From positions 1,984,001 to 2,048,000 of the forward strand of contig CP026511.1 in assembly GCA_004010935.1 (NCBI GenBank): a DNA stretch of 64,000 nucleotides, read 5' to 3'. Both the position numbers and the translations under genes were made by a program. Shown one piece after another: positions 1-64,000 of this stretch. Each line of letters starts with the position of its first letter. Position 1 is the stretch's first letter. The notes under the pieces are model-generated. The model was given only the letters and a program-made list of their open reading frames with translations. It was not told where the DNA came from and ran no database searches. The stretch is from Pseudomonadaceae bacterium SI-3 (GTDB lineage Bacteria; Pseudomonadota; Gammaproteobacteria; Pseudomonadales; Pseudomonadaceae).

Positions 1-3000
1 TTGCAGATTTATGGTGATGTTAACGGTCTGCGTTTCGAGCGTTTGATTGCATCGACCACGCAAGATAGTCACGACGCTGTGCTTTTCGTCGAACAGGACC
101 TCCCGGGACTGGGGGCAGTGAATGTATCAGCCGGCGTGCGCCGCTACCTGATGCGGCTGGAGCATGCGGACGGGGCGAAAGGTGCGTACGACCGTTTTGA
201 TCGTGTGTTTCTGCCGGCTCGCGAGGCTTTTCAAGGGCAGCACCTGATTCGGCTGAATCAACCGCTGAATGTGCCGCTCGCGGATTTGCCGCCGCGTCCG
301 CCTTTCAACAACAGGTCCCATGTATTCGGGCGTGATGGGGTGAAGCTCGAGCACTCTCATTTTGTCGTGTGCGATGCACATGCCGAGCTGATGGGGTGGT
401 TGTCGCCCCAGTGGCAGGAGTGCCTGCTTTGCGGTGCAGTACCCGTGCACAACGCTGTCACGCCTGTCCCCGAGTGGTTTCCGGCTGATTGTTATGTGGA
501 TGGCACTGCGTTTTCCACTGACGCCGAACTGTATGCCTTTCTCGATGCTATGGCCTGGAACGACTACCAGGCCCTAGCGGCTCGTCTGCGCTCTTTCCTC
601 ATGCAGGGCAGTGCGCGTCCGGATGAGCGTATCTATCCCTATACCATCGACTTCTGGATCAACGCACTGACGTCCGGCATTGCGCTCGATGCTTCGCAGG
701 TGCGTGGTGACGAGCTGTTGCTGAGTGTGGTGATTCCTGCCTTTAACTATGCCCGCTACATAAAGCAGGCGGTGCGCTCTGTGCTCAGCCAGGGCGTCGA
801 CTCCATAGAGGTTCTTGTCCTGGATAATGCCTCGACGGATGATACACAGGGCGTAATGGCGGACTTTGCAGCGGATCCTCGGGTGCGCTATATGCGCAAT
901 CGGAGAAACTTCGGTGCTGGCAATAACAGTCACAACGGTTTCTGGGCAGCCAAGGGAAAGTACCTGATTCTGTTCATGGCAGATGACTTCATGAATCCAG
1001 GGCATGTCTCCCGGATTCTTCCCGCAATGGAGCGTGATTCTCGGATTGCAGTTGGCTATAGCCCGATCAGCTGGGTTAATGAGCAGGGCAAGCCTCTCGT
1101 CGGACCTATCCATCCCGGCCACCGCGAGGCCGACTACATCGGTGGGCGCAATGAGGTCGCGGACCTGCTGGTCTACGACAACTACATCACGCCCTCTGCG
1201 GCAATCATAAGACGGGAGGCATTCTTCGAGGCTTGGCAGCGTGATGTCCGAATTCGCGGCGCTGGTGACTGGCATTTGATGGTTCAGCTTGGGGAGCGTT
1301 ATCCCGACTTCGTTTTCACCACTTCGCCAGGTGTAAGCTACCGTGTTCACGGTGCGCAACATTCCAATGAATACTACGGCACGTCCTCCCCGTTACAAGG
1401 GCATCTGTGCATCCTCGAAGGTGTTTTCGAACGAGGCAGAGAAGCGCTTCTTAGAAGTCGTGCGCGGGAGGTGGCCGAGCATCTTCGGCGGCGTATGGTG
1501 CAACATCCGAGTGAGCTTAATAGCGATCTGGGCGAGCGCGCCAGGAAACTATGCGAGCGCTTGGACGGTCTCGCTCGAGAAGACGAGCGTGCACTGTTTT
1601 CCATCATCCTCACCACCTACAACCGCTCCGATCTGCTGCAGGACGCTTTGGCCAGTGTCGGCAGCCAGACCCTGCGCGATTTCGAAGTCATCCTAATCAA
1701 TGACAACGGCGAGCCGGTCGAGCACCTGCTGGCCGCCTATGACTTTCCCATCACCTATATCCGCCAGGGGCGCAATCAGGGGTTGTCTGCGGCGCGCAAT
1801 GCTGGCCTCAGGCTGGCAAGAGGACGCTTCGTCGTTTACCTCGATGATGACGACATATATCTGCCCGATCACTTGGCTGTTTTGGCCAAGGTGTTCGAGC
1901 GTCAGCCATGGTCCGTCGCGTACACCGGGGTCGAGTATGTTAACGAACGCTTAGAGAGAGCCGAGCGTATCGAATTGAGCCGCCAAGCGCCGTTCGCTCA
2001 CGAGGAGTACGACAAGACTCGTCTGTTCATTCAGAATTACATCCCAGTAAATACTTGGGCTCACCCACGCAGCATGCTAGCTGAAGTCGGCGAGTTTGAT
2101 ACTAAACTGACAGCCTTCGAAGACTGGGACATGCTGCTGCGATTGGCCGCCCGCTATCATTTTGTTCATGTTCCTCAGATAACAGCTGAAGTCCATCTTC
2201 GGGATGCGCCGAATACTGGAAGCGACCATATGCTCGGTCGTGAGCAGAAGAACTTTGGGCCGCTTTATCGGGAGATGTATCGGCGTCATTCTGATTTAGA
2301 TAGTGACGTTGTGCGCAGCGGCCGGCGCGCAGTGTTAAAGCGCTTTGGCGTTTCTGACCTATCAAATAACCATCAACCCGCTAGCCTTACAGATTGGCTG
2401 GAAATGCGAGTTCTAACGTCGACGCAAGAACGCTTGGTGAAGGAGCGCCTAGAACAAAACGGGCAGGGTCCGTCGTTCGGCGTCTTGCTATTGGACCTCA
2501 AGGCGGAGCGCCAGGAGGTCTTGGGAACGCTGGCTTCGCTCGGAGAGCCGCACAACCTGTACGCTAACATTGAGCCTGTGGTGTTCACTACTAGCGACTC
2601 GCTTGCCGAGTCCTTTGGTGGGGAGATTGTTAACGTAACCAAAGCCAACTGGGTCTTACAAATAAACACGTATTTAGCGACGGCACGTTTCGACTGGCTT
2701 GTTCTGGTCAAAGCAGGGGATGAGTTCACTTCTGCCGGCTTATTAATGGCTGGCTTGGAGCTCTTAGGGGCAGCGGATTTCCGAGCAATATATTGTGATG
2801 AATTATACCGTCAGGATGACGGGTCATTGGGGGCCGCGTTCCGTCCGTCCATGAATCTCGATTATTTGCTTAGCTTTCCCGCTGGTATGGCACAGCACTG
2901 GATTTTCCGTCGGGAAGTGCTGGTTGAGGTCGGTGGCTTTAATCCAGATTATCCAGAGGCGTTAGAGTTTGAGTTGATTCTGCGTTTCGTAAATGTTGGC

Positions 3001-5013
3001 GGCTTGGCGGGAATAGGGCACGTTGACGAGCCGCTCTTGATTACATCGCCGCCAGCGCTGGTTAACGTTGAGGAAGAACAGCGAATTGTCATCCGGCACC
3101 TGCACGAGAGGGGATATAAAGGTGCGAGTATCGATTCTTCGCTGCCGGGGCGTTACTTAATAAACTATGGCCATGCTGATAAACCTTTGGTCAGTATTTT
3201 GATTTCGGTGGAAGATCAGCTGCCGATTTTGCTGCGTTGCGTTACAAGTGTTATGGAGAATACTCGTTACGCAAATTATGAAATTCTTTTGCTTGAAGAT
3301 AGTAGAGCCTCTCGAGAAGTTCGGGAATGGCTGATCGGGATTGAATCGATGGCGGAGCAGCGCATCCGTGTACTGCGTTTTCCAGAGGAAGCCGGCCAAG
3401 ACGCCATATGTAACCAGGCAGCTGCTGTTGCGCAAGGTGAATATTTGGTGCTGCTTTCGCAGTGCTGTGCAGTGATCAGCGAAGCGTGGCTGGATGAGAT
3501 GCTTAATCATGCTCTTCGTCCCGAGGTTGGCATCGTGGGTTCGGAGCTGATCAACAAGGAAAGCACCATTAGTCATGCAGGGCTGGTGCTGGGGTTGCGA
3601 GGGCCGGCAACTAGCCCATTTGAAGGTGAGGCTCTGTCGGCTGCAGGATACATGCAACGGCTGCAAGTGGAGCAGAACTACAGCGCGGTGAGTTCTGACT
3701 GCCTAATGGTATCGAAGGAGCTCTGGGGCGCTATTGGGGGGCTAGATGAAGTTGAGCTAAGCGGTACGCTTGCTGGGGTTGATCTTTGTCTTAGGGCTCG
3801 TGAGGCCGGTTTTCTGACAGTATGGTCACCTAGAGCAAAGATGATGATAGGGCGAGAGCCTAAGGCTCCAAGTGTGGAAGAGGCCGATGCCTTATACGCC
3901 AAATGGTTGCCATTACTCGCCCGGGACCCCGCTTATAACGCCAATTTCTCTCTGGTTAAGCCGGGGGGCTTTAAGTTGGCCGACACGGCATTGTCCTGGC
4001 GGCCACTAGCGACCTGGCGGCCTCTGCCCGTTGTTCTGGCACACCCGGCAGACCAGTTCGGCTGCGGTCATTACCGGCTAATGCAGCCTTTCAAGGCGCA
4101 GCAGGACGCGGGCCTGATCGATGGTGCGCTGTCTATGGGGCTTATGCATGTCGCGGACCTTGAGCGATACGATCCCGACGTTATCTTGCTGCAGCGTCAG
4201 ATTGGCGAGGAGCGTTTAGAAGCGATGCGTCGGATGAAGGAGTTTTCGCGTGCTTTCAAGGTATACGAACTCGATGATTATCTGCCGAACGTGCCTATGA
4301 AGAGCGCGCATAAGCAGCATATGCCTAAGGATATCGTGAAGTCTCTCCGTCGAGCCTTAAGCTATGTGGATCGCTTCGTCGTATCAACCGAAGCTCTAGC
4401 GGACGCTTTTTCCAGTTTTCATCACGATATCCGAGTAGCAGAGAACAAACTTCCTCCTAGTTGGTGGCAAGGGCTTCAGGGGCAGCGCAGGATAAGCAAA
4501 CGACCTCGTGTTGGCTGGGCTGGTGGCGCCGGTCATACAGGCGACTTGGAGCTGATCGCCGATGTAGTAAAAGCGCTTTCGGACGAGGTGGACTGGATCT
4601 TCTTTGGGATGTGTCCAGAGAAGCTCAGGCCTTACGTTAAAGAGTTTCATGCAGGGGTTGAAATCAGTCTCTATCCCGCTGCGCTGGCTGGTTTGAACCT
4701 CGACCTTGCCTTGGCCCCACTCGAGCAAAACCTGTTCAACGAGTGCAAAAGCAATTTACGGCTGCTGGAGTACGGCGCATGTGGATTTCCCGTCATTTGC
4801 AGTGATGTAGGTAACTATCGAGGCGGTCTACCAGTGACTCGCGTGAAGAATCGCTTCAGGGATTGGGTCGATGCGATTCGCATGCACTTGGCTGACCTCG
4901 ATACAACTGCTCGCCACGGTGATGAGCTGCGATCCGCCGTGCTCAGCGGCTGGATGCTCCAAGACGCAGCGCTGGCGGATTGGCGTAGTGCTTGGTTGCC
5001 GAACTCGCACTGA
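1..5013 (+). CDS. Multi-domain glycosyltransferase next to fliC (5' partial)
   Basis: The frame is open from base 1, so the true start probably lies upstream; the visible part is 1670 residues. Residues about 100-230 resemble the C-terminal part of a GT10/exostosin-like transferase. Two clear GT2 (GT-A) domains follow, at about 240-460 (VVIPAFNYARY, then MADD at 326-329) and 531-770 (FSIILTTYNRS, then YLDDDD at 613-618). Two weaker GT2-like units lie at about 820-1040 and 1061-1330 (KPLVSILISVED). A GT4-like domain with a GHYRL motif near 1356 and ECKSNLRLLEY near 1581 closes the protein at about 1341-1670. In pseudomonads, glycosyltransferases directly upstream of fliC modify flagellin, so flagellin O-glycan assembly is the likely role; this is inferred from position. 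Substrate sugars cannot be read from sequence. The gene is followed by its own terminator. The middle third looks more AT-rich than the ends. Confidence 0.85.
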   Translation: MQIYGDVNGLRFERLIASTTQDSHDAVLFVEQDLPGLGAVNVSAGVRRYLMRLEHADGAKGAYDRFDRVFLPAREAFQGQHLIRLNQPLNVPLADLPPRPPFNNRSHVFGRDGVKLEHSHFVVCDAHAELMGWLSPQWQECLLCGAVPVHNAVTPVPEWFPADCYVDGTAFSTDAELYAFLDAMAWNDYQALAARLRSFLMQGSARPDERIYPYTIDFWINALTSGIALDASQVRGDELLLSVVIPAFNYARYIKQAVRSVLSQGVDSIEVLVLDNASTDDTQGVMADFAADPRVRYMRNRRNFGAGNNSHNGFWAAKGKYLILFMADDFMNPGHVSRILPAMERDSRIAVGYSPISWVNEQGKPLVGPIHPGHREADYIGGRNEVADLLVYDNYITPSAAIIRREAFFEAWQRDVRIRGAGDWHLMVQLGERYPDFVFTTSPGVSYRVHGAQHSNEYYGTSSPLQGHLCILEGVFERGREALLRSRAREVAEHLRRRMVQHPSELNSDLGERARKLCERLDGLAREDERALFSIILTTYNRSDLLQDALASVGSQTLRDFEVILINDNGEPVEHLLAAYDFPITYIRQGRNQGLSAARNAGLRLARGRFVVYLDDDDIYLPDHLAVLAKVFERQPWSVAYTGVEYVNERLERAERIELSRQAPFAHEEYDKTRLFIQNYIPVNTWAHPRSMLAEVGEFDTKLTAFEDWDMLLRLAARYHFVHVPQITAEVHLRDAPNTGSDHMLGREQKNFGPLYREMYRRHSDLDSDVVRSGRRAVLKRFGVSDLSNNHQPASLTDWLEMRVLTSTQERLVKERLEQNGQGPSFGVLLLDLKAERQEVLGTLASLGEPHNLYANIEPVVFTTSDSLAESFGGEIVNVTKANWVLQINTYLATARFDWLVLVKAGDEFTSAGLLMAGLELLGAADFRAIYCDELYRQDDGSLGAAFRPSMNLDYLLSFPAGMAQHWIFRREVLVEVGGFNPDYPEALEFELILRFVNVGGLAGIGHVDEPLLITSPPALVNVEEEQRIVIRHLHERGYKGASIDSSLPGRYLINYGHADKPLVSILISVEDQLPILLRCVTSVMENTRYANYEILLLEDSRASREVREWLIGIESMAEQRIRVLRFPEEAGQDAICNQAAAVAQGEYLVLLSQCCAVISEAWLDEMLNHALRPEVGIVGSELINKESTISHAGLVLGLRGPATSPFEGEALSAAGYMQRLQVEQNYSAVSSDCLMVSKELWGAIGGLDEVELSGTLAGVDLCLRAREAGFLTVWSPRAKMMIGREPKAPSVEEADALYAKWLPLLARDPAYNANFSLVKPGGFKLADTALSWRPLATWRPLPVVLAHPADQFGCGHYRLMQPFKAQQDAGLIDGALSMGLMHVADLERYDPDVILLQRQIGEERLEAMRRMKEFSRAFKVYELDDYLPNVPMKSAHKQHMPKDIVKSLRRALSYVDRFVVSTEALADAFSSFHHDIRVAENKLPPSWWQGLQGQRRISKRPRVGWAGGAGHTGDLELIADVVKALSDEVDWIFFGMCPEKLRPYVKEFHAGVEISLYPAALAGLNLDLALAPLEQNLFNECKSNLRLLEYGACGFPVICSDVGNYRGGLPVTRVKNRFRDWVDAIRMHLADLDTTARHGDELRSAVLSGWMLQDAALADWRSAWLPNSH

Positions 5014-5035
5014 TTTTTTCAGCTCCGTGCCATAA

Positions 5036-5070
5036 AGCTGTTCTCCTTAAGGGGAGCAGCTTTTTATTTT
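5036..5070 (+). terminator. Rho-independent terminator after the glycosyltransferase
   Basis: An 11-bp stem (5036-5046 with 5051-5061, two G-U pairs, loop TTAA) is followed by a T-rich run to 5070. It separates the glycosyltransferase transcript from fliC. Confidence 0.8.
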
Positions 5071-5152
5071 CCTCCGATTACAGCCACATTTGCCGATAGG
5101 TTCACTGCGTCACCCTTTTCGTAGCCTTGGCCAAACGCTTCAAATTTTTAGC

Positions 5153-5179
5153 TAAAGCTTCCTGACGCACCGCCGATAT
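5153..5179 (+). promoter_or_regulatory. Sigma-28 (FliA) promoter of fliC
   Basis: TAAA at 5153-5156, a 15-base spacer and GCCGATAT at 5172-5179 match the flagellar sigma-28 consensus TAAA-N15-GCCGATAA at 11 of 12 positions. The fliC start codon lies about 95 bases downstream with GGAGG at 5260-5264, so the mRNA leader is about 85-90 bases. Late-class FliA control of fliC is well known in pseudomonads. Confidence 0.85.
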
Positions 5180-5273
5180 CAATTACGAATGCGAACTCAC
5201 TGGTTGCCTGAGCATTGCAGGCTAGGGTCGCAACCCAGGCAATACAAGCTAGGTCCGATGGAGGACAAACATC

Positions 5274-6437
5274 ATGGCTTTGACAGTTAACACAAACGTT
5301 GCTTCCCTGAACACTCAGCGCAACCTGAACAATTCTTCCAACTCGCTCACCACTTCCATGCAGCGTTTGTCGACTGGCAGCCGGATCAACAGCGCCAAAG
5401 ACGATGCCGCAGGTCTGCAGATTGCGAACCGTCTAACCAGCCAGGTTAACGGCCTCGGAGTCGCTGTAAAGAACTCCAACGATGGCATCTCTATGGCTCA
5501 GACCGCTGAAGGCGCACTTCAGCAGTCGACTAATCTTCTGCAGCGTATGCGTGATCTGGCCCTGCAGTCATCGAACGGATCCAACAGCGATTCAGAGCGT
5601 AAGGCACTGAACTCAGAAGTAAGCGAGCTGAAGAAAGAACTGGATCGTATTTCCAACACCACCACCTTCGGTGGCAAGAAGCTGCTCGATGGCAGCTTTG
5701 ACACCACTACGTTCCAGGTCGGTAGCGCCGCGAACGAAACCATCAGCGTCAAGATTGACGAGATGAGCACTGATTCCTTGAAAGGAAAGTCGTTTGAAGG
5801 CTCTGTCGCTGCAGCCGGAGGAACCGCCAGCGCTTCAGGCACTGTTACTGTAAGTGGAACCGTCAATGGCGAAAACTTTACCGTAACCACCACCATCGCA
5901 AGTGGAACAACTGCAGCCCAGGCAACTCAGCAGATTGCTACAGCAATCAACGATGCGAACGTCGGTTTGGGTGCATTCGTGACTGAGGGTGGTGCTACGA
6001 AGGTGATGTCGGGCCTGGATGATGACGGTGCGGCTAACGCGCTGACCGCATTGTCAGTGTCAGCTCTTCCGACTGGCTTGACCGCTGGTGCTGCTTACAC
6101 AGCTGCAACAGCCGCAACAGAGACAAAGATCTCGGGGATTGATGTAAGCACTGTGAAGGGATCTCAAACCGCTGTAATGGTTATCGACCAGGCGATTCAG
6201 AAGATCGATTCGCAGCGTGCAGATCTCGGTGCGGTGCAGAACCGATTCGAAAACACCATCGGCAACCTGCAAAATATCTCTGAGAACGTTTCGGCTGCCC
6301 GCGGACGTATCCAGGACACCGACTTCGCGGCTGAAACCGCCAACCTGAGCAAGAATCAGATCCTGCAACAGGCTGGTACCGCGATCCTTGCCCAGGCCAA
6401 GCAGCTGCCACAGGCTGTTCTGAGTCTGCTGCAGTAA
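5274..6437 (+). CDS. fliC: Flagellin FliC
   Basis: Filament subunit of the polar flagellum, exported by the flagellar type III system with FliS as chaperone. The 387 residues show the conserved N-terminal D0/D1 helices (residues 1-150, beginning [15 protein letters not shown]) and C-terminal D1/D0 helices (about 305-387, ending [10 protein letters not shown]). The central part (about 165-300) is short, Ala/Thr/Ser-rich and variable, with a hook-IN-like stretch near 190-240. The conserved TLR5-type segments are present ([22 protein letters not shown]). Transcription is expected from the FliA promoter at 5153-5179, and GGAGG sits 9 bases before the ATG. The many Ser/Thr residues in the central region are plausible acceptors for the glycosyltransferase encoded upstream. 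Confidence 0.97.
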
Positions 6438-6456
6438 TCGAGCAGAAGGCGTAACG

Positions 6457-6485
6457 ATGAGGGTAGGGCTCAGCTCTACCCTCAT
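6457..6485 (+). promoter_or_regulatory. Perfect hairpin between fliC and flaG
   Basis: Ten perfectly paired bases (6457-6466 with 6476-6485) enclose a 9-base loop that can pair a little further. No T tract follows, so it is not a standard terminator. It is more likely an mRNA-stabilising or processing stem for the abundant fliC message, with partial read-through into flaG. Confidence 0.5.
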
Positions 6486-6506
6486 TGATTCATGAGAGGT
6501 GAATCA

Positions 6507-6863
6507 ATGGACGTCGGGAAAGTAACGAGCGGCATCTCAGCATCAATGCCCGCTAGATCTTCACCCAGCCTGCTTACGGAGGTTGGGTTTTCTGCGTCTG
6601 AAAAGACTCAACAGCCGGAGAAACCAGCAGAAGCAGGGCAGCAGGAAAATATGAAGGACCTGGTCGAGCGGTTTCGCTCGCAGGTGCAAAGTATTCAGCG
6701 AGACCTGAGCTTCAGCGTCGACGCTTCGACAGGCGACGTGGTTGTAAAAGTCATAGATGGTGATTCGGGTACGGTTGTCCGACAGATACCATCAGAGGAA
6801 ATTCTTCGGCTCACCGAGCGTTTGGATGAAATGCGTAGCTTGTTGTTCGAAGCCAAGGCTTAA
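6507..6863 (+). CDS. flaG: FlaG family flagellar protein
   Basis: Small protein of 118 residues coded directly after flagellin. It has a variable Ser/Pro/Glu-rich N-terminus and the FlaG core near residues 55-115 (LSFSVDASTGDVVVKVID, then RQIPSEEILRL). FlaG family members are linked to filament length and motility; the mechanism is not firmly established. The start at 6507 is preferred over an ATG at 6492 because AGAGGTG lies at 6495-6501, which is correctly spaced for 6507 only. It lies in the flagellar gene run between fliC and fliD. Confidence 0.88.
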   Translation: MDVGKVTSGISASMPARSSPSLLTEVGFSASEKTQQPEKPAEAGQQENMKDLVERFRSQVQSIQRDLSFSVDASTGDVVVKVIDGDSGTVVRQIPSEEILRLTERLDEMRSLLFEAKA

Positions 6864-6919
6864 ACGGTACGATTTTTGTATAGTCTTCACGGTTAACGTT
6901 TTCTTGACGAGGTATGGCT

Positions 6920-8341
6920 ATGGCTGGGGTAACTGGCATCGGTTCCGGTATTGATATCAACAGTATCGTATCCAGCATGGTGGCGGCCGAGCGCGCACCC
7001 AAGGCGACGCAGCTTGCCAATCTTGAAAAGAAGACGACGACACAGATCACTGCAGTCGGAGCGTTGAAAAACGCTATTAGCGATTTTCAGACGGCCCTAG
7101 GCAATCTGAACAAGCCTGAGTTGTTCAAAGCGCGCGCCGCCACTTCATCCGATACGAATCTTTTAGCCGTAAAAGCAGGCGTTACCGCCGGGGCTGGTAG
7201 TTATCAGTTAAACGTTACGCAGCTTGCCGCTGGTAGCAAAGTGGCACTTCAGGCCATCCAAGATGATCCTGCCGCCCCGGTCACGCTTGGCAGCGGGACG
7301 TTGACAGTGAGCGTCGGCGCTAAAGCCTTTCCCGCGATCACGATTGATGAAAGTAACAATACCTTGGCTGGAGTCCGAGACGCCATCAACAAGGCCGGAG
7401 CCAAAGATGGCTTGAGTGCGACCATCGTTACGGACACATCGGGCTCCCGGTTGGTGCTCAGTAGCTCAGTGACAGGAGTGAACGAGGACATCACTGTAGC
7501 TGTCAGCGGCGATTCGGTTGGTGACCTGTCGAAGCTTGCCTTCGCAGGAGGAGTGGACGCCCCAGGTTCTGACGGTTCAGCAGGTGTCATCGCTAAGGCT
7601 GCAAGCGCTGAACTCACAATTGATGGTTTGAACATCACCAGCAAAACCAACAGCGTCGACACGGCTATTGAAGGGGTTACGCTGGAGTTGAAAGGGCTGA
7701 CGGAGGCTGGCAAGCCTCTTACCTTGGGAATTACGGCTGATGAAGCGGGCGTTAAGAAACAAGTTCAAACGTTCGTTGATGCCTATAACAAGCTAATCGA
7801 TGTCGTAAACAGCCAGACGAAAGTAACCAAGGTGGGTGACGATAAGCTGCCCCTTGCAGGAGCCTTGGTGGGAGATGCTACTGCTCGTACATTGCTTAAC
7901 ACTATCCGGAATGAGTTAGTGAATGTGCAAGGTTCTGGCGCCATTCGGGCGCTGACGGATCTTGGCGTGACTACTCAGCGAGATGGCACGCTAAAGATTG
8001 ACAATGACAAACTCAGCACTGCAATGGATGGTGGCTTTGAGGAATTGGCTACGTTGTTCGCCGGCGAGAACGGGTTAGCAGCTAGGCTAGATAGCAAGTT
8101 GAAACCATATACTGAGGCGGGAGGGATTCTCGAGCAGCGTAACCAAGCGATGACCAAGACAATTTCGGCGATAGGACAGCAGAAAGAAGACCTTGATCGT
8201 CGCATTACTTCTCTGCAAGAGCGTTTATACAAGCAGTTTAACGCCATGGATATGCTGGTGGGGCAGCTTGCGAACACCTCGTCGAGCCTGCTGGCATCGC
8301 TTGAAAATCTTCCGTGGTCGGCTAATAGCTCGAAACGATAA
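6920..8341 (+). CDS. fliD: Flagellar filament cap protein FliD (HAP2)
   Basis: The cap protein sits at the filament tip, helps flagellin subunits fold into place, and in pseudomonads also binds mucin. It has 473 residues. The N-terminal FliD domain starts with an MAGVTGIGSGIDINSIV-type leader and heptad-rich helices (about 10-110). The middle is a variable, secreted-type beta-rich region, and the C-terminal FliD domain lies at about 230-450, ending in a coiled coil. Two in-frame ATGs exist. The one at 6914 is only one base from the ACGAGG element (6907-6912), while 6920 is 7 bases away and gives the N-terminus usual for Pseudomonas FliD, so 6920 is chosen. Confidence 0.95.
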   Translation: MAGVTGIGSGIDINSIVSSMVAAERAPKATQLANLEKKTTTQITAVGALKNAISDFQTALGNLNKPELFKARAATSSDTNLLAVKAGVTAGAGSYQLNVTQLAAGSKVALQAIQDDPAAPVTLGSGTLTVSVGAKAFPAITIDESNNTLAGVRDAINKAGAKDGLSATIVTDTSGSRLVLSSSVTGVNEDITVAVSGDSVGDLSKLAFAGGVDAPGSDGSAGVIAKAASAELTIDGLNITSKTNSVDTAIEGVTLELKGLTEAGKPLTLGITADEAGVKKQVQTFVDAYNKLIDVVNSQTKVTKVGDDKLPLAGALVGDATARTLLNTIRNELVNVQGSGAIRALTDLGVTTQRDGTLKIDNDKLSTAMDGGFEELATLFAGENGLAARLDSKLKPYTEAGGILEQRNQAMTKTISAIGQQKEDLDRRITSLQERLYKQFNAMDMLVGQLANTSSSLLASLENLPWSANSSKR

Positions 8342-8527
8342 TTTAACTACCGTCCATTGCGGCGCTTAGATTCGGCTACTAAGCGCGAGCAGTACTGCAG
8401 CCCCGCCACTCAAGAAGGCTTCGTCTAGATCGGCTTAAAGGCTGGGATAAGGCGTGCCTTGAGCCCAAACTTGCAGCCAATCGAACGACTCTAGCTGCGG
8501 AAACGCAGGGACACGACAGTTTTTTTG

Positions 8528-8551
8528 ACCGCTATGAAAAGCGGTTTTTTT
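8528..8551 (+). terminator. Terminator upstream of fliS
   Basis: ACCGCT (8528-8533) pairs with AGCGGT (8540-8545) across a 6-base loop and is followed by six T residues. It would end the fliC-flaG-fliD transcript before fliS. Confidence 0.75.
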
Positions 8552-8573
8552 CGTTTTGGTTCATCTGTTGCTA

Positions 8574-8600
8574 TCAAGCTTGCGAGCCTTTGACCGATAA
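8574..8600 (+). promoter_or_regulatory. Candidate sigma-28 promoter of fliS
   Basis: TCAA (8574-8577), a 15-base spacer and ACCGATAA (8593-8600) match the FliA consensus at 10 of 12 positions. Its position directly after a terminator and 38 bases before the fliS start supports independent late-class expression of fliS-fliT. Confidence 0.55.
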
Positions 8601-8638
8601 ACCTCATAAGCAATCAGATGTGGCGAGGGGCTTATCCA

Positions 8639-9025
8639 ATGTACGCTATGGCAGCAATGAAGCAGTACCAGCAAGTGGGTGTTAAGGTTCAAGTCAACGA
8701 AGCTGATCCCCACCGCTTGATTCAAATGTTGATGCAGGGCGGCCTGGATCGAATCGCTCAGGCTAAGGGCGCCATGGAGCGTGATGCGTTCGCTGAGAAA
8801 GGCGTTCTGGTCGGTAAGGCCATCAACATTATCGGCGGTCTGCGCGATGCGCTGGACAAGAGTATCGGCGGCGAGCTGGCCGAGAACCTGGATCGGCTCT
8901 ATGAATACATGACGATGCGTCTGTTCGAGGCAAGCCGGCACAACGATATCGAAAAGCTGAATGAAGTAGGCAGGCTGCTGGGTGAGATCAAGGTAGGCTG
9001 GGATCAGATTGCGCCTAAGGCGTAA
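8639..9025 (+). CDS. fliS: Flagellin export chaperone FliS
   Basis: Cytoplasmic four-helix chaperone that binds the C-terminal helices of flagellin and prevents premature polymerisation before export. The 128 residues carry the family pattern: an N-terminal YQQV segment, PHRLIQMLMQGGLDRI, then Asn-Leu-rich helices ending in a GWDQI-like tail. GCGAGGGG at 8623-8630 is 8 bases before the ATG at 8639. An earlier in-frame ATG at 8618 would add seven residues and lacks a ribosome site. fliT follows after 64 bases. Confidence 0.95.
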   Translation: MYAMAAMKQYQQVGVKVQVNEADPHRLIQMLMQGGLDRIAQAKGAMERDAFAEKGVLVGKAINIIGGLRDALDKSIGGELAENLDRLYEYMTMRLFEASRHNDIEKLNEVGRLLGEIKVGWDQIAPKA

Positions 9026-9089
9026 GACGTTTGCTCTCGAAGCAGCCTACGATCCGCTTCTGATTTAGTCACTAGGTGCAGGATCGAGC

Positions 9090-9389
9090 ATGGCCATGTC
9101 GTCACCCAAACAAGCATTCGCGTTACTCGCAAAGAAGTTGCGTGATGCTTTCGCGGCGGGCGATTGGGAAACCATTGCCCTGCTGGACGAGGAGTGTCGT
9201 AGTTTGGTGGCCGCGCTAGGTGAGCAGGATGCTTCTGACGCGGAGCTGCGCGAGCAACTGGCCGAGCTGTCACGGATCTACCTTGAGCTCCAGCAGGCTG
9301 GTCAAGCGGAGCGAGAGCGATTGGCTGGGGAGCTGACGCGCTTGAACCAGTCGAAGCAGGTCAGTCAGGCTTACACGACATTGGGGTAA
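9090..9389 (+). CDS. fliT: FliT-like flagellar chaperone
   Basis: A 99-residue protein that is almost entirely predicted helix, rich in Glu, Leu, Ala and Arg, with DWETIALLDEECRSLV near residues 25-40. This matches the FliT type of small helical chaperones, which bind FliD and other export cargo. Sequence conservation in this family is low, so the call rests on length, helical character and position directly after fliS. AGGA at 9080-9083 supports the start. In P. aeruginosa the next gene would be the regulator fleQ; here the flagellar run ends and a palindromic repeat follows. Confidence 0.75.
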   Translation: MAMSSPKQAFALLAKKLRDAFAAGDWETIALLDEECRSLVAALGEQDASDAELREQLAELSRIYLELQQAGQAERERLAGELTRLNQSKQVSQAYTTLG

Positions 9390-9421
9390 TTCGGTTGAGG
9401 TCGACGTTCGTGAGCAGTTTT

Positions 9422-9480
9422 GGTGGGCTGAAGCCCACCCTACAGATGATGTAGGGTGGATGGCGCTTTATCCATCCACC
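9422..9480. repeat. REP-like element of three interlocking palindromes
   Basis: Three perfect inverted repeats share arms within 59 bases: 9422-9429 with 9432-9439 (8 bp, loop 2), 9435-9444 with 9450-9459 (10 bp, loop 5), and 9455-9463 with 9472-9480 (9 bp, loop 8). It lies between the convergent genes fliT and ppnP and may serve both as a terminator. The GTAGGGTGG core looks like the short palindromic repeats scattered in stutzeri-type genomes, which is from memory and not checked here. Confidence 0.7.
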
Positions 9481-9520
9481 GCGCAAGCGCTCTGGATTGC
9501 CGCTTATCAAAATCTGCCGC

Positions 9521-9802
9521 TTAGCGGTACTCACACAAGTAGGCAGTCGCCTCCGCCACCTTCAGCTGAAACTTGCTGTTCGCCGGTACGGTGAACTGGG
9601 TGCCAGCGCCGAAAGTTTCGTAGTTTTCGCTACCCGGCAGTTTCACCTCGAGGCTGCCAGCGACAACGTGCATAACTTCCAACTGATTCGTGCCGAACTC
9701 ATATTCGCCAGGCGCCATGACGCCGATGGTGGCGGGGCCCGCTGCCATGTCGAAGGCGATGGATTTGACGGTGCCGTCGAAGTACTCGTTGACTTTGAAC
9801 AT
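9521..9802 (-). CDS. ppnP: Pyrimidine/purine nucleoside phosphorylase PpnP
   Basis: Small cupin-fold enzyme (93 residues, the usual family length) that phosphorolyses a broad range of nucleosides to free base and ribose-1-phosphate in nucleoside salvage. Family signs include [16 protein letters not shown] at the N-terminus, [12 protein letters not shown] and [12 protein letters not shown] in the middle, and [13 protein letters not shown] near the end. It stands alone, convergent with fliT across the palindromic repeat. Confidence 0.92.
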
Positions 9803-9919
9803 TCGAAAAATCTCTAAGGGGTGGGAAAAGGGCGGCCAGTATGCCGAAGCCGCTGGACGCCGTCATCAGATCGCATTGCGGCAAGCTACGCTGCCTAAAA
9901 ATGCCCGGCGAAGCGACTG

Positions 9920-10261
9920 CTATGAGCGGAAGATGAAGTACACAGCGCCCAACAAGCACATCCCGGCCCAGAGGTAATCGAGCTTCAACGGTTGCTGCAT
10001 GTACAGCACACTGAAAGGCACGAAGATGGCGAGGGTGATCACTTCCTGCATGATCTTCAGCTGACCGATCGACAGCTCGGTGTAGCCGATTCGATTCGCC
10101 GGCACCATGATCAGATACTCGAACAGCGCGATGCCCCAGCTGATCAACGCGGCTATGAGCCACGGCTTCCCGTTGAGTGTCTTGAGATGACCGTACCAGG
10201 CAAAGGTCATGAACAGGTTGGAAACGCACAGCAGGACGGCAGTCTGAATCCAGATAGGCAT
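9920..10261 (-). CDS. DUF486 (DMT-superfamily-like) membrane protein
   Basis: A 113-residue inner-membrane protein with four predicted helices (about 5-22, 33-52, 66-88, 92-110). Family landmarks are TFAWYGHLK near residue 20, WGIALFEYLIMVPANRIGY near 43-60 and QEVITLAIFVPFSVLY near 72-87. This is the DUF486 family, a half-size relative of drug/metabolite transporters; no substrate is established. It is transcribed divergently from the cysteine-cluster gene at 10404 and lies 117 bases upstream of ppnP on the same strand. Confidence 0.85.
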   Translation of the reverse strand: MPIWIQTAVLLCVSNLFMTFAWYGHLKTLNGKPWLIAALISWGIALFEYLIMVPANRIGYTELSIGQLKIMQEVITLAIFVPFSVLYMQQPLKLDYLWAGMCLLGAVYFIFRS

Positions 10262-10403
10262 AGGTCACTCCGGGGCGGTGGCGAATCCTATTGGCTCTCG
10301 GCACGGCCTCGCAAGTATCAGACGGGCGTCGCGTCGCGCTAGTGTCTTTTGCTAAGGCTGCGACTATTATCGCTGCCCGTTATTTTCATTTCGGATCGTT
10401 GGA

Positions 10404-10655
10404 ATGAACTGCCGTCTTGGTTGCGGTGCCTGTTGCGTTGCCCCTTCGATCAGCTCGCCGATGCCCGGTATGCCTTCAGGAAAACCGGCTGGCGAGCGCT
10501 GCCTGCATCTTTCTGAGCAGAACCTCTGCAGATTGTTCGGCTTGCCTTCCAGGCCTGCGGTTTGCAGCCAGTTTCAAGCGGATCATATTGTCTGTGGTGA
10601 CAGCCGACAGGAGGCCATCCGACTGCTCGGCTGGTTGGAGCAAGCGACCGCATGA
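10404..10655 (+). CDS. YkgJ-family cysteine-cluster protein
   Basis: An 83-residue protein with a Cys-rich metal-binding pattern: CRLGCGACC at the N-terminus, then CLHL, CRLFG, VCSQF and VCG. YkgJ/UPF0153 proteins are thought to bind zinc or an iron-sulfur cluster, but the function of this short form is unknown. The PGMPSGKPAGERC segment is characteristic of the Pseudomonas version. It is a single gene with about 140 bases to its divergent neighbour. Confidence 0.85.
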   Translation: MNCRLGCGACCVAPSISSPMPGMPSGKPAGERCLHLSEQNLCRLFGLPSRPAVCSQFQADHIVCGDSRQEAIRLLGWLEQATA

Positions 10656-10975
10656 TGATCGAGATACCGCCCCCGATTAGGGCGCGCTGAACAGCTGCCC
10701 CGATGTTTTCATCAGACCCAACTTGGTATGCGTCGGCTTACGGTGAAGGCGTTGAGGATGGGGTCCGTAAGCATCGCTTGCCGGCAGCTGGCTAATCCTG
10801 GATTACAGCCACACGGGTCGAAGGCTGCGCAGGCTCGCTCGAAGTCGAATCTCTAAGCTCAGTGCTCGAGCCGTCGCCGTCCCAGTCCAGGCAGACGGGG
10901 CCAGCGCTGGCGCTGTTAGTCGAATCGCAGCCACGTCAGGTCTTTAAACAGCGTTTTATGCCTGACAGGTAATCA
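10656..10975. other. Intergenic region without a recognised gene
   Basis: A 320-base gap between convergent genes. No ORF with a ribosome site or family match was seen. A perfect 12-base palindrome (GCCAGCGCTGGC, 10900-10911) is present without a T tract. Confidence 0.5.
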
Positions 10976-11713
10976 CTATCCCAGGCGGGAAGTATCGCGT
11001 GGCTTTGAGCCCGTTACGTTTCTTCTAGCGTAGAGCCGTGCAAGCGTAAAGGGCGACAGCCCCAGCATGAAACCCAGGACCAGCAGACGATTGCGGCCGG
11101 CGCGGCGCCACCAGCCATCGCGTTGCCAACGGCGTGAGCTGACCCCGAGCCCATGCTCCAGGCGGCGAAAATGCTTTTGGCTGCGCAATCCCTTGACCAG
11201 CGGAACTTCCTCGAAAAGCGGCCAGGGCGCATGTTGCCCTACGGCGAAATAGGTTGTCCGGCGAGCGAAGATGCCTTGATCGCCATAGGGCACGCCGACC
11301 CGGTTTCGCCAAGCCACCAGGCGTTCGATCAAGCGGCCTTGCCAGCTGTTCGTGTCGCTGAAGCGAAACGCGAAGTAGCCTCCCGTAGCGCCTTTCTCTA
11401 TGGCCTCGCTCACGGCCATCAATGCCTGCCGGTCCAGATCGGCGTCGGCATGCAGAAACCAGAGAGTCTCATGCGCCGAGAGCGCGGCTCCCTGGCGTAA
11501 CTGCTCGCCCCTCGATGGCGTTGCCGATGACCACAGCGCATCGTGGTTCCGGCACAGCGCTTGGCATCGCTCACTGACAGCCGCATCCACTACGACGATT
11601 TGCAGCGGAGTCCCGGTTTCTGACTCAGCCAGACGCAATTGCAGAAGCAGCCGATCAAGGTGCTCTTCGTCGTGCAGGCACGGGATGATCACGCTGATCC
11701 CTGATGAGCTCAC
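10976..11713 (-). CDS. TIGR04283-type glycosyltransferase (arsenosugar-associated)
   Basis: GT2 (GT-A fold) transferase of 245 residues. SVIIPCLHDE begins the nucleotide-binding fold, and WFLHADADLD near residue 90 supplies the acidic metal-binding motif. YGDQGIFARR and PLFEEVPLVKGLR are typical of the TIGR04283 group, and the C-terminus is basic. This group is repeatedly found beside ArsS and TIGR04282 proteins and is annotated as arsenosugar biosynthesis; direct biochemistry is thin. It begins with GTG overlapping the stop of the upstream gene (GTGA, 11710-11713), so the two transferases are translationally coupled. Confidence 0.85.
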   Translation of the reverse strand: MSSSGISVIIPCLHDEEHLDRLLLQLRLAESETGTPLQIVVVDAAVSERCQALCRNHDALWSSATPSRGEQLRQGAALSAHETLWFLHADADLDRQALMAVSEAIEKGATGGYFAFRFSDTNSWQGRLIERLVAWRNRVGVPYGDQGIFARRTTYFAVGQHAPWPLFEEVPLVKGLRSQKHFRRLEHGLGVSSRRWQRDGWWRRAGRNRLLVLGFMLGLSPFTLARLYARRNVTGSKPRDTSRLG

Positions 11714-12396
11714 CGTCGCAGTCCCTCAAGATTGTTCAGCGTTTGTAGCAGTCTTCGCCTCGCTGCTCTGGGGTCGTCGGCGAGCGCTTGGGCTGCAAGA
11801 GGCAGGTCCGCTTGTTCGTCGATATCGAACGATTCCCCGCTGAGCGCAACCGAATGACCCACCCGACGGCATGCGTCCGCCAGTGCGTGACCCAGTTCAG
11901 GGGTGCTCCACGGCAAGGCAGCTAGATCCGGCCAGGGAAGTTTCGACGCCATCAGCACCACCCCACCGTCTCGCGCAGCCACGAGCACCGTATCGTGTGT
12001 CCCCAACGCAGCGTGTACCCGCTGATAGTCATCCGGTGTGAGCGCTGGGGCGTCGCTTCCGATGTACAGAAGCTGCCGATGGCCGAGGCCGCGCAAGCTG
12101 TGGTCCAGGTTGTTGATTCGTTCGCCCAGGTTGCCGGCAGTTTGCGCCAGACACAGAGCCTGCGGCATCAGCTGTGCGGCCCAGTCACACGCATCCCTCT
12201 GATCGGGGGCAATGACGACCGGCCCGTGCCAGCTGCGCAGGTCTTCCAGTGCGCAATCAAGCAGATGCTCGGCGATATTCAAGGCTCGCTCGACACCGAT
12301 GTGCACGGCCAGGCGCTGTTTGCCGTGGCCAAGGGCAGGTCGCTTGCAGATGAGGACCAGCGCTGCGTCGTCAGGAGGGGTTTGCTTCGTAGTCAT
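11710..12396 (-). CDS. TIGR04282 / DUF2064 glycosyltransferase-like protein (arsenosugar-associated)
   Basis: A 228-residue nucleotidyltransferase-like protein (DUF2064). LVLICKRPALGHGKQRLA at the N-terminus is the family signature, resembling nucleotide-sugar pyrophosphorylase loops. LLYIGSDAPALTPDDY near residue 110 carries the conserved Ser-Asp, and ARDGGVVLMA lies near 140. It is usually paired with TIGR04283 and radical SAM ArsS, as here. The ATG at 12396 is chosen over an in-frame TTG three bases earlier. It overlaps the next gene by four bases. Whether it activates or transfers a sugar is inference. Confidence 0.85.
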   Translation of the reverse strand: MTTKQTPPDDAALVLICKRPALGHGKQRLAVHIGVERALNIAEHLLDCALEDLRSWHGPVVIAPDQRDACDWAAQLMPQALCLAQTAGNLGERINNLDHSLRGLGHRQLLYIGSDAPALTPDDYQRVHAALGTHDTVLVAARDGGVVLMASKLPWPDLAALPWSTPELGHALADACRRVGHSVALSGESFDIDEQADLPLAAQALADDPRAARRRLLQTLNNLEGLRR

Positions 12397-12642
12397 CAAG
12401 CTGGCTCGTTGGGGATGGCGGGTGGCACATCTCGGCGCTGCGGTTATGTTCCGTCGGATAAGCCGCTCTGCTTATTGTTTGCAGCGAGGCGTTGAAGGTG
12501 TCTTTGGATCTGTCCTGTCGGGCATTCGATGCAAGGTCCAGCTGCTAACAGTTGAGTTTCACCCGTTGCTTCACCTTTACAGGTTGATCAAAGTGACGGT
12601 TCCGTTTCCGTTTGCGCCGACCTGCTGAGGGCTGTGCCCTGG

Positions 12643-14802
12643 TTATTGCGAATCCGCGCTGCCGCCAAGTCGCCAGCGGTGGAAGCGCGCCAGCCAGCGC
12701 AATACCGTGGCCGGGGCATGGGTGCGTTTCCATTCGCCGGCCACAGATTTGTTGGCTTCGGCCAGGGTCGGGTAAATGTGGATGGTGCCGAGAATCTTGT
12801 TCAGCCCCAGCCCATGCTTCATTGCCGAGACGTACTCGGTGATCAGATCACCGGCATGCTTGCCGACGATGGTAGCGCCGAGAATGCGGTCCTTGCCCGG
12901 CACTGTCAGCACCTTGATGTAGCCATAGGCGGCTTCATCGGCGATGGCGCGGTCAAGGTCATCCATGCCGAAGCGGGTGACTTCATAGGCGATGCCTTGA
13001 GCCTTGGCCTGCTGTTCGTTGAGCCCGACATGGGCGACCTCCGGGTCGGTAAAGGTGGCCCAGGGGATCACGCGGTAGTCCACTTTGAAGCGCTTGAATC
13101 CGCCGAACAGCCCGTTCACCGCGCCGTACCACGCTTGATGCGAGGAGACATGGGTGAACTGGAAGGGGCCGGTTACGTCACCGACCGCATAGATGTTTGG
13201 AAAGCGGGTAGCCAAGTACTCGTCAGTGGCGAGAGTGCCGTTTTCCCGCACTTGTAGTTGCAGTTCCTCGACACCGAAACCCTGAATATTGGCGGCTCGG
13301 CCCAGCGCGACCAGTAGCTGGTCGAACTCGATGACCACTTCACCGTCGAGTGAGAGATCACGGCAGACGACCTGCCGCTCGCCATCGATCGCGTCGAAAC
13401 GCTCGGCGCGGTGCTGCAGACGTACATCCACACCGTCTTTGCGCAACCCCGCCAGTACGGCCGCGCTGGCGTCGGAGTCCTCACGGGGCAGCAGGCGCTC
13501 GTTGCGCTGAACCAGGATGACCTGGCATCCGAGCCGTTGAAAGGCCTGCGCCAACTCGCAACCGATCGGCCCACCGCCTAATACCAGCAGCCGTTTGGGT
13601 TGCTCACGCAAGGCCCAGACCGTGTCCGAGGTAAGCGGTGCGACCTGGTCGATACCGGGAATATCGGGCACCTTCGGACCTGCGCCAGTGGCGATGACGA
13701 TGGCGCGGGTGTTGAGGCGCTGGCCGTTGACCTCGACGGTCCACGGCGAGGTGATCCGTGCTGTGCCTTCGATTACCTCGACGCCGAGTTCGGTGTACCG
13801 CTGAACCGAGTCATGTGGCGCGATCGTGGCGATCACGCGCTGGATGCGTTGCATGACGGCGGCGAAGTCCACCTCGCCCTCGATTGGCTTGAAGCCCAGC
13901 TGCTCGGCCTTCTTGAGCTCATTGGCCAGTCTGGCCGAGCGGATCAGCGCCTTCGACGGGACACAGCCTGTGTTCAGGCAATCGCCGCCCATCCGGTGTT
14001 TTTCGATCAGAGTGACCTTGGCCTTTACCGCCGCTGCGATATAGGCGCTGACCAGCCCACCGGAACCGGCGCCAATGACCACCAGGTTACGGTCGAACCG
14101 ACGTGGTTTTTCCCAGCCCGCGTAAACCTTGCGTGCCTTGAACACGTCCAGCGCCTTACGCGACAACACCGGCAACAGCCCCAGCAGCACGAAGGCGCCA
14201 ATCAGCCCCGGTGAGAGAATGCCGCCCAAAGACTCCAGCTGACCTAGCTCGCGCCCGGCATTCACGTACACCAGCGTTCCGGGCAGCATGCCCAGTTGAC
14301 TGACCCACCAAAATGTACGGACGGGTAATTGCGTAAGACCCATCGCCAGATTGATCAGGAAGAAGGGAAATACCGGGACCAGACGCAAGGCAAACAGGTA
14401 ACTGGCGCCTTCGCGGTTCACGCCCTGGTCGATCTTGGCCAGTCGTTGCCGAAAGCGTGCCTGCACCCAGCTGCGAAGCAAGTAGCGGCTGAGCAACATC
14501 GCGAGGGTCGCGCCGAGCGTCGATGCGAAGGACACCAGCAGCGTGCCGCCAAACAAACCGAAAAGCGCTCCGCCGACAAGCGTCATCAATGCGGCACCAG
14601 GCAGTGACAACGCCGTGACCAATACATAGCCAAGGAAGAAAACGCCACCCGCGAGCCATGGGTGAACCTCCACCTGTGCGTCGAGCGCCGCTTGCTGCGC
14701 CTTGATCGCGTCGAGACTGAGGTATTGGCCCATATCGAACACGAAGAAGCCGGCCAGCAGCACCAGAATCAGCGCCAGTACCGCGATTTTTCGGCTATTC
14801 AT
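12643..14802 (-). CDS. TVP38/TMEM64 (VTT) membrane domain fused to FAD-dependent disulfide oxidoreductase
   Basis: 719 residues in two parts. Residues 1-215 are a VTT/DedA-like membrane unit with a GALFGLFGGTLLV re-entrant-type segment and RLVPVFPFFLINLAMG. Residues 240-705 are a pyridine nucleotide-disulfide oxidoreductase: FAD motif GAGSGGL at 244-250, redox disulfide in GGDCLNTGCVPSK (Cys275 and Cys280), NAD(P) motif LGGGPIGCEL, second FAD motif YAVGDV, and a dimer-interface HIYPTLAEAN in place of the HxxPT(L)xE of mercuric reductase-like enzymes. Such fusions are known in proteobacteria, but their substrate is not. The ATG at 14802 has GGAGAGG upstream; an earlier ATG at 14862 has none. 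Its place between ArsS/symporter and the transferases suggests a membrane-tethered reductase in the same pathway. Confidence 0.88.
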   Translation of the reverse strand: MNSRKIAVLALILVLLAGFFVFDMGQYLSLDAIKAQQAALDAQVEVHPWLAGGVFFLGYVLVTALSLPGAALMTLVGGALFGLFGGTLLVSFASTLGATLAMLLSRYLLRSWVQARFRQRLAKIDQGVNREGASYLFALRLVPVFPFFLINLAMGLTQLPVRTFWWVSQLGMLPGTLVYVNAGRELGQLESLGGILSPGLIGAFVLLGLLPVLSRKALDVFKARKVYAGWEKPRRFDRNLVVIGAGSGGLVSAYIAAAVKAKVTLIEKHRMGGDCLNTGCVPSKALIRSARLANELKKAEQLGFKPIEGEVDFAAVMQRIQRVIATIAPHDSVQRYTELGVEVIEGTARITSPWTVEVNGQRLNTRAIVIATGAGPKVPDIPGIDQVAPLTSDTVWALREQPKRLLVLGGGPIGCELAQAFQRLGCQVILVQRNERLLPREDSDASAAVLAGLRKDGVDVRLQHRAERFDAIDGERQVVCRDLSLDGEVVIEFDQLLVALGRAANIQGFGVEELQLQVRENGTLATDEYLATRFPNIYAVGDVTGPFQFTHVSSHQAWYGAVNGLFGGFKRFKVDYRVIPWATFTDPEVAHVGLNEQQAKAQGIAYEVTRFGMDDLDRAIADEAAYGYIKVLTVPGKDRILGATIVGKHAGDLITEYVSAMKHGLGLNKILGTIHIYPTLAEANKSVAGEWKRTHAPATVLRWLARFHRWRLGGSADSQ

Positions 14803-14922
14803 CCCTGCCTCTCCGTCATTGATGCTCGACCGCATGGGCTGGGTCGCGCCTGATGCTGGCAACTATGGCTGCGCGAGCGGGACGCGAAACGATCACGTGG
14901 CGAACAGCGTCGCCCGTACGCA

Positions 14923-16302
14923 TCATTGGCGTCCTCGCAGCCAGCCCGGCAGCAGGTATCCCAGGGTGCACAGCAACAAACCATAGAGGTTGGTGCCGAG
15001 CAGCAAGGCATATTTGCCATCGCCAATGGCCCAGTTTGGCGGAATCCAATCAAGCGTCAGAGCGATGCCCAGGCAAAGGCCAGTCCAGAAACTCAGGTGG
15101 AACCCCAGGCGAGTCGGGTTCGTCAGGCCGTGCAGGATAAACACCGGGGCGAGCCCAATGACCATGGTCCCGCTGATTGTCGTGGCCTTGAGGATATCGG
15201 TCCCCGCGATCATCGGCAGGTTGCCCAGCAGGGCGAACAACACCATCGCTGCCATGCCCAGACCGATGGCCCGTGCCCCCAGATCACGCCCGGCCAGCAA
15301 TGGCAGTTCTCGCCCAACCAGCTTGGCGAGACTGGAAAATGTCGAGTCCAGCGTCGAGCCCGCGGCCGATACCATCACCACCGTCATCACCAATAGCGCG
15401 CCGATGCCCATAGTCTTGGCCAGGGCCGCCGGGACGTTGTCGGACGCCGGCAAGCCGGTCAATTGTGCATGTACCCCAATCAGACTGAAGGCGAGGATCG
15501 CGACGAAACCCAGGATGCCCGCCAGCAAAAAAGCACGGCGCATGGTGCGTTCTTCGCTGATGAAACCGCGGTCGGTAAGCACCGGATCGTGGAAGCCATA
15601 ACTGAGTGCCTGCAGCCCCGCAACCAGCAGCAGATCGACGCCCGCATTGAGTGACCAGTGACTGGTACTGCTCAGCTCCTCTACCGTGTGTTGCGGCAGT
15701 ACCAGGCCCAGGACCCAAATCAGCGCAACGATGAAGATCGCCATCTGCGCCGCGTCGGTCAGTATCGAGCTGCGAAGCCCACCGCGCAGGCTGTAGCCCA
15801 GCGTGACAGCGGTGAACAGCAAGGCAGCCGCAATGAACTCGGGGCTGCCAGACGCTCCGTAGTAGCCGCCGACCACCGCGGTATTGCTCCACACCTCGTT
15901 GAACAAACGGATGAGGATCGCCGCAGTGAACGCCAGGGCCGCCGCGTGACCGTAATGGCTGGAGAGAAAACTCACCAGGCCGGTAGCCGCAAAGCGCCGG
16001 CGCAAGCGATAGATGACGAAGCCTGTCAGGGGGATTGAGAGCCAGTACATGGCGTACGCCAGTCCGCCGACCAGTCCATAGCTGGCACCCAGATTCGCCG
16101 CGTTGGTCACTGACTTGGCGAAGATCCAGCTGATGAAGATGCTCGAAGTCAGCAACCAGGGCGCGACGCTGCGGCCGTGTTTGTCCTGGCCTTCAAAGAA
16201 GCCACCCAGCGTCACCGAGCGCGGGGACAAGGCCAGCATCGCAGCGCCATAGAAGATCAGAAAGCCCCAGAAAAACAGCCCCGTCCAGCTGCTCATATCC
16301 AT
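14923..16302 (-). CDS. Sodium:solute symporter family protein
   Basis: A 459-residue inner-membrane protein of the SSS (LeuT-fold) family with about 12 hydrophobic helices. Recognisable features are the N-terminal FFWGFLIFYGAAMLALS helix, the SIFISWIFAKSVTNAANLG unwound-helix-like segment, GYSLRGGLRSSILTDAAQM (an SSS signature region) and SAAGSTLDSTFSSLAKL (the sodium-site segment). It lies 10 bases downstream of arsS on the same strand, so it is very likely co-transcribed. The substrate is unknown; in this context uptake or efflux of an arsenical, sugar or nucleoside is a guess. AGGAC precedes the ATG. Confidence 0.85.
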   Translation of the reverse strand: MDMSSWTGLFFWGFLIFYGAAMLALSPRSVTLGGFFEGQDKHGRSVAPWLLTSSIFISWIFAKSVTNAANLGASYGLVGGLAYAMYWLSIPLTGFVIYRLRRRFAATGLVSFLSSHYGHAAALAFTAAILIRLFNEVWSNTAVVGGYYGASGSPEFIAAALLFTAVTLGYSLRGGLRSSILTDAAQMAIFIVALIWVLGLVLPQHTVEELSSTSHWSLNAGVDLLLVAGLQALSYGFHDPVLTDRGFISEERTMRRAFLLAGILGFVAILAFSLIGVHAQLTGLPASDNVPAALAKTMGIGALLVMTVVMVSAAGSTLDSTFSSLAKLVGRELPLLAGRDLGARAIGLGMAAMVLFALLGNLPMIAGTDILKATTISGTMVIGLAPVFILHGLTNPTRLGFHLSFWTGLCLGIALTLDWIPPNWAIGDGKYALLLGTNLYGLLLCTLGYLLPGWLRGRQ

Positions 16303-16312
16303 TGCAACGTCC

Positions 16313-17290
16313 TTATTCGATCAGGCTGCCACCGCAGCTTGAGCCTTGCCCCGCAGTACAGGCATAGCAGTGATCGCGCGTCGCAATGGCGTTGCCTTCG
16401 AGACTGGTCGTCTGGAGCAGATTGCGCAGATGCGGCCGGTCTCGGCCAGTCAGGCCGGGCATGGCGGTCGGCAGGTCGAGCATCTGATTGAAGTCGCAGT
16501 CATACAGATAACCTTGCCAATCCACGCTGATCAGGCTGCGGCACATCACTGCTTCCAGGTTGGCTGGCCGATAACTGTCGCGCAGTAACTGCATGTAGTC
16601 AGCGAATTGCCCTTTGCTGATTAGCGTGCTGCCGAAGCGGGCAATCGGTTGGTTGGTGATGGTCAGCAGATGGTCAAACTGGATACCGAAGTCTTGTGCA
16701 AGGTTCGCTTTGTAATCTGCTTCGAGCGCCGCTTGTGGCGGTGGCAGGCTCGGCCCTTGTGGGTTGTAGACCAAGTTGAGCGTCAGGTCGCTACCGGGTT
16801 CGCCGTAGCCAAGTTGGTTGAGCTTGCGCAGCCCGGCGATGCTGGCCTCGAACACGCCATCGCCGCGCTGCCGGTCGACGTTTTCGCGTGAGTAGCAGGG
16901 CAGGGACGCCGTCACCTCGACGCCTTGCTCGGCCAGAAAATTCGCCAGGTCCTCGTAGCCAGGCTCGCTCAGGATCGTCAGATTGCAGCGGTCGATAACC
17001 CGCAGGCCCTCACGGCGCGCGTGGGCGACGATCTCTCGAAAGCGTGGGTGCATTTCCGGTGCGCCGCCGGTGAGGTCGAGCGTATGCACAGGATGCGCAT
17101 CGATCGCCTCATGCAGCAGGCCGAGGCTCTCATCGGTCATCGCCTCCGTGCGAGTCGGCCCGGCGTTCACATGGCAGTGCAGACAGCGCTGATTGCACTG
17201 GTAGGTGAGATTGACCTGCAAGGCCTCCAGCGACCCGCGACGCAGCGGCGGGAACGCCAGAGCGTTCAGGAGGGGAAGCGTGGCATGCAT
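16313..17290 (-). CDS. arsS: Radical SAM protein ArsS (arsenosugar biosynthesis)
   Basis: 325 residues. The radical SAM cluster motif CNQRCLHC (Cys32, Cys36, Cys39) binds the 4Fe-4S cluster that cleaves S-adenosylmethionine; LDLTGGAPEMHPRF is the SAM-binding GGE-like segment. A second Cys-rich tail (CRSLISVDWQGYLYDCDFNQ, then CYACTAGQGSSCGG) fits the radical SAM/Cys-rich domain family called ArsS. ArsS transfers the 5'-deoxyadenosyl group to dimethylated arsenic on the way to arsenosugars. It is the first gene of a five-gene minus-strand cluster with a symporter, a reductase fusion and two glycosyltransferases. No arsM methyltransferase is seen in this window. Confidence 0.88.
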   Translation of the reverse strand: MHATLPLLNALAFPPLRRGSLEALQVNLTYQCNQRCLHCHVNAGPTRTEAMTDESLGLLHEAIDAHPVHTLDLTGGAPEMHPRFREIVAHARREGLRVIDRCNLTILSEPGYEDLANFLAEQGVEVTASLPCYSRENVDRQRGDGVFEASIAGLRKLNQLGYGEPGSDLTLNLVYNPQGPSLPPPQAALEADYKANLAQDFGIQFDHLLTITNQPIARFGSTLISKGQFADYMQLLRDSYRPANLEAVMCRSLISVDWQGYLYDCDFNQMLDLPTAMPGLTGRDRPHLRNLLQTTSLEGNAIATRDHCYACTAGQGSSCGGSLIE

Positions 17291-17670
17291 GGTGATGGCT
17301 GCTCGTGTGGAGAGATGTCCATTGGCGTCATTACGTGGCCCAGCGTTACAGGTTTTTCATACGCACACAGTGGATCGCTTCGTTCAAGGTCGCCAGGGTG
17401 ACAGCCTTTATTGCCTGTAGCTCGAAAGCCACGTTCGGATCGCACCATTGAACGAAAGGATGCCCGGAAACCAGGCCGCTGTGTTCGGCTGATATGTATC
17501 AGGGGTGTTCCCGGTTCGCTCAGCCACCGGCCTCAGAGCCCTCGACGCTCAGTAGCGCATCGACCAACAACTTGACGCCGAGCCCTACTGGAACGACCCC
17601 AACGCGCCTACTGGCATCCGAGGGACGGTTGGCATATCAAGCGACCCGCTCAGCTGCGAGTCGCTGACGC
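17291..17670. other. Intergenic region with a possible coding remnant
   Basis: No gene with start and ribosome site was recognised in these 380 bases. On the minus strand a short open stretch without a start (about 17635 down to 17519) reads as an amphipathic peptide containing VGVVPVGLGVKLLVDALL and ending at a TGA, which resembles the tail of a lost gene. The upstream side must hold the arsS promoter, which could not be picked out. Confidence 0.35.
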
Positions 17671-19188
17671 TCAAAGCGACCTAGCTGCCAGCGGCTGGAT
17701 GGCCGGGCCGTGAATCACCTCACCGTCAGCCTGGAAGATCGAGCCGTGGCAGGGGCAGTCCCAGGTGCGGTCGGCATTGTTCCAGGTAACGCTGCAACCC
17801 ATGTGCGTGCAGGCCGCGGAGACACCGTGCAGCACGCCGGAATCGTCTCGCCAGACCGCGATTTGCTCGTCGCCGCGGGTAATCACGCCACCTTCGCCGG
17901 GGCCGATAGCGTCCAGCTCATCGACCTGTGACTGGCTCTCGCCGCTCAGGTTGAAGTCGTCCGGCGAGGGCCGCCTGGGGTCGTAAAGTGTCTTCCAAGG
18001 GCGCCGCCCGGTGATGATCTGGCGAGCGATACCAAGGCCGGCGGCGGTGCCGTTGCTGATGCCCCACGCATTGAAACCGGTGGCGACGAACAGCCCGGGC
18101 GCCTCCTCGGGATCGGCCTCGCCAACATAGGCCATGTGGTCGGCGGTGTCGTAGTCCTCGTTGCACCATTGCCATACCGCCTCGCCAACCGGCAGGTTGC
18201 TGCGCGCCCACTGTTCGAGATCGACGAAGCGCTGCGCCACGTCTCCGTCCTGCCCGGTGTTGAAGCGCGGGCCGAGTACGAGCATCAGCGGGCCTTGATC
18301 GTCGCGACCCATGCGAATCGAATGGGTCGGGTCTTCGGCGGCGATGAACATGCCCTCAAGGTGGGCTTCGTCCTGGGGGCGGAAGGCGATTGCCACATGG
18401 CAGCGTGGTTGGGTCGGGCTGATCAGGTCGATTGGCGTCTCTACCGGCATGTGCGTGGCGAGAATCACCTGGTCGGCGCTGACCGTGCCGCCATCGAAAC
18501 TCACCTGCCAGCGGTCGTTGCGCTCGAATTTCTGCGCGCGGGTTTGCTGATGGATCTGCCCCCCGCAAGCCTGTACCGCCGCCGCCAGGCCGACCAGGTA
18601 GCTGGCTGGGTTGAATTGCGCCTGGTCGGGAAACTCGAGCGCGCCCGTGGTCTCGAAGGGCAGCGGCGCGCGGTCGAGCACCCGCGCGGCAAAGCCCAGG
18701 CAGCGAGCCGCCTCAGCTTCACGCTCGATGGCCTCGCGGCCTTGCGCGGAACAGGCATAAGCGAAGGCGGACTGGCGCTGGTAATCGCAGTCGATTTGCA
18801 GGTCTTCGACCCAGTGGCGGATGCGGTTGACCGCTTCGCGGTTGACGTCGGCGTAGCACTGCGCCAGGTCCTGGCCGAAGGTATCAATCAGGTGTCGGTA
18901 AATGAGGGCATGCTGAGTGGTGACCTTGGCGGTCGAGCGTCCGGTGACCTGTCGGCCGATTTCGCGCGCTTCGAGTACCACGACCTTCTTGCCGGCTTCG
19001 CAGAGCGTCATGGCGGCGCTCAGCCCGACGATGCCGGCGCCAACCACCACAACGTCGCATTCGCTGTGGCCGGTCGCTGGCGGGAAGTCGCTACGGGGTG
19101 CACTGGCATTCCAGCAGCAGTCGGGTAGGGCGGATAGCGCGGGCATGGGTAGGGTCCTCATCGGCTGAGTCGCATGGTCTGTCGACAT
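17671..19188 (-). CDS. FAD-dependent oxidoreductase with C-terminal Rieske domain
   Basis: 505 residues. A DAO-type FAD fold begins with VVVVGAGIVGLSAA near residue 47 and an acidic VVVLEA strand end. A VATGFNAWGISNGTAAG segment near residue 380 closes the FAD site. The C-terminal 80 residues are a Rieske [2Fe-2S] domain (CTHMGC followed by DCPCHGS), so electrons can pass between flavin and iron-sulfur centre. Such FAD-Rieske proteins are common in Pseudomonas and of unproven substrate. The ATG at 19188 has AGGTG at good spacing; an ATG at 19215 is less well placed. It is a single gene flanked by gaps of about 400 bases. Confidence 0.88.
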   Translation of the reverse strand: MSTDHATQPMRTLPMPALSALPDCCWNASAPRSDFPPATGHSECDVVVVGAGIVGLSAAMTLCEAGKKVVVLEAREIGRQVTGRSTAKVTTQHALIYRHLIDTFGQDLAQCYADVNREAVNRIRHWVEDLQIDCDYQRQSAFAYACSAQGREAIEREAEAARCLGFAARVLDRAPLPFETTGALEFPDQAQFNPASYLVGLAAAVQACGGQIHQQTRAQKFERNDRWQVSFDGGTVSADQVILATHMPVETPIDLISPTQPRCHVAIAFRPQDEAHLEGMFIAAEDPTHSIRMGRDDQGPLMLVLGPRFNTGQDGDVAQRFVDLEQWARSNLPVGEAVWQWCNEDYDTADHMAYVGEADPEEAPGLFVATGFNAWGISNGTAAGLGIARQIITGRRPWKTLYDPRRPSPDDFNLSGESQSQVDELDAIGPGEGGVITRGDEQIAVWRDDSGVLHGVSAACTHMGCSVTWNNADRTWDCPCHGSIFQADGEVIHGPAIQPLAARSL

Positions 19189-19596
19189 CTCATCACCTGC
19201 CACAGCTAACGGCATGGCCGGAGGTTCACGAAACGTCGGGCACTAGGGAGTAGAGCGGTCCGGTTCGGGCTGGTTCCTGACCACCGGGCAGGACGCGCCA
19301 ATCGACACCCATCCGGCCTTACTCGCGTCGGTTAGTGCGAAAAACAACAAACGGAGCCCGCCGTACCCGTCACTTCCTCGCGCACGCAGACCGTCTTGTG
19401 TCGACCTGCCGCACCCGCCTACTGCATCGGCGCTATGACAGAGGCGTCAGGAAACTCCGATGTCGGCGCTGCTCTGAATCAGCAGTTCGCTGCTTCTGTT
19501 GCGTCGCAACAGAAGGTACCGATCAAGGCGGAACAATCAGCCTGGTGGCCGATCCGAACTAGCTATGAGCAAAATGAAAGCTGGGGAGGGCCAGCC
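19189..19596. other. Intergenic region with a perfect hairpin
   Basis: A 408-base gap between divergent genes. Small ORFs present lack ribosome sites. A perfect 10-bp inverted repeat with a 3-base loop (19493-19502 with 19506-19515) lies 82 bases before the endonuclease-family gene and is a candidate operator or leader stem. Confidence 0.5.
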
Positions 19597-20676
19597 ATGA
19601 CCGAGGGCATCCTGGTTGGGGTGACTGTGGTTTTCGTGGCGATCACTCTCATTCAATACTGGAGCCAGCCAAGCTGGTGGGTGCGCGGTTGGGATTTCCC
19701 CAAGTTGCAGGTGGGCGCGCTGTTGCTGGTACTGCTGCTGGTTCAGTTGCTACTGCTGGATTTTTCCAACCGCTGGAACCTGCTGCTGCCGCCCGCGACG
19801 CTGGGTTGCCTGGCCTACCAGTGGTGGTGGATACGGCCCTACACACCGCTGGTACGCTGCGAGGTCGACTGGGCCGACCCGAATGACGACGGCCCGCGGA
19901 TTCGTATCCTGTCCTCCAATGTCCTCACGCCTAACCGCCACGCTGATCGCCTGATCGCGCTGGTCAGGCGTTACCAACCGGATGTACTGGTAGCCCTCGA
20001 GACCGACCAGTGGTGGGACGAACAGCTGCACGTACTCAGCGACGACTACCCCTATTGCATCCGCTGTCCGTTGGACAACCTCTACGGCATGCACGTGTTT
20101 TCGCGGCTGCCGTTGGAGCATCAGCGGCTGAGCTTTCTGGTGCAGGACAATATTCCCTCGATGCATGCCCGGCTGCGGGTCAATGACGAGCTGGGCGTGC
20201 GCATGCACTTCTTGCACCCGGCGCCCCCGAGCCCGACGGAAAATGATGAGTCCACCGAGCGTGACGTCGAACTGCTGATCGTCGGGCGCAGCGTCAAGCA
20301 GACCGATGAACCGGTGATCGTCAGCGGTGACTTGAATGACGTCGCCTGGTCGCCGACCACGCGATTGTTCCGCAAGATCAGCGGCCTGCTCGATCCACGC
20401 ATCGGTCGCGGCATGTTCAACACCTTTCACGCGCAGTACCGCTTCCTACGCTGGCCACTGGATCACTTCTTTCACAGTGCCCACTTTCGCGTGGCACGCA
20501 TCGAGCGACTCGCGGATATCGGCTCGGATCACTTTCCCATGTTCATCGAACTGCAATACGACCGTCGCCACGCGAGCGAACAGCACAGTTTGGAGGCCGA
20601 TGCCGCTGATCGCGCCCGGATGCAGCAGAAGGTCGCGCAGGAGCCAGCCAGCAAAGATGATGTGCCGCGGCCTTGA
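19597..20676 (+). CDS. Membrane-anchored endonuclease/exonuclease/phosphatase family protein
   Basis: 359 residues. Two or three N-terminal hydrophobic helices (about 3-20, 40-58, 63-75) precede an EEP-fold domain. Catalytic signatures in order: ILSSNVL (Asn), VALETD (metal-binding Glu), a central FSRLPL strand, SGDLND (Asp/Asn pair), and GSDHFP (Asp-His). Proteins of this layout act on nucleic acids or phospholipids; the membrane anchor would place the domain at the periplasmic or cytoplasmic face, which is not decided here. The start at 19597 follows GGGGAGGG; the frame is open further upstream but has no ribosome site there. A short Glu/Asp-rich tail ends the protein. Confidence 0.85.
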   Translation: MTEGILVGVTVVFVAITLIQYWSQPSWWVRGWDFPKLQVGALLLVLLLVQLLLLDFSNRWNLLLPPATLGCLAYQWWWIRPYTPLVRCEVDWADPNDDGPRIRILSSNVLTPNRHADRLIALVRRYQPDVLVALETDQWWDEQLHVLSDDYPYCIRCPLDNLYGMHVFSRLPLEHQRLSFLVQDNIPSMHARLRVNDELGVRMHFLHPAPPSPTENDESTERDVELLIVGRSVKQTDEPVIVSGDLNDVAWSPTTRLFRKISGLLDPRIGRGMFNTFHAQYRFLRWPLDHFFHSAHFRVARIERLADIGSDHFPMFIELQYDRRHASEQHSLEADAADRARMQQKVAQEPASKDDVPRP

Positions 20677-20965
20677 GCTTACAACTCGGACCGTCAGTTG
20701 CGATTCGATGCCAAAAGGGGCGGCTCTAATGCCTGGCGTTAGGTCCGCGTTGGAAACTCTGCGCCAGAGGGAGTTGCTAAGCGGTTGCCGCAACGGGTCT
20801 CGGCCAGACCCATGCCACCCCGGCGCGGAGCAGACGCCCTTGTGACCGCCCGTCCCACAGAGGGAATGCCTCGAACGGCCGGCAGTCCTCTTTGTATCGG
20901 CCCACCCCGAGGCGCCGCAGAGCGCGACGCGTTGAGCTCGGGACCGCATACCTACAGGAGGCTGC
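20677..20965. other. Intergenic region, nothing recognised
   Basis: About 290 bases before the aldo/keto reductase gene. Only a small near-perfect palindrome (CTAATGCC/GGCGTTAG near 20727-20743) and the AGGAGG ribosome site of the next gene at 20956-20961 were seen. Confidence 0.45.
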
Positions 20966-22087
20966 ATGCAGCGTCGTATTTTTCTCTCGACCCTGGCGGC
21001 TGGCAGTGCGCTGGCGCTGACTACGCCGCACCTATTGGCGCAAACGAGCACCGCTCCGTCCACAAGCCGCTCTCCCGAGGCGCTGCCGCGCAACGAGGGC
21101 GAGCACCCACGCTATCGACCGCCACAGCGTTTCGGGCTCGGTGGCGCCATCGCCCTGGGCGATATGCGCCGGCAGATCACTGAAGAACAGGCTCGCGCCA
21201 TTCTCAAGGCTGCGTGGGAGCAAGGCATTCGCTATTACGACACGTCGCCCTGGTACGGGTTGGGGCTGAGCGAGCGGCGGGTCGGCCAGTTGCTCTATCC
21301 GCGCGACCGCGATGGCTACGTTTTGTCATCCAAGACTGGGCGGCTGCTTGAACCCGACCCCGGCTACGACCATCCTGGCTGGGAAGGCGTCGACAACTTC
21401 CGGCCAAAGTGGGATTTCTCCGCCTCCGCAACCCGCCGTTCTATCGAGGACAGCCTGCAGCGCCTGGGTGTCCCGCGCCTGGACATGGTGTTCATACACG
21501 ACCTGTCGCCTGATCACATGGGCGCGCAATGGCGCGAACATTTCGACGTCGCGCGCAAAGGCGCCATGCCAGAACTGGTGAAGATGCGCGAGGAGGGGCT
21601 GATCAAAGGTTGGGGGCTGGGCGTCAATACGCTCGAGCCGCTGCTCGACACGCTGGAGGTCTCCGATCCGGACATCAGCCTGTTGGCCACTCAGTACTCG
21701 CTGCTCAAACATGAAGATGCCCTTACGCGTGCGTTCCCGGCTTGTGAAAAGCGCAACGTCTCGCTGGTGCTCGGTGCGCCGCTCAATTCCGGTTATCTGG
21801 CCGGTGGCGAGTATTACAACTATGACCGCGGCGCGCCGGCCGATATAGCCGAAAAGCGCGAGCGCTTTCGGGCACTGGCTCGCGAGCATGGCGTCGATTT
21901 GCGCACGGCGGCCCTACAATTTTGCAACGCGCCGGATGTGGTTGCGGCGGTGATCCCCGGAGCAAGCAGCCCAGAACAGGTCCGTGAGAACGTGGCGTCG
22001 ATAGTCGATGCGCATGTGCCGGCTGCCTTCTGGGTGGCGGCCAAGAATCAGGGATTGCTGCATGCAGACGCGCCAACGCCGCGCTAA
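20966..22087 (+). CDS. Tat-exported aldo/keto reductase
   Basis: 373 residues. The N-terminus has a twin-arginine signal (RRIFLSTLAAGSALAL, cleavage expected near residue 26), so the folded enzyme is likely periplasmic. The rest is an aldo/keto reductase TIM barrel of the D-threo-aldose (fucose) dehydrogenase type: YYDTSPWYGLGLSE holds the catalytic Asp and Tyr, SSKTG the Lys and FIHDL the His, with an AAVIPGASSPEQV cofactor-binding end. Export of an NADP-dependent fold is unusual, and the cofactor supply in the periplasm is unclear. AGGAGG precedes the ATG by four bases. A phospholipase D gene follows 24 bases downstream. Confidence 0.88.
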   Translation: MQRRIFLSTLAAGSALALTTPHLLAQTSTAPSTSRSPEALPRNEGEHPRYRPPQRFGLGGAIALGDMRRQITEEQARAILKAAWEQGIRYYDTSPWYGLGLSERRVGQLLYPRDRDGYVLSSKTGRLLEPDPGYDHPGWEGVDNFRPKWDFSASATRRSIEDSLQRLGVPRLDMVFIHDLSPDHMGAQWREHFDVARKGAMPELVKMREEGLIKGWGLGVNTLEPLLDTLEVSDPDISLLATQYSLLKHEDALTRAFPACEKRNVSLVLGAPLNSGYLAGGEYYNYDRGAPADIAEKRERFRALAREHGVDLRTAALQFCNAPDVVAAVIPGASSPEQVRENVASIVDAHVPAAFWVAAKNQGLLHADAPTPR

Positions 22088-22111
22088 TCGACCTGTGCTC
22101 CGGGTGCTACT

Positions 22112-23680
22112 TTGACTTTCGCTGATGGCGGAACCGGCCGCGCGACTCGGCCGCGCGGAGTCGCACGAGTCACAGGCCACCGGTCCGCCTCGGCGCACCG
22201 ATCGCCGGGACGCGCCGAGGCACCTGTCTCTGACTTGAAATCGCGCATCGACTCGCTGGTCCAGGCCGCCACGCCTGGCCAGTCGGGGTTTCGTCTGTTG
22301 CTGTCCGGCCAGGATGCGTTCAATGCACGCGCCGAAGCCATCGCCCAGGCCACCGAGTCGCTCGATCTGCAGTACTACATTACCCACGACGGCATCAGCA
22401 CCCGCCTGCTACTGGGTGAACTGCTACAGGCGGCCAACCGCGGTGTGCGTATCCGGCTGTTGCTCGATGACTTCGCAAGCGATGCGCGCGACCACCGCAT
22501 TCTGCTCAGCGCTGCCCATCCCAACATCGAGATGAAAGTGTTCAATCCGCCTAACAAGGGGCGCAAACGAGCCACGACGCGGCCATTGGGTCGCCTGCTT
22601 GAGCTCCCTCATCAGCATCGGAGAATGCACAACAAGCTGCTGTTGGCTGATCGCAACCTGGTCGTCATGGGCGGGCGCAACCTCGGGGATGAATATTACG
22701 ACGCCGACCCTGAGCGCAATTTCGTCGACATCGACCTGCTCTGTATCGGCCCTGTGGCCAGTGATTTTTCTGCCAGTTTCGAGGCGTATTGGCAACATTC
22801 ACTGGCCGTGCCCATCGATCAAAGCCTACGTAAATCCATCAAGCGGTTCGGACGAAAGCACCAGCCCCGGCCCTTAGCGCAGGAAATTGACGATGCGTGT
22901 AACAAGGATCCAGACCAATGCGCGCTGCTGACTGCTTACCGTCGAACGCCACAGCTCGGCACATGGCTGGACCAGTTGGTATGGGCGACGGGCACAGCAC
23001 TGTGGGATCCGCCCGGTAAGCTTGCGACAGCCTCGGTGCCCGACGAAGGTCAGATGATGATCGCGCCGCTACTTCCCGTGGCACAAGGCGTACGCCGAGA
23101 GCTGATGTTGGTGTCCGCTTACTTCGTGCCTACCTGGGCAGGGCTGGCTTATTTAAGCGACTGCGCGGGTAGGGGCGTGTCGGTTCGGGTACTGACCAAT
23201 TCGCTCGAGGCGACGGACGTCCCGCTGGTACACGGCGGCTACCAGCCCTATCGCACAGCTCTGTTGAATGCGGGCGTGCGGCTGTTTGAAATGCGAAAAA
23301 AACCGGCGACGCACTCGCGCTACAGGCTCGCCGACACGCCGGTGAGTCTGCATAGCAAGGCGGCGGTATTCGACAATCGGCAGGTATTCATCGGCCCACT
23401 GAACCTGGACCCACGCTCGGTACTGTGGAATTCCGAGGTGGGCGTTCTGGTTGACAGCCCGACGTTGGCCAATGCTGTGCGCCAGCTGCTGGCCGAGGGG
23501 CAAACAGGAACCGTGAGCTACGAAGTCGAAGTCGACGGCAGTACCCGAAGCGCCGGGCTTGTCTGGAACTATGAAGATGACCAGGGCCGCGCGCTCAAAC
23601 ACAAACGTGAACCGGCCAATCCATGGCGACGTTTCAACGCCTGGTTGGCGCGCCTGTTGAGAGTTGAGCCATTTCTCTAG
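22112..23680 (+). CDS. Phospholipase D / cardiolipin synthase-like protein
   Basis: Two HKD motifs define the phospholipase D superfamily: HNKLLLADRNLVVMGGRN (His173) and HSKAAVFDNRQVFIGPLN (His414). With two motifs in one chain of up to 522 residues, it resembles YmdC/ClsC-type cardiolipin synthases, which join two phospholipids or transfer phosphatidyl groups. The N-terminus is uncertain: the frame opens with TTG at 22112, has an Arg/Ala-rich low-complexity stretch, and could instead start at an in-frame TTG at 22235. No transmembrane helix is obvious. It probably shares a transcript with the upstream reductase gene. Confidence 0.85.
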   Translation: MTFADGGTGRATRPRGVARVTGHRSASAHRSPGRAEAPVSDLKSRIDSLVQAATPGQSGFRLLLSGQDAFNARAEAIAQATESLDLQYYITHDGISTRLLLGELLQAANRGVRIRLLLDDFASDARDHRILLSAAHPNIEMKVFNPPNKGRKRATTRPLGRLLELPHQHRRMHNKLLLADRNLVVMGGRNLGDEYYDADPERNFVDIDLLCIGPVASDFSASFEAYWQHSLAVPIDQSLRKSIKRFGRKHQPRPLAQEIDDACNKDPDQCALLTAYRRTPQLGTWLDQLVWATGTALWDPPGKLATASVPDEGQMMIAPLLPVAQGVRRELMLVSAYFVPTWAGLAYLSDCAGRGVSVRVLTNSLEATDVPLVHGGYQPYRTALLNAGVRLFEMRKKPATHSRYRLADTPVSLHSKAAVFDNRQVFIGPLNLDPRSVLWNSEVGVLVDSPTLANAVRQLLAEGQTGTVSYEVEVDGSTRSAGLVWNYEDDQGRALKHKREPANPWRRFNAWLARLLRVEPFL

Positions 23681-24029
23681 TCCCTAACGCAGGCTGACCC
23701 AGGCACAGGCGCAACAGACGGGACACAGGCAGGGGATTCCTGTCGGCACTATCTGGACGGTGCCGGAGGACATACTTTCCGAGCCGTCGAGAGCGTCAAA
23801 GACCACCGCAGTTCAGTATTGGCCTTCACTGCGGCTTAGTGCTGTTCACCTCGTTTCGACCGGACTAGGGCCTTGACTGTCCGATATGGCGCACGCCAGC
23901 GAAGTTGTCACGTGCTTCGCTTAATCCCCAACATTACATTTCAGTAAGTTGGTGAGTGGCGGGCAACTATGGCCCGTGTTGTCGTGTCTACGCCACTACG
24001 GACGGCAATCGTTTAGTGGAGGCCATCAC
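23681..24029. other. Intergenic region, nothing recognised
   Basis: About 350 bases with no convincing ORF, terminator or RNA. It ends with GTGGAGG (24017-24022), the ribosome site of the cytochrome gene. Confidence 0.5.
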
Positions 24030-24575
24030 ATGCAAAAAGATAGAGGTGTTTTTCTAAAAGGCGTCTTGGGCGGCGCTGTATTAGCCGCGTTGTTAGGTTT
24101 GCTGCTGGTATTGTTCGTTGCTTATACCGGCGCTTACAACATAGCCGCTTCTCAGGATCATTCGCCCTTCGTTCGCTGGTTGTTCTCGACCACCATGCAA
24201 AACTCGGTGGCAGCGAGAGCAGATGAATTAGACGCGCCCACCGAGTTCTCCGAGACGCAAATTGCCGCCGGTGCAGAGCACTATAAGGCGATGTGTCAGC
24301 ACTGCCACGCTGGTCCAGGCGTGGAAAGAGCCGAGTGGGCACAGGGGCTGCTACCGCAACCGCCGCACCTGGTCGAGGAGGCCGCGCATTGGCAGCCGAA
24401 CGAGGTGTTCTGGCTCGTCAAGCATGGCGTTCGCATGTCGGCCATGCCGGCTTTCGGCGAAACGCACAAGGATGCCGAGCTCTGGGACATTGCCGCGTTC
24501 GTGAAGCAGCTACCCGGCATGACCGCCAGCGAGTACGCCGCGCTGGGTCAGCAAACCGGCACGCATAAGCACTAG
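24030..24575 (+). CDS. Membrane-anchored c-type cytochrome
   Basis: A 181-residue protein with an N-terminal hydrophobic anchor (about 10-33) and a single periplasmic cytochrome c domain. The heme site is CQHCH near residue 90 and the likely axial Met is in RMSAMPAFG near 136. Length and the DIAAFVKQLPGM helix near the C-terminus fit the cytochrome c5/cbb3-like class. The start at 24030 is chosen for GTGGAGG eight bases upstream. It is the first of three adjacent genes with a DUF305 protein and a lipoprotein, suggesting one envelope-located function, possibly in metal or redox stress. Confidence 0.88.
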   Translation: MQKDRGVFLKGVLGGAVLAALLGLLLVLFVAYTGAYNIAASQDHSPFVRWLFSTTMQNSVAARADELDAPTEFSETQIAAGAEHYKAMCQHCHAGPGVERAEWAQGLLPQPPHLVEEAAHWQPNEVFWLVKHGVRMSAMPAFGETHKDAELWDIAAFVKQLPGMTASEYAALGQQTGTHKH

Positions 24576-24585
24576 AAGGAAAAAC

Positions 24586-25044
24586 ATGATGCAGATGTCT
24601 TATTGGCGTTTCGCCGCGATGATCGCAACTTCCACGGTCGTGATGTTCGGCCTGATGTACCTAAATACTTACGCTTTCGAACATATTTTATGGAGCGAGA
24701 CCCGGGCGTGGATGGCGCTTTTGATGGGCGCAGTTATGGCCGTGATCATGCTGAGTTTTATGCTCAATATGTATAAGAAAAAACGGGTCAATATCGCTAT
24801 ATATATTGGCAGCCTCGTCGTATTTGCGTTGACGCTCTGGATAATTCGAAGTCAGGCCACGGTTGGTGATGCGGAATATATGAAGGCCATGATTCCCCAT
24901 CATTCGATTGCAATCATGACGAGCGAGCGCGCGCAGATTACCGACCCGCGAGTTCGCAAACTGGCAGATGAGATCATCGCGGCGCAGCGTCGCGAAATAG
25001 CGGAAATGAAATACCTGATCAACGAACTCGAGAGGGTCGACTGA
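24586..25044 (+). CDS. DUF305 membrane protein
   Basis: 152 residues with three predicted membrane helices (about 8-28, 38-60, 68-88), then a DUF305 segment (DAEYMKAMIPHHSIAIMTSE near 95-115) with the His-His pair typical of this ferritin-like four-helix family. DUF305 proteins are often found in copper-resistance or metal-stress settings; the biochemical role is unproven. AGAAGGA precedes two alternative ATGs (24586 and 24589). Its stop overlaps the start of the next gene by one base. Confidence 0.88.
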   Translation: MMQMSYWRFAAMIATSTVVMFGLMYLNTYAFEHILWSETRAWMALLMGAVMAVIMLSFMLNMYKKKRVNIAIYIGSLVVFALTLWIIRSQATVGDAEYMKAMIPHHSIAIMTSERAQITDPRVRKLADEIIAAQRREIAEMKYLINELERVD

Positions 25045-25589
25045 TGCGTCTTCATATGCACCGGAGCGGCCCGAGGTCGCTCGCCTTGAAATGGCTCACG
25101 CCGCTCGCCGCACTGCTGCTGACCGCCTGTGGCGACCCTGCGCCTGGGGAAGGTGTTAAAAAGCCGCTGATGAGCGGACCGACACCAGAGGTTGTCAGTG
25201 CGCGCGAAGCGGTGGGCACGCCTGACATTCCGACGATTGATCCGCAGACGCTCGATGCGGCCGAGATCGAGAAAGTGCTGGGCGCGGGGCCGCGTTGTCT
25301 CTTTGCCTACACAGCCGAAAGCGCACCCGTGGTTGCTCTTGAGGTCACTGGCGATAACGCTGGCCAGGGTGTGGTGAAAGTTCATGGTCGGCTGGTAAAA
25401 CTTGCGGCGCAGCGTGTAGAGGCCGGTGGGTTTGCTCTGAGCGCTGACGGCATGTCGGTCAAGATCCAGCCGGCAGACGCGGGTGACGAAGCCAGGCCAA
25501 CCGAACTGCGCGAGGCCGATATGCTATTCGAACTGGAACAGGGGCTACGGGTTGGCTACCGCGGCTGGTATCGCTGCACCACACCGTGA
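25044..25589 (+). CDS. Putative lipoprotein of unknown function
   Basis: 181 residues. A positively charged start and hydrophobic segment end in the lipobox LLTAC (Cys near residue 29), predicting an acylated outer- or inner-membrane protein. The mature part has no motif I recognise. Two cysteines (near residues 85 and 178) could form a disulfide. It is translationally coupled to the DUF305 gene (one-base overlap), so it likely belongs with the DUF305 protein and cytochrome c. Confidence 0.8.
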   Translation: MRLHMHRSGPRSLALKWLTPLAALLLTACGDPAPGEGVKKPLMSGPTPEVVSAREAVGTPDIPTIDPQTLDAAEIEKVLGAGPRCLFAYTAESAPVVALEVTGDNAGQGVVKVHGRLVKLAAQRVEAGGFALSADGMSVKIQPADAGDEARPTELREADMLFELEQGLRVGYRGWYRCTTP

Positions 25590-25673
25590 TTCCCACGTGA
25601 ATGCATCGATCCGCACCATAGCCATCCCATGAGCCCGCGTGTCCTTTGACCGATCCGTGCAGGAGACAATCGC

Positions 25674-26348
25674 ATGCTTCGCCACCTTGTGTTCGATGTA
25701 AACGAGACGTTGCTGAACGTCGCCGCGCTTGACCCGCTCTTCGAGCGCCTGTTCGGCGATGCCAGTGCCCGTGTCGAGTGGTTTCTGACCTTGGAAGAGG
25801 GCTGGATGACCGCGACCATTGTTGAACGCTTCCAACCCTTCGCCAAACTGGCCCAGGCGGCACTGGTCATGGTCGGGCAACGGCGGGGAATCGACGTCAG
25901 CGAAGCCCAGTGCGAGGAGCTGGTTGAAGGGATGAAGCGGCTGCCAGCGCACCCGGACGTACGGCCAGCGTTGGAACAGCTACGCGGCGCGGGGTTTCAT
26001 CTTGCCGCCTTGAGTAACGGAAGCCTACAGGCGCTGCGCCAACAGCTGGAGTCGGCGGGGCTGGGCGATAGCTTCGACGCGATCCTGTCGGTCGAGGAGA
26101 CGCAGCGCTACAAGCCGGCTCCGGAGCCATACCGCATGGTCGCCGAGCGCAACGGCATAGTGCAGGAACAGATGATGATGGTCGCGGCTCATGCCTGGGA
26201 TATCACTGGCGCGGCGGCGGCGGGCTGCCGCACCGCATTCATTGCGCGACCGGGCAAGGTGCTCAATCCGGCCGGTAGCCAGCCGGATATTCAGGGTAAC
26301 GATCTGCAGGACTTCGCCAGGCAATTGCTCGCCTGGCGTGAGCGGTAA
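25674..26348 (+). CDS. HAD-type II haloacid dehalogenase-like hydrolase
   Basis: 224 residues, normal for L-2-haloacid dehalogenase-type HAD enzymes. The nucleophile motif is FDVNETLLNV (Asp8), motif II is ALSNGS near residue 117, motif III KPAPEPY near 145, and motif IV (AAHAWDITGAAAAG) near 170. The DVNETL form of motif I marks a subgroup whose natural substrate is not clear, so dehalogenation is inferred. AGGAG lies ahead of the ATG. It is convergent with the formate dehydrogenase operon. Confidence 0.88.
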   Translation: MLRHLVFDVNETLLNVAALDPLFERLFGDASARVEWFLTLEEGWMTATIVERFQPFAKLAQAALVMVGQRRGIDVSEAQCEELVEGMKRLPAHPDVRPALEQLRGAGFHLAALSNGSLQALRQQLESAGLGDSFDAILSVEETQRYKPAPEPYRMVAERNGIVQEQMMMVAAHAWDITGAAAAGCRTAFIARPGKVLNPAGSQPDIQGNDLQDFARQLLAWRER

Positions 26349-26367
26349 CGGTCGAGACCGCTTCGCC

Positions 26368-26850
26368 TCATTGCTCCGTCTGCTTGCCGCTGAAGGCGGT
26401 GATCGGCTTTTCCGCCTCCTTGTCGAGACCGCTGGCGAAGGTCTTCAGACCTTCGATGATGGGCATCAACGCCGCCCACAGCTCGTCGTCATGCAGCATC
26501 TTGTAGGCGCCGGTTACACCCGGCGCTTCGTCGTGCTTGTCGTCCGGCTTGTAACGGCTGACCGCACCGAAAGCGGACTGGAAGGCAAACACAATCTTGT
26601 AGAACTGCGCCGGCTCGATGCGGGACAGCGCCATGCCGAGAATGGACAGGTTCTGTATGGCATTGAGCGAACCTTCCTTGCTCATGCCGTCCACCAGGAC
26701 TTTCAGCAGGCGGTCGTGCGACCCGGCCAGGTCGTTGGCAAAGCGCAGCACGCCGCGCTGGTGCAAGGTTTCTAGGAGGGTATCGAGCTCTTCCCTGGCA
26801 TCGGGACCAATCGGGGTAGGTTTGACGTCGTAGTTTAATCGTTCGGCCAT
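26368..26850 (-). CDS. DUF1641 protein, formate dehydrogenase partner
   Basis: 160 residues, mostly helical, with the DUF1641 core (LETLHQRGVLRFANDLAG near 25-42; MSKEGSLNAIQNLSILG near 56-72). DUF1641 genes regularly follow fdhF-like formate dehydrogenase genes; a role in assembly or as a small subunit is suspected but unproven. The ATG at 26850 overlaps the stop of the upstream fdhA by one base (TGATG) and has GGAGAG at good spacing, so it is preferred to an ATG at 26910 inside fdhA. Confidence 0.85.
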   Translation of the reverse strand: MAERLNYDVKPTPIGPDAREELDTLLETLHQRGVLRFANDLAGSHDRLLKVLVDGMSKEGSLNAIQNLSILGMALSRIEPAQFYKIVFAFQSAFGAVSRYKPDDKHDEAPGVTGAYKMLHDDELWAALMPIIEGLKTFASGLDKEAEKPITAFSGKQTEQ

Positions 26851-29813
26851 CAGAATCTCTCCGGGTGCGTGGCTCGGGCGGGCGGCGCGACGTAGTCGTC
26901 GCGGTACCACTTCACCTCTACGGGCACGCCATCGTTCGGCGTGCGGGTGGCGTTGCGGAAGTTGTTCGACGGCAGCGGCGGCTCACCTTTTTTCGGCAAT
27001 ACCTCAAGCTTCACCGCAGTTTCCTTGTAGGCCGGCGTGTTCACGTCAGGGTCGTGATGCTCGCCGGTGAGCAGGTTGAGGCCTGGCTTGCCCTGGTGAA
27101 TGGGCATGAACAGCGTCTTGCCGGCGACCCGGTCAGTCACGGTGGCGCGGACTTCCACCGAGCCGCGACGCGAGGTCACGCGCACCCATGTGCCGTCTTC
27201 GATGCCGCGTTCGGCTGCCAGCTCGGGGCTGACTTCGACGAACCAGTTCGGCGCCTGGGACCAGATGCGTGGCCCACGGCCGGTCTGGTTGGTGCCCTGG
27301 AATTGCTCGAGCATGCGGCCGTTGTCGAGCATGATGTCGTACTCGCTGTCGGCCGCCTCGGCTGGCTGCTTCCATTCCAGCGGGAAGAGCACGGCCTTGC
27401 CGTCGTCGGTGTGGAAGCGCTCGGTATAGAGCAGCGGCGTGGTGCTGCCGTCAGTCTGCATGGGCCAGAACAACGACTGCCAGCCTTCCAGCCGCTCATA
27501 GCTGATGCCCTGGAACATGGTGGCAATGCCGGCGACCTCATCCATGATCTGGCTCGGGTGGGTGTAGCCCCAGTCGTAGCCCATACGCTTGGCCAGATCG
27601 GTAAGGATCTGCCAGTCCGGACGGCTGTTACCGAGCGGCGGTAGCACCTGGTAGAAGCGCTGGATGCGCCGTTCGGTATTGGTGAAGGTGCCGTCCTTTT
27701 CCACCGAGGGGGAGGCCGGAAGCACCACGTCGGCGAACTCGGCGGTGCGACTCATGAAGATGTCCTGCACCACCATGAAGTCGAGGCTTTCGAAGCCGCT
27801 GTGCACGTTTCGGCTGTCGGCGTCGGAGAACGCGGTTTCCTCGCCGATGATGAACATTGCCTTGACCGAGCCTTCGTCGGCACCCTGGACCATCGTGAAG
27901 TTGTCGTTGCCTTTTTCCAGCGACAGTTTCTCCTTCGGCACGCCCCAGGCCTTGGCCCACTTGTCGCGGTTCTTTTCATCGGTGACCTTCTCGTAGCCGG
28001 GGTACATGTTCTTCAGGCAGCCGAAGTCGCTGGCGCCCTGGACATTGTTATGGCCACGCATCGGGTAGCCGCCGGTGCCGGGACGGCCATAGTTGCCGGT
28101 GACCAGCAACAGGTTCGACAGCGCCGTACTGGTGTCCGAGCCGTGGCTGTGCTGGGTGATGCCCATGGCCCAGAGCAGGCAGACGCTCTTCGCCTGGCCG
28201 ATCAGCTCGGCGGCCTCGATCAGTTTCTCTTTCGCGATACCGGTGACCTGGGCGGCAAAGTCCATCGTGAAGGGCTCGAGCGACTGCTTGTATTCCTCGA
28301 TCTGATTGACTCGCGCGTTGAGGAATTCGGTGTCGGCATAGCCGTGCTCGAACATGTAGCGCGACAACGCCGAGGCCCAGACCATGTCGGTGCTGGAGTT
28401 GGGTCGCAGGTGGATATCGGCGCGCTCGGCCATCTCGTGCTTGCGCGGATCGAACACCACCCACTTCTGGCCGCGGTGCTTCTTCTGCGCCTTCAGCTTG
28501 GAGGCGATCACCGGGTGGTTTTCGGACAGGTTGCTGCCGACCATCACGATCAGCTCGGCCTTTTCCATATCCGCGATGGTGCCCGCATCGCCGCCATAGC
28601 CGACGGTGCGGAACAGCCCCTTGGTCGCCGGGTTCTGGCAGTAGCGCGAGGAGTTGTCGACGCTGTTGGTGCCGATGATCGCGCGGGCGATTTTCTGCGT
28701 GAGGTAGGCCTCTTCGTTGCTGGCCTTGCTCGAGCCAATGAAGCCGATGCTGTCCGGGCCATGGGTATCTCGGATCTGCAGCAGGCGCTGCGCGACCAGA
28801 TCAAGCGCCTCGTCCCAGCTGGCCTCGCGAAACTTGCCCTTGTCGCGGATCAGCGGGGTGGTCAGACGCTTCGGGTCGTTGACGAAATCCCAGGCGAACT
28901 TGCCCTTGATGCAGGTGGAGATGCCGTTGGCCGGCGCATCGACCACCGGCTGCACCTTGAGAATATGCCGATCGCGGGTCCACATCTCGAAGGAGCAGCC
29001 GACCCCGCAATAGGTGCACACGGTCTTGGTGCGCTTGATCTCCGGCTGACGCCAGTGCATGTCGAGCATCGACACGCCAGTGATCGGCCGTGCGCCGATG
29101 GTTTCTTCGAGCTTTTTGACCATGTCGATCATGGGCCGCTTGACGTCCTGCGGCAGGGCGGTGAACGGGCCAGCGTCGGGCTGCATGGTCTTTTCCAGCA
29201 GGGCGTTACATGGGCAGACCGTCACGCAATGGCCGCAGCTTACGCAGCTCGAATCGTCGATCGGTTTGCCGCCGTCCCAGAGCACGCGCGGGTGCTCCAT
29301 GTTGAAGTCGATGGACAGCGTCTCGTTGACCTCGACATTCTGGCAGGCCTCGACACAGCGGCCGCAGAGGATGCACTGATCCGGATCGTAGGTGTAGAAG
29401 GGGTTGGAGTGGTCCTTCTCATAAGGCTTGCGCTTGAATTCGTAGCGCTGGATTGGGATATCCATTTGCGCATAGGTGTTGTGCAGCGTGCAGTCGCCGG
29501 TGTTGTGCTCGCACAGCGTGCAATACAGCTCGTGCTTGGCGACCAGCCGATCCATGCCTTCTTCGCGCGCCGCCTTGGCTTCGGCGACCTGACTGGTGAT
29601 CTCCAGCCCGTCGTGCGCCTTTAGCGTGCAGCCGCGCACCAGTTCCCCATCGACCTGCACCCAGCAGACATCACAGGTCTGCGGCGAGCCGAGAGCACGG
29701 TGATAGCAGACGTGGGGCAGATCGATGTCATGGTTCGCCAGGAAATCAATCAACGGGGTGTCGGCATCGCCGTTCAGTGGCTTGCCGTCGAAGTGGATCG
29801 TGCAGTTGCTCAT
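26850..29813 (-). CDS. fdhA: Formate dehydrogenase alpha subunit (Mo/W-bisMGD, multi-FeS)
   Basis: 987 residues. The N-terminus carries a 2Fe-2S ferredoxin-like domain (CYHRALGSPQTCDVCWVQ), an NADH dehydrogenase G-like domain (CTLCEHNTGDCTLH), and two 4Fe-4S motifs (CILCGRCVEACQ, CVSCGHCVTVCPC). Then comes the molybdopterin domain, starting with its own cluster motif CTYCGVGCSFEMW, and the C-terminal MopB dinucleotide-binding domain. The active-site residue is Cys in SSRYCQNPATKG rather than selenocysteine (no in-frame TGA). It oxidises formate to CO2. No diaphorase (FdhB/C) gene is adjacent, so the electron acceptor is open. The ATG at 29813 follows GGAGG; an upstream in-frame ATG at 29969 is rejected. 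Confidence 0.93.
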   Translation of the reverse strand: MSNCTIHFDGKPLNGDADTPLIDFLANHDIDLPHVCYHRALGSPQTCDVCWVQVDGELVRGCTLKAHDGLEITSQVAEAKAAREEGMDRLVAKHELYCTLCEHNTGDCTLHNTYAQMDIPIQRYEFKRKPYEKDHSNPFYTYDPDQCILCGRCVEACQNVEVNETLSIDFNMEHPRVLWDGGKPIDDSSCVSCGHCVTVCPCNALLEKTMQPDAGPFTALPQDVKRPMIDMVKKLEETIGARPITGVSMLDMHWRQPEIKRTKTVCTYCGVGCSFEMWTRDRHILKVQPVVDAPANGISTCIKGKFAWDFVNDPKRLTTPLIRDKGKFREASWDEALDLVAQRLLQIRDTHGPDSIGFIGSSKASNEEAYLTQKIARAIIGTNSVDNSSRYCQNPATKGLFRTVGYGGDAGTIADMEKAELIVMVGSNLSENHPVIASKLKAQKKHRGQKWVVFDPRKHEMAERADIHLRPNSSTDMVWASALSRYMFEHGYADTEFLNARVNQIEEYKQSLEPFTMDFAAQVTGIAKEKLIEAAELIGQAKSVCLLWAMGITQHSHGSDTSTALSNLLLVTGNYGRPGTGGYPMRGHNNVQGASDFGCLKNMYPGYEKVTDEKNRDKWAKAWGVPKEKLSLEKGNDNFTMVQGADEGSVKAMFIIGEETAFSDADSRNVHSGFESLDFMVVQDIFMSRTAEFADVVLPASPSVEKDGTFTNTERRIQRFYQVLPPLGNSRPDWQILTDLAKRMGYDWGYTHPSQIMDEVAGIATMFQGISYERLEGWQSLFWPMQTDGSTTPLLYTERFHTDDGKAVLFPLEWKQPAEAADSEYDIMLDNGRMLEQFQGTNQTGRGPRIWSQAPNWFVEVSPELAAERGIEDGTWVRVTSRRGSVEVRATVTDRVAGKTLFMPIHQGKPGLNLLTGEHHDPDVNTPAYKETAVKLEVLPKKGEPPLPSNNFRNATRTPNDGVPVEVKWYRDDYVAPPARATHPERF

Positions 29814-30098
29814 CAGGCCTCCGTTTTTGTTGTCGGATCGGTGCGGATGGCATCCTGGCCTGGCGCCGGCACGGCCCGGCGACTCCTGCCGAACGCCTGC
29901 CCTCGAGCGCATAGGTGCAAGGGTGGGTCCGGAAATGATTGTCCATAGCTGACTGATCGGCTTGCGCAAACGTTCCCTTCCGATTTGTGTGGACTCCTGC
30001 CCGCACCGATGGCTTTACCGTTTCGATTGAACTCATCCGGCTATGAGCGGCCAGAAACATACAGTCACAAACGGCTCAGTCAGGACGCGTCTTACCGC

Positions 30099-30755
30099 AT
30101 GGCCCAGCTTTTCCCCCGCACCGCCGACATGTGGTTACGTCTGGCATTGCTCCTTTTGCCATTAGGGCTTGTCGGGGTGTTCGCCGCGTTCGTCATCCTC
30201 TCGCGCTCGTCCTACGTCACCGATCAGGGGTGGACGGTTCATCAGCCAGTGCCTTTCAGCCATGAGCATCACGCGGGTGCGCTGCAGATCGACTGTCGCT
30301 ACTGCCACGACAATGTCGAGACCAGCGCGGTGGCGGGTCTGCCGCCAACCCACACCTGCATGAGCTGCCATTCACAGATATGGACCGGCGCGGAAATGCT
30401 CGCACCGGTTCGTCAGAGCCTGGTGCAGGGCGAGCCGTTGCGCTGGAATCGCGTGACCGAGCTGCCTGATTACGTGTTCTTCCACCACGGGGTACACGTC
30501 AACGCAGGCGTGGGGTGTGCCGACTGCCACGGGCCGGTCGACCGCATGCCGCTGATGCACAAGGCGGAGCCATTCACCATGAGCTGGTGTCTCGATTGTC
30601 ATCAGGACCCTGCGCCGCGCCTGCGCCCACCGGAAGCGGTGACTGACATGAGCTGGCAATACAAGGGCGACCGCCGGGAGCTGGGCGAGGCGCTGATGCG
30701 CAAGTATCACATCGGCGAAGGCAACCTGACCCATTGCTACACATGCCATAGGTAG
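30099..30755 (+). CDS. actA: Alternative complex III subunit A, pentaheme cytochrome c
   Basis: 218 residues from the ATG at 30099. A hydrophobic helix (about 10-38) anchors a periplasmic domain with five CxxCH sites (CRYCH, CMSCH, CADCH, CLDCH, CYTCH), as known for ActA. Electrons from quinol pass along these hemes toward ActE and the terminal oxidase. It opens an unbroken run of eleven genes through 41920. The divergent gap to fdhA (about 285 bases) must hold its promoter, which I could not identify. Confidence 0.9.
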   Translation: MAQLFPRTADMWLRLALLLLPLGLVGVFAAFVILSRSSYVTDQGWTVHQPVPFSHEHHAGALQIDCRYCHDNVETSAVAGLPPTHTCMSCHSQIWTGAEMLAPVRQSLVQGEPLRWNRVTELPDYVFFHHGVHVNAGVGCADCHGPVDRMPLMHKAEPFTMSWCLDCHQDPAPRLRPPEAVTDMSWQYKGDRRELGEALMRKYHIGEGNLTHCYTCHR

Positions 30756-30758
30756 GCC

Positions 30759-33715
<2,957 letters not shown>

Positions 33716-33719
<4 letters not shown>

Positions 33720-35104
33720 GCCCCGCCGACGCCGAACCGCGCTACCAGGGCGCCGATACACCGCACTTCTTGCCGAGGCAGATGCCGCTCGGCGAGGTTT
33801 CGGACCGGGTACTCACCGTTCCGGTCGACTTCGCCCCGTATCGCCGTGCCTGGTGGGCGCTGTTCATCTTCGGATGTTCGCTGCTGGGGCTGTTCGTCGC
33901 CTCGGCGATCGTGGTGGTCTGGAAGGGCGTTGGCGTCTATGGCAACAACAACCTGGTCAATTGGGGCTTGCCCATCCTCAATTACATGTGGTGGCTGGGC
34001 ATTGGTCATGCCGGCACCTTCATCTCGGCCATGCTGTTGCTGCTCAACCGGCCGTGGCGCAACTCGCTCAACCGCATGGCTGAGTTGATGACGTTGCTGG
34101 CGGTGGTGTGCGCCGGTATCTACCCGATCCTGCATCTGGGGCGGCCCTGGCTGTTCTATTGGAGCGCTCCGTACCCCAACACCATGGAGCTGTGGCCGCA
34201 GTTCAAGAGCCCGACGTCGTGGGACTTCTTTGCCGTGCTTGGCTACCTGCTCGTCTCGCTGATATTCATCTACATCGGCGCGATTCCGGACTTCGCCTCG
34301 GCCCGCGATCACGCTCGAAAGCGGCGCTACAAGATCTTCTACGGGCTGCTGGCGCTTGGCTGGCGGGGCGCTTCTTCGCACTGGGCACATTGGCGGCGGG
34401 CCTACCGATTCATTGCGCTGCTGGCCATTCCGCTGGTGTTTGCAGTCTCCAGCGGCTATTCGTTTCTGCTCGATCTGTCGCCGGAAACCGGCTGGCACTC
34501 GACGGTGTTCCCGCCGTACTTCGTCGCTGGCGCGATCTTTTCCGGTTTTGCGCTGGTGATCGTCATCGCGCTGGGGCTGCGCCGATTCTTCGGCTGGCAG
34601 TTGCTGATTACCGTCAAGCATCTGGATGTGCTCGGCATCCTGCTGCTCGCCAGCGGCTGGATGACCGCCTATGGCTATTTTGCGGACATCTTCATTGCCT
34701 TCTATTCAGGCAAGGAACACGAGATTACCGTGACCATGGCGCGCCTGGCCGGGCCGATGGCCTGGAGCTGGTGGACGGCGATCTTCTTCAACCTGATCTG
34801 CCTGCAAGCGCTCTGGTGGCCGCAGGTGCGACGCAACGGCAAGGCGTTGTTGGCGATTGCGGTCGGCGTCCTGATTGGCATGTGGTGCGAGCGCTGGATG
34901 CTGATCGTCGTGCCGGCCACCCGCGATTACCTGACAGCCACTTGGCAAGGCTACAGCCCGACGTTCTGGGACTGGTCGTTGTTCATCGGTACCTTCGGGC
35001 TGTTCCTCGTGCCGTTCAGCCTGTTCATGCGCCTGCTGCCGATGGTGTCCACCTTCGAAGTCAAAGAGGCCTTGCACCGCTATCGGGGAGGAGCCGATGA
35101 CTGA
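33716..35104 (+). CDS. actC: Alternative complex III subunit C, NrfD-like membrane quinol subunit
   Basis: 462 residues with about ten membrane helices and the NrfD/PsrC layout. The N-terminal cytoplasmic part is followed by GVYGNNNLVNWGLPILNYMWW, a strongly conserved ACIII loop. A HAGTFISAMLLL segment and the polar PWLFYWSAPYPN stretch mark the quinol-binding region. Start overlaps actB stop (ATGA) and its own stop lies 8 bases inside actD, so translation is coupled throughout. Confidence 0.93.
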
Positions 35105-35624
35105 GCGCTGTTACGGATTTCTGGCCGATTTCGCCCATCCTGAGCCGCTGATCAAGGCAGCCCGCGCGGCGCGAGAGGCAGGCTACACACGGATGGAGGC
35201 CTACAGCCCGTTCATGCTGTCGGAGTTGGAACCGGTGCTCGGCCAGCGCAGCAACCGTGCCTACTGGGCCGGCATCCTCGGTGCGCTGATCGGTGGCGGT
35301 TTGGGATTGGGCATGCAGATATACGCCAATCTGAGTTACCCGCTGGATATTGGCGGCCGGCCTCTGATCGCCTTGCAGGGCTTCGCCGTCATCACCTTTC
35401 TGCTGACCATCACCGGTGGCGCGCTGGGTGCGCTGTTCGGCCTGCTGTTCCTGTGCCGGCTGCCGCTGCTGCATCATCCGCTGTTCGAAACCGAGGCGTT
35501 CCAGCGCGCCACGGACGACCGCTTTCTACTCTGTATTCGCGCGGACGACCCGCTGTTCAGCGAGACGGAAACCGCGATATGGCTGGCGGAGCGGGCCGTG
35601 TCGGTCAGCAAGGTGCCTGCCTGA
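35097..35624 (+). CDS. actD: Alternative complex III subunit D (DUF3341)
   Basis: 175 residues: a cytoplasmic N-terminal part (YGFLADFAHPEPLIKAAR) with the DUF3341 signature, YTRMEAYSPFMLSELEPVLG, and two membrane helices (about 58-80 and 95-122). ActD is a structural subunit with no cofactor. It overlaps actC by eight bases and actE by one. Confidence 0.92.
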   Translation: MTERCYGFLADFAHPEPLIKAARAAREAGYTRMEAYSPFMLSELEPVLGQRSNRAYWAGILGALIGGGLGLGMQIYANLSYPLDIGGRPLIALQGFAVITFLLTITGGALGALFGLLFLCRLPLLHHPLFETEAFQRATDDRFLLCIRADDPLFSETETAIWLAERAVSVSKVPA

Positions 35625-36145
35625 TGCGTTGGCTGATCGTTTTCATCGTGCTGCTCAGCGGCTGCGATCAGATGGCGCAACAACCGCGTGCCGACGCCCA
35701 GGAGTCCAGCCTTTTTTTCCCGGACGGCAAGGTGAACCAGGCGCCACCGTTAGGCACGGTAGCCCGTGGCGAGCTGTCATGGGAGGCGGTTCTGGCCGAG
35801 CGTCCGCGGTTGACCGAAGAACTGCTGGCGCGCGGAGAAGAGCGCTACCGCATCAACTGCGTGCCTTGTCACGGCTTGGCCGGTGTTGGTCTGGGAACGG
35901 TGGTCAAGCGCGGCTTTCCGCAACCCCCGGACTTTGCCAAGCCGCGCCTGATGCAGGCACCTGATCGCCATTTCCTTGAGGTCATCGCCGATGGCTACGG
36001 CGTGATGTACAGCTACGCCGCGCGGGTACGGCCGGCAGATCGCTGGGCAATCGTTGCGCACATACGCGCCTTGCAGTTGGCGCGCACGGCCGAGGTCAAG
36101 CAGCTCCCCGAGCCTGATCGTCGCGCTCTGGAGGCTTTGCCATGA
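35624..36145 (+). CDS. actE: Alternative complex III subunit E, monoheme cytochrome c lipoprotein
   Basis: 173 residues. The N-terminus MRWLIVFIVLLSGC is a lipoprotein signal with acylation expected at Cys14. The cytochrome c domain has CVPCH near residue 80 and a candidate axial Met in GVMYSYAARV near 127. ActE passes electrons from the ActA hemes to the partner oxidase. The start overlaps the actD stop (TGATG). Confidence 0.9.
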   Translation: MRWLIVFIVLLSGCDQMAQQPRADAQESSLFFPDGKVNQAPPLGTVARGELSWEAVLAERPRLTEELLARGEERYRINCVPCHGLAGVGLGTVVKRGFPQPPDFAKPRLMQAPDRHFLEVIADGYGVMYSYAARVRPADRWAIVAHIRALQLARTAEVKQLPEPDRRALEALP

Positions 36146-37152
36146 GCGCCGTTACATCCATGAGTCCACGCACCATCGCCTGGGCGGCGTTGGCCATCGG
36201 CGGCGTCGGCCTTGGCATCGGGCTGCTGCTGGCGCCGCGCGACACCCTGGCCGCTTGTGTGGCGAGCCTGTTGGGGTTGGCGGGGATTCCGCTCGGGGCG
36301 CTGACACTGGGCCTCGCTTTGGCATCGGTCAGTGGCAGCGTTCGCGATCAGCTTTGGCCCTGGACGCTGATCGCCAGCCGGGCCATGCCTGCGCTGCTGG
36401 TGCTGGTGTTGCCGGGGCTGCTTGGCGCCGGGCTGATTTATGAGTGGATGCACCAGTACAGCGACGGCTTTCGCGGGTTTTGGCTCTGGTGGCCCAGTTT
36501 CCTCGTACGTGGGCTGCTCTATGTCGGGCTGTGGTGGGCGCTGGCGCGCTGGCTGTTGCCGACGACGCTGCGCAACCCGGCCGGGGCCGGGTTGGGGCTG
36601 ATCGCCGCGGTGTTGAGTGTGTCGCTGGCGGCCTTTGACTGGGCGCAATCAATGGAGCCGCACTTCGCGTCCAGCATCTTCGGGCTGCTGTGGCTCGGCC
36701 GGCTGATGCTGTCCGGGATCGCTGCCTGCATTCTGTTCAGCCTGTTTGCCGGCGCGCCCCGCCCGGGTGTGCTGCGTGGCTTGCTGTCGGCTGCGGCGCT
36801 GGCCTGGATCTATCTGCACTTCATGCAGTACCTGATCGTTTGGTACGGCAACCTGCCCGAGGAGGTTCGCTGGTATGAGATTCGTGCCCGCGATTGGCCG
36901 TTGCTGACTTGGCTGGTGGCGCTGCAGAGCCTGGTCTTCATCGCGACCTGGTGGCCGCTCTCAGGGCGTCGGGTACCGCTGGCGATACTGGCTGGCAGCA
37001 CACTGCTGCTGGGCCTGGCTGAAGGCGCCTGGCTGAGTATGGCCAGCTTGTCAGGCTTGAGTGGGCTGGCGAGCGCTCTGGCGCTGTTCGCCGCGGCGGC
37101 TGCGGGCGCCGGGATGATGACGCTGCTGATCTTGCCCAGGAGGTCCGCATGA
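36142..37152 (+). CDS. actF: Alternative complex III subunit F, membrane protein
   Basis: 336 residues with about ten hydrophobic helices, the second NrfD-related membrane subunit of ACIII. Typical segments are FDWAQSMEPHFASSIFGLLW near residues 156-175 and WIYLHFMQYLIVWYGNLPEE near 219-238, both conserved in ActF. It overlaps actE (ATGA) and the next small gene by four bases each. ActF has been proposed to take part in proton movement. Confidence 0.92.
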   Translation: MSAVTSMSPRTIAWAALAIGGVGLGIGLLLAPRDTLAACVASLLGLAGIPLGALTLGLALASVSGSVRDQLWPWTLIASRAMPALLVLVLPGLLGAGLIYEWMHQYSDGFRGFWLWWPSFLVRGLLYVGLWWALARWLLPTTLRNPAGAGLGLIAAVLSVSLAAFDWAQSMEPHFASSIFGLLWLGRLMLSGIAACILFSLFAGAPRPGVLRGLLSAAALAWIYLHFMQYLIVWYGNLPEEVRWYEIRARDWPLLTWLVALQSLVFIATWWPLSGRRVPLAILAGSTLLLGLAEGAWLSMASLSGLSGLASALALFAAAAAGAGMMTLLILPRRSA

Positions 37153-37583
37153 GCGTGCCGGTCGATCCGCGCTCGAAGGAAGACGGCTTCGAGCACCACG
37201 ACGCCAAGGTCAGGGTATTGCTGATGATTGGCTTCGGCCTGGTTATCGCCCTGGCGGTATCGCTGGCTGCTGTTGGCTTGTTGCTCAGCTATTACCACAC
37301 GACACCCGAACCGCCGGTGTCGGGGCTAGAACGCGACAGAATCATTCCGCCGGAGCCACGGCTGGAAACCCAAGCGCTAGGCAATGGCCCAGAGGTGATC
37401 CTTGAGGCCCAGCAACGCCTGAGCCGCTATGCATGGGTCGACCGTGAGGCTGGCGTCGCGCGCATTCCGCTCCAGCGGGCTCGTGTCCTGTTGCTCGAAC
37501 GCGGTTGGCCGGCGCCGGTTGAGCCCAGCGGTGAACAGGCTGTGCGCCTGCAACAGGCCAAACAAAGGGCGGAACCCCGATGA
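37149..37583 (+). CDS. Small single-helix membrane protein in the act/cta operon
   Basis: 144 residues, function not known. A charged N-terminus (about 1-22) is followed by one membrane helix (about 24-48) and a soluble Pro/Glu/Arg-rich domain containing LSRYAWVDREAGVARIPLQRA. This last pattern resembles small proteins seen in SCO/oxidase operons, possibly assembly or accessory factors. Both ends overlap neighbouring genes by four bases, so it is certainly translated with actF and the SCO gene. Confidence 0.8.
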   Translation: MSVPVDPRSKEDGFEHHDAKVRVLLMIGFGLVIALAVSLAAVGLLLSYYHTTPEPPVSGLERDRIIPPEPRLETQALGNGPEVILEAQQRLSRYAWVDREAGVARIPLQRARVLLLERGWPAPVEPSGEQAVRLQQAKQRAEPR

Positions 37584-38392
37584 GTCGCCTGCTGCTGATC
37601 CTCGCCGCGACCTTGTCGTTTGTGCTGGCAGCCGCGGTGCGCGCCGCCGAGCCGTTCGATCCTTTCGTCGCCGCCGGCATCGATTCGCGGCCCGGTGCAC
37701 AGGTGCCGCTGGATGCGCGTTTCACTGACGATAGTGGCGAGTCGGTCACCCTTGCTGAACTGCTCGATGGCCGGCCAGCAGTGCTGGTGCCGGTGTATTT
37801 CCGCTGCCCAAATGTGTGCGGGTCGCAGTTGGCGAGCCTGTTCAACCTGCTCGGCTCGGTGCCCTTCGAACTCGGTAAGGATTATGTGGTGATCGCCTAT
37901 AGCTTCAATCCGCACGAGACACCAGCCGATGCCCGAGCCGAGCGAGACAAGTTGGTCCGACGCTGGCCAGCGCTGGCCGGTTCGCAGGCCGTGCACCTGC
38001 TCACGGGGCCAGAATCGGCGAGTCGCCGGGTCAGCGATGCGCTGGGTTTTCGTTACCGCTGGGATGCCGAGATTCAGGAATATGCGCATGCCTCGGCCAT
38101 CGCCACGCTGAGCCCGTCTGGCAAGCTGGTGCAGTGGCTGTACGGGCTCGGTTATCAGCCCAACGATCTGCGTCTGGCCTTGACCGATGCCGGCGAAGGG
38201 CGGGTCGGCGATTTCAGCGATCAGTTACTGCTGCTCTGTTACCACTACAACCCGCGGACTGGCGGTTACGACAACTGGGTCATCGGTGCGCTGCAGGTGG
38301 GCGGCACCGGCACGGCGTTGGCACTGCTGGGTTTCATCGGGCTGTCGCTGTGGCGCGAGCGACGCAAGCGGGAGGGCGGCGATGAACGATGA
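37580..38392 (+). CDS. SCO family copper chaperone
   Basis: 270 residues: signal peptide (about 1-23), a thioredoxin-fold domain with the copper-binding CPNVC motif near residue 76 and a His in EYAHASAIATL near 172, and a C-terminal membrane helix (about 238-258). SCO proteins deliver copper to the CuA centre of cytochrome oxidase, fitting the coxB gene immediately downstream (11-base overlap). The C-terminal anchor is less usual than an N-terminal one. Confidence 0.92.
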   Translation: MSRLLLILAATLSFVLAAAVRAAEPFDPFVAAGIDSRPGAQVPLDARFTDDSGESVTLAELLDGRPAVLVPVYFRCPNVCGSQLASLFNLLGSVPFELGKDYVVIAYSFNPHETPADARAERDKLVRRWPALAGSQAVHLLTGPESASRRVSDALGFRYRWDAEIQEYAHASAIATLSPSGKLVQWLYGLGYQPNDLRLALTDAGEGRVGDFSDQLLLLCYHYNPRTGGYDNWVIGALQVGGTGTALALLGFIGLSLWRERRKREGGDER

Positions 38393-39407
38393 CTTTTTGC
38401 GCCTGTGGCCGCAAACCGCCTCCGAGCACGCGAGCAGCATCGATTGGCTGATCTGGTCCTTCACCGGAATGATGACGATCTTCGTCGTCCCGGTGTTCGT
38501 GCTCACGATTCTGTTCGCGATACGTTATCGAAAGGGCACTAAAGTGCCTCGCGATCACCGCCCGCGCGGCAGCATGAAGGTCGAAATGACCTGGATCGTG
38601 CTGCCTTTCATCGGCTCGATGATCATCTACCTGGTCTCGGCGAAGCTCTACTACGAAGTGCGCACGCCGCCGGTGGATGCGATGGAAATTCAGGTCGTTG
38701 CCAAGCAATGGATGTGGAAATTCCAGCATCCCGGCGGCCAGCGCGAGATCAATACCTTGCACGTGCCGGTAGGGCGCCCGGTACGGCTGAACATGATCTC
38801 TCAAGACGTCATTCACAGCCTCTATTTCCCGGCCCTGCGCATCAAGCAGGATCTGTTGCCAGGGCGCTATACCGAACTCTGGTTCAACGCCACCGAAGCC
38901 GGGCGCTACGAGGTGTTCTGTGCCGAATACTGCGGCACCGACCATTCGAAGATGCTCGCCACGCTGATCGTACAGCCGCCACAGGAATACGAGCGCTGGC
39001 TGTCACAGGCTGGTGCCAGCGAGTCCCTGGCTGAGCAGGGCGAGGTGCTGTTTCGCCAGTTCGGATGCAGCGGATGTCATGGCCCGGCCGCCGTGGCCAA
39101 AGCGCCGAAACTCGAGGGACTCTATGGCCGTCGGGTGGCATTGAAAGACGGCAGTTTTGTCGTGGCCGATCAGGCCTATATCCGTGACAGCATCCTGCTG
39201 CCGCACAAGCAGATCGTAGCCGGCTACGAATCGATCATGCCGAGCTTCGCCAATGTGATCGATGAGGAAGGCGTGCTGCGCCTGACTGCCTACATCAAAT
39301 CGCTGGGTGAGGGTGGCCAGGCCCCCGGCAAGGTTGAAGAGCGCGGGCAGGGCGAACCGCATGCCGACAGCCCGCGCAGCCCGACGCCAGAGGAGACGAT
39401 ACCTTGA
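38382..39407 (+). CDS. coxB: Cytochrome c oxidase subunit II fused to cytochrome c (caa3 type)
   Basis: 341 residues. Two membrane helices (about 22-45 and 63-85), then the cupredoxin domain with CuA ligands in [12 protein letters not shown] near residues 180-191, then a cytochrome c domain with CSGCH near 229 and an axial-Met candidate in SIMPSFANV near 285. The covalent heme c marks a caa3-type enzyme able to take electrons directly from complex III. GGAGGG precedes the ATG at 38382. Its stop overlaps the ctaD TTG start. Confidence 0.93.
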
Positions 39408-41029
39408 GCCAGAAGAACCCGGCCGCCGACCGTACGCCCAGTTACCTAGCCGATGAGCATGGCTTACGCACCTGGCTGCTGACCACGGACCACAAGCGCA
39501 TCGCGATCCTCTACCTGATCGGTGTCACGGCGTTCTTCTTTCTCGGTAGCCTGGCTGCCGCTTTGGTGCGCATCGAGCTGGTGACACCCGATGGCGACCT
39601 GTTGAGTCCCGACGGCTACAACCGCACCTTCACCCTGCACGGCGTGGTCATGGTGTGGTTCTTCCTGATTCCGTCGATCCCGGCGGTCTTCGGCAATTTC
39701 CTCATTCCGATCATGATCGGCGCCAAGGATATGGCCTTCCCCAAGCTCAACCTGTTCAGCTGGTACCTGCTGGTGGGTGGCGGCCTCTTCACGCTGTATG
39801 CGCTGCTGATCGGGGGGGTAGATACCGGCTGGACCTTTTACACGCCGCTGTCGACGATGTTCAGCAATGGGCATGTGGTGGCGGTGATTCTTGGGGTCTT
39901 CATCGTCGGCTTCTCGTCGATCCTGACGGGGCTGAACATCATCGTCACCATTCATACGCTTCGGGCGCCGGGCATGACCTGGTTCCGCATGCCGCTGTTC
40001 TGCTGGTCGCTCTATGCCACCTCGGTGATTCTGGTGCTGGCTACGCCGGTGCTGGCCATCACGCTGCTGCTGGTGGCGGCGGAGTACCTGTTCGGCATTG
40101 GCGTGTTCGACCCCAACCTGGGCGGCGACCCGCTGCTGTTTCAGCACCTGTTCTGGTTTTACAGCCACCCGGCGGTGTACATAATGATTCTGCCGGCGAT
40201 GGGCGTAATGAGCGAGCTGATCACGGCCGCGGCGCATAAGCGCATTTTCGGCTATTCCTTCGTCGCTTATTCCAGTCTGGCAATCGCGGTGATCGGCTTC
40301 ATGGTCTGGGGCCACCACATGTTCGTCGCCGGGCAGTCGATGTACGCCAGCATGGTTTTTTCACTGCTCAGCTTCCTGGTGGCGATCCCCTCGGCGATCA
40401 AGGTCTACAACTGGACCGCCACACTCTACAAAAGCAATCTGACCATCGACGCGCACTTCCTTTATGCGCTGACGTTTATCGGTCTGTTTGTCATCGGCGG
40501 CGTTACCGGGCTTTTCCTCGCGCTGCTGGCCGCGGACGTCCATGTGCACGACACCTACTTCGTGGTCGCGCACTTCCACTACATCATGGTCGGCGCAGCG
40601 GTGGCCGGGTTCTTCGGCGCGCTGCACTTCTGGTGGCCGAAGATGACCGGGCGGATGTACTCGCAGCTGTGGGGAAAGATTGCGGCAGTGATGATCTTCT
40701 GCGGCTTCAACCTGACGTTTTTCCCGCAGTTCCTGCTCGGCTATCTCGGGATGCCGCGGCGTTACCACAGTTATCCGGAGGATTTTCAGTTCCTCCATGT
40801 GCTGTCGTCCGCTGGGGCTGGGGTGCTGGCGGTGGGTTACGTCATGCCGTTCTGTTACCTGCTCTGGTCGCTGCGCTACGGGCCGCTGGCGGATGACGAT
40901 CCCTGGGACGCAGCCGGGCTAGAATGGCGCACCTCGTCGCCGCCGCCCAAGCACAATTTTCTCGAGACCCCGATCGTCGACTTCGAGGCGTACGACTACC
41001 CACCTGAGGCAACCCATGGCCGATCGTGA
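39404..41029 (+). CDS. ctaD: Cytochrome c oxidase subunit I (A2-type heme-copper oxidase)
   Basis: 541 residues, 12 helices. Heme a ligand His in [11 protein letters not shown]; CuB and crosslinked Tyr in [16 protein letters not shown]; two CuB His in WGHHMFVAG; heme a3 and a His in [16 protein letters not shown]. The YSHPAV form, in place of the GHPEV with glutamate, is the signature of subtype A2. Translation starts at TTG overlapping the coxB stop (TTGA, 39404-39407). It reduces O2 to water and pumps protons. No heme A synthesis genes (ctaA, ctaB) are in the window. Confidence 0.96.
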
Positions 41030-41663
41030 CGGGTATTTGGCCGAGCCATACCAGACTGCCGCCCAGCAGCGCGAAGCGAGCTTTCTGGGCATGTGGCTGT
41101 TCCTCGCCACCGAAATCATGATGTTCGGCGCGCTGTTCCTGGTCATCTACTACTACCGTCTGCAGCACCCGGCTGCAGTCAGTGAAGCGGTGCATCATCT
41201 GCACTCGATTCTGGCGGGTTTCAACAGCGCGCTGCTGCTCAGCGGCAGCCTGTGCATGAGCCTGATGGTGCAGGCTTCGCGCTTGGGTAACTATCGTCGG
41301 GTACAGCAGTTTCTGTTGCTCAGTGCTTTCTTCGGTCTGGCGTTTCTGGCGGTGAAGTTCTTCGAATACGGCTGGGAATACCATGAAGGACTGTTGCCCG
41401 GCATAGGCCGCGAGTCTCCGCTCAAGGACCCCGCCGCGCGGCTGTTCATGAACATCTATTTCTTCGCTACCGCGCTGCATGCGGTACACGTGACGCTTGC
41501 GGTGGTGATCGTGCTGGGCATGGTCGGGCGCATTCACTTCGCTCATATGAAGCTGCCGGAGCGCGCGATCACGCTGGAAATGGTCGGCCTGTACTGGCAC
41601 ATGGTCGATGTGATCTGGATTTTTCTGTATCCGTCGCTGTATCTGGTCGGGAGGGCAGCATGA
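41016..41663 (+). CDS. ctaE: Cytochrome c oxidase subunit III
   Basis: 215 residues with five membrane helices, the length of the short bacterial form. Family features are [19 protein letters not shown] at the N-terminus, a [16 protein letters not shown] loop, [16 protein letters not shown], and [20 protein letters not shown] at the C-terminus. It overlaps ctaD by 14 bases and the next gene by four. Confidence 0.94.
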
Positions 41664-41920
41664 AGGCGGGCAAGCTGGTGCTGATCTATGCCGGGCTGCT
41701 GGCGTTACTGGCGATCAGCGCCACGATAGCCATCCAGTTCCCACAATGGGCGATGGTCGCGTTGATCTGTGCGGCGGGGCAGGCCCTGTTGGTGCTGTTC
41801 GGCCTGGCCCAGCTTGGTGCGCATTCCCCACTGGTTCGCTTCTTCGCCTTGGGCGCAGGCTTCTGGTTGGTGTTCATGTTCACCCTTTCGCTGGCCGATC
41901 TACTGACGCGCGGGGGCTAG
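41660..41920 (+). CDS. Cytochrome c oxidase subunit IV family protein
   Basis: 86 residues with three hydrophobic helices (about 6-24, 30-52, 60-80), typical of small bacterial oxidase subunit IV. It is the last gene of the act-cta run and overlaps ctaE by four bases. Only 27 bases separate its stop from the end of the convergent dnaE2. Confidence 0.85.
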   Translation: MKAGKLVLIYAGLLALLAISATIAIQFPQWAMVALICAAGQALLVLFGLAQLGAHSPLVRFFALGAGFWLVFMFTLSLADLLTRGG

Positions 41921-41947
41921 TCTGCTGATCGATGGTGATACTCGGGG

Positions 41948-44900
41948 TTATTGAAAATCCCGGCTGCGCACGTCGAGGCCGGTGAGCATTGGGGTGAGGT
42001 CGCTCAGACGTCCGGCGATGACGTGACGCACGCCGTTTGCCGATTCAAGGTGCCCATCGATTCGAAGCATTTGGGACTGTATCAATACCCGTCGCTGCCG
42101 CTCGGCCAGGTCGTGCCAGACCACTACGTTGATCATGCCGAACTCGTCTTCAAGGGTGACGAAGATGACGCCGCTGGCGGTCTGCGGGCGTTGGCGACCA
42201 ATAACCAGACCGGCCACGCTGACCAGCCGACCATGTTCGACTTCGACCAGCTCGCGCGAGCTGCGGCAGCGTCGGCTTCGCAGCTGGTCACGCAGCAAGG
42301 CCAACGGGTGTGGGCCAAGCGTGGTACCCAGGGTGGCGTAATCGGTCATCAACTCTTCACCGACCGAGGGCAAGGGCAGAGGCACCGCTGCCTCCGGGGT
42401 CTGGACCTGATCAGCGAACAGCGGCAGCTGCGGCTCGAAGCCGGCCACCGCCCAGCGAGCCTGATGACGATGCCCGACAAGTCCTTTCAGCGCCCCGGCG
42501 TCGGCCAGCTGTTCCCGCGCACGGGCATCCAGTCGGGCTCGCAGGCACAGGTCATCGATACCGACAAAGGCTTGCTGCTGACGTGCCGCCTCGATTCGAC
42601 GCGCATCCTCCTGGCGAAAGCCTCGTACCAGGCGCAGCCCCAGACGGATTGCTGGCTGATGGGTGTCGGTCGGCTCAAGGCTGCAATCCCAGCCGCTGTG
42701 ACAGACGTCCAGTGGGCGGATCTCGAGTTGATGGCGACGGGCGTCCTGGAGAATCTGATCGGGATTGTAGAAGCCCATCGGCCAGCTGTTGATCAGTGCG
42801 CAGGCGAAGGCGGCTGGTTCATGACATTTGAGCCAGCAACTGGCATAGGTGAGCAGGGCGAAGCTGGCCGCATGGGATTCGGGGAAGCCGTAGCTGCTGA
42901 AGCCTTTGATCTGCTCAAAGATCCGTGCAACGAATTCTGCGCTGTAGCCACGGGCGAGCATGCGTTCGCTCAATCTCACACGGTGCGGCTCGAGGCTGCC
43001 GTGTCGTTTCCAGGCGGCCATGGCGCGGCGCAACTTGTCGGCTTCGTCGGCGGTGTATTCAGCGGCGACGATTGCCAGCTCCATCACTTGCTCTTGAAAC
43101 AGCGGCACGCCAAGGGTGCGCTCGAATACGGGTTTCAGTTCATCAGAGGGATACTCCACCGGCTCTTCTTTATTGCGCCGGCGCAGGTAGGGGTGAACCA
43201 TGTCGCCCTGAATCGGCCCGGGTCGCACGATGGCGACCTGAATCACCAGATCGTAGAACGTCTGGGGACGCAGCCGCGGCAGCATGGCCATTTGCGCTCG
43301 CGATTCGATCTGGAAAACGCCCACGGTGTCGGCGCGGCTGATCATCTCGTAGGTCGGCCGGTCTTCCTTGGGCAGTGTGGCAATGGTCCACTGCGTACCG
43401 CGATAGCGGGCGATCAGATCGAAACAACGACGCAGCGCGCTGAGCATGCCGAGCGCCAGTACATCGACCTTGAGCAAGCCGACCACATCGAGATCATCCT
43501 TGTCCCACTGGATCACGGTACGGTCGGCCATGCTGGCGTTCTCGACCGGCACCAAGGTATCCAACGGATATTCGGAAATGACGAACCCGCCCGGATGCTG
43601 TGAAAGGTGGCGAGGAAAGCCGATCAACTCATTGGTCAGCACCATTACTCGGCGCAACACCGGGCTGCTGGGGTCGAAGCCGGCTTCCTGAAGTCGGGCG
43701 TCATCAGGTACGTGCTCACTCCAGCGCCCGCAGCATTCGGCCAGGGCATTGATCTGATCCGGCGGCAGGCCAAGCGCTTTGGCTACGTCTCGCACTGCGC
43801 CGGTGGCGCGGTAGGAGCTCGCCACCGCCGTCAGTGCGGCGCGATTGCGACCGTAGCGGCGAAACACATACTGGATCACTTCTTCGCGGCGTTCGTGCTC
43901 GAAGTCGACATCGATATCCGGCGGCTCGTTGCGCTCGCGCGAGAGGAAACGCTCGAACAAAAGCCGGCTGTGCGAGGGGTCGAGTTCGGTGATGCCCAGT
44001 ACGAAACACACCGTCGAGTTGGCTGCCGAACCGCGACCCTGACACAGAATGTGGCGTTCGCGGGCGAAACGGACGATGTCGTGAACGGTGAGAAAGTAGC
44101 TTTCGTAATGCAGTTCGGTGATCAGCTGCAGTTCATGTTCGACCAGCGCACGCGATTTGTCCGTTACGCCTGCCGGCCATCGCCATCTCATGCCATCTTC
44201 GACCAGTTTGCGCAGCCAGGAGCTGGCATTGTGGCCAGCGGGTACCAGCTCGTGCGGGTACTGATACTTCAGCTCTTTAAGGCTGAACTGGCAGCGTTCG
44301 GCGATACGTAATGTCTCGGCAAGCAGTTCGGGTGGATACAGCTGGGCCAGTTCCTCGCGCCGGCGCAGGTGGCGTTCACCGTTGGGGAACAAGTGGCGCC
44401 CGGCCTCGGCTACAGGCAGGTGATGGCGGATCGCGGTCATGCAATCCTGCAGGGCGCGCCGGCCACGGGCATGCATATGCACATCGCCACAGGCCACCGC
44501 GGGTATGCCCACGCGCTTGGCCAGTCCCTGCAACTGACACCGGTGCGTTTCATCATCCGGCCCGCGATGCAGTCCGATGCCCAGCCAGAGGCGTGCTGGA
44601 AAGCGTTCGCGCAGCCAGAGACCTTCCGCGTCAGCATCGAAGTGGGGAGTGATCCAGATGGCCAACAGCCCATCCAAGGGCTCGCTCAGGTCATCGGCCA
44701 GCAGCTGGTACTGACCTTTCTCGGCGCGACGTCTTGCGCAAGTAATCAGCCGGCACAAGCGCTGATACCCAAGCAGGTTTTCGACCAACATGAGCAGCTT
44801 CGGGCCGTTCTCGATCTGCATTTCGCTGCCGACAATCAGCGGCAGGCCTGTTTCCTTGGACGCCTGCCAGGCGCGGACGATGCCGGCCAGGGTGCATTCA

Positions 44901-45025
44901 TCAGTAATTGCCAAGGCCCGATAGCCCTGCAGTGCGGCGCGCTCGAACAACTCTTTGGCGCTGGAGGCGCCCCGTTGGAAACTGAAGTTGGAGAGGCAGT
45001 GCAGTTCGGCGTATTCGGGCGTCAT
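41948..45025 (-). CDS. dnaE2: Error-prone DNA polymerase DnaE2 (ImuC)
   Basis: 1025 residues, normal for DnaE2. The N-terminal PHP domain opens with [17 protein letters not shown]; the catalytic motif [16 protein letters not shown] near residue 400 has the metal-binding aspartates of the C-family polymerases. A helix-hairpin region and a C-terminal OB fold ([20 protein letters not shown]) follow. DnaE2 copies past lesions with ImuA and ImuB in the SOS response. The ATG at 45025 overlaps the imuB stop and gives the standard N-terminus; the longer frame to 45142 lies inside imuB. Confidence 0.95.
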
Positions 45026-46434
45026 GCGAACCAGCCGTGCAACATCAACGGCCCTCCCGTGACTGAGCGAAAGGCCCAGCCGCGTTGGCCCGTGCGGGTT
45101 TCCACCAGGTAATAGTCGCGGCGCACATCGCCACCGTCCCACCAGCCCGATTCGATACGCTCGGGGCCAGAGAGGATGCGCAGCGAAGCTTCATGCAACG
45201 GTTTAGTTTCGCTCAGCAGCCAGCCGGGGCGGGGTGCTGTGGTCGATGGCAGCTCAAGGTGGGCTGCATGCTGCGGTCGCCAGGCGCATTCGGGGCGATG
45301 GTCGGCGCGAGCAGCAAGCCCCTGCACGGCGGCGTCGCCCAATCGGGCTCGCAACCGCTCGCGCAATTGCTCCCAGGGCAATGACTGTTGCGGTCGCTCA
45401 TCGAAAAGCTCGCGATGCTCGGGGACGAAGGCTGGCAGCTGGTCTGCGAGCAGTCGTATGGCCAGCACCGGTGCTGGAAGCTGCAGATGCTCCAGGCGAC
45501 CGCGGGTCAGCTCGAATAGCATGGCCGGGTCGCGCTCGGCACTGAGCAGGCCGATCGGTAGCTGGCTCTCGGGGAGGCTGCGGTGCTCCAGATGCAACGT
45601 GAATCGTTGGACCCCGCTGTCGCGGCCTGCCAGGTAAGCGGCGAGGTCGGCCGTCAGACGGCGCAGCGGGAAAAGCAGGGCCGGGTGCGACTCGACTTCG
45701 AAGTTCAGCTCGATACGCGCATCGAAGCGGTCGGGCGGGCGGTAGAAATTCAGAGCCAGTGGGCGATGCTCCAGCAGGGTGTCGAGGTGTCTCAGGGCTT
45801 CTGCCGGAAAGCGCTTTGCCAGACCGTTCCGAGGCAGCGCCAGTAGTTGCTTGAAGGTGCGCAAGCCCATGCGCGCCAAGGCGTGGGACACATCACGTGG
45901 CAAGCCGAGGCGATCTACCGGCAGATCAGCCAGTACCTGATGCAGCGTCTGGGTGTCCGTCACGGCCAAGCTGCCATACACGTTAGCCAGTACCCGCGCG
46001 GCGGCCGGATTGGGTGCCAGCGTGATGCGATGTCCGAAGCCCAATGCGCTCAGCTCCGTGCGCAAACGCGCTTCCAGGCGAGGCCAGGGGCCGAACAGGC
46101 CGAGGCTGGACTGCACTTCCATAAGCAGGCAGCGCGGGTAGTGCAGACTGACCTGCGAACTGAAGCCGTAAGCCCAGGCGGCGAGGAACTGCTGCCAGCG
46201 TTCGATCGAGGCCAGGTCGTATTCGGCTGTCTCGAATCCTCGGGTCAGCGCCTGAGCGGCAACCAATGATTGCCCTGCTTTTAACCCGAGTGCCCGCGCC
46301 GCCGGATTGACCGCCTGTAGTACGCGGCGCTGTGGTGTACCGCTCAATAGTGCCAGTGGCGCTTCGGCATCGGGGCGGCTACGCAGCACACCGTCCATGG
46401 CCAGTTGCGGCAGCAGGATGCAGGCCCAGAGCAT
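45022..46434 (-). CDS. imuB: ImuB, Y-family polymerase-like adaptor
   Basis: About 470 residues from the ATG at 46434 ([14 protein letters not shown]); an ATG four codons earlier (46446) is possible but would overlap imuA. The fold is Y-family polymerase-like ([24 protein letters not shown]) but the catalytic acidic residues are not evident, as known for ImuB. It is thought to link DnaE2 to the sliding clamp; a C-terminal tail follows. The gene lies between imuA and dnaE2 in one SOS operon. Confidence 0.93.
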
Positions 46435-46436
46435 GC

Positions 46437-47054
46437 TCACTGCCATCCCACGGCAGAAATTGGCTGGACGGGCGCCAGTCCGCCGCGGCACTTGAGAATA
46501 CGCACTTGAGCCGGGCGAGCTTCGACTGCCAACCGCAATGCCGCTGGCGAGGGATTTACCGCTTCGCGTAAAGAGCGATAGGCGAAGGCCAGTGTCTGTC
46601 CGGTCTCGGCGGCCACCTGCAGGCGACGCAAGGCGCGGTCATCGGCCTGCTGTGGCCAGCACAGCACTGCACCGCAACTGCCTGAACGCAAACACTGTTC
46701 CGCCGCCCATAAGGCGTCGCGTCCGTGCGCCTGAACGAGACTGAGTTGGCGCAGATCGACCCCGGCAGCGAGCCAGGCATGAGGGAAGGGCAGGTGAGGC
46801 GGTGCGACCAGTACTACCCGTTCGCCGGCACTGGTCAACCGTGCCAGGGTGGGCCAGAGCAGACGCAGTTCGCCGATGCCGGTGGTGGCGATCAGCAGCT
46901 CGCTCAGTGCCGAGTCCGGCCAGCCGCTTCCGGGCAAGGCGGCGTCCAGGGTGGGATGGCCGGTCGGCTGGTTACTGGTCGAGACGATGCTTGGCTGGCC
47001 GCGCCATAGCTGGCGCGCATCGAGCAATCGATCAAGGGAGACAACGGAAGACAT
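46437..47054 (-). CDS. imuA: ImuA, RecA-like SOS mutagenesis protein
   Basis: 205 residues. RecA/SulA-like P-loop-type fold with GHPTLDAALPGSGWPDSAL near residues 31-49, and ARPAQVRILKCRGG near the end. ImuA is required with ImuB and DnaE2 for damage-induced mutagenesis. The ATG at 47054 lies just downstream of the LexA box and is preferred to an earlier in-frame start at 47120 that would lie upstream of the promoter. Confidence 0.92.
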   Translation of the reverse strand: MSSVVSLDRLLDARQLWRGQPSIVSTSNQPTGHPTLDAALPGSGWPDSALSELLIATTGIGELRLLWPTLARLTSAGERVVLVAPPHLPFPHAWLAAGVDLRQLSLVQAHGRDALWAAEQCLRSGSCGAVLCWPQQADDRALRRLQVAAETGQTLAFAYRSLREAVNPSPAALRLAVEARPAQVRILKCRGGLAPVQPISAVGWQ

Positions 47055-47070
47055 GATGAACAGCAAATCC

Positions 47071-47098
47071 AGAATACTGTATATGGATACAGTATTCT
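47071..47098 (-). promoter_or_regulatory. LexA (SOS) box of imuA-imuB-dnaE2
   Basis: CTGT (47077-47080), eight bases and ACAG (47089-47092) give the gammaproteobacterial LexA operator. The symmetry extends to a perfect 12-bp inverted repeat around a 4-base centre (47071-47098). It overlaps the -10 element of the imuA promoter. Confidence 0.92.
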
Positions 47099-47120
47099 GC
47101 TTTGCCCGAACGCGGGTCAA
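47091..47120 (-). promoter_or_regulatory. Candidate sigma-70 promoter of imuA
   Basis: On the minus strand TTGACC (47115-47120) and AATACT (47091-47096) are 18 bases apart. The -10 is inside the LexA palindrome, so bound LexA would block it. Confidence 0.6.
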
Positions 47121-47165
47121 GTCGATGTGATGAACGTCATCGACTCAGGGTCTATACGGCCCAGC

Positions 47166-47489
47166 TCACATCAGAGCGTTTAGCGTCCCTATCAAACCCA
47201 GTGCAGCGCCCATGGGTACTGCCATGCGCTCACGCCAGGCGAGCATCAGGCCTACCAGCACCCCGGCGCACATCAGTTGCCCCAGGCAGACCACCAGACC
47301 GATGGCCCATCCCAGCGCTGCGACATCCAGCAGGACGATGGCAACCAGCAAGCCGCCTGCCAACAGGCGCAGCCCACGTTGCTGAAGGAGGCTCGGCGCG
47401 CGATTGAACAGTTGACGATGGTGGCGAGGCATCGCCAGGCACAGCGCAAGCATGCCGATGTAAGCCAAGGCAAAAGCAAGTAGCGTCAT
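47166..47489 (-). CDS. DUF3325 membrane protein
   Basis: 107 residues with three or four hydrophobic helices; LCLAMPRHHRQLF near residues 17-29 and LLAGGLLVAIVLLD near 43-56 fit the DUF3325 family. In pseudomonads DUF3325 genes accompany PepSY and DUF3649 genes near siderophore receptors; the function is unknown. ATGA overlap with the PepSY gene (47486-47489). Confidence 0.82.
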   Translation of the reverse strand: MTLLAFALAYIGMLALCLAMPRHHRQLFNRAPSLLQQRGLRLLAGGLLVAIVLLDVAALGWAIGLVVCLGQLMCAGVLVGLMLAWRERMAVPMGAALGLIGTLNALM

Positions 47490-49000
47490 GGCGAAACCTC
47501 CTGCATGCGCCTCTCACGTGCCGGTCGCGTCTCTGGCCGGGCGAGGGCTCGCCAGCCGCACACCAACCCGACGGCAAGCAATACCAGGTCGATGCCGAAG
47601 AGCGTCATATCGCTTCGCGTCAGGCTCGCAACAAGGTGTCCTTGCGGAGCCACGATGGCATTCAGCGCGGGCAGGCCGAGGGCGAGAATCGCTAGCGCGG
47701 CGAACAACTGACGGCTCAATCGTGCCGGCTGGCCGTGTCCGATGCAGGCGAAAACTGCCACCGCCAACCAGCTCAAAGCGAAGCACCAGCCTTCGATTGC
47801 CGCTCGGTCGGGCAGGGTGTCTGGCAACAGACGATTGGCCCAGAGCAGTGTCAGCGATGCGATGGGCAGTCCGAAAAAGACCGCGCCGTTGAGCGCGCGT
47901 ACCACCTGTATCCCCTTCGACTGCCGAGCTTCACGCTTGCGTAGCCAGACTGCTGAACCTGCGATCAGCATTGCGCAGCCGGCCAGCCCCATCAGGCCAT
48001 AGAAAAGTCGAACGATCTGCCCGCCAAATTGAGCCATGTGCAAACCGACTAGCCACATATAGGCCTCGTAAGTGGCAGGTGCCTGTTGCTGGTGGAGCAT
48101 CTCGCCAGTGGTTGCGTCGTAATTCAGGGTGTCCTGTGGCGAGCCGATGCGTGAAGGGTCAAGCCGACGAATGCTGACCACTGCCGAGGCGTCGAACGGG
48201 TGTTCTACGATCAACCAGCCCGGCTCGCCGCCATTCCAGCGCTGACGGGCATCGTTGATCAAACCGTCCAGGGAGGTGAGTTCACCTATGGGCTTGTTCA
48301 TTTCATTGCGGTGATAGCCGCCCTGGATCTCCTCGAAGAAAGTCAGCGGATCACTGTCATAGGCCACCATCGCTCCGGCCGGCATGTAGGTCGCGACAAA
48401 AATGGCGACGCCCGTATAGGCCAGTACCAGATGGAAGGGCAGGCCGATCACTCCGAACAGGTTGTGCGCATCGAGCCAGGCACGCTGGCCGTTGGCTTGC
48501 GGCCTGAGGGTAAAGAAATCCTTGAATATCCGCCTGTGAACGATGATCCCGGACACCAGCGCGACCAGCATGAACATGCCGGCCAGGCCGACGATATACA
48601 TGCCGATCGTGCCCGCCTGCAGGTTGTAGTGCAGGGTGAAGAAGAACTCACCGCCCAGGGTGTCCGGCATGGGTTTACCGGTGGCGGGATCGAAAACGGC
48701 ACGCCCACGTTCGCCCGTGCCATCTTTCTCCCAGCCCAGCTTCCAATAAGGCTCGCGCTCGGTCGGGCCATGGAGCCAGTAAGCATGCAGGGGACCTTCG
48801 ACGTTGGCATTCAGCCACTGTCTGACGTTATCCGCCTCGATGCTGCTGGTTGCGGGCACGTGCAGGGCCGGGCGCGTCCAGCGTTCGAGCTCCTTGTCGA
48901 AACAGGCCAGCGTGCCCGCGAACAGAATTACGAACAGTAACCAGCTGGGCAGCAGTCCGCCCCAGGTATGCAGCCCCGCCATCGATTGACGTAAGGTCAC
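47486..49000 (-). CDS. PepSY-domain membrane protein (iron-uptake type)
   Basis: 504 residues with a PepSY_TM layout: helix near the N-terminus, a large periplasmic domain, helices near 130-160, 190-220 and 340-370, and four more at the C-terminus. Family motifs include GLHTWGGLLPSWLLFVILFAG, ALVSGIIVHRR, LDAHNLFGVIGLPFHLVLAY and MWLVGLHMAQFGG. Related proteins act in ferric siderophore reduction. The start is most likely GTG at 49000: GGAGGAG sits seven bases before it and it overlaps the DUF3649 stop as GTGA. The ATG at 49015 lies upstream of the ribosome site. Confidence 0.87.
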   Translation of the reverse strand: MTLRQSMAGLHTWGGLLPSWLLFVILFAGTLACFDKELERWTRPALHVPATSSIEADNVRQWLNANVEGPLHAYWLHGPTEREPYWKLGWEKDGTGERGRAVFDPATGKPMPDTLGGEFFFTLHYNLQAGTIGMYIVGLAGMFMLVALVSGIIVHRRIFKDFFTLRPQANGQRAWLDAHNLFGVIGLPFHLVLAYTGVAIFVATYMPAGAMVAYDSDPLTFFEEIQGGYHRNEMNKPIGELTSLDGLINDARQRWNGGEPGWLIVEHPFDASAVVSIRRLDPSRIGSPQDTLNYDATTGEMLHQQQAPATYEAYMWLVGLHMAQFGGQIVRLFYGLMGLAGCAMLIAGSAVWLRKREARQSKGIQVVRALNGAVFFGLPIASLTLLWANRLLPDTLPDRAAIEGWCFALSWLAVAVFACIGHGQPARLSRQLFAALAILALGLPALNAIVAPQGHLVASLTRSDMTLFGIDLVLLAVGLVCGWRALARPETRPARERRMQEVSP

Positions 49001-49290
49001 GGTCGGCTCCTCCATTCAACAGGCAGATAGGCAGCCAGGCAGAGCAGGACTGTCAGCCCCCCCAGCCACAGCCAGGCCCGCAAGGCGCTGCGGGCCGCAA
49101 AGGTATAGATGACGGCGGCTACCCAGACGGCAAAACACAGCAGACTGGCCGTAACCACTCGATCCGCTCGCGCCAAGGGCAAGTAAACGGACAGGAAGGC
49201 GGTAAAGCCGAATGCCAGCGCATAGCCGCCGAACAAAGCGGCCGTGATGCGTCCGGCCAGATCCAATGGGAGGGGGGGGTAACGCTTCAT
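48997..49290 (-). CDS. DUF3649 membrane protein
   Basis: 97 residues, with three membrane helices and the N-terminal LAGRITAALFGGYALAFGFT pattern of DUF3649. It is the first gene of a three-gene operon with PepSY and DUF3325. The ATG at 49290 is chosen; an in-frame ATG at 49323 would add 11 residues. A possible Fur site lies just upstream. Confidence 0.8.
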   Translation of the reverse strand: MKRYPPLPLDLAGRITAALFGGYALAFGFTAFLSVYLPLARADRVVTASLLCFAVWVAAVIYTFAARSALRAWLWLGGLTVLLCLAAYLPVEWRSRP

Positions 49291-49322
49291 GACATGGTCT
49301 ATCCGCGGATGGTAGACGTGCA

Positions 49323-49350
49323 TGTTAATGCGAATCCGTTTGATTTGTAA
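49323..49350 (-). promoter_or_regulatory. Possible Fur box
   Basis: On the minus strand the stretch ending GGATTCGCATTAACAT resembles one half of the GATAATGATAATCATTATC consensus, with a degenerate other half. The position before a PepSY/DUF3649 operon fits iron control, but the match is partial. Confidence 0.35.
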
Positions 49351-49425
49351 TAACCAGGAGCCAAGCAGCCTGACGCTGCGATCTGGTTGAAGCATCGTGT
49401 CCGGTCAATGGCCGCTATCCGTCTT

Positions 49426-49557
49426 TGCTTGTGCTAGCAAAATCAGTCGATTAGGATTCGCGCCGGGTAAACGGTGCAAGGCGAGTAATCGGTTCGCCGT
49501 CCCAATCTATTGAAGCGAAGAAGCCCGGCCTGAAAGCGACCGGGCTTCTTTGTTTTT
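49426..49557 (+). ncRNA. Candidate small RNA upstream of mtnA
   Basis: TTGTGC (49428-49433), a 17-base spacer and TAGGAT (49451-49456) form a plausible sigma-70 promoter. About 100 bases later comes a strong terminator. Between them GGCGAG can pair with TTCGCC (about 49482-49500), and no ORF is present. A free-standing small RNA is therefore possible; it could also be a leader fragment of mtnA, but the terminator stands 60 bases before that gene. Confidence 0.35.
49518..49557 (+). terminator. Terminator upstream of mtnA
   Basis: A perfect 11-bp stem (49518-49528 with 49540-49550) with an 11-base loop is followed by TGTTTTT. It ends a transcript that starts in the gap, since the upstream protein genes lie on the other strand. 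Confidence 0.85.
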
Positions 49558-49617
49558 CGACCTTGATCCAGCGCCAGATCGCTCGTTCAGGTCGCTGCTA
49601 ATTAAAAGAGGTATGCC

Positions 49618-50694
49618 ATGCGCGAACGTTTGTTGGCCGCGGAAAAGGTAAAGGCCATCGAATGGCAGGGCGGACAGCTGCGTTTGCTTGACCAGCGCAA
49701 GCTGCCACTGGAAGAGCTGTGGCATACCTATGATTCTGCTGCAGCAGTCGCTACGGCGATCCGCGAGATGGTCGTGCGTGGCGCGCCCGCCATCGGCATC
49801 AGTGCTGCGTACGGGCTGGCCATGGGGCTCAGAGCCCGACTCGCCGAAGGTGGAGACTGGCGCGCGGCACTCGAATCCGATTTCGAAATACTGGCTGCCT
49901 CGCGTCCGACCGCCGTCAATTTGTTCTGGGCGCTGAATCAAATGCGTGAGCGCCTCGACCGCTTGAAGCCTGGCGAGGATCCATTGACCGCTGCCGAGGC
50001 TCAGGCGGCGTCCATTCATGCCAGTGATCGCGAAGCCAATCTGACCATGGCGCAGTTCGGCGTCGACCTGATCCGCAAGCATCAGGGCAATCCGCAGAAC
50101 CTGCTGACTCATTGCAATACCGGTGCGCTCGCGACCGGTGGCTTCGGTACTGCACTTGGCGTGATTCGTGGCGCGCATCTGGAAGGGCTTGTCGAGTGCG
50201 TCTACGCCGATGAAACCCGTCCCTGGCTGCAAGGCTCTCGGCTGACGGCCTGGGAGCTGGCCGGCGAGGGCGTGCCGGTCATGCTGAACGCTGACTCGGC
50301 GGCGGCGCACCTGATGAAGACGCGCGGCATCACCTGGGTCATTGTCGGTGCCGATCGGATCACCGCCAATGGTGACGTCGCCAACAAGATCGGGACCTAT
50401 CAGCTTGCCGTGCTGGCCATGCATCATGGCGTACGGTTCATGGTGGTGGCGTCCAGTTCGACCATCGATATGGAGTTGGAGTCAGGTGATGACATTCCCA
50501 TCGAGGAGCGCGCCGGGCATGAGCTGCTGGAGGTCAACGGTCAGCGGTTTGCGGCGGATGTCGACGTCTTTAATCCAGTGTTCGATGTCACCCCTGCCGA
50601 CCTGATCGATGCCATCGTCACGGAGAAAGGCATCGTCGAACGGCCAAATGCAGCCAAGCTCGCCGCGCTAATGAGCCGCAAGCGGCTCCACTGA
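49618..50694 (+). CDS. mtnA: Methylthioribose-1-phosphate isomerase
   Basis: 358 residues of the eIF2B-like isomerase family, converting methylthioribose-1-phosphate to the ribulose form in methionine salvage. Signatures: [20 protein letters not shown] near residues 51-70, the catalytic Cys in [13 protein letters not shown] near 165, and the Asp in [19 protein letters not shown] near 244-262. AGAGG precedes the ATG. gyrA follows after 124 bases. Other salvage genes are not next to it. Confidence 0.96.
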
Positions 50695-50695
50695 A

Positions 50696-50754
50696 TTGGC
50701 AATGCATATCCCGGACATATCTTCCAGGATGTGCATCCTGGAGCCTGTGGCTCC
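50696..50754 (+). promoter_or_regulatory. Candidate gyrA promoter with tandem leader hairpins
   Basis: TTGGCA (50696-50701) and TATCTT (50718-50723) are 16 bases apart. Directly after are two adjoining perfect hairpins: 50724-50731 with 50734-50741 (8 bp) and 50740-50745 with 50749-50754 (6 bp). With no T tract they are leader or supercoiling-sensitive structures rather than a clean terminator. Confidence 0.4.
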
Positions 50755-50818
50755 CCAGCTGTGATACCATTCCGCGCTTAATCGCAGGACCCTGCTGACT
50801 ACAAGGAACCAGGCTTCC

Positions 50819-53626
50819 ATGGGCGAACTGGCCAAAGAAATCCTCCCGGTCAATATCGAAGACGAACTCAAGCAGTCCTACCTCGACTACGCCATGAGCG
50901 TGATCGTCGGTCGTGCGCTGCCGGATGCGCGCGACGGATTGAAGCCTGTGCATCGCCGTGTGCTTTTTGCCATGAGCGAGCTGGGCAACGACTGGAACAA
51001 ACCGTACAAGAAATCCGCCCGTGTGGTCGGTGACGTGATCGGTAAATACCACCCCCACGGTGACTCGGCGGTTTACGACACCATCGTGCGGATGGCGCAG
51101 CCTTTCTCGCTGCGTTACATGCTGGTCGATGGCCAGGGCAACTTCGGTTCGGTGGACGGTGATAATGCAGCCGCCATGCGATACACCGAAGTGCGGATGG
51201 CCAAGCTGGCTCACGAGCTGCTGGCGGACCTGGACAAGGAAACCGTCGACTGGGTGCCCAACTACGACGGCACCGAGCAGATCCCGGCAGTCATGCCGAC
51301 CAAGATTCCGAACCTGCTGGTCAACGGCTCCAGTGGTATTGCCGTCGGTATGGCGACCAATATCCCGCCGCACAACCTCAGTGAAGTCATCGATGGTTGC
51401 CTGGCACTGATCGAAAACGCCGACATCACCATCGATGAACTCATGCAGTTCATCCCGGGGCCGGACTTCCCAACCGCGGGCATCATCAACGGCCGTGCAG
51501 GCATCGTCGAGGCCTACCGCACCGGTCGCGGGCGCATCTATATGCGTGCCCGCTCGATCATCGAAGACATCGACAAGGTTGGCGGCCGTCAGCAGATCGT
51601 CATCACCGAGTTGCCTTATCAGCTGAACAAGGCACGACTGATCGAGAAGATCGCCGAGCTGGTCAAGGAAAAGAAGCTCGAAGGCATCACCGAGCTACGC
51701 GACGAGTCCGACAAGGACGGCATGCGCGTGGTCATCGAACTGCGCCGTGGTGAGGTGCCTGAGGTCGTTCTTAACAACCTCTACGCCCAGACCCAGCTGC
51801 AGAGCGTGTTCGGCATCAACGTGGTGGCCCTCATCGACGGCCAGCCACGTACCTTGAACCTCAAGGAGCTGCTCGAAGCCTTCGTTCGCCATCGCCGCGA
51901 AGTCGTCACCCGTCGGACCGTTTACGAGCTGCGCAAGGCGCGTGAACGTGGACATATTCTCGAGGGGCAGGCTGTAGCGCTGTCCAACATCGATCCCGTG
52001 ATTGCGCTGATCAAGGCTTCACCGACGCCAGCCGAAGCCAAGGAAGCGCTGATTGCCGAAGCCTGGGAATCCAGCGCTGTCGAATCGATGGTCGAGCGCG
52101 CCGGTGCCGACTCCTGCCGCCCGGAAGGCCTCGATCCGCAGTACGGTCTACGCGACGGCAAGTACTACCTGTCACCAGAACAGGCGCAGGCCATTCTTGA
52201 TCTGCGCTTGCATCGCCTGACTGGCCTTGAGCATGAAAAGCTGCTCAGCGAGTACCAGGAGATTCTGACTCAGATTGGCGAGCTGATCCGCATCTTGACC
52301 AACCCGGTACGTCTGATGGAGGTCATCCGCGAGGAGCTCGAAGGCGTCAAGCGGGACTTTGGCGACAAGCGCCGCACCGAGATCCTCGATGTGCGCCTGG
52401 ACCTGACGCTGGCCGACCTGATCACCGAAGAAGAGCGTGTCGTCACTATCTCCCATGGTGGCTATGCCAAATCACAGCCGCTGGCCGCCTACCAGGCGCA
52501 GCGTCGCGGTGGTCGTGGCAAGGCCGCGACCGGGGTCAAGGAAGAGGACTACGTTGAGCATCTGCTGGTCGCCAACAGCCACACCACGCTGCTGCTGTTC
52601 TCCAGCAAGGGCAAGGTGTACTGGCTCAAGACCTATGAGATTCCTGAGGCGTCACGCACATCGCGCGGTCGTCCGCTGGTGAACTTGCTGCCGCTGACCG
52701 AGGGCGAGCATATAACCGCGATGCTGCAGGTCGATATCGAGGCGGCACGTCAGCAACAGCTGAACGGTGACGAGGATATCGAGGACGCCGAAATCATCAG
52801 CGAAAGCGATGATGTCGAAGAGGCAATCGAGGGTGACGAGACCGATGACTCGGTGGATGAGCCTACTGGTACCTACATCTTCATGGCGACTGCGAAGGGC
52901 ACCGTGAAGAAGACGCCGCTATCGCAATTCAGCCGCCCGCGTAGCGTGGGTCTGATCGCACTGGGCCTGGAGGAGGGTGACACTCTCATCGCGGCTGCCG
53001 TAACCGACGGTGCGCGCGAGGTGATGCTGTTCTCCGACGGCGGCAAAGTTATCCGGTTCAAGGAAAAGCACGTCCGTACCATGGGTCGTACCGCCCGCGG
53101 TGTACGCGGCATGCGCCTACCTGAAGGTCAGCGCCTGATTTCGATGCTGATCCCCGAGCCGGATGCCCAGATCCTAACGGCGAGCCTGAACGGCTATGGT
53201 AAGCGCACCGTCTTGGCTGAGTTCCCGCGTCGTGGCCGTGGCGGCCAGGGCGTAATCGCCATGGTTTCGAACGAGCGTAACGGGCCGCTGGTTGGTGCCG
53301 TCCAGGTGCAGCCAGGCGAGGAAATCATGCTGATTTCCGATCAAGGCACCCTGGTGCGTACCCGTGTCGACGAGGTGTCGTCGCTGGGACGCAATACGCA
53401 GGGCGTCACCCTCATCAAGCTAGGCAAGAATGAACACCTTGTCGGTCTTGAACGGGTACAAGAACCCTCTGAGGAAGACGTTCTGGAAGACATCGAGGCG
53501 GTAATCGATGAGGATGCGCTGGATAAGGAAATGCCAGTAGTCAGCACCGAGCCAAGCGAAGATGATTTGCTGGGTGGCGGCGGTGACGTTCCGCCAGATG
53601 TAGTGCCCACCGACGACGAGGGCTAA
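50819..53626 (+). CDS. gyrA: DNA gyrase subunit A
   Basis: 935 residues. The breakage-reunion domain carries the catalytic Tyr122 ([10 protein letters not shown]) and the quinolone-resistance region [17 protein letters not shown] with Ser83 and Asp87, both of the susceptible type. The GyrA box [12 protein letters not shown] lies near residue 561 and opens the C-terminal DNA-wrapping beta-pinwheel. An acidic insert (about 645-690, rich in Asp/Glu) interrupts the pinwheel, as is usual in Pseudomonas GyrA. It introduces negative supercoils with GyrB, encoded elsewhere. Confidence 0.98.
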
Positions 53627-53630
53627 TCAA

Positions 53631-53669
53631 ACGACGGCGTAGCCTCTTAGGCTCGCCGTCGTTTCGTTG
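53631..53669 (+). terminator. Terminator between gyrA and serC
   Basis: ACGACGGCG (53631-53639) pairs perfectly with CGCCGTCGT (53654-53662), with an inner 5-bp AGCCT/AGGCT stem and a single bulged T. A short T-rich stretch follows. Confidence 0.75.
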
Positions 53670-53765
53670 TATGCCTCTCTGCAGTTAAGGAATAGCGAGC
53701 ACCCATGCGGGCCCTTGGGTCCGAATGGAGCGAGCAAGGTATCGACCGTTTTTGAGAGAACGAAG

Positions 53766-54851
53766 ATGAGCAAACGCGCGTTCAATTTCTGCGCTGGCCC
53801 GGCCGCGCTCCCTGAGGCCGTATTGCAACGCGCCCAGGCCGAACTCCTTGACTGGCAAGGTCGGGGCCTGTCGGTGATGGAAATGAGCCATCGCAGTGAC
53901 GAGTACACGGCGATCGCCGAGAAGGCTGAGCAGGATCTGCGCGACCTGCTGAGCATTCCTTCGAACTACAAGGTGCTGTTCCTGCAGGGTGGCGCCAGCC
54001 AGCAGTTTGCTGAGATTCCGCTGAATTTGCTGCCAGAAGACGGTGTCGCCGATTACATCGATACCGGCATTTGGTCGCGCAAGAGCATCGAAGAAGCCAA
54101 GCGTTATGGCCACGTCAACGTAGCCGCGAGTGCCAAGCCATACGACTATTTCGCGATCCCCGGCCAGAATGAATGGAAACTCAGCGCTGATGCGGCATAC
54201 CTGCATTACGCCAGTAACGAAACCATTGGCGGCTTGCAATTCGACTGGGTGCCTGAGGTCGGCGATACCCCGCTTGTCGTTGATATGTCATCGGACATTC
54301 TTTCTCGCAAACTGGACGTATCCCGCTTCGGCCTGATCTATGCTGGCGCGCAAAAGAACATCGGTCCGTCGGGACTTGTGGTGGTTATCGTTCGGGAGGA
54401 CTTGCTAGGTCGTGCGCGCTCAAGCTGTCCGACGATGCTCAACTACAAAGTCGCTGCCGATAACGGATCCATGTACAACACGCCTGCAACTTTTTCCTGG
54501 TACCTCTCGGGCCTGGTGTTCGAGTGGCTGAAGGAGCAGGGCGGCGTCGAGGCCATGGAACAGCGCAACCGCGCCAAGAAGGATCTGCTCTACGGCGTCA
54601 TCGATTCCAGCGATTTCTATTCGAATCCGATCGCCACCAACGCTCGCTCTTGGATGAACGTACCGTTCAGGCTCGCCGACGAGCAGCTGGACAAGACATT
54701 CCTCGCCGGTGCCGATGCGCGCGGTCTGCTCAACCTCAAAGGTCACCGTTCGGTGGGCGGCATGCGTGCCTCCATCTATAACGCAGTCGGCCTGGATGCG
54801 GTCGAGGCACTTGTCGCCTACATGCGCGAGTTCGAGAAGGAGCACGGCTGA
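53766..54851 (+). CDS. serC: Phosphoserine aminotransferase
   Basis: 361 residues. Converts 3-phosphohydroxypyruvate to phosphoserine (serine synthesis) and acts in pyridoxal phosphate synthesis. Family marks: FNFCAGPAALPEAVL at the N-terminus, FLQGGASQQFAEIP near residue 72, the PLP lysine in YAGAQKNIGPSGL near 198, and the GHRSVGGMRASIYNA end. The start at 53766 is chosen over an earlier ATG at 53667. It overlaps pheA by one base (TGATG). Confidence 0.97.
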   Translation: MSKRAFNFCAGPAALPEAVLQRAQAELLDWQGRGLSVMEMSHRSDEYTAIAEKAEQDLRDLLSIPSNYKVLFLQGGASQQFAEIPLNLLPEDGVADYIDTGIWSRKSIEEAKRYGHVNVAASAKPYDYFAIPGQNEWKLSADAAYLHYASNETIGGLQFDWVPEVGDTPLVVDMSSDILSRKLDVSRFGLIYAGAQKNIGPSGLVVVIVREDLLGRARSSCPTMLNYKVAADNGSMYNTPATFSWYLSGLVFEWLKEQGGVEAMEQRNRAKKDLLYGVIDSSDFYSNPIATNARSWMNVPFRLADEQLDKTFLAGADARGLLNLKGHRSVGGMRASIYNAVGLDAVEALVAYMREFEKEHG

Positions 54852-55948
54852 TGAGCGATGTCGACCGGCTGAAGGCGCTGCGTGTACGCATCGACAGTCT
54901 CGACGAGAAGATTCTCGAGCTGATCAGCGAGCGAGCTCGCTGCGCTCAGGATGTGGCTCGGGTTAAGACCGCTGCGCTGGCAGAAGGTGAGGAGGCGGTG
55001 TTCTATCGCCCCGAGCGTGAAGCCTGGGTGCTCAAGCACATCATGGAGTTGAACAAGGGGCCGCTGGACAACGAGGAAATGGCGCGTTTGTTCCGCGAAA
55101 TCATGTCGTCCTGTCTGGCGCTCGAGCAACCGCTGCGGGTCGCCTACCTCGGGCCGGAGGGCACCTTCTCCCAAGCCGCGGCACTCAAGCATTTCGGTCA
55201 GGCTGTGATCAGTAAACCGATGGCCGCGATCGACGAAGTGTTCCGTGAAGTGGTCGCCGGTGCGGTCAATTTCGGCGTTGTGCCCGTGGAGAACTCCACC
55301 GAGGGCGCGGTCAACCACACCCTCGACAGTTTTCTCGAACACGACATCGTCATCTGCGGCGAAGTCGAGCTGCGCATCCATCATCATCTGCTGGTTGGCG
55401 AAACGACCAAGACGGATCGCATCACCCGTATCTATTCCCACGCACAGTCGCTGGCGCAGTGTCGCAAATGGCTCGATGCGCACTACCCGAACGTCGAGCG
55501 CGTGGCGGTTTCCAGTAATGCCGACGCCGCCAAGCGGGTCAAAAGCGAGTGGAATTCCGCAGCCATAGCAGGTGACATGGCGGCTCAGTTGTACGGCCTG
55601 AGCAAGATTGCCGAGAAGATCGAGGACCGCCCGGATAACTCCACGCGTTTCCTTATCATCGGCAGTCAGGAAGTACCGCCTACCGGTGATGACAAGACCT
55701 CGATCATCGTCTCCATGCGTAACAAGCCGGGCGCGCTGCATGAGCTGTTGATGCCGTTCCACTCCAACGGCATCGATCTAACGCGGATCGAAACGCGGCC
55801 GTCGCGAAGCGGCAAATGGACTTATGTGTTCTTCATCGACTGCATCGGCCATCATCAGGATCCGTTGATCAAGGATGTCCTGGAGAAAATCGGCCGCGAA
55901 GCCGTGGCGCTGAAGGTGCTGGGTTCTTATCCGAAAGCGGTACTCTAA
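54851..55948 (+). CDS. pheA: Bifunctional chorismate mutase / prephenate dehydratase
   Basis: 365 residues. Residues 1-90 are an AroQ chorismate mutase (LRVRIDSLDEKILELISERA). Prephenate dehydratase follows from about 95 (VAYLGPEGTFSQAAALKHFG) with the PVENSTEGAVNHTLD substrate segment. A C-terminal ACT domain (TSIIVSMRNKPGALHELLMP) gives feedback control by phenylalanine, with ESRP replaced here by ETRPSRSGKW. It makes phenylpyruvate. One-base overlap with serC. Confidence 0.97.
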   Translation: MSDVDRLKALRVRIDSLDEKILELISERARCAQDVARVKTAALAEGEEAVFYRPEREAWVLKHIMELNKGPLDNEEMARLFREIMSSCLALEQPLRVAYLGPEGTFSQAAALKHFGQAVISKPMAAIDEVFREVVAGAVNFGVVPVENSTEGAVNHTLDSFLEHDIVICGEVELRIHHHLLVGETTKTDRITRIYSHAQSLAQCRKWLDAHYPNVERVAVSSNADAAKRVKSEWNSAAIAGDMAAQLYGLSKIAEKIEDRPDNSTRFLIIGSQEVPPTGDDKTSIIVSMRNKPGALHELLMPFHSNGIDLTRIETRPSRSGKWTYVFFIDCIGHHQDPLIKDVLEKIGREAVALKVLGSYPKAVL

Positions 55949-56029
55949 AAACAGCTGGCAGCGGCAAGCCATATGCCAGGCGCAATGGCTTTATCTTGCC
56001 GCAGGCCGCGTGAGCTTGAGGCTTAATGT

Positions 56030-57139
56030 ATGAGCTGTGATTTCCTCGCTTTGGCTCAGCCAGGCGTGCAAAAGCTGTCCCCCTATGTGCCGGGCAAGCC
56101 CGTGGATGAACTGGCGCGTGAGCTCGATCTCGATCCGGCGACCATCGTCAAGCTGGCCAGCAATGAGAATCCACTGGGTCCCAGTCCCAAGGCCATGGAG
56201 GCGATCAAAGCGCAGCTCGATGAGCTGACCCGTTACCCGGACGGCAACGGGTATATGCTCAAGAGCAAATTGGCTGAGCGATACGGTGTTGGTGTCGAGC
56301 AAGTGACGCTCGGTAACGGCTCTAACGATATTCTGGAACTGGTCGCGCGTGCCTATCTCGCGCCTGGCCTCAATGCGGTCTTCAGTGAGCACGCATTTGC
56401 GGTCTACCCGATCGCCACTCAGGCCGTTGGGGCGCAGGCGAAGCCGGTACCGGCCCGCCAATGGGGTCATGATCTCGACGCCATGCTAGCTGCCATCGAC
56501 GACAATACTCGCGTCGTGTTTATCGCCAACCCAAACAACCCCACAGGCACCTGGTTTGGTTCCGATGCGCTGGCGCGCTTCCTCTCCGGTGTGCCTGAAC
56601 AGGTTCTGGTGGTGCTGGATGAGGCCTATATCGAGTATGCCGAGGATGGCGAATTACCAGATGGCTTAAGCTTCCTGGGGGCACACCCCAACCTTCTAGT
56701 CTCGCGGACATTTTCCAAGGCGTACGGTTTGGCTGCGTTGCGTGTGGGTTATGCGATCAGTTCTCCGGTCATTGCCGATGTGCTGAATCGAGTGCGCCAG
56801 CCCTTCAATGTCAACAGCCTCGCGCTAGCGGCGGCTTGTGCCGCGCTTGATGATCAGGCTTATCTCATTGAGAGCCGGGCATGTAACTCCGCTGGCATGC
56901 GTCAGCTCGAAGCCGAGTTCAAGGCGATGGGGCTCGATTGGATCCCTTCGCGCGCAAATTTCATTGCCGTTGATTTTGGTCGCGATGCTGCCCCCATCAA
57001 TCAATCCCTGCTGCGTGACGGTGTCATCGTGCGGCCGGTCGCTAGCTATGGGATGCCAACCTTTCTTCGGGTGTCCATTGGCACCGAAGCGGAGAATGCT
57101 CGCTTCCTCGAAGCGTTGCACAAGGCGCTCGGGCATTGA
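56030..57139 (+). CDS. hisC: Histidinol-phosphate aminotransferase
   Basis: 369 residues of PLP class-II aminotransferases. NPLGPSPKAMEAI near residue 52, NPNNPTGTW near 168, DEAYIEYA near 203 and the PLP lysine in TFSKAYGLAALRVGY near 225-239. In aromatic operons HisC often also transaminates phenylpyruvate and 4-hydroxyphenylpyruvate, which fits the place between pheA and tyrA. The stop overlaps the TTG start of tyrA-aroA. Confidence 0.95.
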   Translation: MSCDFLALAQPGVQKLSPYVPGKPVDELARELDLDPATIVKLASNENPLGPSPKAMEAIKAQLDELTRYPDGNGYMLKSKLAERYGVGVEQVTLGNGSNDILELVARAYLAPGLNAVFSEHAFAVYPIATQAVGAQAKPVPARQWGHDLDAMLAAIDDNTRVVFIANPNNPTGTWFGSDALARFLSGVPEQVLVVLDEAYIEYAEDGELPDGLSFLGAHPNLLVSRTFSKAYGLAALRVGYAISSPVIADVLNRVRQPFNVNSLALAAACAALDDQAYLIESRACNSAGMRQLEAEFKAMGLDWIPSRANFIAVDFGRDAAPINQSLLRDGVIVRPVASYGMPTFLRVSIGTEAENARFLEALHKALGH

Positions 57140-59382
57140 GCCGAACGCATACGTTGGCGGCGGGCACGCCGAAGATTGGTCGCCTGGTCGTTGTCGGCCT
57201 GGGCCTGATTGGTGGTTCGTTCGCCAAAGGGCTGCGTGAAGGCGGGTGCTGCACCGAGGTCATCGGATTCGATCTGGATCCAAGATCTCGTGAGCTTGCC
57301 GTCGATCTTGGCGTGGTGGATCGCTGCGCTGACAGCCTCGAGGAAGCCTGCCGGGATGCGGACGTCATTCAGCTGGCCGTCCCGATCCTGGCCATGGAGC
57401 GCCTGTTGGCAGAACTCGCAACACTCGACCTCGGGAATGCCGTGCTGACCGACGTCGGTAGCGCCAAGGGTAACGTGGTGCGCTGTGCCCGCGAACATTT
57501 CGGTCGGATGCCGCCGCGCTTTGTACCTGGGCATCCGATAGCCGGCTCGGAACAGAGTGGCGTCACTGCTGCCCAAAGCACGCTTTTCCGCCGTCACAAA
57601 GTGATCCTGACGCCTTTGGAAGATACAGATCCGGCTGCGCTGTCGCTTGTAGACGGGCTGTGGCGTGCGCTGGGCGCCGATGTCGAGCATATGGACGTTA
57701 GGCATCATGACGAAGTGCTGGCTGCTACCAGTCATCTGCCGCATCTTCTGGCGTTTGGTCTGGTGGATTCGCTGGCAAAGCGCAACGAGAACCTGGAAAT
57801 ATTTCGCTACGCCGCGGGTGGATTTCGAGATTTCACGCGTATTGCGGGCAGCGATCCGGTGATGTGGCACGACATATTTCTCGCCAATCGCGAGGCGGTG
57901 CTCCATACCCTGGACGATTTTCGTGCCGACCTCGACGCCCTGCGCGCCGCGGTCGATGAAGGAGACGGGCATACATTGTTGGGCGTGTTCACGCGCGCCA
58001 AGGCTGCCCGGGAACATTTCAGCAAAATACTGGCTCGCAGAGCCTATGTGGACGTTATGCATTCCAAAGATCTGATCTTCCTTGCCAATCCTGGCGGCAG
58101 CCTCAGCGGCCAACTTCGTGTGCCAGGTGACAAATCCATTTCCCATCGTTCGATCATGCTTGGCTCGCTTGCCGAAGGCACCACTGAGGTTGAAGGCTTT
58201 CTCGAGGGTGAGGATGCGCTTGCAACCATCCAGGCATTCCGCGACATGGGCGTGGTCATCGAGGGTCCGAATCAGGGACGCGTGACGGTTCACGGTGTTG
58301 GCTTGCACGGCTTGAAGCCGCCGCCAGGACCGATCTACCTCGGTAACTCCGGTACCTCAATGCGCCTGCTGTCTGGTCTGCTGGCGGCGCAGCCATTCGA
58401 CACGACGCTCACCGGTGACGCTTCGCTGTCCAAGCGCCCAATGAACCGTGTCGCCAAACCCTTACGCGAAATGGGTGCGGTGATCGAAACGGCCGCCGAC
58501 GGCCGCCCGCCAATGACTATTCGCGGTGGTCAGAAGCTCTCTGGTATGCACTACGACATGCCGATGGCCAGTGCTCAGGTCAAATCCTGTCTGCTGCTCG
58601 CGGGCCTATATGCGACCGACAAAACATCGGTCACGGAGCCTGCGCCGACACGAGACCACACCGAGCGGATGCTACAAGGCTTCGGTTATCCGGTGCAGGT
58701 CGAGGGCAACACCGCTACGGTCGAATCTGGTCATACACTGCGTTCGACTCAGATCGAAGTGCCTGCCGATATTTCGTCCTCGGCTTTCTTCATGGTTGCA
58801 GCCAGCATCGCGCCTGGCTCCGATATCACGCTTGAGCACGTAGGGGTCAATCCGACCCGTACTGGCGTCATCGACATTCTCCGGCTGATGGGCGCCAACA
58901 TCGAGTTGAGCAACCTTCGCGAAGTGGGCGGTGAGCCGGTTGCGGATATCCGAGTGCGTGCTGCACAGCTCAATGGGATCGATATCCCGGAAGACCTCGT
59001 GCCGTTGGCGATCGATGAATTCCCTGTGCTGTTCGTTGCGGCATCTTGCGCCGAAGGGCGAACCACGCTGCGCGGAGCTGAGGAGTTGCGGGTCAAGGAG
59101 TCTGATCGCATTCAGGTGATGGCCGATGGTCTGCAATCGCTGGGCGTGAGTGCCACGCCTACAACGGATGGGATTATCATCGAAGGCAGTGGGGGCCTAG
59201 GCGGGGGCGAAGTCTGGGCGCACGGCGATCATCGTATCGCCATGTCCTTCAGCGTGGCCGCGCTTCGCGCCAGCGCGCCGATCCGAATTCACGACTGTGC
59301 CAACGTGGCCACTTCGTTCCCGAACTTCCTTGCACTGGCCGAGCGGGCTGGGATGCGGGTAGGTGTGGAGGGTAACTCATGA
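57136..59382 (+). CDS. Fused prephenate dehydrogenase and EPSP synthase (TyrA-AroA)
   Basis: 748 residues. Residues 1-295 are a TyrA_c-type dehydrogenase with the NAD motif [16 protein letters not shown] and [11 protein letters not shown]. Residues 310-748 are 3-phosphoshikimate 1-carboxyvinyltransferase (AroA): [40 protein letters not shown], and [13 protein letters not shown] near the C-terminus. The fusion joins two steps on either side of chorismate and is typical of pseudomonads. Translation starts at TTG overlapping the hisC stop. The glyphosate-site NSGTSM is standard-like. Confidence 0.96.
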
Positions 59383-60065
59383 TCAGGCAGGTCCCGGTCA
59401 TCACCATCGACGGTCCGAGTGGTTCTGGAAAAGGCACGGTTGCGGCGTTGCTGGCGGCCAAGCTGGGCTGGAATTTTCTCGATTCCGGTGCGCTGTACCG
59501 TCTGCTTGCCTTCGCAGCGCGCAACCATGGGGTTGATCTGACCAATGAAGAGGCGCTGAAGCTATTGGCGGCCCATCTGGATGTGCAGTTCGGTGCTGCC
59601 AAAGGTGGAGAAGGGATGCAGATCATCCTCGAAGGCGAGGACGTCACTCAGGCGATTCGCAACGAGCAAGTCGGCGCCGGCGCGTCACAGGTCGCTGCAC
59701 TACCGGTCGTACGTGAGGCATTGCTGCAGCGTCAGAAAGCGTTTCGTGAACCACCCGGGCTTGTTGCGGATGGTCGAGACATGGGCACGGTGGTGTTTCC
59801 GGACGCGCCGTTGAAGATCTATCTCACGGCCAGTGCAGAAGAACGGGCCAGGCGTCGTTACCTTCAGTTGAATAGCAAGGGTGATGATGTTAATCTCGCG
59901 AGTCTTCTCGATGAGATACGGGCGCGTGACGAGCGCGATACCCAACGTGACGTGGCGCCGCTGAAGCCAGCAGATGATGCGGTGCAGCTGGATTCCACAG
60001 ATCTTTCCATCGAGCAGGTGTTAGGACAGATTCTGAGCGAAGTCGCCAATCGCGATTTCGCCTGA
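59379..60065 (+). CDS. cmk: Cytidylate kinase
   Basis: 228 residues. P-loop near the N-terminus ([19 protein letters not shown]), the [14 protein letters not shown] segment, and [20 protein letters not shown] near residue 127 identify CMP/dCMP kinase. It overlaps tyrA-aroA by four bases (ATGA) and has GGAGG upstream. cmk just ahead of rpsA is a widespread proteobacterial arrangement. Confidence 0.96.
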
Positions 60066-60123
60066 AGAGCGACCGCCGAGAGGTGGCCTGACGGTTTCTC
60101 GATAACGAGAGCTGTTAACAAGG

Positions 60124-60165
60124 AGGCATGTGGGAGACCAGATCTAGTCCCGCACGCCTTTTTTT
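60124..60165 (+). terminator. Terminator/attenuator in the rpsA leader
   Basis: A 12-base stem (60124-60135 with 60148-60159, one mismatch and one G-U) is followed by seven T residues ending at 60165. It closes the cmk transcript or attenuates reading into rpsA. Confidence 0.8.
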
Positions 60166-60238
60166 ATATGAATGAACCCACTTCTATCTGGGATGTGGAG
60201 ATTGGGCGGATCCTCGTCCGAAAACAGCAGGAATAAAC

Positions 60239-61924
60239 ATGAGCGAAAGCTTTGCAGAACTTTTTGAAGAAAGCCTAAAAACCCTCGACATGCAGCCGGG
60301 TGCGATCATCACCGGCATCGTGGTCGACATCGACGGTGACTGGGTCACTGTTCATGCCGGTCTGAAGTCTGAGGGCGTCATCCCGGTCGAGCAGTTCTAC
60401 AACGAGCAGGGCGAGCTGACCATCAGCGTGGGTGACGAGGTTCACGTTGCGCTGGACGCGGTTGAAGATGGCTTCGGTGAAACCAAGCTGTCCCGCGAAA
60501 AAGCCAAGCGTGCTGAGTGCTGGATTGTTCTGGAAGCGGCTTTCGCAGCTGAGGAAGTGGTCAAGGGCGTTATCAACGGTAAGGTTAAGGGCGGCTTCAC
60601 TGTCGACGTTAACGGCATCCGTGCGTTCCTGCCAGGTTCCCTGGTTGATGTCCGTCCAGTGCGTGATACTACTCACCTGGAAGGCAAGGAACTCGAATTC
60701 AAGGTCATCAAGCTCGACCAGAAGCGCAACAACGTTGTCGTTTCCCGTCGTAGCGTCCTGGAAGCCGAAAACAGCGCCGAGCGCGAAGCTCTGCTGGAAT
60801 CGCTGCAGGAAGGCCAGCAGGTCAAAGGTATCGTCAAGAACCTCACGGATTACGGCGCGTTCGTCGATCTGGGCGGCGTGGACGGTCTGCTGCACATCAC
60901 CGATATGGCCTGGAAGCGCATCAAGCATCCGTCGGAAATCGTCAATGTTGGCGACGAGATCGATGTCAAGGTATTGAAGTTCGACCGCGAGCGTAACCGC
61001 GTTTCCCTGGGTCTGAAGCAGCTGGGTGAAGACCCATGGGTTGCTATCAAGGCTCGTTACCCAGAGAACACTCGCGTCGTGGCCCGTGTCACCAACCTGA
61101 CTGACTACGGCTGCTTCGCTGAGCTGGAAGAAGGCGTTGAAGGTCTGGTACACGTTTCCGAAATGGATTGGACCAACAAGAACATTCACCCGTCGAAGGT
61201 CGTACAAGTCGGCGACGAAGTGGAAGTCATGGTGCTGGACATCGACGAAGAGCGTCGTCGTATCTCCCTTGGCATCAAGCAGTGCAAGTCCAACCCATGG
61301 GAAGACTTCTCTGGCCAGTTCAACAAGGGCGACCGCATCTCCGGCACCATCAAGTCGATCACCGATTTCGGTATCTTCATTGGTCTGGACGGCGGCATCG
61401 ACGGTCTGGTTCACTTGTCCGACATCTCCTGGAACGAAGCTGGCGAAGAAGCCGTGCGTCGCTTCAAGAAGGGCGACGAGCTGGACACCGTCATCCTGTC
61501 GGTTGATCCGGAGCGCGAGCGCATCTCCCTGGGCATCAAGCAGCTGGAAGACGATCCGTTCTCCAACTACGCCGCCGTCAATGACAAGGGCAGCATCGTT
61601 CGCGGCATCGTGAAAGAAGTTGACGCCAAAGGCGCCGTCATCGATCTGGGCAACGATATCGAAGCCACACTGAAAGCCTCTGAAATCAGCCGTGACCGCG
61701 TTGAAGATGCGCGTAACGTCCTGAAAGAAGGCGAAGAAGTCGAAGCCAAGATCATCAGCATCGACCGTAAGAGCCGCGTCATCAGCCTGTCCATCAAGTC
61801 GAAAGACGTTGAGGACGAGAAGGACGCGATGAAGGAACTGCGTACCAAGCAGGACGTAGAGCCAACTGCCGGTCCGACCACCATTGGTGATCTGATCCGC
61901 GCGCAGATGGAAAACCAGAACTAA
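60239..61924 (+). CDS. rpsA: 30S ribosomal protein S1
   Basis: 561 residues with six S1 RNA-binding repeats (about 22-90, 107-175, 192-260, 277-347, 364-434, 451-520), each with the ITDYGAF/GLVHVSDM-type pattern. It binds mRNA leaders at the ribosome and is essential for most translation initiation. AGGA at 60229-60232 precedes the ATG. The leader is separated from cmk by a strong stem. A clean terminator follows; no ihfB is downstream within the window. Confidence 0.98.
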
Positions 61925-61939
61925 GTTCTGCGATCCATT

Positions 61940-61969
61940 AAAAAAGGGCGACTTCGGTCGCCCTTTTTT
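61940..61969 (+). terminator. rpsA terminator
   Basis: GGGCGAC (61946-61952) and GTCGCCC (61957-61963) with a UUCG tetraloop, A run before and six T after: a textbook bidirectional intrinsic terminator. Confidence 0.95.
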
Positions 61970-62108
61970 GTGTCTGTCCCGTCCTGATCAAGAGTTACAT
62001 ATCGCCTTGACCTTAGTTAACCCGTCCTGAGGAAGGTGTAGGGCTTCGATCTATCATGGATCTCCAGTAGCAAAGCGCCCACCAGTCGAGGTCGAGCTGT
62101 TCAGTTTT

Positions 62109-62552
62109 TCAAGTTCGTATCGTGCCGGTTGCCAATGCCTGGTTAACCGCCAGCCAGCCATTCACCGCTTCCTCCCCAGCATGCTGGAAGGCCCGTTCGA
62201 GGAGACGCACCTGTTCGCGTCGCAATGCCTGCTCTAGCTTTGCACCCTCGGCAGTGAAGCGCAGCATGCGCTTGCGCTTGTCTTCATCGGCCGTCCTGCT
62301 CTCCACCAGATGCATTTCAATCAGCTGACGCAATGGCGTATTCAAGGCCTGCTTACTGACCCCCAGGTAGCTGAGTAGCTCTTTAACGCTGAGGTCGGGG
62401 TAGCTTGCGATAAAAAACAGGATTCTGTGATGCACTCGGGACAGTCCGCGTCGGGCAAGCATCTCGTCCGGCTTGGCTGTAAACGCCTGATAGCCTAGGA
62501 AGAAGCTCTCCATGATCTGGCGCTGAACAGTGCTTTTTTTTAGGTCAGGCAT
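62109..62552 (-). CDS. MarR-family transcriptional regulator
   Basis: 147 residues with a winged helix-turn-helix: LSRVHHRILFFIASYPDLSV near residues 37-56, LLSYLGVSKQALNTPLRQLI for the recognition helix, and DEDKRKRMLRFTAEG for the wing. It is divergent from the PLP aminotransferase gene 79 bases away and is the likely regulator of it. The effector is unknown. Confidence 0.88.
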   Translation of the reverse strand: MPDLKKSTVQRQIMESFFLGYQAFTAKPDEMLARRGLSRVHHRILFFIASYPDLSVKELLSYLGVSKQALNTPLRQLIEMHLVESRTADEDKRKRMLRFTAEGAKLEQALRREQVRLLERAFQHAGEEAVNGWLAVNQALATGTIRT

Positions 62553-62585
62553 ATTGACGTATTTACAGTTGAGGGCGTAATTTTG

Positions 62586-62600
62586 GTCAAGTAGTTTGAC
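62586..62600. promoter_or_regulatory. Candidate MarR operator
   Basis: GTCAA, five bases, TTGAC: a 5-bp perfect inverted repeat in the divergent gap, about 30 bases ahead of both start codons. Size and position suit MarR-type binding. Confidence 0.4.
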
Positions 62601-62631
62601 TCATTTTTATTATTCCTGCATCTGGTGCCCC

Positions 62632-63797
62632 ATGGTCTTCTCCGAACGCATTGACCGCCTGAAAAGCTCGCTGATCCGTGAAATTCTTGCCGCTGCACAG
62701 CGTCCTGAGGTGATGTCTTTCGCTGGTGGACTGCCTGCTGAATCCATGCTGCCGAAGGTCGACTGGGCGCCCATGCCGGCGAGCCTGGGTCAGTACGGGA
62801 TGAGCGAAGGGGAGCCCGCACTGCGCGAGGCCATCGCGGAGGAAGCCCGAGCAATCGGTGTTTCTTGCTCGGCCAGTCAAGTGCTGATCGTCAGCGGTTC
62901 CCAGCAGACCCTGGACCTCGCATCCAAGCTGTTCATCGATCGGGGCACCGAGGTGCTGCTCGAGGCGCCGACTTATCTAGCCGCCCTGCAGGCTTTTCAA
63001 TTGTTCGGAGCCGACTGTCTGGCGGTGCCGCAGGAGTCCGATGGGCCATCGCTGGTCGCGCTGCGTCGACGGCTGGAACAGCACAAGCCGGCCTTTGCTT
63101 ACCTTATCCCAACGTTCCAGAATCCCTCGGCGGTCCGTTATAGCGAGGAAAAGCGTGATGCGGTAGCCGCGCTGCTTGACGAGTTCGGCGTGACCCTGAT
63201 TGAAGATGAACCCTACCGCGAACTGGTATTCGACGAAGGTCGTGCTCGCCCAATCGTTAGCCGCTTGCGCAACGCAAGCTGGATCTACACCGGGACAGTT
63301 TCCAAGACCCTGCTTCCAGGGCTACGTGTCGGGTATCTGATCGCAACACCGGACCTGTTCCCTTATCTGTTACGTCTGAAGCAGTCAGCCGACCTGCATA
63401 CCAATCGCGTTGGTCAGTGGCAGGCGCTTCAGTGGCTCGGAAGCGAGCAGTATCGGTTGCATCTGGGTGAGCTGCGCAGTTTCTACCGCCTGCGCCGTGA
63501 TGCGATGCAGGCTGCGTTGAATGATTATTTCGCCGACCTCGCCGATTGGCAGGTGCCGCAGGGGGGCTGTTCTTCTGGCTGCAGCTGAAACAACCGATCG
63601 ACACCCGAACGCTGCTCGATTCCGCGTTGGCGCAGGATGTGGTGTTCATGCCTGGCGAGCCGTTCTTCGTCGACCCCGAGCAAAATCTCGGTTATCTGCG
63701 GCTCAACTTCAGTCATGTCGCGCCAGAGCGTCTTGATGAGGGTATTCGCCGCCTGGCGAGTGTGATTCGCGAGGCGCTAGTGGTCGAAGCGGCATAG
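62632..63797 (+). pseudogene. PLP-dependent aminotransferase, frameshifted in a G run
   Basis: The first frame (62632-63588) encodes a fold-type I aminotransferase with SFAGGLPAESMLPK, GSQQTLDLASKLF, PTFQNPSAVRY and the PLP lysine in TGTVSKTLLPGLRVGYL. It then breaks at VPQGG: a run of six G (63561-63566) is one base short, so the frame reads CSSGCS and stops. The other frame continues the protein at once (LFFWLQLKQ to the stop at 63797). One added G restores a protein of about 388 residues similar to 2-aminoadipate/MocR-like aminotransferases without the regulatory domain. The break could be a true mutation, phase variation or a sequencing error. Confidence 0.85.
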
Positions 63798-63831
63798 TTC
63801 AGATGCGGTGGATGCACCGCTGGAGGGCAAA

Positions 63832-64000
63832 ATGACATACAAGGTGTACGGCGACTATCGGTCCGGTAACTGCTACAAGGTGAAGCTGATGCTGCACTTG
63901 CTGGGGCGATCGTATGAGTGGGTTCCGGTGGATATCCTGCGCGGTGAAAGCCGTGAGGCAGCATTTCTGAAAATGAATCCCAACGGCAAGATACCGGTGC
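63832..64000 (+). CDS. Glutathione S-transferase (3' partial)
   Basis: 56 residues before the window ends. YKVYGDYRSGNCYKVKLMLH is the N-terminal thioredoxin-like fold with the possible catalytic Ser, and LKMNPNGKIPV holds the cis-Pro of the glutathione site. GGAGGG sits before the ATG. It is 34 bases downstream of the aminotransferase gene, so likely in the same operon. Confidence 0.85.
   Translation, partial: MTYKVYGDYRSGNCYKVKLMLHLLGRSYEWVPVDILRGESREAAFLKMNPNGKIPV

Follow-up and report, generated by a model that had tools for sequence, protein, structure and literature searches.

ArsS-family genes are carried by about half of the gammaproteobacterial genomes that we sampled, yet the events around the ArsS step are poorly known. 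The window analyzed here, a stretch of 64,000 nt from a Stutzerimonas genome, contains an arsS gene followed by genes for a symporter, a membrane-domain reductase and two glycosyltransferase-like proteins. The locus raises the question of whether the symporter and the reductase belong to an arsenosugar-type pathway. We approached it by computing gene identity and order, recurrence, co-occurrence across genomes, linkage to other ars genes in sister species, and the presence of a detectable ArsM.

Gene content of the arsS operon

Five co-directional genes occupy positions 17290 to 10976 of the minus strand, in the order arsS, symporter, VTT-FAD, TIGR04282-like and TIGR04283-like glycosyltransferase (Table 1). 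The first-pass annotation had placed the five genes on one strand and within these coordinates, with the symporter 10 nt after arsS, and had described a fusion of a TVP38 domain with an FAD disulfide reductase. All of this was recovered, with the 10 nt counted from the arsS stop codon, and the fusion does carry the VTT (PF09335), Pyr_redox_2 and Pyr_redox_dim domains.

Table 1. Genes of the arsS operon in the window, listed in the order of transcription.
Gene product	Coordinates	Strand	Length and basis of assignment
ArsS, radical SAM enzyme, ArsS family (TIGR04167)	16313..17290	-	325 aa; 449 bits; DUF3641 C-terminal domain; CX3CX2C
SSF/SLC5-fold symporter	14923..16302	-	459 aa; PF00474 (weak); predicted structure; position behind arsS
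VTT (TVP38/DedA)-FAD pyridine-nucleotide disulfide oxidoreductase fusion	12643..14802	-	719 aa; PF09335 + PF07992 + PF02852
TIGR04282-like glycosyltransferase / CofC-like protein	11710..12396	-	109 bits, cut-off 134
TIGR04283-like glycosyltransferase (GT2)	10976..11713	-	171.5 bits, cut-off 182

Two of the starts in Table 1 differ from the ends of the open reading frames. For VTT-FAD, the frame extends to a TTG at 14862, and the ATG at 14802 is the likely start because most aligned homologs begin there. The frame of the TIGR04282-like gene opens with a TTG at 12399, and the ATG at 12396 is its likely start. The two glycosyltransferase frames overlap by 4 nt. Over the full profiles, both proteins score below the NCBI cut-offs and are thus divergent relatives rather than members by score of the families that NCBIfam names arsenosugar biosynthesis glycosyltransferases. 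Of the 17 ArsS-bearing Stutzerimonas loci, counting that of the window, 16 have a homolog of the TIGR04282-like gene close to arsS; the exception is L125.

Further Stutzerimonas and a second genus of the family show the same gene order, with or without one extra gene; because of this recurrence, the arrangement is unlikely to be due to chance. A scan for sigma-70 promoters between 9400 and 19300 found none (2.2 were expected by chance), while terminator-like sites in the same interval were at the chance level (7 compared to 6.9).

We also considered the PpnP nucleoside phosphorylase gene (9521-9802), as a possible adenine-removing enzyme, and rejected it as a companion of the operon. Among the loci then compared, its close matches (97-99%) were confined to related loci that share its flanks (L002 and L126-L128), and the sole other match, in L014, was at 38%.

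ArsS, ArsM and linkage to arsenic genes

The ArsS protein exceeds the NCBI cut-off of 300 bits by a wide margin (449.4 bits on TIGR04167); taken together with its DUF3641 domain (PF12345, 182.7 bits) and its radical SAM motif (CNQRCLHC, at residue 32), this makes it a member of the ArsS family. An arsenosugar pathway would also have ArsM in the ArsS-bearing genome, and this partner was not found here. The earlier remark that the window has no ArsM was correct, as a tblastn search of the window with an ArsM query listed no match. The genome as a whole has no recognizable ArsM either, with the best match to NF008823 at 62 bits (cut-off 263); in the other genomes, the matches taken for ArsM had scores of about 108-388 bits on this model. 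Among the 17 ArsS-bearing Stutzerimonas genomes ArsM went undetected in 16, one of which (G390) is only 71% complete. Because of this, where the ArsS substrate comes from in the genus becomes a question that can be tested directly.

Such a distribution bears on whether the cluster is dedicated to arsenic at all. The ArsS subfamily and its partners could act on another metalloid or on a thiol or nucleoside compound, and the name arsenosugar would then have been transferred from cyanobacterial work. This would fit the undetected ArsM in Stutzerimonas, the larger number of genomes with ArsS-family genes (183 of 369 gammaproteobacterial genomes) than with a detected ArsM (132, an undercount), and the recurrence of TIGR03169-like (Nterm_to_SelD) genes in arsS neighborhoods (8 of 80 loci when genes were clustered, 13 of 80 when a looser tblastn search was used). 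On the other hand, ArsS and ArsM strongly co-occur in the gammaproteobacterial sample (odds ratio 9.7), and two sister species carry the operon behind a set of arsenic genes. In the first (L123), the series arsS, symporter, VTT-FAD and two glycosyltransferases begins 213 nt past arsR-arsH-GAPDH-arsJ on the same strand; in the second (L122), arsR-arsH-GAPDH-arsJ lies upstream of the same series, also on the same strand, with two genes between. A third locus (L005) also speaks for arsenic: arsR-arsH-GAPDH-arsJ is situated within 10 kb of arsS and VTT-FAD, and ArsM and ArsC are grouped there too. Given this evidence, we consider a function apart from arsenic rather unlikely.

The strongest argument for an arsenic-related operon is the position of arsR-arsH-GAPDH-arsJ ahead of it in the sister species. 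ArsJ is an exporter of a phosphoglycerate arsenical; to our knowledge, neither ArsS nor the glycosyltransferases belong to the classical arsR-arsH-GAPDH-arsJ operon. The window's genome has these four genes as well, about 465 kb away (L160). In a search confined to Pseudomonas-type ArsJ, ArsH, ArsR and ArsC queries, with E at most 1e-12, just one of the 80 arsS loci (L005, the source of the queries) and two of the 17 ArsS-bearing Stutzerimonas loci had relatives.

Association of the VTT-FAD fusion and the symporter with ArsS

Across the 369 gammaproteobacterial genomes, ArsS was present in 95 of 123 genomes with VTT-FAD, compared to 88 of 246 without it (odds ratio 6.1, p 2e-14, a value that is optimistic because the genomes are related). 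Both genes could be placed in 75 genomes. In 15 of these, from 12 families, at most 10 kb separated VTT-FAD from arsS, compared to 0.5-1.5 expected; VTT-FAD was away from arsS in the other 60, and 28 more VTT-FAD genomes had no ArsS (many of the assemblies behind these counts are drafts). The 80 arsS loci contained 37 VTT-FAD genes, of which 34 were downstream of arsS on the same strand, 19 of these at a distance of at most 200 nt. In ArsS-negative genomes, VTT-FAD tracked ArsM (12 of 28 genomes with VTT-FAD compared to 12 of 158 without), and in ArsS-positive genomes no link to ArsM was seen (55 of 95 compared to 53 of 88). In three ArsS-negative loci, ArsM and VTT-FAD stand together with a radical SAM gene of another kind; two of these loci also have a TIGR04283-like gene. 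These distributions suggest that the VTT-FAD reductase is a genuine recurrent partner of ArsS.

The symporter scores 19.0 bits on PF00474 (SSF), under the gathering cut-off of 22.8. Its predicted structure (pLDDT 84) has the SSF/SLC5 fold over the full length and matches CHT1, SiaT, DUR3 and SGLT from end to end. Within Stutzerimonas, all six symporter carriers also have arsS, and in five of the six the symporter is directly behind it; 11 of the 17 ArsS-bearing genomes lack the symporter. In the class as a whole, its association with ArsS was not significant (7 of 9, p 0.08). The symporter is probably an ArsS partner in the Stutzerimonas lineage. Its presence does not track the lack of ArsM: G373, the sole ArsM-positive genome among the ArsS-bearing Stutzerimonas, has the symporter, and 11 ArsM-negative genomes are without it.

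Elsewhere, a metallophosphatase-like gene, so assigned from sub-threshold Pfam scores only, is often found together with the symporter; it is absent from the window and had been overlooked in the first-pass annotation. We considered two possible remnants, one of this gene in the window, where a look-alike start follows the symporter and precedes VTT-FAD, and one of the symporter in the sister loci L126-L128. Neither was supported: in the nine local alignments made for them, the observed score was reached by 39 to 448 of 500 shuffles.

The proposal that symporter and fusion extend the cluster was to be judged by whether they occur just as often away from arsS. The outcome was mixed. VTT-FAD is beside arsS far more often than chance would place it and is non-randomly tied to ArsS; the tie of the symporter is limited to a lineage, and in the class sample both genes are commoner away from arsS than beside it. 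The latter observation would also be expected if the two were general membrane and redox hitch-hikers in a region prone to gain and loss, with only arsS and the glycosyltransferases cooperating. The symporter and the metallophosphatase-like gene do come and go among close relatives, and in Stutzerimonas the loci L129-L136 lack both the symporter and VTT-FAD but have arsS with the two glycosyltransferases. Still, hitch-hiking leaves unexplained the co-location of VTT-FAD with arsS in 12 families, its downstream same-strand position and its association with ArsM where ArsS is lacking, and we judge it improbable.

Properties of the VTT-FAD protein

The VTT domain is above the gathering score (86.8 compared to 33.9 bits), and the reductase part matches PF07992 with 214.6 bits and PF02852 with 106.1 bits. 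With FAD/NAD and dimerization domains and a redox CxxxxC motif (CLNTGC at 275-280, with both cysteines conserved in 14 of the 15 proteins aligned), the protein is a pyridine nucleotide-disulfide oxidoreductase. In lipoamide dehydrogenase and glutathione reductase, the C-terminal histidine of an HP-type motif is the catalytic base. VTT-FAD has tyrosine in place of this histidine, as do 14 of the 15 aligned proteins, and so is neither of these enzymes by this feature; the position was read from phmmer alignments to lipoamide dehydrogenases and glutathione amide reductase. The predicted structure (mean pLDDT 56) was too poor for use.

That VTT-FAD is a MerA-like reductase for mercury or for general metal detoxification, co-selected with arsenic genes, is very unlikely: among solved structures, a mercuric reductase is its closest match by sequence and its tyrosine aligns with a MerA tyrosine, but it scores 377.6 bits on the MerA model (cut-off 454.45) and, with five cysteines at 275, 280, 415, 426 and 480 of 719 and none beyond, does not have the C-terminal vicinal cysteine pair of MerA.

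Proposed roles of the five genes

Our confidence is about evenly divided on whether this is an organoarsenical (arsenosugar-type) operon of five genes with the reductase and transport roles described here. The scheme below is our inference as regards substrates, transport direction, redox step and product. ArsS would put a 5'-deoxyadenosyl group on methylated trivalent arsenic, which is probably of outside origin because the genome lacks ArsM. VTT-FAD, a putative reductase of the MerA/lipoamide dehydrogenase superfamily that is anchored in the membrane and depends on NAD(P)H and FAD, most likely maintains the arsenic, or its thiol conjugate, in the reduced state needed by ArsS. Transport of a pathway substrate, either an arsenical or a sugar, across the inner membrane is the most likely task of the symporter, and both glycosyltransferase-like proteins may process the ArsS product.

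A more specific version is speculative, and we would not expect it to hold: bacteria without ArsM may import methylated arsenic that their neighbors have released by a dedicated SSF symporter, re-reduce it by VTT-FAD at the membrane, adenosylate it by ArsS and then glycosylate it. If true, arsenosugar synthesis would be divided among members of a community. For the organoarsenical operon in general, the tracking of ArsS and ArsM by VTT-FAD and the position of the operon behind arsR-arsH-GAPDH-arsJ provide specific candidates for the reduction and transport steps that are still missing.

Comparison with known systems

In a limited literature search, an arsS operon containing the VTT-FAD fusion seems to be undescribed. 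The arsinothricin cluster arsQML, as outlined in the sections of PMC8552651 that deal with it, likewise combines a radical SAM enzyme, a methyltransferase and a membrane protein in making an organoarsenical. Its radical SAM enzyme (ArsL) is a different one, and those sections mention neither VTT-FAD nor an SSF symporter. With the ArsM-ArsS arsenosugar pathway of Synechocystis, as presented in PMC8552651 and PMC12159101, the window shares the ArsS-family radical SAM enzyme; it differs in that its genome has no detected ArsM and in that a symporter and a VTT-FAD reductase are situated inside the operon. The VTT-FAD fusion itself is already known: according to the relevant part of PMC10127716, fusions with a pyridine nucleotide-disulfide oxidoreductase are the most common fusions of COG0398 DedA proteins, and they have the same pairing of PF09335 with PF07992 and PF02852. 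There, these fusions are tied to aerobic metabolism only, whereas the fusion of the type seen in the window is tied to the ArsS and ArsM genes.

The operon and its relatives

The five genes listed by the first-pass annotation were all present in the order it gave: arsS (radical SAM enzyme, TIGR04167), a symporter (SSS), a TVP38/DedA membrane domain fused to an FAD disulfide reductase (VTT-FAD), and two glycosyltransferase genes (GT82 and GT83). The spacings from arsS onward were 10, 120 and 246 nt, followed by a 4-nt overlap, and the set is a real operon. The window occupies C1:1984001-2048000 of the SI-3 genome, a single contig of 4.84 Mb; by ArsS, the closest named genomes were Stutzerimonas xanthomarina (89%) and S. 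stutzeri (85%).

Features of the operon and its surroundings (window positions)
Feature	Position	Strand	Remark
arsS	17290-16313	minus	
SSF-type symporter	16302-14923	minus	
VTT-FAD fusion	14802-12643	minus	ATG at 14802
TIGR04282-like protein	12396-11710	minus	GT82
TIGR04283-like protein	11713-10976	minus	GT83
FAD/Rieske oxidoreductase gene	17671-19215		upstream of arsS, 380-nt gap
Small ORF, 83 aa	10404-10655	plus	opposite to operon; CxxCxxCC zinc/iron-chelating family (PF03692, 28.4 bits; cut-off 23)

Among the loci compared, close matches to the FAD/Rieske gene, and to the DMT and PpnP genes downstream, were confined to the relatives L002 and L126-L128; therefore, all three look like ordinary flanking genes.

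Within Stutzerimonas, the order arsS-SSS-VTT-FAD was shared by the window, L122 and L123, while L124 and L125 had arsS-SSS-MPP-VTT-FAD (MPP, a metallophosphatase-like gene) and L121 and L126-L128 had arsS-VTT-FAD. At L129-L136 the two glycosyltransferase genes were divergent from arsS, with neither membrane gene within the fetched flanks. In a different genus of the family (G442, L158), the genes ran arsS-SSS-MPP-VTT-FAD-GT83-GT82, all on one strand, and arsS and the symporter were about 0.6 kb apart.

We also observed that the window glycosyltransferases (10976-12396) were 88-97% identical to those of L126-L128 and just 64-74% identical to those of L122-L124, whereas the window symporter was 90-92% identical to that of L122-L124. 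Judging by these contrasting identities, the operon looks like a mosaic.

Association of VTT-FAD with arsS

We compared the best 80 of at least 588 arsS loci, ranked by similarity to the window ArsS, many of which end at contig edges. VTT-FAD (at least 500 bits) lay inside the fetched flanks of 37, including L037 and L046, where only the FAD half adjoins arsS. In 34 of the 37 the gene was downstream of arsS on the same strand, with 19 within 200 nt. VTT-FAD is a well-supported recurrent partner of arsS.

A single class sample of 369 evenly drawn gammaproteobacterial genomes was searched for every gene. ArsS (E below 1e-60; 180 genomes exceed NCBI's own cut-off) was found in 183 genomes, and 123 carried VTT-FAD (E at most 1e-150), 95 of them alongside ArsS (odds ratio 6.1, Fisher p 2e-14, 369 genomes); at 19 of 125 VTT-FAD places the FAD half alone was covered. 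ArsS positions among the matches listed, from 149 of the 183 genomes, left 75 genomes with both genes placed. The two were at most 10 kb apart in 15 of these, from 12 families, compared to about 0.5 expected (1.5 on a conservative reckoning). The genes were farther apart or on separate contigs in the remaining 60, and 28 genomes had VTT-FAD without ArsS; the fusion is thus tied to arsS yet not confined there.

Away from arsS, ABC transporter genes recurred near VTT-FAD (L140, L142, L144, L154, L155), including an NF008633 substrate-binding protein at L142; some of these loci also had a CDP-alcohol phosphotransferase-like gene or an Nterm_to_SelD-like reductase. These neighborhoods may resemble the ydjXYZ-ynjABCDF region of E. 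coli. SI-3 also carries, at C1:2311756-2313888 (L137, 7637-9889), a second VTT-FAD copy of 49% identity. Both redox cysteines (ALHSGS versus CLNTGC) and the motif Tyr are lost in it, and it may be a pseudo-enzyme or serve some other function.

At 14 of the 80 arsS loci there were genes that cluster with an ECF sigma factor-like gene (L003, 13235-13930), and at 8 there were members of an anti-sigma-like cluster; both are possible regulators.

The symporter and the metallophosphatase-like gene

Among 56 Stutzerimonas genomes, ArsS was found in 17 and the symporter in 6, all of them among the 17 (p 4e-4); it directly followed arsS in five, the genes being on separate contigs in G407. Class-wide the symporter was rare (9 of 369 genomes). 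All nine carriers had VTT-FAD somewhere in the genome (p 4e-5) and seven had ArsS (p 0.08); the symporter was beside arsS only in SI-3 and G225. It was preceded by an FAD-only relative in G126, lay 3.3 kb from VTT-FAD in G202, and had no partner genes next to it in G108, G171 and G279. Of the two companions of arsS proposed by the first-pass annotation, VTT-FAD is well supported, whereas the symporter holds only as a lineage-limited partner.

The metallophosphatase-like gene, with Pfam scores below the cut-off, followed the symporter at all seven symporter-bearing loci among the 80, and was present at 20 of the 80 overall, whether or not the symporter was there. The pairing was looser in the class sample: the genes were adjacent in three of the nine symporter genomes (G055, G202, G324). 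Nine genomes carried the metallophosphatase-like gene; in six it stood together with a symporter (those three, and G155, G266 and G362, where the symporter is a more distant one of 38-40% identity), and in three it did not. A genome search found no copy in SI-3.

ArsM and the link to arsenic genes

A plain arsenosugar reading meets its strongest objection in the lack of a detected arsenite methyltransferase, ArsM. With the NF008823 profile, ArsM was not detected in SI-3 or in 15 of the 16 other ArsS-bearing Stutzerimonas genomes (G390, counted as negative, is 71% complete). Only G373 had it (E 5e-57); the others gave matches of 60-66 bits, with none in G394. Either the cell obtains the methylated substrate from outside, or this ArsS uses a different one.

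In the class sample, ArsM (NF008823, E at most 1e-30) was found in 132 of 369 genomes, an undercount since the cut splits one ArsM subgroup. It co-occurred with ArsS, being present in 108 of 183 ArsS-positive compared to 24 of 186 ArsS-negative genomes. Where ArsS was missing, VTT-FAD tracked ArsM (12 of 28 genomes with VTT-FAD versus 12 of 158 without; odds ratio 9.1, p 1e-5); ArsS-positive genomes showed no such effect (55 of 95 versus 53 of 88). At L146, L147 and L153, all from ArsS-negative genomes, VTT-FAD adjoined an ArsM-like gene and a non-ArsS radical SAM gene (35-48 of 300 bits on TIGR04167 for L146 and L153). By profile, L153 also had genes of the TIGR04282 and TIGR04283 types; at L146, similarity revealed a TIGR04283-like gene.

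In a sister species (G422, L123), arsS-SSS-VTT-FAD-GT82-GT83 started 213 nt past the arsJ of arsR-arsH-GAPDH-arsJ on the same strand. Order and strand were the same in G417 (L122), but two same-strand genes, by eye TetR-type and HAD-type, separated arsJ from arsS. A Pseudomonas MAG (L005) held arsR-arsH-GAPDH-arsJ, GT82-GT83-DUF547 and arsS-VTT-FAD-TIGR03169-ArsM-ArsC within 16 kb; its ArsJ, ArsH, GAPDH, ArsR and TIGR03169 scored above NCBI's cut-offs, and its ArsM and ArsC below. In SI-3, arsR-arsH-GAPDH-arsJ was about 465 kb from the window. The L005 ArsJ, ArsH, ArsR and ArsC served as queries, and matches to any of them were found at 1 of the 80 arsS loci (L005 itself) and 2 of the 17 ArsS-bearing Stutzerimonas loci. 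Linkage of arsS to such genes was rare in both sets.

The operon is most likely part of an organoarsenical pathway. What the first-pass annotation proposed that the reductase and the symporter do biochemically is plausible but unproven.

Comparison with known systems

A limited literature search found no mention of the arsS-symporter-VTT-FAD operon in the accessible parts of PMC10127716, PMC8552651 and PMC12159101; it may be new to the literature. In the excerpts available, PF07992/PF02852 fusions are the commonest COG0398 DedA fusions and are related to aerobic metabolism (PMC10127716), and descriptions are given of SsArsS with SsArsM and of the two radical SAM routes by which C-As bonds are known to form (PMC8552651, PMC12159101).
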